DNA from: Monosiga brevicollis MX1
Lineage: Eukaryota > Opisthokonta > Choanoflagellata > Craspedida > Salpingoecidae
DNA: 40,580 nucleotides
Direction of reading: 5' to 3'
Assembly (NCBI RefSeq): GCF_000002865.3
Contig: NW_001865046.1
Span: forward strand, 815,039 to 855,618
Shown piece after piece: positions 1 to 40,580 of this stretch. The first letter of the stretch is position 1, and each line of letters opens with the position of its first letter. Below the pieces are notes generated by a model. That model worked only from the letters and a program-made list of their open reading frames with translations. It ran no database searches and was not told the DNA's origin. Position numbers and translations under genes: made by a program.

Positions 1-29
1 CCCTGGCCACCGTGCTTCCTGACCCACAG

Positions 30-2431
30 CCACCTTCTTTCTGACCTTGACTTCGGATATGGAGGAGGACATGGATGACCACCCGCTGGCTAACATGCCA
101 CAGGAAATTCCGATGGCTTTGGACGCCATAATCAAACAGCCCATCACGGAGCATGAGGCTCCGCCTGCCATTTTGGCCCGCCTGGCTGCCATCGGTAAGA
201 CAAGTTTTGATTCAGTCGGGGCCTATTGAGCCCCAAGCACACATGTAGTGTGCGCCTACAGTGCCCAATCAGGGCTTTCCGGCGTGCTCATAGCCTGACA
301 ACAAACCTGTGATCGTAGGCGCTACCGTTAATATGGGCCGTCTGTCCTCAGTGGTGCTTCCTTCGGCTTTGGCGGTGCTGGTGCACGCTTTGCGTGCCAT
401 CGAGGGCCCGGCCTGGGAGGCAACGGCCGAGGCCATTCATGCTCGGGCCAAGGAGACGCCCGATGATCCGCAAGCAATCGCTCACGTAAGCTGCTGCTGG
501 CTATCCAAGCCGTGGTCATCGGCCATGGTACTTGCAAGCTGACTCGATACTCCGTATACGCTCCTCCCTTTGATCCGATAGCAACGCGTGGAAACAACAT
601 GCTCCCGTCTCCGAGTTCAAGCACTTGCGCTTGAGATCTTGGCCAATTTGGTGATGAGCGAGCTTGAGGCTGCCCAGCATCTGACCTTGGAGCTTCTCCA
701 AAACAATTTGCTCAATGCCGTGCGTTCGGCCAACTGTCTCCGTGCATGCCTTGCATTGTGCCGTACCATCGGATGCGTGCGCATTCACTGTCACGGTGCT
801 TTGTGGTTGCCTGGATTGGTCCCTCCAGCTGGCTTTGTTGGTGTGTCCACTCACACGCGAGCAACTCGAAGCGCTTCGTGCAGTCCATCCAAGTGGAAAC
901 CAGCTTCAGGCGTGTGTGAGTAGACGGCACACGCTTCTCTTCCCGACCAAATTATTGTTATTTTTATTATAATTATTATTTTTTTTTTTCTCGCGCGTGC
1001 CCGCAATCATTGCCACCGCTAGCTCACCCTTATCACGGCCTCTCTCCGGTTGATGCGCGCTCATGTGTAGATTCATAGTCAGGACGAGACTTGGCTCGGT
1101 GCCATTGCCAACCTTGGATTTGGTGGCATGTTGAGTGATGTCACTTCCGACACACTTCAGCGTATGTTCTATCGCGTTATTCCGTTTCATGCACCCAAAC
1201 AAACACTCAACCTTTCAAACACGTCTTAGTGCTCTCTCAAGGCTGCTTTCATATCATGCATCGCTGGCCATGGGCCTCCATGTCAGCGGTAAGGCCACTT
1301 ACCTCCCCGACCTGGCATGCGTCATTTATCTCATACGCTCGACCGGTCGTCTTAAGTTGCGTAATGATCTTATCTCCTTCAATCTGATTCTGTTTCCTTT
1401 TGATGTTTTAGACTCTCTTACCAACTCTCTGGACGGTGCTGCGCGCCGTTCTATCCGATGAAGCGTTGGCCTGCAATTTGGTACGTTGCTACCCATTTGG
1501 CTCTTGCCTTATTTGCCGGTCTTGTGCCTGCGAATAAACTGGCATTGGGGTATGGGAAAGCCTGCGACGCATTATCCTGTGCACATTAACCAATCATGGG
1601 CGCGGTACTCTGTAGAGCTTTGCAAATGAAGATCTGCGCAACATTATTGAGGTTTATCGCGCACGTTGAATTGACCTACATCTTTCACAATAACTGAGTC
1701 ACGTGACCCATTGGTTCATCGTGTTGGGCTACCTGACTAATGATCTGTAGGCGTTTTCCAATGGCCACCTGGACTGGCACACCCGCATCTCAGCCAGTGG
1801 CGTTCTCACAGCTCTGGCTCAATGCAGCCACCACCATGACCTTTTAGTACGTGCCGCACTCCTGTGCCCCAATTTTTGTCGAGCCTTGTTGAAGGGAGCT
1901 GACCATGCCCCTAATTCCTTTACACGCCTTTGCCGCTGTCCAGCCGGAACTATGTGGCTTGTATACGGTTGAATTGGCCACTGTTTCTGTGGAGCGCCTC
2001 GAATTTTTGCATGCCATCTTTTCTGGATTGTGTGAGGCCTTTGCCGACACCCGTGCCAACGAACTGGTATGTTGCATGTCCCGTAACTCTGAAATTCAGC
2101 CTTTCTCTGCAGGACCAGGCGGGCTTAAAAAGTGCTAATGGGGACCACTCGTGTGTCTGGACTGGACGTGCATCGGCCCTGCAGGTGGCAAGCACAGGCT
2201 TGATGAGTGTCATGCACAAGTGTGTTGAGCAGCTGCGTGCGATGGTATGTGCATCGCTTGGGTTTGAAAAACGATGTGTTTAAGAGGCAGACATGGATTA
2301 ACGGCGTGTGCGGCTGGTTGCCGGCATGATCTGGTTTGTAGGAGCGTGGTGCATCACCTGAGGCTGCTGAGGGCATTGAGGCATGTTGTAATTTGGCACA
2401 ACAATTTTCCGAGCTCAAGAGTCAGCAATAG
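30..2431 (+). CDS. HEAT/ARM-repeat protein, 5' end outside window (possibly HEATR3/Syo1)
   Basis: About 400 codons in 12 exons: 30?-194, 319-485, 582-719, 862-911, 1079-1161, 1230-1288, 1412-1480, 1616-1651, 1751-1846, 1944-2066, 2113-2244, 2342-2431 (TAG). All junctions have GT..AG ends and matching phases. The first exon opens at an AG acceptor near position 29, so the start codon is probably upstream; an ATG at 59 is the alternative. The product starts with an acidic stretch (MEEDMDD) and then shows amphipathic helices typical of HEAT/ARM repeats, for example LALEILANLVMSELEAAQ and ISASGVLTALAQC. The acidic segment and a C-terminal FLHAIFSGLCEAFADTRAN helix recall HEATR3/Syo1, the ribosomal-protein import adaptor, but similarity is weak. 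The exon at 1230-1288 is least convincing because its peptide is not obviously helical. Coding status is well supported; the family is a guess. Confidence 0.6.
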
Positions 2432-2994
2432 AGTGATTAGAGAACAGCGATTCCTCTCATGTCGGCAGCAGAACGTGTAATTGAGTCAATGGAAATTGCC
2501 GATTGTAACTTGTTGTTCTATTTTTCTTCGCGCCCTCCTACCCTCTTTATTTTTTTTTTTTTCTGTGCAAAGGCGATGCTTTGCAGGGGGATCCCCAGCC
2601 AAGGTCTTGGGCAAGATTCGGTCATCGAGACAAGTTTTGAGTTGATTGTCAGTTCATTTTTCTATCATCATTACCAGTCGATGACTTTTTTTTTTTTTTT
2701 CGGTGCTGGAATCAAGAGATTTTAAATGTTGTAGTGGCTGTGTCCTGGAAGAAGGCGAGCCTGCGTAGAGAGAGGGGAAAAGATCTTGCCTCTTCCAAAT
2801 GCATTGGTTGCGGGCGCGCTCGGCACGCGGCAACCAAGGAGTAACAAGTCTGAAAAGGGTTGAGGCATAGATCGTCCTGCAGACCTCCACCTTGCCCTTT
2901 CCCGATTTCGGCCTATTTTCCAGGGAAGCAGGCCAGAATGCAAGGAGGGGCAAAAGGTGCTTTTGTGTTTTGCTGGTGCTCAGGAAGACCTTGA
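2432..2994. other. Convergent 3' intergenic region
   Basis: This lies tail-to-tail between the HEAT-repeat gene and RPB6. It contains T-runs near 2550-2561 and 2687-2700. A 99-codon minus-strand open frame at 2654-2953 has no recognisable family and no clear splice partners, so it is treated as untranslated sequence. Nothing else is visible. Confidence 0.5.
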
Positions 2995-3770
2995 TTAAAA
3001 CATGCGGTCAACCACGAGCTCAGACACGCGCCAATCCTGGAATACATGGACAAGAGTGAGTCACTCAAGTGCGCAAGGGGCTGAGAAGAGTGGCGGGCCT
3101 GTTTGGCGATACAATTGCTACCTCATAGCTGGGATTGGTGGGGCTATGGTCAGGCAGGTAGCGGCGAATGATCATGGGGATCTTGCCCTCTTGAAGCTCG
3201 TTTTGTGCAATCTTGAGAGGGTCAGTTTCACCGCGCAATTCCACCATCACGGGGGCATTCATACTGCGTACATGAGCAGCCGAGAATGCATACATCAGTG
3301 AGCGGCGTTGAATCACAGGCGTCGAATCACAGGTATTCTGCAGATGGCGGCTGATCATTTTGAAATGACAAACCAAAACCAACTAGGGTACGCAATTTGC
3401 AATACCTGATTTGCAGCGCACGGGCCCCCAAGACACGAGCGCGCTCGTACTTGGTCATGTACCGGCTCGTAATCTATCCCAAATGACAAGAGCGGAGTGA
3501 GCGGAGTGAGCCGAAGAATTAACAATAAAGAGCATTCAAGGCGCCTCGTAGAAGGTCTCAGACATATGGCATTTGGAGCGTCCACTCACACGAGGCTTCT
3601 CCGAGGCGCCATCGGCGTTGTCCTGTGCTGAGGCTGCGCCGTTGCAGGGCGTAGGAGCGAGCACATGAGCAAGGATAGAAGAGCACAGCTTGGGATGGTT
3701 CCATGGCCAAGCCCTATGACCTACCATCAATGACCTCAATGTTGTTGCCGTCATCCATTGCCGTGTCCAT
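2995..3770 (-). CDS. POLR2F: DNA-directed RNA polymerases I, II and III subunit RPB6 (ABC23)
   Basis: RPB6, the omega-like subunit shared by all three nuclear RNA polymerases, stabilises the clamp and assembly. The gene has five exons on the minus strand, starting at ATG 3770 and ending TAA 2995-2997, giving about 113 aa. A short acidic N-terminus ([15 protein letters not shown]) leads into the hallmark block [17 protein letters not shown]. This is joined across an intron to [20 protein letters not shown] and [11 protein letters not shown], then SYE joined to DWRVSELVV at the last junction. The order and spacing match the family almost residue for residue. It is oddly short at the N-terminus, where animal RPB6 has a longer acidic tail. 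It also carries a six-residue insertion (HSPTNP) between RRYLPD and SYEDW, where others have a single Gly. It is convergent with the upstream HEAT gene and divergent from the GH3 gene. Confidence 0.93.
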
Positions 3771-4125
<355 letters not shown>

Positions 4126-7100
4126 ATGGCAGCGCTCAAGATGATGCTGCTGATGGCAGTGGCGGCCTTTGGGGCGGTGGCGCTCGCTGATCGTCCGTGG
4201 ATGCAGGATCCAAAGGTGCGGGGCTGAGGAGAAGGACGAAATGGGTTCTGTTTGAAGCGTATCGACGTGCGATCGGCTTTTGCTCACATGCTGCCAACGT
4301 GGCTGGCCGCTGCCAAGCAGGCCGATCCCGAACAGCGGGCCCAAGCTTTGCTGGATCAGATGACCCTGGATGAGAAGATCTTGATGCTGCACGGTAGCAG
4401 TGGCCCCTATGTGGGCAACGTGCCGGCCAACACTCGCCTTGGCATTCCCGCCCTCAACCTCAATGACGGTGAGATCATTGGCCATTCAAACCGCTCGCGC
4501 TCAGTGGCCAATGCATGCGATCGTCCCTTGGTCGTGGTGTTATCTCTCCCAAAAGCGTTTTTGTGGCTCATCTCTTCCCTCTCTTGCTCCTCCGCGCAGG
4601 TCCTCAGGGCTTCCGCCCCGCCACGGACCTGGCTGGCACCTCGACCGCCTTCCCCTCGGGTCTCACCGTGGCGGCCACCTGGGATAAGAACCTGACATAC
4701 GCCTGGGGTGCGGCCATGGGTACTGAGTTCTGGAACAAGGTGAGCACACTGCCACGCATCTTCCTTTGAATGATTGGCGGGGAGACGGCGTTGGTGTTCT
4801 GGCTTCTGGCCTTCCTTTGCAGCTGCAAGGACTGCAAGATTTCGAGGTCTCTGATCCACTTCAAATGTTGTAGGGCTCAAATGTTCAGCTCGGTCCGGGC
4901 GTTTGTGTCGCCCGCGTGCCCGTCAACGGCCGCAACTTTGAGTACGTGCAAGCAGCTCATCTGCTGCTCTGTGTCTTTTAGTGGACTCAGCGCGCTCATC
5001 GATTCTTGCTTGTGATCGGCTAGGTATGCCTCAGGCGAGGACCCCTTCCTTGGTTACACCATCGTCCAGCCGGCCATCAAGGGCATCCAGGACCAAGGCG
5101 TCATTGCCAATGTGAAGCATTACGTCCAAAATAACCAGGTACCAGACTTGTCCCCCTCGCCTTCGTGAAATCAGGTACGCTTCTTGGGCTCACACAACCA
5201 CTGCTTTGTGCTCTGGTGCCATCAAGGAAACCAACCGCCAAACCGTGAGCGAGAACGTGGACGAGCGTACGCGCTTTGAAATCTACTACCCACCCTTTGA
5301 GGGTGCGTTTGAGGCTGGGTAAGCTGCGCCACTTGCACCGCTTTACAGTGCCAATCATTTGTGGACCCTCCAATCTCCCAACCGTCTTCTGACATCATGC
5401 TTTTTCCATCTCGGTTGCAACTCATCGTGTTTTGGCTTTGTTGGGATGCCCATGTTTTCTGTGCCATGCTTGCCACGGGTCGCGCTTGGGTGTGCAGTGT
5501 GGGCTCGCTCATGTGCAGCTACAACAAGATCAATGGCTACTGGAGCTGTGAGAACAACCAAACGCTTGGCACTGATCTCCGCGTCCACCTTCTCAAGGGC
5601 CAGCGTCTTTGGGTCATGAGGTTGGTCGCAGGATGATGCTCTCAAACTCTCAAAGCCGGCTGGCTGCCCCAGAGGTCCTCAAATATGGGTGTGTACTCAA
5701 CAGCTTGTTGTTGTGTTGCCACGGTGACGCAGCGATTGGGGTGCCACGCACTCTACTTCCATCATGCAGGGGTTGGACCAGGAGATGCCGGGTGGCAATT
5801 TTATGGGTGACACTCTGAAGAGCATGGTGGTCAATGCCAGCATCCCCGAGTCGGCCGTCAACCAGTCCATCCTTAACATTCTGGTGCCCATGTTTAGCGT
5901 GGGGCTCTTTGATCGCCCCAACAACAACAGCATCACTGCCAACGTGACCTCGGATGCCCACAACGCCGTGGCCCGGGAGCTGTCTGCGGCTTCACACGTC
6001 CTCTTGAAGAACGAGGGCGACTTGCTTCCCCTCGATCGCTCTTCGGTCAAGACCATTGCCGTCATTGGCGCCCAGGCTGCCACCAACACAATTGTGCACG
6101 GTGGTGGTTCCGGCCAGGTATACCCCCCCTACGTCATCACACCCCTGGGTGGGCTCATGCAGGCGCTGGGGATCAGCGGTCCCAAGAAGGTGCCTTGTGA
6201 TCAGGGCCAGCGCTTCAACAACACTGACTTTTACCAGCCCAACAACCCCTCAGTGGCGGCGAGCGACGCCGATGACTGCTGCGCCAAGTGCTCGGCCAGC
6301 GCTTCGTGCCTTGTCTGGTCGTTTGCCAAGTCCTCATCGACCTGCTACTTCAAGCAGCACACCTCCACCCCGAGCAATGACAACAATGTGGACTCTGGTG
6401 TGTTGTCGTCCGCAGGCCTCAACGGACCCTTTTGCAACGACCAACAGCAATGCATCTACTACAGCGATGGATCCAACCTCACCGAGGCCGCCGAACTGGC
6501 GGCCAAGGCTGATGTCGCGCTCGTTGCTGTGGCGACCACCTCGTCCGAAGGCTCGGACCGCGCAGACCTCTCCCTCGGTAACGGTCAGGACGAACTGGTG
6601 ACCATGGTGGCCGCGCACCAGAGCAACACCATTGTCCACATCACCTGCCCAGGTGCCGTGCTCACGCCTTGGCGCGAGGACGTCAAGTCTATTTTCGTGA
6701 GCTTTATGGGTGGCCAAGAGCTTGGTAACGCCATGGCTGACGTTATCTTTGGTGAAGTCAACCCCTCGGGCCGCCTGCCCCTCACCTTTCCCAACGTCGA
6801 GAACGAGATTGGCATGACGACTCGCCAGTACCCAGGCCTTGACAATGGCCTCGAAGCCTACTACGACGAAGCCCTGCTGGTCGGTTACCGCTGGTACGAC
6901 CACCATGCCATTACCCCGGCCTTCCCTTTTGGCCATGGTCTCAGCTACACCTCCTTCGAGTACAGCGACATCCAGGCCTCGAAGACTTCCGTCTCCGTGA
7001 CCGTTACCAACACGGGTTCAAAGGCTGGCGCTGAGGTGGCACAGCTGTACCTCGGTTTTCCTTCCAGCGCTGGTGAGCCGCCGCGCCAATTGAAGGGCTT

Positions 7101-7278
7101 TGAAAAGGTCGTCCTTGCTCCTGGTGCCAAAACCACCGTGACCTTTGACCTGCGCCCCCGTGATCTCTCGATTTGGGATGTCAAGCAACACGCTTGGAGC
7201 CCCGTTTCTGGCACCTTTGAGGTTGCCGTGGGTGCGTCCTCCCGGGATATCCGCCAGACGTCGAGCTTTGACAACTAA
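4126..7278 (+). CDS. Secreted glycoside hydrolase family 3 (beta-glucosidase/xylosidase type) with Apple/PAN-like insert
   Basis: GH3 enzymes remove terminal beta-linked glucose, xylose or similar sugars. The model has eight exons: 4126-4215, 4321-4468, 4600-4739, 4874-4941, 5024-5138, 5227-5318, 5498-5620, 5733-7278. It encodes 773 aa with all phases consistent. A signal peptide (MAALKMMLLMAVAAFGAVALA) precedes LLDQMTLDEKI. Typical N-domain blocks follow: LGIPALNLNDGPQGF, NVKHYVQNN and MSDWGATHS, whose Asp (codon 5734-5736) is the expected nucleophile. The C-domain has the acid/base motif EGSDRADLSL and QDELV. A fibronectin III-like tail ends the protein. A Cys-rich segment at about residues 419-494 (DDCCAKCSASASCLVW...CYFKQH) looks like an Apple/PAN domain inserted within the C-domain. 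Substrate cannot be told from sequence. Confidence 0.92.
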
Positions 7279-7518
7279 ATTTGGTGTTGACCGCTGTCAT
7301 GGCCGGCAAGCGTACCTCCAGGCCTGACGGTCTGGCTAACCCGTTTCTGCTTTACAAGTGGCGGAATCACGCCTCGACCTCTGTCGTCGACCAACCAATT
7401 GAATCTTAACTCATTCAAATGCGCATTCATGCGTTCCATCCAAAAAAACAAAAAAAAAAAAATGAAAGTTTGTTTTTTCCTTTTTCTTTGATTCTTTGAA
7501 ACGAGCAACCAAGTCATT

Positions 7519-7595
7519 ATGGCAGCTCCAACCGCCAATGACGAGGCGGCAGCGTAAGTCAGAGCGAGGGATAAGCCCTGTGTGTGTGCGCGCGC

Positions 7596-7639
<44 letters not shown>

Positions 7640-9152
7640 TGTCAGGTCGGTTTGCTCACGGCTCCTCTTGCCGTGGGACAGGAAGCGCCCCAAAATTCAG
7701 CCGAGCCGGTTTTTTGCTGGACATGCCGAGCGCCGGGGTGCCCGAGAGGCCATCGAAGATGTCTGCGTCGTGCAAGTATGTGGCGCTGCTCTGATGTGCA
7801 GCGTTCAGCACTTTCCTATCGCCAGATCGTTTCAAGCCCAGCCCTCCTGCTCATGCTTGCTTCATTGCCATTCCCACACGTTCGGCGCTGGGGTCCCACG
7901 TTCACGCTTCCCCTTCAGGAGCAGCTAGATCTGCAACGACAGGCCTGTGCACGAATATCGTCGGCTGCTTATTTTGCCTGCTTTGATGGGCATGCAGGTA
8001 CCTCGGCCTTGCATCTTGTTCTTCTCCAAGACGATGGGCTGGCTGGCTCTGCAAATAACGCAAACCCGTCTGCGCATGCCGGCACTCATGGCTGTGGCTG
8101 ATGATTGACTTGTGGGCGCCTTTCACGACGATGGTGGGGCATGACCATCACTGGTGGGCGTGCTCCTCTTGTGGCCACGGTGGTTCCACTCTGTTCCCTG
8201 GGCTGCCATTGGCTTTGACCACTCGCGACACTGCAGGACGACGAGCTGCCGATCATTGTGCGGAGCACATGCTGCCGCATATTCTTGCACATTTGCCATC
8301 GTTGTCTGATTTTGGTTCCAAGGAGTGCGCAACCAAGATACGCAAAAGCCTTGGACAAGCCTTTGCAGCCGAGGATCGTGAGGTTAGCCCAACGTATCGC
8401 TCGGGCGGAGGCTAGCCCGGCAGCTGATCTGCTATCTGCAGGCATGCTGTTCGGGGCGTTGATCACTCGCTCCTGAATGCCTTTCTGGTAGTTTTGCTCA
8501 CTCCGTCAATCTGTCCGGGGCTGCCCAGTTTTTGGCGCTGGCCCGGGCTGGCCAGCCTCAGTGGAAGGATGGGTGCACAGCAACAGTGTGCCTGGCTCTC
8601 AACGATGTTCTGTTCACTGCCAATGTGGGAGATGCGAAAGCTATACTCGTGCGTTATAAGGAAGCGCCAACCGTGGCCGACACTGAATCGGTGTTGCCGA
8701 TGTTGGTCGACCAGGACATTGCGACACTAGTCCTGACCAAGGACCACAATCCCGTGGTGTACGAGGAGCGCCAACGCATTCAAAAGGCTGGGGGTAGCGT
8801 GACGGACAATCGTGTGCAAGGCGTCCTGGGCGTCTCGCGTTCAATTGGCGACGGCCGCTACAAGCATCTCGGGGTCAGCAGCCAGCCGTTTACGAGCAAG
8901 TGCACATTGGACCCCAACAAGGATCTCTTTCTCGTGCTGGCTTGCGATGGCTTGTGGGGAACCCTATCAGCCTCTGATGTGATTCAATTCTGCATGAAGG
9001 CCTTTGGTGAAGCAGAGCAGGACGACCAGTTGGCTGGCCAACCCAAACTGCAGGCAACACATGTGGCCGCTCGATTGGCCAATCATGCTGTGGAGAAGGG
9101 TGCCTCGGACAATGTTTCAGTGCTCTTGGTGCGCTTTGCAACCAAGCCCTAA
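7519..9152 (+). CDS. ILKAP: PP2C-family serine/threonine phosphatase, ILKAP type
   Basis: This is a metal-dependent phosphatase most like integrin-linked-kinase-associated phosphatase. The proposed exons are 7519-7553, 7682-7775, 7919-7997, 8237-8393, 8442-8487 and 8529-9152 (344 aa; human ILKAP is 392). Motifs in order: ERRGAREAIEDVCV (metal Glu-Asp), YFACFDGHAG (family usually DGHGG), QWKDGCTATVCL, FTANVGDAKAILVRY, DHNPVVYEERQRIQKAGG, GVLGVSRSIGDGRYK, LACDGLW, and SDNVSVLLVRF with the metal-binding Asp. The YEERxRIQKAGG block is diagnostic for ILKAP. Introns 4 and 5 would be only 48 and 41 nt, so that part of the model is the weakest. No nuclear-signal N-terminus is evident. It is convergent with the MESH1 gene. 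Confidence 0.87.
7579..7633 (+). repeat. (TG)n/(CG)n microsatellite in ILKAP intron 1
   Basis: The TG array is interrupted by a short CG run and lies wholly inside the first intron of the phosphatase gene. Confidence 0.9.
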
Positions 9153-9401
9153 CTTGCCACAGCTGATTGCTCATAACAACACAAAACAACAAGTGCCCCC
9201 CGATTCTTCCGAGTTGAATTGATATACCAGTCATGTGCGCTGTAAACTCTCCCGCGAGATGTTGAGACCACCTGCAAGACACACATGAGGTACTGTACAC
9301 AATATGGTATGGTAACCTTTTCTTTGTAATGCAAAGCACGCATCTGGGACAGCAAAAATGGCACGGCCGTTGTTGCCAGCCCTGTGACATTGGCAGTTTT
9401 C

Positions 9402-10188
9402 TCAAGCGTCTGGCGTATGTTTGCGCCAATCACCAGCCACGTAGTCGGAGCGGAGCCCGGGGCTCGGGGCGGATCCTTGCACCGAGATATCCTGGGACAA
9501 CTCATGCTCAAAGGCGGCCTCAAGTGCAGCGTTGGTGCCACGACACGCCTCGAGGATTTCCGAAGCAAAGCCAAAGTAGGCATGGGCGCGGTGTTGATCC
9601 CAGCTGGCGGGCGGCGTGCCTTGCACGGAGCGCAGGTTATGGAGCTTGTCTGCCAACTTGATGAGTTTGGCACCACGAGAGGCCGTGCGAGCATGTTCAA
9701 TCTCAGCTGCCTTGCGTTCATGACGAGTACAGCTCTTGTCGTCCGAGACCTCTTGAACATAGCCGGCCACTTGATCACCGAAGGCAGCACGAATGTCAGC
9801 CAAGGTCACACTGGTATCCTCGACGACGTCATGCCTGTTGACATATCAAAGAAGTCATCTGAGTGGCGTTGAGAACTGAGCAGCAATGTACGAGCAGGCG
9901 ACCCGGCGATTGAGGCGTACAGAAGAGCGGCTTGCAGAATGGCCAAGTCGGTGATGCCGGCAATCTCGGTCAAAAACTCGGCCACCTCTGTAAGCGTTGA
10001 TGAGGAGGTTGTGAGCCAACAAGCACGCCCAACCGCACAAAGAAGAAAACAAAGCACCTACGAATAGGGTGGTTGACATAGGGCGTTCCATCCCCTTTCC
10101 GTGTCTGCTTTCCATGCGCTCGACCAGCAAAGGCCGCAGCCTTGAGCAAACCCCCAGCCAACCCCAGCGCCGATCCCTCCTCCGCCAT
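9402..10188 (-). CDS. HDDC3: MESH1/HDDC3, ppGpp (and NADPH) hydrolase of the HD superfamily
   Basis: MESH1 is the stand-alone eukaryotic homologue of the SpoT hydrolase domain; it removes the 3'-pyrophosphate of (p)ppGpp and, in animals, dephosphorylates NADPH. Three exons, 10188-10062, 9987-9921 and 9834-9402, encode 208 aa. The order of motifs matches the family: AGRAHGKQTRKGDGTPYVNHPI (first metal His), AGITDLAILQAALL joined exactly to HDVVEDT (the HD metal pair plus ED), VQEVSDDKS, and GAKLIKLADKLHNLR with the second metal Asp. The protein extends about 30 residues past the human C-terminus with a Ser/Pro-rich tail. The start follows from alignment (MAEEGSALGLAGGLLKAAAF). Its 5' side faces the ankyrin gene across about 340 bp, and it is convergent with ILKAP. 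Confidence 0.9.
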
Positions 10189-10193
10189 CTCGA

Positions 10194-10229
<36 letters not shown>

Positions 10230-10260
10230 CTGCTTTTGACATTTGCTTTTGACGGTGAAC

Positions 10261-10316
<56 letters not shown>

Positions 10317-10532
10317 CACACAGATCTCCTCTCTCGCTCTCTCTCTCTCTCTCTCATCTGGTGGACGGTCATGGGCAAAGGCATGGGGGTGAAGGGGGCT
10401 TGATGGGGTAGAGGACAGGGCGTGGTGATTTGTGCAAGGGGGTGGTATTACTCAGGCTTGAGGTGGGCCGAGGTCAGGGGTTGGCGCCGTGGATGGTGCC
10501 ACTGGCTGGCGGTTGGACGGGGGCGATCCAGG
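10189..10532. promoter_or_regulatory. Divergent promoter region of MESH1 and ankyrin gene, microsatellite-rich
   Basis: This holds three dinucleotide tracts: (TG) at about 10198-10227, (AC) at about 10260-10317 and (CT) at about 10333-10355. The TG and AC tracts form an imperfect inverted repeat that could fold back. No TATA box is seen. It serves two divergent genes. Confidence 0.5.
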
Positions 10533-11768
10533 ATGGGCCGTCCTTCGGTTCAGTTGCTCCTGCGAGCGTTTGAGCATGGCGACGAAGAGCAGATCGAACG
10601 GTGTGTATGTCACCAGCCTCTCCACTGAATCCGCCTTGCAGCTCAGTTGGGCTTGCCACTTTTATTCTTGGGTCCATCAGACTGACAGCGGCATCGGTGC
10701 TCTCAGGTTGCAGAAGCGTGTATTCAAGCCGTCATTTCAAGCCTTGGACGAGGTGGGGCCAGAAGGATCAACGCTATCGTGACTCGGTCGCAAATGTCGA
10801 AGCAGCCTTTCACTTCTCGTGGCATAATTAGAACGGCAACACGGCGCTACACTGGGCAGTGGTTGGCAACAAACTGCCGTTGGTGCGCCTTCTCTTGGAA
10901 AAGGGCGCAGATCCGGCCCGGCCCAGCAAGGTACGAGAGCACGGGAGCGAATGTGCCACTGCGCCTTGCTTTCTCGCATCCTCATCACACGAGACCTCTC
11001 ATCTTGCACAAGTACAATTGGCCGGCGTTTGTGCCTAATGTTTGGCCCAAACGTGCGTTTGTCGGGTCCGGCAGAACGGAGACACGCCTGTACACTGGGC
11101 TGCGCAATTGGGCCGGGATGCTGTCTTGCAGCTGCTGATGGCCCGCTCCACACGCATGGTTGAAGTCGTGGGTCAGTCTAACAAGCAGCTTCACAGTCGA
11201 TGCTCCACATGGCACCCAGCATGCGTTGGCTCATCTACTTGCGTCGGCCCAACCTCGTTTGAACTTGATGTTCATCTTCTTGCCTGTGGAACCCTTCAGG
11301 TCGTGGTGGTCAACGTGCACTGCACCGGGCAGCCCTATACGGTCACGTCCGTGCCGTCAAGCTTTTGCTTGAGGCTGGGGCTGACATTGACCCTCGCGAC
11401 GAGGTGATCGCTAGCTTGCCGCTCGGAAACCCTTTGGGCTCACTCAAACGACCATAGAGCGCTGGTAGATGGTACTGACGGCTGTATATCTTCTGCATTC
11501 ACAGGCGGGACGCACCCCTCTTCACCGGGCAGTACAAGCAGGCTACGAGCAGGCGACCCGAGCACTGTTGGAGGAAGGAGCTGATGTGAATGCTGCCGAT
11601 GAGCGCGGGAATACGCCGGCTCACTTGGCCGCTGGGCGCGCTTACGGCGACATTATGGAAATTCTCCAAGACGCTGGGGCACAGTTAAGCCTGGAGAACC
11701 GGGCAGGCAAGACCCCACTGACAGCCAGTGAACAGGCTCCACCAACCACAGTACGTCAACCGAGTTAG
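10533..11768 (+). CDS. Small ankyrin-repeat protein
   Basis: Six exons (10533-10600, 10714-10786, 10832-10930, 11075-11171, 11300-11403, 11505-11768) encode about 234 aa. After a short helical N-terminus (MGRPSVQLLLRAFEHGDEEQIE) come five clear ankyrin repeats with consensus cores NTALHWAVVGN, DTPVHWAAQLGR, RALHRAALYGH, RTPLHRAVQAGY and NTPAHLAAGRAY, then a partial sixth (GKTPLTASEQ). Exons 3, 4 and 5 each encode one repeat. Ankyrin repeats mediate protein-protein contacts; no catalytic domain is attached, so the partner and function are unknown. Exon 2 is less certain because its peptide (SVYSSRHFKPWTRWGQ) has no repeat character. The stop at 11766-11768 is used if the GTACGT just before it is not a donor. 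Confidence 0.78.
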
Positions 11769-12304
11769 CGCCAGGCTGCCTGCCTGCCCATTCTTCCGTG
11801 TGTCTGGGCCCACCTCATTGTGGTCTCTTCATGTTGTTTGGGGGGTTTGATTTGCTGCGTAGCCGTTGCGGCGCAAGCTGTCTGTTGTATAGTCCAGAGG
11901 CGCCGGCTCATCTTCCGCAAGCCGACTCCTTGTTCGCCAAGCAAAGCCATCAACGTTTTTGTCATAATGCCAAATTTGTTTTTGGGCCGACTTGGGTGCC
12001 GTTTAGGTTCCAACCCAGCAATCCACCTGTGTGACAGCCCAAATCTGTGCTTGTTCGTTATCCGTTGTGTGGCTGGCCAGCATCCATTCATACCTGCGAT
12101 CGAAATCCAATCTAGCCTGTGGTGCACCACCTCAAGTTGTTTCCCGAGTTCACGGCTAAGGTTGATGACGATCATTCGCGTTATGCGCGTGTGTGTCAGG
12201 GCAGTGCACCTTATCCGGCTCAAGTGGCAACGCGGTTGGTGATCCATCAAACCAACATCCTTTTTACCAAGCAGTTCATAGAGAAGACCCAAAGCCATTC
12301 GCTC

Positions 12305-12494
<190 letters not shown>

Positions 12495-12495
12495 G

Positions 12496-12525
12496 CAGTT
12501 TGATCCTGATCAGTTTGATCCTGAT
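12496..12525 (+). repeat. 15-bp tandem duplication
   Basis: Two perfect head-to-tail copies of CAGTTTGATCCTGAT abut the TG array in the 5' region of the SIAE-GH27 gene. Confidence 0.9.
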
Positions 12526-12617
12526 CGGATTTAGCCAATCAGTCAGTGGCTTGAATTCGATCTTAACCTTGGTTGTTGGTGGCTGCCAAGGGGGCGGTGG
12601 AATCGGACACTGATAAG

Positions 12618-15539
12618 ATGGTCGGTGGCAGGGACGGGCGCTTGCTGCGATGGATTGTGGTCTTGATTGGTGTGCTTGGCTTTGCCATGGAGACATCTGG
12701 CGCAGTGCAGTTGCCCAACATCTTCTCCGATAACATGGTGCTGCAGCACGAGAAGGGCTCGGGAAGTCTCGCCTACGTCTATGGCTGGGCCTCGCCCGGC
12801 GAACGCGTCACCGTGGCGCTCCCCCAGAGCAACTACTCTACCATTGCCGATGCCACCACGGGCAAGTGGAAGGTGACGCTCGGCCCGCTTGAGCCCACGG
12901 CTAACCCTTTTACGTTTCTTGTGAGCGGGGAAACCGGTCCCCCCGTCACGGTGGCCAACGTGACGGTCGGTGAGGTGTACCTGTGCTCAGGGCAAAGCAA
13001 CATGGAATTCCCACTCAACATTGCCACCAACGGCACCTATGAAATGGCTGATGCTGTCAATTGGCCTCAGTTCCGACTCTTTCGTGTCAGCCACAACACG
13101 GCCGAGACAGAAGTCCGCAATGTCACTGGCACCTGGGCGCTCAACGCACCGGATGTAGCCGGTGCCTTTAGTGCGCTGTGCTACCTCACAGCACGCGATG
13201 TGCAGCGCCTGCGCAACAGCAGTATGCCTGTTGGTCTAGTCCAAGTTACCTGGGGAGGCACGCGCGTGGAAGCCTGGATGTCCAAGGAAGCCCTTGCTGC
13301 GTGCCCAGCAGCCCCTGCATGGGGCACCGGCTCGTCCCCGCAGAATCAGCCCACGGCCCTATGGAATGGCATGGCCGCCCCGGTTATTGAGATGACTTAC
13401 CGCATGGCGCTGTGGTACCAGGGGGAGACCAATGCGCAGGGCGCCAATTCCACCGACTACTACGCTTGCATGTTTCAGAGCATGATCGCCGACTGGCGAG
13501 GTCGGGCTGGATACGGCGACCTGCCATTCCTCTACATGCAGTTGCCACCGTCCCTCTTGCCCACAGATCCCGCCAACATCACAACGGGCTACTCGGAGAT
13601 CCGCCAAGCTCAGCTTTTGACGCTTCCTCACACGCGTGGGCCCTCTGACACAACTGGCATGGTCGTCGGCCTGGATCTCGGCGGCGTGTCAATGTGGGGC
13701 CCTGTGCACCCTCCTGCCAAGAACGTGATGGGACAGCGCATGGCCGCCCAAGTCTTGCACGTGGTCTACGCAGAGCAGGAACAGTGGAACGGCACTTTGC
13801 GTTTTTCTGGCCCCGTGGTCACGAATGTGCGCCGCTTGAGCAATGGTACCCTGGCTGTCATCTTTGCCGACTGGAGCGCCCAAGGCCTGTACTTCAATGG
13901 TACCCTCAACTGCACCACCTGCTGCCCCTCACCCTCCTTTGAGGTCCTGTCCCCTGACCAGAAGGGCGCGCCAAGCTGGCAGCATGTTGATGCCACCATC
14001 AGTGGAAGCACTGTGCTGCTCGCCACCTCGGGTGGCTCGGCCGTGCGATACGGGTGGCAAGATTATGTGCAATGCGCGTTGTATAACGTTGATGCCCTCC
14101 CAGCCTCGCCCTTTATCCTCAACGTTTCTACCACCGCAAAGCTCAGCTCATCGACTGCACACCACAGCTGGCGCAAAGCTGGGCTGACGCGCACGCCAAC
14201 TACATCCCGCCCTTACGCCACTCCCCTCGTTCGACCACCGTAAGTGTCCCGGCTCTCGCCTCACAATCCCTTTGTTGTTCGTCGCACCAATCTCCTTTCA
14301 ACACACGTTCACACGCCATGACCTTGGTTTGCATGTTCACATCATCCTATCCCGGCCAATATTACTAGGATGGGCTTTAACACATGGAACGCATATCGGT
14401 GCAACCTCGATGAGAACATTGTGCGCAGCATGGCGCAGGCCATGCAGCAGCGTGGCCTCCAAGCAGCTGGCTATACGTACGTGAACATTGATGACTGTTG
14501 GCAGGTGGCGCGCCAAGCCAACGGCACCCTCGTGCCGGACCCTGTTCGCTTTCCATCGGGCATGACCGCACTGGCCGAGGATCTGCATGCGGCAGGTTTT
14601 GGCTTTGGTGTTTACACAGCTCGAGGCACGGGAACTTGCCAGGGACGGCCCGGCAGTCTCGAACATGAGCGCATCGACGCCGCCACGTTTTGTGATTGGG
14701 ACGTGGACTACGTCAAAATCGACGTGTGCGAAGGTGCACAAGATGCCAACGCCAGCTGGACCCAGTTTCACACCGGGTTTGCTGACTGCTACGCACAAAA
14801 GAATCATTCGATTGTTATGAGTGTGGAAACATGCGGTGATCCCAATGGTTGTGGAACTTGGGTGGCTGGGCTTGCCAACCTGTGGCGGACGAGCCCAGAC
14901 CTCGAAGCCACCTTTGCCAGCGTCTTGGCCAACGCCTATGCCAACGATGCCATGGCTGCCGTGGCCAAACCTGGCCACTACAATGACCCAGATATGCTCG
15001 AGGTGGGCAACCCGGGTCTTGATGCCGACGAAGCTCTCTCGCACTTTGCCCTATGGTGCGTCATGTCTGCCCCGCTCCTCATTGGCACGGACTTGATACG
15101 GGCGAGCAACAACACGTTGGCCATCCTGTCCGCACCCGAGTTGATTGCGATCGATCAAGACCTGGGCTACAACAACGAACCCCAAGGTCGCCACGTGTCG
15201 GCTGCTACACCAGCAGGCACCAACGTCTCGTGTTGGCTCAAGCGCCTGGCTTCGGGCAGCTCTTACGCCTTGATTGTGGTCAATGAAGGGGAGAGTGCCG
15301 TGTCGGACGTAAAGATCGAGGTGGGTCTGTTTGATTGCTTTCAGGTTCAGCCATGTTCCGCCTCACCCGCCTTTCCTGCTGCGCGGCCACCCTAGTTTGC
15401 GAGCTTGGGCCTACCAAACAGCCAATCTGTGACTGTGCGTGATATGTGGGCTCGTAAGGATGTCGGTACCTTTGATGACAACTATACGGTTGATTCTCTG
15501 CCTCGCCACGGCTCCGCTAGCTTGTTGCTAAAGGTGTAG
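12618..15539 (+). CDS. Fusion: sialate O-acetylesterase (SIAE-like) plus GH27 alpha-galactosidase
   Basis: Three exons (12618-14239, 14369-15320, 15396-15539) encode about 905 aa. A signal peptide (WIVVLIGVLGFAMETSGA) precedes an SIAE/SASA esterase of about 500 residues with the SGNH serine motif CSGQSNMEFPL (Ser127) and LWYQGETNAQG. The first exon stays open to a CC|GTAAGT donor and joins in phase to an exon starting exactly at the GH27 domain, giving LVRPPMGFNTWNAY, the usual GH27 opening. GH27 motifs follow: YVNIDDCW, DYVKIDVCE (nucleophile Asp, about residue 659), WRTSPDLEA (acid/base Asp, about 718), GHYNDPDMLEVG and MSAPLLIGTDL. The last exon supplies the beta-sandwich end (VTVRDMWARKDVG). 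The GH27 part has no signal peptide of its own. The esterase may act on sialic acids or on acetylated plant or microbial glycans. Confidence 0.85.
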
Positions 15540-15705
15540 CCTCCTGCTGACCACCTGATATCCAGTCTTCGGGGCCAAGCTCTCCGTTGTATTATTTTTT
15601 CTTAGATAAATTCGAGGTTGTCTGTTTCTGTCAGGTTCTTTCAGGTGCTGATCTCGGGGGCCGACCAGCTTTGCATTTGAAGGCAGAGAGGGTCGTTTGT
15701 TGCAT

Positions 15706-16334
15706 CTAGGTGTGACGGTAGCGGTCGTATGGGCCGTAAACATTGCCCTCGAGGTGGTGACGCCGATTCTGAGGCGGCTGGGCGTCCATTTGCTTTTCTT
15801 GAAGGGATTCCAGGCGCCATGCCGCATAGCGATGGAGCAAGGACCGGTTGATGACCTGAGCAGGTGTGCACAAGGCAAACAGGCGCGGCATCAGCCGAAA
15901 GCAGGCCAAGAATTCATTTGTTGGTATTCAAAGGAATCAAATGACAAATCAATAACCTTGATCACGAGAGCAATGCCCAAGACTGGCGGTAGAATAATCA
16001 GCCAGTAGTGCCAGGGCAAGTCCGGTAACACAACAGAGAGGTACTTCCAAAGCAGACAGGCGATGGGCAGGGGAGTGAAACCTGAAGACCGCAAGCCGTA
16101 TCGGACGTGAGGACGAAGTGGCGCAAAGATGAAAGGCGAGACGAGACTCGAATTGTACTCCGCGCACGACAATTGCTTACCCAGACGATACTCCAGTTTC
16201 CGAGAGCGCAGAGGGGCGCTCAACTCTTGCCCCTCGACAAGGTCGCGGCAGAGCTGTGCCTCAAAGTCATGAAAGACACTGGTGGGCATGTCGTTGAACC
16301 TAAAGCGATGCATCAAACGAAAAATGAGATCCAA

Positions 16335-16376
<42 letters not shown>

Positions 16377-18520
16377 GAATTGTTAGTCAACGCTCGTGAC
16401 AACGTTGATTACCGCATCAAGAAGGTATGCTTGATTGTATCCACCACCATCTCCGAGGACATGACAAACACAATTTTATATATGAGCCAGTCGGTTAAAT
16501 GGTGCACGTTCCAGTTTACCTATGAAGGCACACCATCGTGGTTGAGTGCAGCGAAACAACTTGAGACGAACAGCTGCATGAACGAGCGATCAACTGTGCA
16601 GCAATGGGATGGAAGATGGCACTCAGAGAGCGACATGCTGACCTCGGCCAGATTGCGGGTGGCAATCATGACGAGAATCATAATCAGCAGAAAGCGTTCT
16701 CGCAGATCATAGCAAATGAACTGAAAGTGACCAGTGGCATCGACCCGCTTGAAGACGGCGCCCTTGATCTCGATGAACTGGTTGGAGAGCAGGATGGCAA
16801 GCAACGAAGCATCGTGCGCGTTGATGGCCACTGAAAGCGCAATGACTTGGTACAGAATGACAAAAATATGCACAAAGAGGTAGATGAAGACACCTGCGGC
16901 CAGCAGGAGAATGTTGCGCACGTTGCTGGCTGAAAAGGTGCTTTCCAGCGCTCCACTGAGCGATAGCATAATGTCCTGCAAACAACAAACAAGATCAATG
17001 TTCAGCAATACACGAGGGGCTTTGAGGGCCCACTCAAGGATACTAACCATGCCCATGGCAGTGGCCAAGCGGTCCAAAACCTCAAACATGTTGACAATAA
17101 CATAAAGCTTGACTGTACTCTGGGTTTTGATGTTGTGATAGATGTAACTGATTGGTTTGCAGAAAGATGGTGAGGAGATGGCTAGGAGGTGCAACTCCAG
17201 AATGGCGGGACCAAGACGGGGAAGAGGACATGAAGGATACCATCTCACTCACCTCAGGTCCGCCTTGGTCAGGAGCCAGCAACCGGTGATCAACAGCAGA
17301 AACTGCACCAAAGGAAAGATGTCACGTCTAGAGTCCATTCGCAATCATGTCAGCCCCAAGCGATCAGAACCAATCTGGCTCGCGTGATGGTGGGGAGAGA
17401 AAGAGAAAAGAGAACTGGGCGGTTGGCGTGCCTACCGGGCAAAGTGACCAGAAAAGATGCGGCGCGCCAACTGGCATGGCAGGACGATGCAGGCATGTAG
17501 AAGAGAGTCGAAACAAAACCAAACGCCAAAGAAGCACAACTATAGATGGATGATAGGAGCGTGAGCTAATGTCGGATGCTTTGTTCGGGCGCTGGAGCCA
17601 ATCACCTAACGCTGCCACCAAGGGCTTCTTACCTGTTCCACGAGAAAACTGATCAAGACAAAACTAGGTAGATTGGGCGAGGGGGTCAAATTGTCGGGGG
17701 TTGAGGAGCTGCCTTCGGTTTCATAGTCCATTTCCTTGAACAGCCAACGCCAGAACGAGTGTTGTTGCGGCACACGCTCTCGGATGGCGGCTTGAGGTCG
17801 TGGTGAGGGGCTTCGAGTCGCGCCCCGAGACCCGGATGGGCTGTGTGGCGATCGCGGCGAAGTGACGGGTGTGGTAGCGGGTGCTAGCGAGGCAGCAAGA
17901 CCTGCCAAGGAGGGCACGCCCCGCCGCACCGGCGAACTGATGCCTGGCTCAGGGCTAGGGGCAGCGAGGCCCAGGGTGAAGGAGCGCAGACCCGCACTGC
18001 TGCTTTCATAGTCGCTGGGGCTACCAGGCTCGGCCCACACTCCCTCACGAGGCAGGCGCGTCATTTCGATGGGAATGGGTCGGGAACGGCCGGTCCCCAT
18101 CTCTTTGGCTGAAGCCGGCTCGGGCTCAGGCTCGGACGCTGGCTCGGACAGCGGCTCAAACTTCGGCCCAAGTGTTGCAGCGCTGCCTGCCATCTCATCA
18201 GGTGCGGGCGAGGCCGAGGCTGAGAAGTGCGTGATGCGGATATGCGTAGGTGTCGCGTTTTGTGCGGGTAGCGAACCATCTGTGTCATTCACCGATCCTG
18301 ACAAAGGGTCAGACTGCTCTGTACTCGGCCGTAGTGGCGATCCCTGCCCCTGCATCGGGGCCGAGCGAGGTTGAGGCCTCACGAGCGGCTGCAGCCCTGC
18401 CTCTGACGATTTGGCTGCAGCATGTTGTCCCTCATGGTGAGGTGCATGATGTTGTTGTTGTTGCTGCTTTCGGCGGTTCTTCCGCCGCCGGGGATGTGCA
18501 GCGGACCAGCCCGTGTCCAT
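15706..18520 (-). CDS. TAPT1: TAPT1 family multi-pass membrane protein
   Basis: TAPT1 (yeast Emp65 family, formerly CMV gH-receptor family) is an ER/ciliary-base membrane protein needed for axial patterning in vertebrates. Nine exons (18520-17633, 17539-17436, 17327-17253, 17147-17048, 16975-16643, 16519-16413, 16299-16181, 16081-15957, 15855-15706) encode 666 aa, all phases consistent. The first ~260 residues are a low-complexity basic, Gln- and Ser/Pro-rich tail. Then come FWRWLFKEM, the membrane segment FGVWFCFDSLLHACIVL, YHNIKTQSTVKLYVIVNMFE, NQFIEIKGAVFKR, VMSSEMVVDTIKHTFL, RFNDMPTSVF and GFTPLPIACLLWKYL, in family order. The start at 18520 is the first ATG in frame; an upstream exon cannot be excluded. 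It is convergent with the SIAE-GH27 gene, 166 nt away. Confidence 0.92.
16336..16374 (+). repeat. (AC)n microsatellite in TAPT1 intron 6
   Basis: The AC array of about 39 bp lies between exons 6 and 7 of TAPT1. On the TAPT1 sense strand it reads GT. Confidence 0.93.
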
Positions 18521-18866
18521 CTCAGGCTTCCCGCTCACGTGGTCGGTCCACCACTCGTTGATGCGCTCAATAGGGTCTCAATGCCAGAGCTCACAGCAGA
18601 CACTCACAAACGAACAGCGTCAACCCTGCCCGCGTCCCCCCAGCAACCGGCCAAGCTCGAGACCAAGCGGCCCAAGGAAGTCAGTCAGGCTAAGGTAGAT
18701 GACCAAAGAGGGCGCCACCCACAGGCGCTGCCAGTGGATCACGGCCAACCCGTAGCTCAGCAAACCAGTTTGCTGTTGTTGCTGATGAAGAAGAAGATGA
18801 AGAAAATTCAGAGGATCATGTCGAACCAACACAACAAACCGTACCGATATCTAAACTTATTGTAGT

Positions 18867-18872
18867 TTTATT
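18867..18872 (-). terminator. Candidate polyadenylation signal AATAAA
   Basis: TTTATT on the plus strand reads AATAAA on the minus strand. It lies downstream of the tentative minus-strand gene at 19100-19486. A six-base match alone is weak evidence. Confidence 0.35.
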
Positions 18873-19099
18873 CGTAATGGCAACGATAGTTTATGATGGT
18901 ATATGACGACTTGTTGCTGTACTGCATTTAGCATTCGCCGACGGTTCGGCTTGGCAGCTGGGCACCTCGGCACCGCGGTACGGCTGTCGCTGGCGCTCTT
19001 ATCCTCATGCGCTTCGCCCGGTGGCGCTGGATAGCTGATCTCGTGCATCTTGGGCTAGGCCAAGGCTCTGGTACAGGGCGGGAGGGAGCAGGTTGGCCA

Positions 19100-19486
19100 T
19101 CAAGAACCCTTGCTCAGAACAGGCCGCTTTGCCTGAGCTGGACGCGAGCTAGCAACGGCCATGGCCTCGTTGATGGCCAGCCTCGTGGTGCAGCGAGTAC
19201 CAATGCTGGCACCCTGTCATCTGAGCGGACCGAGATTGCTTCGTTTTGCGCCTTTTAGGCACCACCCGCTGGCTGCGGCCGGCGCTTGCCGTCATTTCAA
19301 TGATGTCGCTCAGGATGCTCGGCCCTGGTGTGCACGCGCGCCGGCTCGCCTGCTCCTCAGACTCCGCTACAGCTGACAGGAGCCATGCCCAGCAGAGTCT
19401 CACCAATTCGCTGGCTGCTGCGGGTTTTGAAATAGGTGGAGTCGACTTTCCACGGCCATGCGTCACTCAGGCCCTCCTGATGCCAT
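19100..19486 (-). CDS. Tentative small gene of unknown function with basic Lys/Arg-rich stretch
   Basis: I do not recognise a family. The most protein-like segment reads GPSILSDIIEMTASAG followed by RSQRVVPKRRKTKQSRSAQ, a basic run that could be a nuclear signal. A spliced start at 19486 (MASGGP) can be joined in phase to it through two short introns, but this is speculative. Downstream, one frame ends at a TAG near 19149. Another frame, needing an unproven junction, runs through LAINEAMAVASSRPAQAKRP to a TGA at 19100-19102. A minus-strand AATAAA at 18867 would suit such a transcript. Non-coding sequence is a real alternative. Confidence 0.2.
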
Positions 19487-19864
19487 GGCGTTCCCCACCC
19501 CATTCCATCATCACGGCACCAGCTGGTCCGATGATTACCACTGGCTTGCCCAAGCATCTAGGCCCCAGACGAAGAACCACCTTGATCTTGAGCAACGGTG
19601 AGGCAGTCCTAGAACGTCTGGTTGTTGCGTTTTGCGCTTCTCGTCTCCTGCGGCTCCGGCGCACCAGTCGCTGTTTGCGGGATCACGCCGTCGCCCACCC
19701 AAACCACTCGCTGCCTTGGGAGCCTCGTTGTCCTTTGACTTGTTCCGATTGAAAGCGTTTTTATTTATTCCTGGTTTCAAGCTGAAAGGTTTCAACTCAT
19801 GTCCACAGCAACTCCGGTGTGTCTTCCAACCTTGCATGGTCCTTGCAGCTACGTCGAGGCAGCC

Positions 19865-22800
19865 ATGTCCGACACTCAGAGTCTACAGCAGCAACTAGAG
19901 CGCGAGATCAACTTTCGCATGAGGTGGGCGTGCTGCCCGCCTTGAAATACCACCTCGGGCTGTGGACTGTGCTCTCACCACGTTCCATCTTTATTCCCGC
20001 CCTGCTCGCAGCCACGAGCCGTTCCCGCGCCCCATTCGGATTGACCCGTACTACTACTACACCACAATTGGGCAAAGAGGACAGCTGGTCAGTTCCTCGA
20101 GCGGCGATCCATGCTTTGTTTCTGCATTTGGCTCGAAGAAATTTTCCTCATATCTCAAACCGCCAACATGATCCATGCCGCACACTTGTTCTACCTTCCC
20201 CGATTTCTTGTCGTGCTAGATGCACATGCGCAAGCCCGTGGACACCCCGTTTGCAGAGGGTCAAGTCGTATTGGATACGGCTCAATTTACAGATTTGACC
20301 AAAAGCAACTGTCTGCCGGGGTGCGTACTGCTGGCCTCGTTGAATCAGCTGCCCTCCAATGGCTTGTATTTTTCGAGATCGCACCTCATGCGCGCAAGTT
20401 TTCGGTCGTTTAGGCGTCTGCTCATCTGCGAGAATCACCGACGCTTTGGCGTCATGGCCGAGCATCCGCAGCTCGAGACGTGTGACTTGTACATTTTTGA
20501 CCTGGAGCCACCATCTCCTGCGGCACCGACCAATACCACCACCAAGTCGACGCTTGAGGGATTTTTCGGGGTTGCCAACGAGGAAAAGCTGCATTTGGTG
20601 GCCAAGGTCCCCAATATCGTCAATGCCGAATTCAATGCGGACGCAACAGCCGTCCTCTATACCCAACACGATGAGCGCTTGTGCGTCCGACACCGCTCCT
20701 TGACTGCGTCTTGTTGCTGTTGTTGATGATGATCATGATGTTGCTGTCTTTGCTATTGTTCGTTTCATCGTCATGTGACTTTTCTTCTTCTCTTTTCTTT
20801 TCGATCGGTTCCCTCGTGATGCGTCACTGTCCCCCAATGCTCACCTTCCCGACGCTGGGTTGGACTGGGTGACGATAGTCGGCCCTATGTGCTGCGCCAG
20901 CGCAATCTGCCGGCTTTGGACGCGCCCGCACATAGTATCGTAGGTCGCGTCGTTGAAGATGCCCTGCTTCTGACTGAGAACGACGATCGTAACTTCGTCG
21001 ATATTGGCAAGACCAAGGTATGCTTGACCGATCAACTGACATGTGGTCAAGCGGTTTCTTTTTGTTTTGTATTGTTTTCATGTTCATGTACAATGCGTGG
21101 CTGACCATGACTGTGGCCCAGGACAACAAATTTTTTACCATCAACGTCAACAATAAGCGGGCATCCAAAGTCTCACTGCTGCCCACCAGAAGCGGGGCTT
21201 CATTCGATGAACTGGCAGAGGTTACGCCTCCGGGCCCATGCCACTACTTTGTTGAAGTACGCCCAGCCACACGCTTGCCTCTTGAGAGCTTTGGTGCTAT
21301 GAGCGTATCGTCTGACCTTGTGTGGGACAATTTTGTCGAACGACCGGTAGCATGCGCATGGCCAGCTGTACATTATCACGGATTGGCAAGCACCCAATTA
21401 TTGCGTGATGACCACCCAGGGCCCTGCTGAGCCCTGGCTTCCTTTTGTGGAGCACAAGTATGTGTTTGCCCAAAATATTTCAAACTACGGCCGACTTTGC
21501 GTTCAACTTACCCACATGCATCGGCCACGATGACTGGCAGTCCACGCATTAAGATCGATGACGCCGAAATATTTTCATCCTGCCTTGTCTTGTATGAGAG
21601 TACCGAGGTGTGTACGCTGGAATGCACACCGGCCAACGCGCCACTGCGAGTGGGCACCCTGACTTCGGTGACTGCTGGGCGTGCGCAAACGCTACACATG
21701 ACAGGCATCACCTCAAATTTCCATCGTCAGTTTGCAAGATGGCTCGCGCCGGACGAAGACTTTGCCAGAGGTAGGCACAACAACTGCCATCTTGGCCACT
21801 GCTCACGTGCAAACCCCTTCACCGCACGAAATGACGTCGCCATCCCGTGGGAAAATTGCAGCCGTTTCATCTTGGTAACCTCGAACCTACCATCAATGCG
21901 GTATTTGCCTCCAAAAACCTCAATTTCAATACCAGCGACCCGCTCCACCAGCGCATTGATTGGCAGCTGAACCTAGCGGTTCGTAAAACTCGCTATGAAG
22001 ACAAGCTTTTCTCAAAGCACGATGCTGGGCTAACCCTGTATGTCCTCGCTGCTTGGATACAGACGTGTGAGCTCAATCAACTGGAGCAGCATGACACACA
22101 AGATGTTGCTGGCTTTGTGGCGTCTCAGGTCTGGCAAAGCTCTTTTAGTTCGCTCAAGCGCGAAGCAGTTCCAGTGCTGGTCTCATGCTCTCTGTCCGCT
22201 CGATGACCATACAGTATGAGGTGACGCGCCTGTGGGCGCCAACGTCTGATAACTTGAGTGTCCCCATAACCATTGTGGGACGCCGAGATCAACCCCTGTC
22301 ACAACCGGCCCCAACATTGGCGCTCGTCTATGGAGCATACGGCCACAACCTCGAACGCCGTTCGTGCGCATGCATGCCTCCTGCCTTTATTTCTTTCTGT
22401 GGTGCTAGCCTCTCTGGCATTGTCCCGGCCGAAACCATCATGCCGCTCACATTGAAATATCTTGGGGTCCAATTCGTACCTGCGCCTTTGCCGCTTAGGG
22501 TACAACCCCACGTGGGTCAGCTTGCTCCAGCGTGGCTTCCGTTTGGCTTATTGCCACGTGCGAGGAGGAGGAGAACTTGGCACTGCCTGGCACGAAGGCG
22601 GGATGGGCCTACACAAACGAAATACGTTTTTAGATCTCGAGGCCTGTTTGTCCTACCTCGTGAATGAGGGCATCACAACAACCGAACAGTTGGCGCTGCG
22701 TGGTGCCAGTGCCGGTGGCCTGGCTGCTGCGCATATTGTCGTGCGTCGGCCCGATATGATTAGGGCCTGTGTCTTGTCCGTCCCCTTTGTGGACGTTTTG

Positions 22801-23297
22801 ACAACCATGTTGGACAGCACCTTGCCATTGACCCGGCACGAGTATGATGAATGGGGCAACCCTGAACTGGATCGCGGTACGTATGGCAACAAGGAATATG
22901 CATGCATGACCTGCGCTGACTGGCTAATGAATTGCTCATCTCTTTGACACTTTTCAACAGAGGCATTTGCAAACATCCGTGGCTACTGTCCCTACCACAA
23001 CATCGCGGATGGTCATTTCCCAAGCTGCTACATTGTGGGTTGCCTTCACGACTCGCGAGTCAAATACTGGCAGCCCGCCAAATTTGCAGCCAAGGTGCGT
23101 TGTTTCGTGCATGTGCCCGTCATTTGACGTGAGAAGTCCTCACGATGCCCCACCTGTGACGACAGCTGCGCAAGCATCAGCTGGGACAAGATCCCATTTT
23201 GTTACATGTCGACCATGACCATCGCCATCTAAGTAGCGATGTAGCTACCGAAGCTCAAGAGCTGGCTTTTTTGTTAAGAGCACTCCAACTAGATTAA
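19865..23297 (+). CDS. Oligopeptidase B / PREPL-like S9A serine peptidase
   Basis: S9A peptidases cut short peptides, often after basic residues, with a beta-propeller gating an alpha/beta-hydrolase domain. I propose 16 exons: 19865-19923, 20012-20087, 20220-20310, 20349-20407, 20463-20680, 20879-21017, 21122-21256, 21351-21457, 21541-21607, 21705-21770, 21862-21978, 22129-22179, 22215-22359, 22499-22876, 22961-23094, 23166-23297. They encode 657 aa (E. coli PtrB 686). Propeller landmarks: PYYYYTT, FEIAPHARKFSV, CDLYIFDLE and GQLYIITDWQAPN. Catalytic domain: YEVTRLWAP, CHVRGGGELGTAWHEGG, RGASAGG (nucleophile about Ser514), PFVDVLTTMLD and GCLHDSRVKYW (Asp about 600). The terminal HVDHDHRH carries the His (about 633 or 635). 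Introns of 38, 55 and 35 nt are needed to keep conserved blocks in frame; these junctions are the weakest. No signal peptide, so probably cytosolic. Confidence 0.88.
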
Positions 23298-23448
23298 CAT
23301 GCAAACCTTTAACTGACTTTGAGCTGTATACTCACAGCCGGATACACCATTCGCTCACGAGCAAACTGCGTCGTTCACCTCTTTTTCGGGACTTTGAGCC
23401 TCTTTGATTTCCTACTTGACTGTCTTAGTTGACTCCTGCACCATGTGC

Positions 23449-25964
23449 TTAAAGCAAATCCAATCTTCGAAACGTACTGGACACCACTTGCCCAGATGAC
23501 TGCTCACAAGGGCTCATGGGCCTGGCGCCGCTCAAGTCGGACCGCAGGTTGTGGATTTGCAGAATCCAACTCCAAGACCTAACAGCCCGCAAACCCTCAA
23601 GACTCTTATCAGCCAAGAGGCATGTCAAATGGTTCACCCTACTCCAGACCTGAACGCACCTCGTGATAGGTCGCCGAGGCTGTCTTCAGCTCTGGCGTGG
23701 AGTCTGCCAAAGCCAGGAGCAGAACGGTGCGGTCTGCAGGAGCCCAGTCCACGCTGAAAGCCGGTTGATTGGAGACATGCTGAATAAAATCGAGCTGAGG
23801 GGGCTGCATCTACTCGAGTAGCAGTGACTAGCATTAGAATTCACGAAAGGCGCGTAGCGGCATGTTCGGCTCAGGCGCAGCAGACCAACCCGAGCTGCAG
23901 CAATGATACTGGCGAGGCCAGCAGCCTGCAGAGCTCCTGGCCAATTGCCCACTTTGAGCGACTGCAGCAGGGCATTCAAGTAAAACCCCATGTGTTCCTC
24001 GTCCGTACCGTGACCAACTGGGGTATCTGGCGCAAGCAAACGGGCTGAGGTTGCGGGTAGCATGGGCACAACGATTGCCATGATGAGTCAACCTTGAAGA
24101 GTGGGTCAGGCAGCTGGTATTAAAGCAAAGAGTCCAAACCGATCGTACGCGGTAGATCCACGCTTGGTCGAGCTGGAGCAGACTTGTGCAAGACAAGCTG
24201 AATGCGACGCAGCAGGCGCCAGCTGGTTCCAGGACGGTTGGCGATGTAGGTGGCATGAGCGACTTGAGCAGCCACGGAGAGCTGCGAGGCGCAGACATCC
24301 GTCCAGGCTAGTCGAATAGCAACACAAATACACGCGGCTGGTCGTGAGGCGAGGTGGGAGAATCGAGGCTGCCGAGATTAAAATTGTGCTGTCTCTTTCT
24401 TACGCTCGATGGTTGATGAAGCTTCATTGTCATCAGATTCGTCGCCGTCGGAGATAAAGCCGGGACTAAGCACGGGGTAGCCGCGGGCCACCTGTTGTTG
24501 AAGATCGCGCGGCAAGCCCAGGCTTGAAATGGTTTTGGCATTTAAAGGTTCGCCTAGAGTCCTGATCCGCTCTTGCAGACAAAGATGGGTTAACGATGAT
24601 GGTCCAGCTGCAGCCAAAAAAACAGCTATTGCAGCAACCAGTCACAAGAGTGCACGACAAAAAGGGTGAGGTGTAAGCCAAGGGGCAAGGATGGAGGTGT
24701 CGGAGACACTAACGTGGAGCGTTTGCCGTTTCCACGAGGTCAGCAAACATTACACTTGAGAACGCCTGCTCAGTAAAAGTGTCTTCGTCCAGGCGTAGCG
24801 TGCGAATGAGGTGGTCTTGGTGCGGCCCCACCAGGTAGCCACCGCAGTGCAGAAGCTGGCACATGCGCCTGCACGTAGATGAAGAGTGAGCGGTGAACAA
24901 GCGAAAGTATGCCCGATGTTGACATGACAGACCTGTACAGGGCATCACCCATGGCAGCTCCCACGTAGATGCGATCATAACGCCGATGGTGGTGACCGTC
25001 CTGTACGAGCTGCTTAGAGCACGATGGCATTGCCTCCCACATTAGAAACAGTCGATCTGGTCTGCGACTGCAAATCCCTGTCTGCCTGCCAATCTGTTAC
25101 ATGTGCTTGAACGAGCTGAACCCATCTTTGAGCAAAGCACGACAGACCTGCAGCTGATGGACGTTGCCGGTGAAAAACGTGGGGGCGGTGAAATCGGCAT
25201 TTGTCTCGTGTAAGTGGGCGATGACACATTGATGTGAGAACATGACCAGCTCTTCATCCACCTCAAGACCATGGTTGAGACCGAGGTTGCCCAGTGCATG
25301 CCCTATGTTGCGTTGGTGTTGTGAGCTCGCTCCTGCTGCTGGTCACCAGAGGGAAGGCATGCTTACCCACGATGCAGCTGAGGTAACCGGTGCCACTGCC
25401 CACATTCAAGAAGCTGCAGCCTGGTGGGGATCAAGGACCGCCATCAGGTGCACTCGAGCAGCAGAACGCTTGGCGGCTGTACAAAGGATTGATTGACTCT
25501 CTTACCCGGCTCGATCTGAAGAAACGTCAGGGCCATAGCATACATATGCGGGGCGCTGTGGTGATAGGGCCCCTCCCGCACGGCTTGATCTTCGTAGGCT
25601 AACGCCTGTGGGTGAGTGGACGGTGGGAAGAAGGATGGGTATGACGATATTTGTTGCATAGGTCAGCTATGCATGGGAGTGGTGGTATTGAGATGACCGT
25701 CCCCGCACGCACTTGGAGGCTGAAGGGGAGAAAGGCAGCCCGATCGGTGTTGCGAAAGTGCTGGCTGAGGGGCTCGCCCAGCAAGTCTTCCTCCTGTTGA
25801 GAGCCATGAAAGACACGAGTCATGGAAGATACGAGTCAAGGAAGATACGAGTCAAGGAAGATACGAGAAGGAAAAACAAGGCCTTGCCTCAAGCCGGTCA
25901 CGGCACGAATCAACAGCACACTGACCTCCAAAAGAGCAACCATTTCGCCATTGCTGCTCGCCAT
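23449..25964 (-). CDS. PCMTD-like (protein isoaspartate methyltransferase domain) protein with SOCS-box-like segment and C-terminal extension
   Basis: Exons run 25964-25926, 25793-25713, 25605-25506, 25420-25367, 25302-25148, 25009-24933, 24868-24714, 24607-24404, 24337-24149, 24044-23890, 23794-23660, 23604-23449 (499 aa, all phases fit; last exon least sure). The first seven match PCMTD1/2: YHHSAPHMYAMAL, FLNVGSGTGYLS (SAM loop), GLNHGLEVDEELV, RRYDRIYVGAAMG, GGYLVGPHQDHLIRTLR. Exon 8 holds SSLTHLCLQERIRTLG and ISSLGLPRDLQQQ, which resemble the BC box and Cul box of a SOCS box, known in PCMTD as the elongin BC/Cullin-5 docking site. If the 66-nt intron after 24404 is retained, translation stops at 24378 (296 aa). 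If spliced, the frame continues through a helical segment of unknown family (FYLNALLQSLKVGNWPGAL). That downstream frame has no in-frame ATG of its own, favouring one gene. Confidence 0.8.
25811..25867 (+). repeat. 16-bp tandem repeat in PCMTD intron 1
   Basis: About 3.5 copies of a unit reading AGATACGAGTCAAGGA, the first copy slightly diverged, sit inside the first intron of the PCMTD-like gene. Confidence 0.9.
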
Positions 25965-26399
25965 GGTCTAGGTGGCCAGTTAGCTGGAGCCCTTTCAAGG
26001 CGAGCTCAGCCAGAACGCGAAATGTTCTCGAGTGGTCCGTCCCACATCAAGCACACCCTGGCCCGCATGAGCCACCTAGGACACTCTTTCACACCATGAG
26101 GTCTCGCCCCGCTCTAAACCCCCACCCCCCCCCTTACAGCATGCGGCTGCCCTTTCACACACACACACACACCTTCAAAGATCATCTACTCAACTGCATG
26201 TCAGCCACTTCTTTCAAGAAAAAAAAAAAATAAGAGATCACACAACACACACACACACATCACATGACGAGCTCAATCATTTTTCTCTCTCGCTCTCTCT
26301 CTCTCTCTCCCTCTCTCTCTCCCTCTCTGTGTGCGAGGGGTGTCTGCGTGTGCGTGTGGGAGGGCTGCGAATGGGTTGGCAGATTCGAGGTGATTGGTA
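25965..26399. promoter_or_regulatory. Divergent promoter region of PCMTD-like gene and mucin-like membrane gene
   Basis: This carries two short AC arrays (about 26157-26172 and 26244-26259), an A-run near 26219-26230, and a slightly imperfect CT tract at 26284-26327. The CT tract is pyrimidine on the sense strand of the gene starting at 26400, about 70 nt before its ATG. No TATA box is seen. Confidence 0.5.
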
Positions 26400-27818
26400 A
26401 TGATGAGGCCTCTGGTTCTCTTGGGTCGGGGGTCCAGGGCTCGGGTGTGGCTGGCGTTGTGCGTGGTGGTGGTGGTGGCCAGGAGTTTGGCAAAGGCACA
26501 ATGCCCCTACGCGCTGCAGGCCGGGAGCTTTGATCCCTGGGTGACCGCAGACTTTGAGCCACAGACCCCGGCGGCCAGCAATGAGTCGGACGCTCTGGTG
26601 CGTGCCAACGATGCTTTTCACGAGATCTACACCGCCTCGGGTCGAGCTGTACGCCCGACGCCGCTGATTCTGCTGGAAAACGACTATCTGGTGGTTTGGG
26701 AGAACCAGACTTTGCGGCGTGTCTTGGGCTCCATTACCCCTGACGTCTATCACGAGCTGAAGATGGTAGCACACATTCCGTTGGCTCTGTCGGTGGCGTT
26801 GCAGCCCGTGTTTGGACGCGTACCTCCAAACACGAACCCCAGCGATTTGACCCGCTACTGCCTCAATGGCACGGTTTTGGAGAATCTGCAGACGCTTCAG
26901 CAGCACTGGCTGAACTTGACCGCTGCGGGCCTGACGACGCGCTTCCAGCAGTATGGAGTTTTGAATCAGAGTCAAGTCCAGGCCCAAGTCACCATCTGGA
27001 ACACGACCCTGACTCTTGCCACCACCCTCATTCAAAACAAGAGCCTTGCGCACAGCCAGCTGCAGGACTTTGCCGAACACATGGAGCCCTTGCTTATTGA
27101 TAGCATCAACGTGGCGGCCGCGGGCCAAGTCGACCAGCTTCACGCTCTATTTTCCAGCTACGTTCATTCGCTGGACGAGTCGGCTCGTGAACGCTTGCTC
27201 GTGGGCGTCACCACATCGACCATGGCTCGCAACCAATCCCTGGCCGTCCAATACTTTGCACGCTATTACAACGTGGAGGGTGAGCGCAACCAGCGCTTCT
27301 ACGTGATGGAGGAAGTGGAGACTGAAAGTCTGGGCCTTCAGCTTATGGCCACTCATGTCACCGACTCGGCAGCTGGTCAGCTCTTCTTTGACGACCAGTA
27401 CCGCCTGTGGCGCGATGCCCTAAGCGATGGCGCTCGCGCCCGTTTGAATCAACTCTTCAACCATACGACAACCACCACTCCGACCCCCGCTTCAACCAGT
27501 GCCCCTTCAACCACGAAAGCAGCCAATAACACCACCGCCACGGCCGCCACGACCGCAACCACAGCAACAAGTCTACCTCCGAACACCACTGCCCATGCCA
27601 CGACCACCGTCACAGCTGCTCCTTGTGCCAGCACCGCCCCGAGCCCCCACCCCGTGCACTGCAGCCGCAGCTGGATTGAGGGTTGTGCCGTGGGCGTTGG
27701 CAGTACCGCCGCGCTCTTCATCCTGGTTTTGCTCGCCTTCAAATGCCGCAAGGCAAAATTGGCCTCTTCCGCCGACGAACACAACCTCAAGTATGCACTC
27801 ATCAACGACCAAAGCTGA
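26400..27818 (+). CDS. Intronless type I membrane protein with mucin-like stalk, unknown family
   Basis: A single uninterrupted frame encodes about 472 aa; the first of two adjacent ATGs (26400, 26403) is used. An N-terminal signal peptide (VWLALCVVVVVARSLAKA) leads to a mostly helical ectodomain of about 330 residues with about ten N-glycosylation sequons (NES, NQT, NGT, NLT and others). A Thr/Ala/Pro-rich stalk (residues about 355-420) looks like a mucin-type O-glycosylated spacer. It is followed by one membrane span (CAVGVGSTAALFILVLLAF), a basic stop-transfer KCRKAK and a 20-residue cytoplasmic tail containing YALI, which fits a YxxPhi sorting motif. I do not recognise the ectodomain. The lack of introns is unlike every other multi-domain gene here. 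A surface receptor or adhesion role is only an inference from architecture. Confidence 0.8.
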   Translation: MMRPLVLLGRGSRARVWLALCVVVVVARSLAKAQCPYALQAGSFDPWVTADFEPQTPAASNESDALVRANDAFHEIYTASGRAVRPTPLILLENDYLVVWENQTLRRVLGSITPDVYHELKMVAHIPLALSVALQPVFGRVPPNTNPSDLTRYCLNGTVLENLQTLQQHWLNLTAAGLTTRFQQYGVLNQSQVQAQVTIWNTTLTLATTLIQNKSLAHSQLQDFAEHMEPLLIDSINVAAAGQVDQLHALFSSYVHSLDESARERLLVGVTTSTMARNQSLAVQYFARYYNVEGERNQRFYVMEEVETESLGLQLMATHVTDSAAGQLFFDDQYRLWRDALSDGARARLNQLFNHTTTTTPTPASTSAPSTTKAANNTTATAATTATTATSLPPNTTAHATTTVTAAPCASTAPSPHPVHCSRSWIEGCAVGVGSTAALFILVLLAFKCRKAKLASSADEHNLKYALINDQS

Positions 27819-29589
<1,771 letters not shown>

Positions 29590-30538
29590 CCGAGATCGAT
29601 GGATCGCAGAGCCAAGCTCTATTTCTGGAAAATGGCCCCCATCCACGCAGGCCATGTGTGTTTAATAGTGTCACGTCTTTGAATGTCTTCATGAGTCCTT
29701 TCACCGCTCCTCTTCGCCCCGCATTGACGAGCCAAAGAAGCGGCTGAACGTCTAAAATTTAGCTGCAGAAAGCCTTTCTCCCCTTGGCCTTTGAAGCCAC
29801 TTCATGCCCACGCATACACACCCTGTCTCACGCACTCCTACCCCTTGACTCGAGCAGCAACCATCCCGCAGGCAGCGCCCTGTCCTGCTGCACCCACGCA
29901 CACCTCGTCTGGTCTGATCTGCACTGCACCCTGGCTGTGACGTTGTAAAGTTATTGTAGAACATTTAGAGGTTATTGTTGACTCATTCATCCCATCTTTG
30001 TAAGATCATGACGTTAAAATTTGAGTATCTGCAGTTGTTATTGTGTATGATGCAGGAATGACCGTGCCGTTCAAGTCGTAATACAACTAGTAGTTGAAGC
30101 AACGTTAATGTATCCCGTGCTAGAAGTTGAAGCAATTTTCAAAGTTATTGCTGTTATTGTCACTGCCGTCGTCGGTTGTTGTTGTTGTTGTTGTTGTTCC
30201 GTGACCGCGCTGCTCGCACAGTTCACGCCCGCACTGGCTCTGCGCTCGACCCCCTGGCCATTGAGGTGCTTTTTTGCTGCGCTCTTTCGCTGGACGTTGG
30301 AGACGCTTGATACAGTGCCGGTAGTGCCTGGCCAAGCTCTGGTGTTTTCGTCGACAGTGGCAACCCCCGTCGACGCGGGTGCAGCCCAAGCCTCCAGGAA
30401 GAAGCCGGGCTTGGAAGTGCTCACTGCCCCTGTCCGTCTTCATGGGGCCCCGCCAGCTGTACACCACGTTGCGCTGGCCAAACTAGGCACACATCAAGGG
30501 ACGTCCTTGTTCAGAGACTGGCTCCACAAGCCATTGCC
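29590..30538. other. Intergenic region upstream of PI3K-subunit gene
   Basis: No convincing exon is visible in 949 bp. A GTT array lies at 30175-30198. The stretch from about 29940 to 30170 is AT-richer and non-coding in appearance. Open frames on both strands from about 30070 to 30540 are low-complexity (poly-Cys or poly-Gln over the GTT array) and judged spurious. Confidence 0.5.
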
Positions 30539-33500
30539 ATGGGCGATGGAGGCGAAGCCTTGGCCTGCGTGGCGGTGGCCCAGCTGCTGGATCGCGGCCT
30601 GGTTTCGCTCGGCACAGCCAGTGGCGCATGGGCTCTGGCCCAACAAGATCCTGCCTTTGCCACCCGTCTAGCCGTCGTGCTTGCGATTCAGTATTTGCAG
30701 CCTTACGATGTCACGTGCCGGGATCTGCTGCTGCCCGAAGCCGTGAGCCGCGTCATCAAGCGCCCGTCATCGTTGGACCGAAGCAACCCAGACGAAGGTC
30801 CCTCGCCACCCGCCCAGGCCGGTGCGCTCGCAACCAACCCTGCCCTTGAAAACGACAGCGACATGCCCGCACGTTTGCAAATTCTGCAGTCTTTGTACGT
30901 GCTTCTCTGCCTCGCCCGGATTCAACATTCCGCGCCCTTGGTCAAACATGTTTTTCTTTACTGGACCCAGCTTCGCATGGGGGCCATTGACATGCTCTAT
31001 GAGCTCGAGGCCCATGTTCTTAAACGCTTCTCTGTCGAGTACTCGGCCCAACAAGCGCTGCGCGATCTTGGTGTTGCTACGCAGCAGCCCATGGATGCCA
31101 TCAAGCATGATCTGCTGCTTTTGCAAGTGCACTTGGCCGCTGCTAAAGGGCGCCTCGCCCCGCTGGAGCTGCGACGCACCCTTCTCCAGCTGCTGACGGT
31201 TCCCGCACGTCATCCCGGCAGCATTGTTCACGAAGACGTGGTGATCAGCATGTTGACCACGGGCCACACCCTCTTTGCCCAAGCCACTGCCTGCCACCAT
31301 CCGAGCACAATGACGGGGGCTTTACGTACACTGCGTGAGCTGTCCCATCATTGCACCACCTCCTGGGCCAGCCTGTGTTTTGACCATGCCTGGCGAACCT
31401 TTCACCGCCACGTCTACGCACCGGGACTTCCTGCGGCTCTCTCCCGTTTTCATGCTCGCTACTTGGTCGTGCTGGACCGAGCCTACGCGCCGTCCGGGCT
31501 CTTGACCGAGGACTGGACTGCCGTGCTGACCAAGACGCTGCGACTTGGACGCCAGCCCAAAATTATTCGCATGCGTGCCTGTATCATGACCATCCTTCGT
31601 GCCTACTTGGGTGATTCTTCCCAAGCCCGGCTCTTGTGCCGTGCGCTCCACCGCGCACCAGGCCCGCGCCTCGAAGCGGCCATTAACCGCCTCACGGCTC
31701 TCTGGTACGCACAGCTCCCCATTGGTGTGCCATGCCTTCACCCACAACACCTGAGTAATGTCTGGCCTGCTGCCACGTGCCGCCCCCAATCGTAGGAAGC
31801 AAATTGCTGCGCTTGAGGAAGAGGTGGCTTTAAAGCGCGTCCGGCAAGTCCTCACAGCCATCCTGTCGGATCTCCTGCCTGAACCCGAACTGCCAGAGCG
31901 TGACCTTCCCGGTATGTCAGGATGCCTTGCCCGGGAGACGGTCGAGACAAGCTGCTCAGGGCTTCAAATCGCGCAGTTTTGCTGGCCCGTCGTTTTACCA
32001 TCTCCATCACGCGCGGGCACACCACTGATATGACCTGCTTCCATCCGTGGCTTGCATTCCCTTTCCAGACTTGTCGCCACTGGCCCTCCTCCCCGAGCTT
32101 ACCGTGCTGACCATCGACTCGTCGCGCGCTGAGGATTATATATTTCAGAGTCGATCGCCATCGGTTGATACCTTGGCACATGGCGAGCTTGTTGCGGGCC
32201 TTGAGCAGTTTATGGTGCAGGGCTCACCCCCGGTGGAGCTGCCCACCACTCGTGAATTGCATGTGGTGGCTGTGGGCGGCGATGCGCTGGTTCTTACCTG
32301 CCTGCAAGCGTGTACGCTCGTTGAGGACAACATGCGCTCGCATGCAGGCCATGCGCCTACACGCTTCCTTCTTCATGTTCTTCCTGCTGGCGTCGATCTC
32401 ATCCAGGCGCAGCTACAGTCTAACGGCCCCGAGTCCACGCAATCGCGCGTGGCTGAGCGCGCCAAGTCCAGCGCCATGGTGATCGAAGCCACGCCGAAAC
32501 GACGCAGCCGACGCAAGAGCTGGCAAGGCGAGGACTGGCAGACAGGCATGCAAGTGGATCTCGCCCGCCCTGGGGCATTCTCTCCTGCAGACACCCCCCG
32601 TCGTGAGCGCTCGCTGACCGTCTCTCGCGATGGCCTTCCCAATTCTCTTCGCCTGACGACTTCGGCTGGCGCAGGCCTGAGTGCCGGAGCCACCCCCATC
32701 TCAGTCGTGGACGCACCAGCTGACGTGGCCGCCCACCCCCTTCCCGCTCCCACCCCTTTGCGTGCGGTGGCCAAAACGCCGGCATCTCCGGGGCACAAGG
32801 TGACCGGCGTAGCCGCTTTTGCCACTTTTCCCGACGGCGCGAAAACAGACCAGGCGCCTGCTCGAATTGCAACCGGCGACGATGATTCGGATGATGATGC
32901 TGACAACTCAGCACTGGGCCTTGTCGCACGTCCACAGGAGAACGTGGCTCAGCAAGCCCAGGACAGTGCCTATGCAGCAACCTCGGCGCCATTGCGGCGT
33001 GCAAATACTCGTGATCGGTCAGCTCAGTTCCCGGATATCTCTGAAGAAACGGACGACGCTGACCTTGATGCCGAATTTGCGCTGCTTCGCTCCGCTCCGG
33101 TGCCATCCCCACCACCCGCCACGCCAAAGGTGCAAACCGCGGTCAATGGGCCACGGCCTCGCATTCGCAATAGCGCCCGATTCTCCGTTACCAGCATGAG
33201 CTCAATCACACCGCTTTGGTGGGCGGAGACCGGTGGTTGGAATTCTGGCGCCTATCGACCACCCCCTTCAACGTCAACGACCCCAGAGCGTGCTCCGAGC
33301 CCCGAAGCTGAGGCCAGTGCTGCGAGTCCCACGCACCTGCCCGCCGAGACCCTCGCACCATCACCGCGTGCTCCCGCGATGGAGCGTGGACTTGCCGTTC
33401 AGATGGACAAATGCTCAAAGCTGGATGTGCTGCGAGCGTTTGGATGCGCCAATCCAGCTTTTCGTCGCCATGCCATCCGTGCCCCAAGCTACATCTTTGC

Positions 33501-34419
33501 GCTGCTCAACGTGTTGGCCCGCCACAGCAGTCCGCATTCATCTGCACCCTCTGATCGTGTCAGTCGGCCATCCTTGAGTCCTCTAGCCCAAGCTCTGCTC
33601 AAGCAGGTGGAGCATGCCGCGCCCGGGTCAACGCTCGATGCCGTGGCTAATTTGGCCTCTGGCACCCTTTTGGGACCTGCAGCCCTGAGTAGCCACTTGG
33701 ATGCCAATCGGTCCCCGCCTGCTTCAAAAACGCCAAAGGAGCGTGGCCACCAACCATCGAGCGCGGGCCGGCGACCAGGCCTGGCCGACCCGTCAGGAAG
33801 CGCGACTGCCAGCTCTGGTGTCGATGGAATGCATGAGCTCTTGCTCCATGCCTTGGAAATTGCATGCTTTGCTTTTCCATACTTGCGAATGCGGCTGCCA
33901 GTGTTTCAACTTGAAGTAGTCTTGAGGCCTGATGTGTCGGTGAGTGCGGCCGAGCCCAGCGGGCGCGTGGGCCGCTTGACCACCCGTCAAACAGCGCAGC
34001 ACGTCAACGCAGTTGAGCCGCTAGCACTACACAACGAGCGTCGGGTGCACACTTTGTTGTTCACTTCCGGGGTGCAGATCCAGCAAACTGAGCACCCTCT
34101 GCAGCTGTACTTTGCCCAGCGGGACGCTTTGGGCGTCGCTCGAGTACGCTACACGCAACAGCATTGCTTTTACGAACATTTGCAAATCCACCGCGAGCTT
34201 GAGGCATCACCGGCTATTTTCCACAGCGGAGAAGCACCCGTCTCGCAGCTGTTTCTGTCAATGCGTTTGCGTGAGCACAAGGCTCAGCGGCGCGTCCAAG
34301 TGTACAGCTGTCATGTAGAAGCTGATCCACGCCATCCCTTTAACGTGCAGGTCGACCACCTGACCCTGACAAACGTCGTACAAATGCGCATCACGCCCGG
34401 TGTGTCCTGCATCACCTAG
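30539..34419 (+). CDS. PIK3R5/PIK3R6-like (p101/p84) class IB PI3-kinase regulatory subunit
   Basis: p101/p84 tether PI3K-gamma to G-protein beta-gamma at the plasma membrane. Three exons (30539-31704, 31796-31911, 32069-34419) encode 1210 aa (p101 is about 880). The N-terminal ~400 residues are helical; AWRTFHRHVYAPGLPAALSRF resembles the p101/p84 block YQRIYAFCTRLLTLPTPYCTV. The middle has RELHVVAVGGDALVLTCLQA...FLLHVLPAG, like the p84 segment ARVLVLGDDRMLGRLAQAYH...YYIPVLAP. A long acidic and Ser/Pro-rich linker follows, also known in p101. Near the C-terminus, AFPYLRMRLPVFQLEVVLR matches YYIRMGTQPIYFQIYTVKIFF, and the end VDHLTLTNVVQMRITPG matches KDDQRTFRDVVRFEVAPC. Collinear similarity at four points supports the call, but each is modest. 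The larger size comes mainly from the N-terminus and linker. Confidence 0.66.
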
Positions 34420-34886
34420 CTAGAGCAGATTGATCGAGCTTTGAGGAGTCTTAAACTAATCCAAGTTGAATTTTTGAACAAAGCTAGCTTTCAATACCAG
34501 CAACACAACGTACATAACGTACGCACACACTCACACACACACACAAGGAAAAAAGAAGGAGAAGAAGAGAAACACACACAAGTGCGCGCACACACACACA
34601 AAAGCAGAGTCACATACAAGCACAGCACAGCTTCTCATCGCCTGCAGCGGCGCCTGGCAGTGGAACCGGTGAGATCATCCCCGTGTGTTTGTGGAGCTTT
34701 GCAAAGGCGAATTATCCGACAGTGAAGCATCACTTGTATTGGGCCGCAAATTTCACCAAATCTGAGAAAGCGATTGGCAAAAGGAAGGAAGGTCAATGCA
34801 TTCATGAGTGGTTCAGCTGTGGGGATGCGACAAGCAAACTTTTGGATGCGGTGCACAAGGAAGAGGAGAACTGAAGGCGGGGGAAG
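34420..34886. other. Convergent 3' intergenic region
   Basis: This lies tail-to-tail between the PI3K-subunit gene and the myosin light chain gene. It has imperfect AC-rich stretches at about 34522-34545 and 34570-34603. A possible extra terminal exon of the light chain gene (acceptor near 34845) would add only a few residues and is not preferred. Confidence 0.45.
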
Positions 34887-35739
34887 CTAAATGCGCCTCG
34901 CACCTTCGTAAACGATTTGACCATCTGCAGTGGTCTCCGGTACACGCATCATTTCCTCAATCTCATACATTTGGAAGCGCTCGCCAAGGTTGTGCATGAC
35001 GGTGCGAAACTCGGTGGCGTCGATAGAGCCCTTGCCCTCGCTGAAAACGGGCGGCATAACGACCATGAGTGCCTGGGCGCGAGCTGTCGCGCTGAGGGCC
35101 AGTGGGCGCCATCTCGGGCAAAGCATGAACGCAAAACGCACGGGTCAAACATGGCAAACGCATCACGCAAGGTTTGAACCGGATCTTCGTGCAGCTTCTG
35201 CGTGGCCAAGTAATTGGCCACATCATCCAGAGTAAACGTGGTTTTGTCTACGTTCGATCAGTCAGTGAGCCACCCACTGTCAGATTTGGCAAAGCAGAGC
35301 CTGCGGTGCAGGGGAACACGAGACATCAGCAGCAGACAGCGAGTGACCATCAACGTACTACCACAGTGAGCGAGCACCTCTTCCTCGCTGGGGTTGGCAC
35401 CCACGATGCGCACCACCTGGGGTGAGAAGAACAGTTGATGGCCGCAAGATGAGCAAAGCCAACATGAGCGCCCGACGCGAGAGGAATCGAGCAAAAGATC
35501 CAATTTGGCCCGACACGAGGAGACTCATCATACTTCGCCAAATGATGCGGCAGAGAGCTGGCCCGGGCTGCTCTCGTGCAGCTGAAAGGCCTCAGCCAAA
35601 ACTGTTGGTACAGGCACGCATGCACAGTTAGTTGGTATTGAGATGACACTGCACCAAGCCAGTTAGTCGATGAGGAGCGAGGACGCGCGTGGCCATGGCA
35701 TGCACACCCACCGGCACGATCTTCTGCGCTCAAGCTCAT
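34887..35739 (-). CDS. Essential myosin light chain (MYL6 type)
   Basis: Essential light chains stabilise the lever arm of myosin II or unconventional myosins. Five exons (35739-35712, 35601-35534, 35416-35362, 35247-35142, 35040-34887) encode 136 aa (MYL6 is 151). VLAEAFQLHESSPGQ...GEVVRIVGANPSEEEVLAHC aligns with the MYL6 block FKEAFQLFDRTGDGK...[46 protein letters not shown] and NLGERFQMYEIEEMM follow at the usual spacing. The first EF-hand loop has lost the calcium ligands, as usual for essential light chains; the third ([12 protein letters not shown]) keeps most acidic positions. The start (MSLSAEDRA) fits the short N-terminus of the non-muscle form. The C-terminus YEGARRI is slightly shorter than usual. 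Calmodulin-like protein is the alternative. Confidence 0.83.
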
Positions 35740-36070
35740 GATGAAGGCCGGAGGGGGTGGGGTGGTCCAGCAGTGCTGCGAGTCACAGTAGACAGGGAAG
35801 CGGTCAATCAATCAATGGCCCAGCAGGAATTCATCCCATTGCCATCAAAAGCCCAAGCAGTCAAAGCCAAGAAATTCCCACCCATGGCCTTGACCAATAC
35901 CAATTCAATCGCAGTAGCAATTGCTGCCTGCTCTCCCATCCGCCACCGCCCCCACCACCCCTCTCTTCCCCCTTTTCCCACCCTGACCGGCCCGATGTGA
36001 TCCCTCACATACCAAACAAAAAATGGTTGTAAAAAATAAAAAATAAAAAATAAAAAAAAGTGTGAGATGG

Positions 36071-36109
<39 letters not shown>

Positions 36110-36649
36110 GGGCGTAGTGCAAAACAACCAAACAAAACAACAGTGACAACGATCAAGGAAGAAAATTGAATTTGATGGCTTTTTTTGTTTTTGTTGTTTT
36201 GCGAGTGGGGAGGGATGATGTCGAGAGGTGGTGGGTGTGCTTCGCAAGGCAGTGAGGGCATGCAATAGAGAGTCGGAGAATCGCTTTGATAAATTGATGC
36301 CAAGCAGATTTTTAAAAGGAGTAGTGGGGTAAGAAAAAGAAAAAAGACGCAGCGCCACAGAAATGAGAACAAAACGGTGACCCGGCCATGAAGAACGAGA
36401 ATAAACAACACCACACTCGGCAAGGAAAACAAAACGGAGGGCTGCTGGGTCGCCGATGGCTGATGCTGGCGATGAAACAGAAGGGTACGGCACAAAGACG
36501 ACGAGATTTGAGCATCACGATACGACATGCCAATGGAGGCCAGGCGCAACCCATTCATAGCCACACTGTCCCATCAAAGCACGCCAAGAGAAATACAGTG
36601 AACTTCCTCGCCGCAATGTTCACGACCCAAAAAAAAGGCACGAAACCTA
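35740..36649. other. Intergenic region with short repeats between myosin light chain and ARHGAP39
   Basis: Both flanking genes are on the minus strand, so this holds the ARHGAP39 3' end and the light chain promoter. Features are a 7-bp tandem AAATAAA array (about 36030-36058) and a GA tract at about 36077-36106. The GA tract reads CT on the light chain sense strand, about 340 nt upstream of its ATG. No exon is convincing. Confidence 0.5.
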
Positions 36650-38965
<2,316 letters not shown>

Positions 38966-39688
38966 GATATCGGGATCAAAAAAGAAGAAAAAAAAAAAAA
39001 GGACAGGTGGCGGCAATGGCGGCAATGGCGGCGGCAAGACGGGGGCGCCTAGCCGCAATGGCCACGCACGAGCTGGCTACACGCTTGAGCAAGAATCGAT
39101 AGCCCAACCTGATCAAGACAACACAATTACACCCAGGGTCAGTCACTCTGGGACAATCAGGGATCGGGAGTGGAGTGGGCGCTCCTCGCTTCGGGTCAAG
39201 CGCTCTGACGGAACGAGCGTTCTGCTGTGGCCCGCCCTCTCACAAGGCACGGAAAGGGAGCAGATACAGGCAGATACAAGTCCCTCGCACACACGCCAGC
39301 ACGGCCCTTCTTCAGTTTGTGGCTGTACAAATACACGCACAGGCTCACGTGCACAGGCGCACGCACCTTGGCCAGGAGAAAAGGTGCCGGGTTTGTGGGC
39401 GGGGAGGGGGAAGGCTTTGAGGTAGATGGGCGGATGGCAATGCAGCCGCTCAACCGATGCTAACAGCAGCGCTGGCCAGCTGCGTTCTCGTCCAGCCCCT
39501 TCTGCTTGACGCACAGATTTTCCGATTTATGATGCGTTCAGTGGTTCGATCCGCTGCAGTACCCTGTACCTGGCCAGCGTCACGCCCCTCACGCTGCCGT
39601 TTCTCTCCTGATTTCCCAACAGAGAGAGAGAGAGCGCGCGCGAGAGAGAGCGAGAGAGAGAAGAGAACCAAAAGAGCGCCAAGTGGGA

Positions 39689-39724
39689 GTTACCAATTGT
39701 AAGTGTTTTAGTACAGTTGGTAAC
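39689..39724. repeat. 13-bp inverted repeat (stem-loop)
   Basis: The arms GTTACCAATTGTA (39689-39701) and TACAGTTGGTAAC (39712-39724) pair at 12 of 13 positions across a 10-nt loop. It lies in a gene-free stretch between GA and CT tracts. Confidence 0.8.
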
Positions 39725-40312
39725 ACCAGCTTCACAGGGTCCAGGTTGGCTTCCTACTCTCTCCTCAAAGCTCTCTCTCTCTCTCTCCCTTTCTCTCTCT
39801 CTTTCTCTCTCTCCATGTTTTTTGCCTGCAAGCGATTTACTGCGTTGGAATGTACCTTAATATGTTGTTCAGCGGGATAGTTCGGTCACCTCCTTGAAAG
39901 TAACATATGTATTCCCTTTTTGTAACAACATATTGCTCTTGGGATTGAGGCAGGTGCGATTAATTGGCAGTCAGTATTTCGGGTCGTGCTCGGCGATTCT
40001 GTCTGCTGTGCGTTTCAAATCAAGCACAGCAGAAGCGCTAAATTTTTGCGGATCAAACGAGGGTGCTCTTGTGTTCATACGCTTCCTGTGGATGCCATAG
40101 CAGCCCAAAGACCAGAAAATCATTTATTTTGAAATAAATCCCATTTCTTTTCCATACGAAACTTATTTGGCTTTGACTCTCTAGGGCTACATGGCTCTGA
40201 TTGGTATGTCAAATGGCAGCGCCATAAGACGAGTCAGCGAAGCAATGAGACAACTTGGTGGGTAGAAGCAGATGGACAAGACAAGTTCCGATTGATCAAT
40301 GGTCATTCAAGG

Positions 40313-40318
40313 TTTATT
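40313..40318 (-). terminator. Candidate polyadenylation signal AATAAA
   Basis: TTTATT on the plus strand reads AATAAA on the minus strand, about 62 nt past the stop codon of the minus-strand gene ending at 40380, a normal distance for a poly(A) signal. Confidence 0.5.
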
Positions 40319-40379
40319 TCGATTGACAAACGCCCGGGACGATTTTTTTTTCTAAACACTTAGTAAGCAAGCTGTTTCC

Positions 40380-40580
40380 TCATTGGGTGGACTTAGACGA
40401 TTTTCTCTTCTTGGGATGTGGTTGCCACTGCGCCACTCGTGCAAGGTGTGTTCGACGTGGAGACCGAGTTTGGACGATTGATGGGGAAGAGCTACGGTCC
40501 ACAGCGGCGCTTGAGGCTTCTCGTGTTCGCGCCTCGGTACTTGCATGTGATGTCTCTGATGCCGCCGTAGACGGCGTGTG
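40380..40580 (-). CDS. C-terminal fragment of unknown protein with nuclear localisation signal
   Basis: An open frame enters from the right edge of the window and ends at TGA 40380-40382. It is Ser/Thr/Arg-rich and ends with HPKKRKSSKSTQ, where PKKRK is a classical monopartite nuclear signal. The downstream AATAAA supports a true 3' end. Only about 66 residues are visible and the family cannot be named. An intron within the visible part cannot be excluded. Confidence 0.45.
   Translation of the reverse strand, partial: HTPSTAASETSHASTEARTREASSAAVDRSSSPSIVQTRSPRRTHLARVAQWQPHPKKRKSSKSTQ

Follow-up and report, generated by a model that had tools for sequence, protein, structure and literature searches.

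A predicted SIAE-GH27 fusion gene with an ancient paralogue in the choanoflagellate Monosiga brevicollis

Glycosidases of family GH27 work through an aspartate nucleophile and an aspartate acid/base, surrounded by a DD pair, a lysine, an arginine and a tryptophan. A loop of the C-E-W type is taken here to read the 2-hydroxyl, or more generally the 2-position, of the sugar. Work on the human enzymes GLA and NAGA reportedly established that the C-x-W loop determines whether the enzyme takes a 2-hydroxyl or a 2-acetamido sugar, and NAGA is said to carry a small Ser/Ala pair there; a PDB title on this theme reads "Interconversion of Human Lysosomal Enzyme Specificities". For the sialate O-acetylesterase SIAE, an excerpt of one study names S127, T132 and H377 as the catalytic residues of the human enzyme (PMC8319020). 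Relatives of SIAE are, by name, not limited to sialate, as 9h4u is named carbohydrate esterase FI8. No description of SIAE and GH27 in combination was found in the open papers searched.

The window, which is the whole 40,580-nucleotide (40.6-kb) stretch of Monosiga brevicollis DNA analysed here, contains a gene in which both families follow one another on the forward strand. Its features are as follows.

12618..14239, + strand: exon 1, with a hydrophobic leader at about residues 1-28 (by eye), the SIAE/SASA esterase and the linker (spliced model, Pfam, PDB SIAE-like chains)
12972..13550, + strand: Pfam match to SASA, residues 119-311 (53 bits, cut-off 24.8)
12996..12998, + strand: Ser127 of GQSN, predicted esterase nucleophile (aligned with GQSN of PDB SIAE chains)
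13707..13709, + strand: His364, predicted esterase base (aligned with the His of HP in the PDB SIAE chains)
14127..14234, + strand: linker, residues 504-539, Pro/Arg-rich and little conserved (from where the SIAE match ends, at 504, to the GH27 start at 540)
14240..14368, + strand: junction intron, GTAAGT...TAG, 129 nt, phase 2 (spliced model; paralogue counterpart L011:4657-4761)
14369..15320, + strand: exon 2, beginning at MGFNTWN and encoding the GH27 catalytic barrel
14721..14723, + strand: Asp659 (KID), predicted GH27 nucleophile (Asp in 80/80 bacterial relatives)
14826..14837, + strand: residues 694-697, ETCG, occupying the place of the 2-position loop C-x-W-G (paralogue: ESCS)
14898..14900, + strand: Asp718 (SPD), predicted GH27 acid/base (Asp in 80/80 bacterial relatives)
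15321..15395, + strand: second intron, phase 0 (same position in the paralogue)
15396..15539, + strand: exon 3, last part of the C-terminal beta sandwich of GH27, with the stop codon (Melibiase_C 826-902)

When spliced, the three exons (12618-14239, 14369-15320 and 15396-15539) give a stop-free frame of 905 amino acids that runs from the leader through the esterase and linker into a complete GH27. The Pfam matches to SASA (residues 119-311), Melibiase_2 (540-805) and Melibiase_C (826-902) all exceed the curated cut-offs. Exons 1 and 2 join in frame to read ...VRPPMGFNTWN, so the in-phase join between PP and MGFNTWN proposed in the initial annotation is borne out. The donor at 14240, GTAAGT, is the sole GTRAG within 14101-14380, and the acceptor before 14369, TAG, is the sole YAG within 14231-14420. 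That annotation had also described the esterase exon as open to its CC/GTAAGT donor, which is correct; the frame does not continue open into the intron, where an in-frame TAA (CCG TAA, 14241-14243) lies inside the donor itself; left unspliced, the message would yield the 541-aa esterase by itself. The predicted structure of exon 2 (pLDDT 87.1, from 34 sequences) has its first strand starting at residue 2, which leaves the GH27 part without a spare N-terminus; a separate GH27 would thus start on that strand.

Several other elements were observed in the window. A long (GT)n tract at about 12357-12495 ends some 120 bases before the start codon of the fusion gene, and a short ankyrin-repeat frame lies further upstream at 11469-11765. 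Positions 5731-7275 hold an exon of GH3 type, in whose GH3 C-terminal domain a PAN domain is matched, and a MyTH4-RhoGAP protein is encoded in one open frame at 37012-38907 on the minus strand, with a WW match just below its cut-off.

A Munc18 exon of the genome (39.5 Mb, 57 contigs) is identical at 54/54 residues to PDB 2xhe_A, a protein of M. brevicollis. Further SASA loci were sought in this genome exon by exon in six frames (E <= 0.001), a search by which divergent or split exons could be missed. Two loci were found, the window gene and C50:785862-786254, and both run on into GH27; no third SASA locus was detected at this threshold. The GH27 exons of the second locus lie 1.4 kb downstream, and the model of this paralogue (L011:2361-6802) comprises 16 exons, one intron having a GC donor in its present form, with the same domain order as the window gene. 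The two proteins are 57% identical across 898 columns, and the paralogue keeps the esterase Ser and His. Its junction intron (L011:4657-4761) interrupts the same residue in the same phase, between RPP and MGFN. Of the paralogue's 15 introns, two are present in the window copy, namely the junction intron and the last one. Read unspliced, the paralogue meets a stop at the fifth codon beyond the junction, and the window gene at the first.

Synonymous divergence between the copies is saturated (dS by NG86 2.7 overall); pN/pS amounts to 0.42 over 467 esterase codons, 0.33 over 364 GH27 codons and 0.77 over the 28 linker codons that align (39% identity). Both domains of the fusion are thus under purifying selection. 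Saturated dS together with low pN/pS indicates an old duplication that preserved both domains and the join between them. Like the gene model, the paralogue and the GH27 catalytic residues, this selection is read directly from the sequence.

Grouping of 22 matches gave eleven GH27 loci in the genome, nine of which are non-fusions. At six of these nine, an ATG and a hydrophobic leader precede the GH27 start motif in the same open frame, while the remaining three (L014, L015 and L016) were left unclassified; leaders, here and in bacterial GH27s, were judged by eye. In both fusions the esterase occupies the place of the leader and the GH27 part has no ATG and leader of its own, as had been noted for the window gene from its letters alone. 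Because an old fused copy shares the junction intron, no third SASA locus was found in the search, and leaders are present at six of nine other GH27 loci, the window almost certainly holds one fused gene. The proposal of a single gene joining an SIAE-like esterase to a GH27, as put forward in the initial annotation, is therefore upheld by the spliced model, its domains and a paralogue of the same order and junction intron.

Exon 1 aligns with seven PDB SIAE-like chains at E values from 1.6e-42 to 8.5e-51, so that its place in the SASA family rests on the Pfam profile as well as on full-length similarity to solved SIAE structures. Ser127 (GQSN) and His364 (VHP) match the catalytic Ser and His of the PDB SIAE chains. 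In the alignment to these chains, the fusion has Pro where bacterial chains have the Asp of DIHP, and the place of Thr132 of human SIAE is likewise Pro by alignment, as it is in 7kmm. Both catalytic sets had been considered intact at the outset; this holds for the GH27 set, and for the esterase it extends to the matched Ser127 and His364, with Pro at both of the third-residue places compared.

The GH27 part matches Melibiase_2 over profile positions 2-284 of 284 with 192 bits (cut-off 23) and Melibiase_C with 51.4 bits (cut-off 22.9), i.e. over the whole domain and above the curated cut-off, which places it in GH27. For comparison, a scan of bacterial and archaeal genomes yielded 162 confirmed relatives, found via the peptides QSMIADW and MGFN[TS]WN, of which the best 80 were retained, with matches over the GH27 part. 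Both fusions and 80/80 of these relatives share Asp659, Asp718, the DD pair, the Lys, the Arg and the tested residues of NDPDM, and the Trp of DDCW is present in both fusions and in 78/80. The C-x-W-G loop differs. Among the 80 bacterial relatives, its Cys is present in 78 and its Trp in 75, with Asn (44/80) or Glu (25/80) between them; the fusions read ETCG (window copy) and ESCS (paralogue), and the E-[ST]-C arrangement is absent from all of the best 80 of 162 bacterial loci. Neither fusion carries the C-E-W loop of alpha-galactosidases (EC 3.2.1.22), and by our reading of the alignment an alternative placement of the gap would not restore Glu and Trp. At the Glu position the paralogue has Ser and the window copy has Thr, but the rest of the loop differs; the fusions do not clearly fit either the GLA or the NAGA pattern. 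Because the 2-position loop is replaced in both copies, plain alpha-galactosidase activity is doubtful, and the activity first given to the GH27 part, alpha-galactosidase, is not supported. The altered loop may instead reflect a new substrate specificity.

Several bacterial phyla frequently carry relatives of both fusion parts, and in the bacterial samples SIAE and GH27 were seen only as separate frames. Among the best 80 of 162 bacterial loci, no GH27 frame contained GQSN, and the SIAE part gave no match better than E 0.021 (L043). Whole-genome searches were carried out with an alignment of the two fusions. All candidates were scored in 12 + 4 genomes, and the large searches covered 387 genomes (two candidates scored per genome), 395 (E <= 1e-75), 297 and 200 (E <= 1e-80). 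Among the matches listed for these sets (12, 4, 387, 395, 297 and 200 genomes) there was no stop-free frame spanning both domains. With only 2-4 candidates per genome scored in the large searches, most of them at strict E cut-offs, a rare fusion in bacteria may have escaped, as may further domains in some GH27 frames of more than 1000 aa. Viral contigs gave no match to the fusion. At first the combination had not been known as a described eukaryotic protein; none was found in the bacterial samples or the open papers searched, and the sequence comparison behind this statement covered bacteria, archaea and viruses.

In the 395 Bacteroidota genomes (E <= 1e-75), two of the nine listed matches, in G596 and G476, span both domains with two stops apiece, so that at this strict cut-off SIAE and GH27 adjoin in 2/395 of the genomes sampled. 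In both, an esterase frame is followed on the same strand by a GH27 frame, 21 and 45 nt apart when counted from the first Met. The G596 locus (L105, G596:C1:214500-226500) carries on one strand genes for an N-acylglucosamine 2-epimerase, a BNR sialidase-like protein, a GDSL+SASA esterase, the GH27, a GH20 and a GH92, and looks like a sialoglycan-degrading locus. No such set of sialidase, GH20 and GH92 types was seen around the second pair (G476), where the Pfam scan covered the pair itself. In a tree whose eukaryotes are the fusions and two plant rows only, the fusion GH27s group with Bacteroidota L034 and L035 (support 94/96, long branches), in which the C-x-W-G loop reads SISDFG and thus also lacks C-x-W (L034:8001-9083, L035:6748-7830). 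A derivation of the fusion from the sampled Bacteroidota pairs L105 and L106 was rejected, as its GH27s group with L034/L035 instead.

Taken as a whole, we favour with modest confidence a fused, secreted or endolysosomal digester of O-acetylated glycans. One gene would give one protein, in which the N-terminal SIAE-type esterase would strip O-acetyl groups and the linker would tether it to a retaining GH27 glycosidase that removes a terminal alpha-linked galacto-type sugar. GalNAc or another 2-substituted sugar would be a likelier GH27 target than plain galactose. The pair would act on O-acetylated glycans of food or surroundings, with the esterase unblocking the chains and the glycosidase, together with separate sialidases, then trimming them. 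Both domains are very probably active, given the GH27 catalytic residues, the esterase Ser and His, and the purifying selection. Secretion would follow from the leader of exon 1, judged by eye; like it, the two activities and a joint substrate are inferred.

Sialoglycans are the leading guess for this substrate. An excerpt of one survey reports five NEU1 sequences in M. brevicollis and retrieved no sialyltransferase (PMC3431349). According to an excerpt of a second paper, no sialyltransferase-related sequence was found in Choanoflagellata; its methods list M. brevicollis among the organisms with identified sequences, which sits badly with the stated absence (PMC5811610). With no sialyltransferase reported in choanoflagellates, the sialoglycans would be foreign. 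A BNR_2 scan of the genome gave six sialidase-like matches at four places (our own grouping). The reported sialidases without sialyltransferase and these loci are what put foreign sialoglycans first, and the L105 grouping of sialidase-like, SIAE, GH27, GH20 and GH92 genes points the same way. Against this, the L105 and L106 GH27s are not the nearest branch of the tree, and the adjacency occurs in only 2/395 sampled Bacteroidota genomes at the strict cut-off. The breadth of names among SIAE relatives, the GH27 loop type absent from the best 80 of 162 bacterial loci and the Pro at both third-residue places of the esterase also count on that side. Digestion of foreign O-acetylated sialoglycans is thus a plausible but tentative reading of the sequence evidence, somewhat short of probable.

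In the main alternative, a real fusion could have an O-acetylated plant, algal or bacterial polysaccharide as its substrate, deacetylation then letting the GH27 remove alpha-linked side chains. The generic carbohydrate esterase among the PDB SIAE-like chains, the frequency of relatives of both parts in bacteria of several phyla and the GH3 gene upstream in the window are consistent with this, as are reports in which sialylation is absent or unconfirmed in choanoflagellates. The 2-position loop, however, speaks against plain alpha-galactose, one bacterial pair adjoins a sialidase-like gene, and sialidase-like loci exist in the M. brevicollis genome. We regard a polysaccharide substrate as possible, if on balance rather less than probable. 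The junction intron could furthermore act as a switch, a retained intron giving free esterase and a spliced one the fusion, i.e. two enzymes from one gene. The stop at the first unspliced codon past the junction in the window and the fifth in the paralogue would fit such regulation, and so would the fact that this intron is one of only two shared with the paralogue's fifteen; a stop soon after a donor is nevertheless common by chance, and a regulated pair would be improbable. Least credible are two neighbouring genes, a single-exon esterase ending at TAA 14241-14243 and a leaderless GH27 from the Met at 14370: the stop just past the donor does give a complete 541-aa frame and bacterial relatives are seen as separate frames, but the paralogue has the same order and its junction intron coincides in residue and phase, the GH27 would begin on its first strand without a leader, unlike 6/9 other GH27 loci, and the donor is a GTAAGT, which occurs five times on the + strand of the 40.6-kb window, while the absence of AATAAA and ATTAAA throughout 14201-15900 is neutral, since both are absent after the GH27 stop too.

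Returning to the fused digester of O-acetylated glycans, both of its parts are known families, and their eukaryotic combination would be the new element. A eukaryotic fusion fixed as two ancient copies in a relative of animals suggests that de-acetylation and alpha-sugar removal are coupled on one substrate. If that substrate is a foreign sialoglycan, the gene offers a handle on why a choanoflagellate reported to have sialidases and no confirmed sialyltransferase keeps such machinery. More speculatively, and in our view unlikely, the two old paralogues could form a eukaryotic family of tethered O-acetylesterase-GH27 enzymes that lost the galactose-reading loop, gained a new pocket and jointly degrade an O-acetylated 2-substituted alpha-glycan that neither domain handles alone; sialylated mucin-like chains capped with GalNAc would be an example. 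Naming the protein after its Pfam entry (Alpha galactosidase A) would probably be misleading.

Compared with known systems, the esterase keeps the Ser and His of SIAE (SASA, PF03629; PDB 8f9q, 8f9r, 7kmm, 9ega). Residues 37-504 of the fusion match 20-499 of the form of about 500 aa (8f9q) in one piece, whereas with the chains of about 640 aa (7kmm, 9h4u, 9ega) the alignment falls into two pieces, on either side of a stretch that the fusion lacks; unlike SIAE generally, the fusion esterase continues into GH27. With the GH27 alpha-galactosidases and alpha-N-acetylgalactosaminidases (PDB 1uas, 6f4c, 1ktb, 3h53) the fusion has the whole barrel, the C-terminal sandwich, the nucleophile and the acid/base in common, and it differs from them in the ETCG/ESCS loop, in an N-terminus joined to the esterase and in the lack of a leader of its own. 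The Bacteroidota loci L105 and L106 present the same two families in the same order and on the same strand. There, in contrast, the frames are separate, the GH27s have their own leader (by eye) and both read CEWG; furthermore, the L105 esterase bears an additional GDSL lipase domain, unlike the fusion, and the L106 GH27 frame stops within its C-terminal domain.
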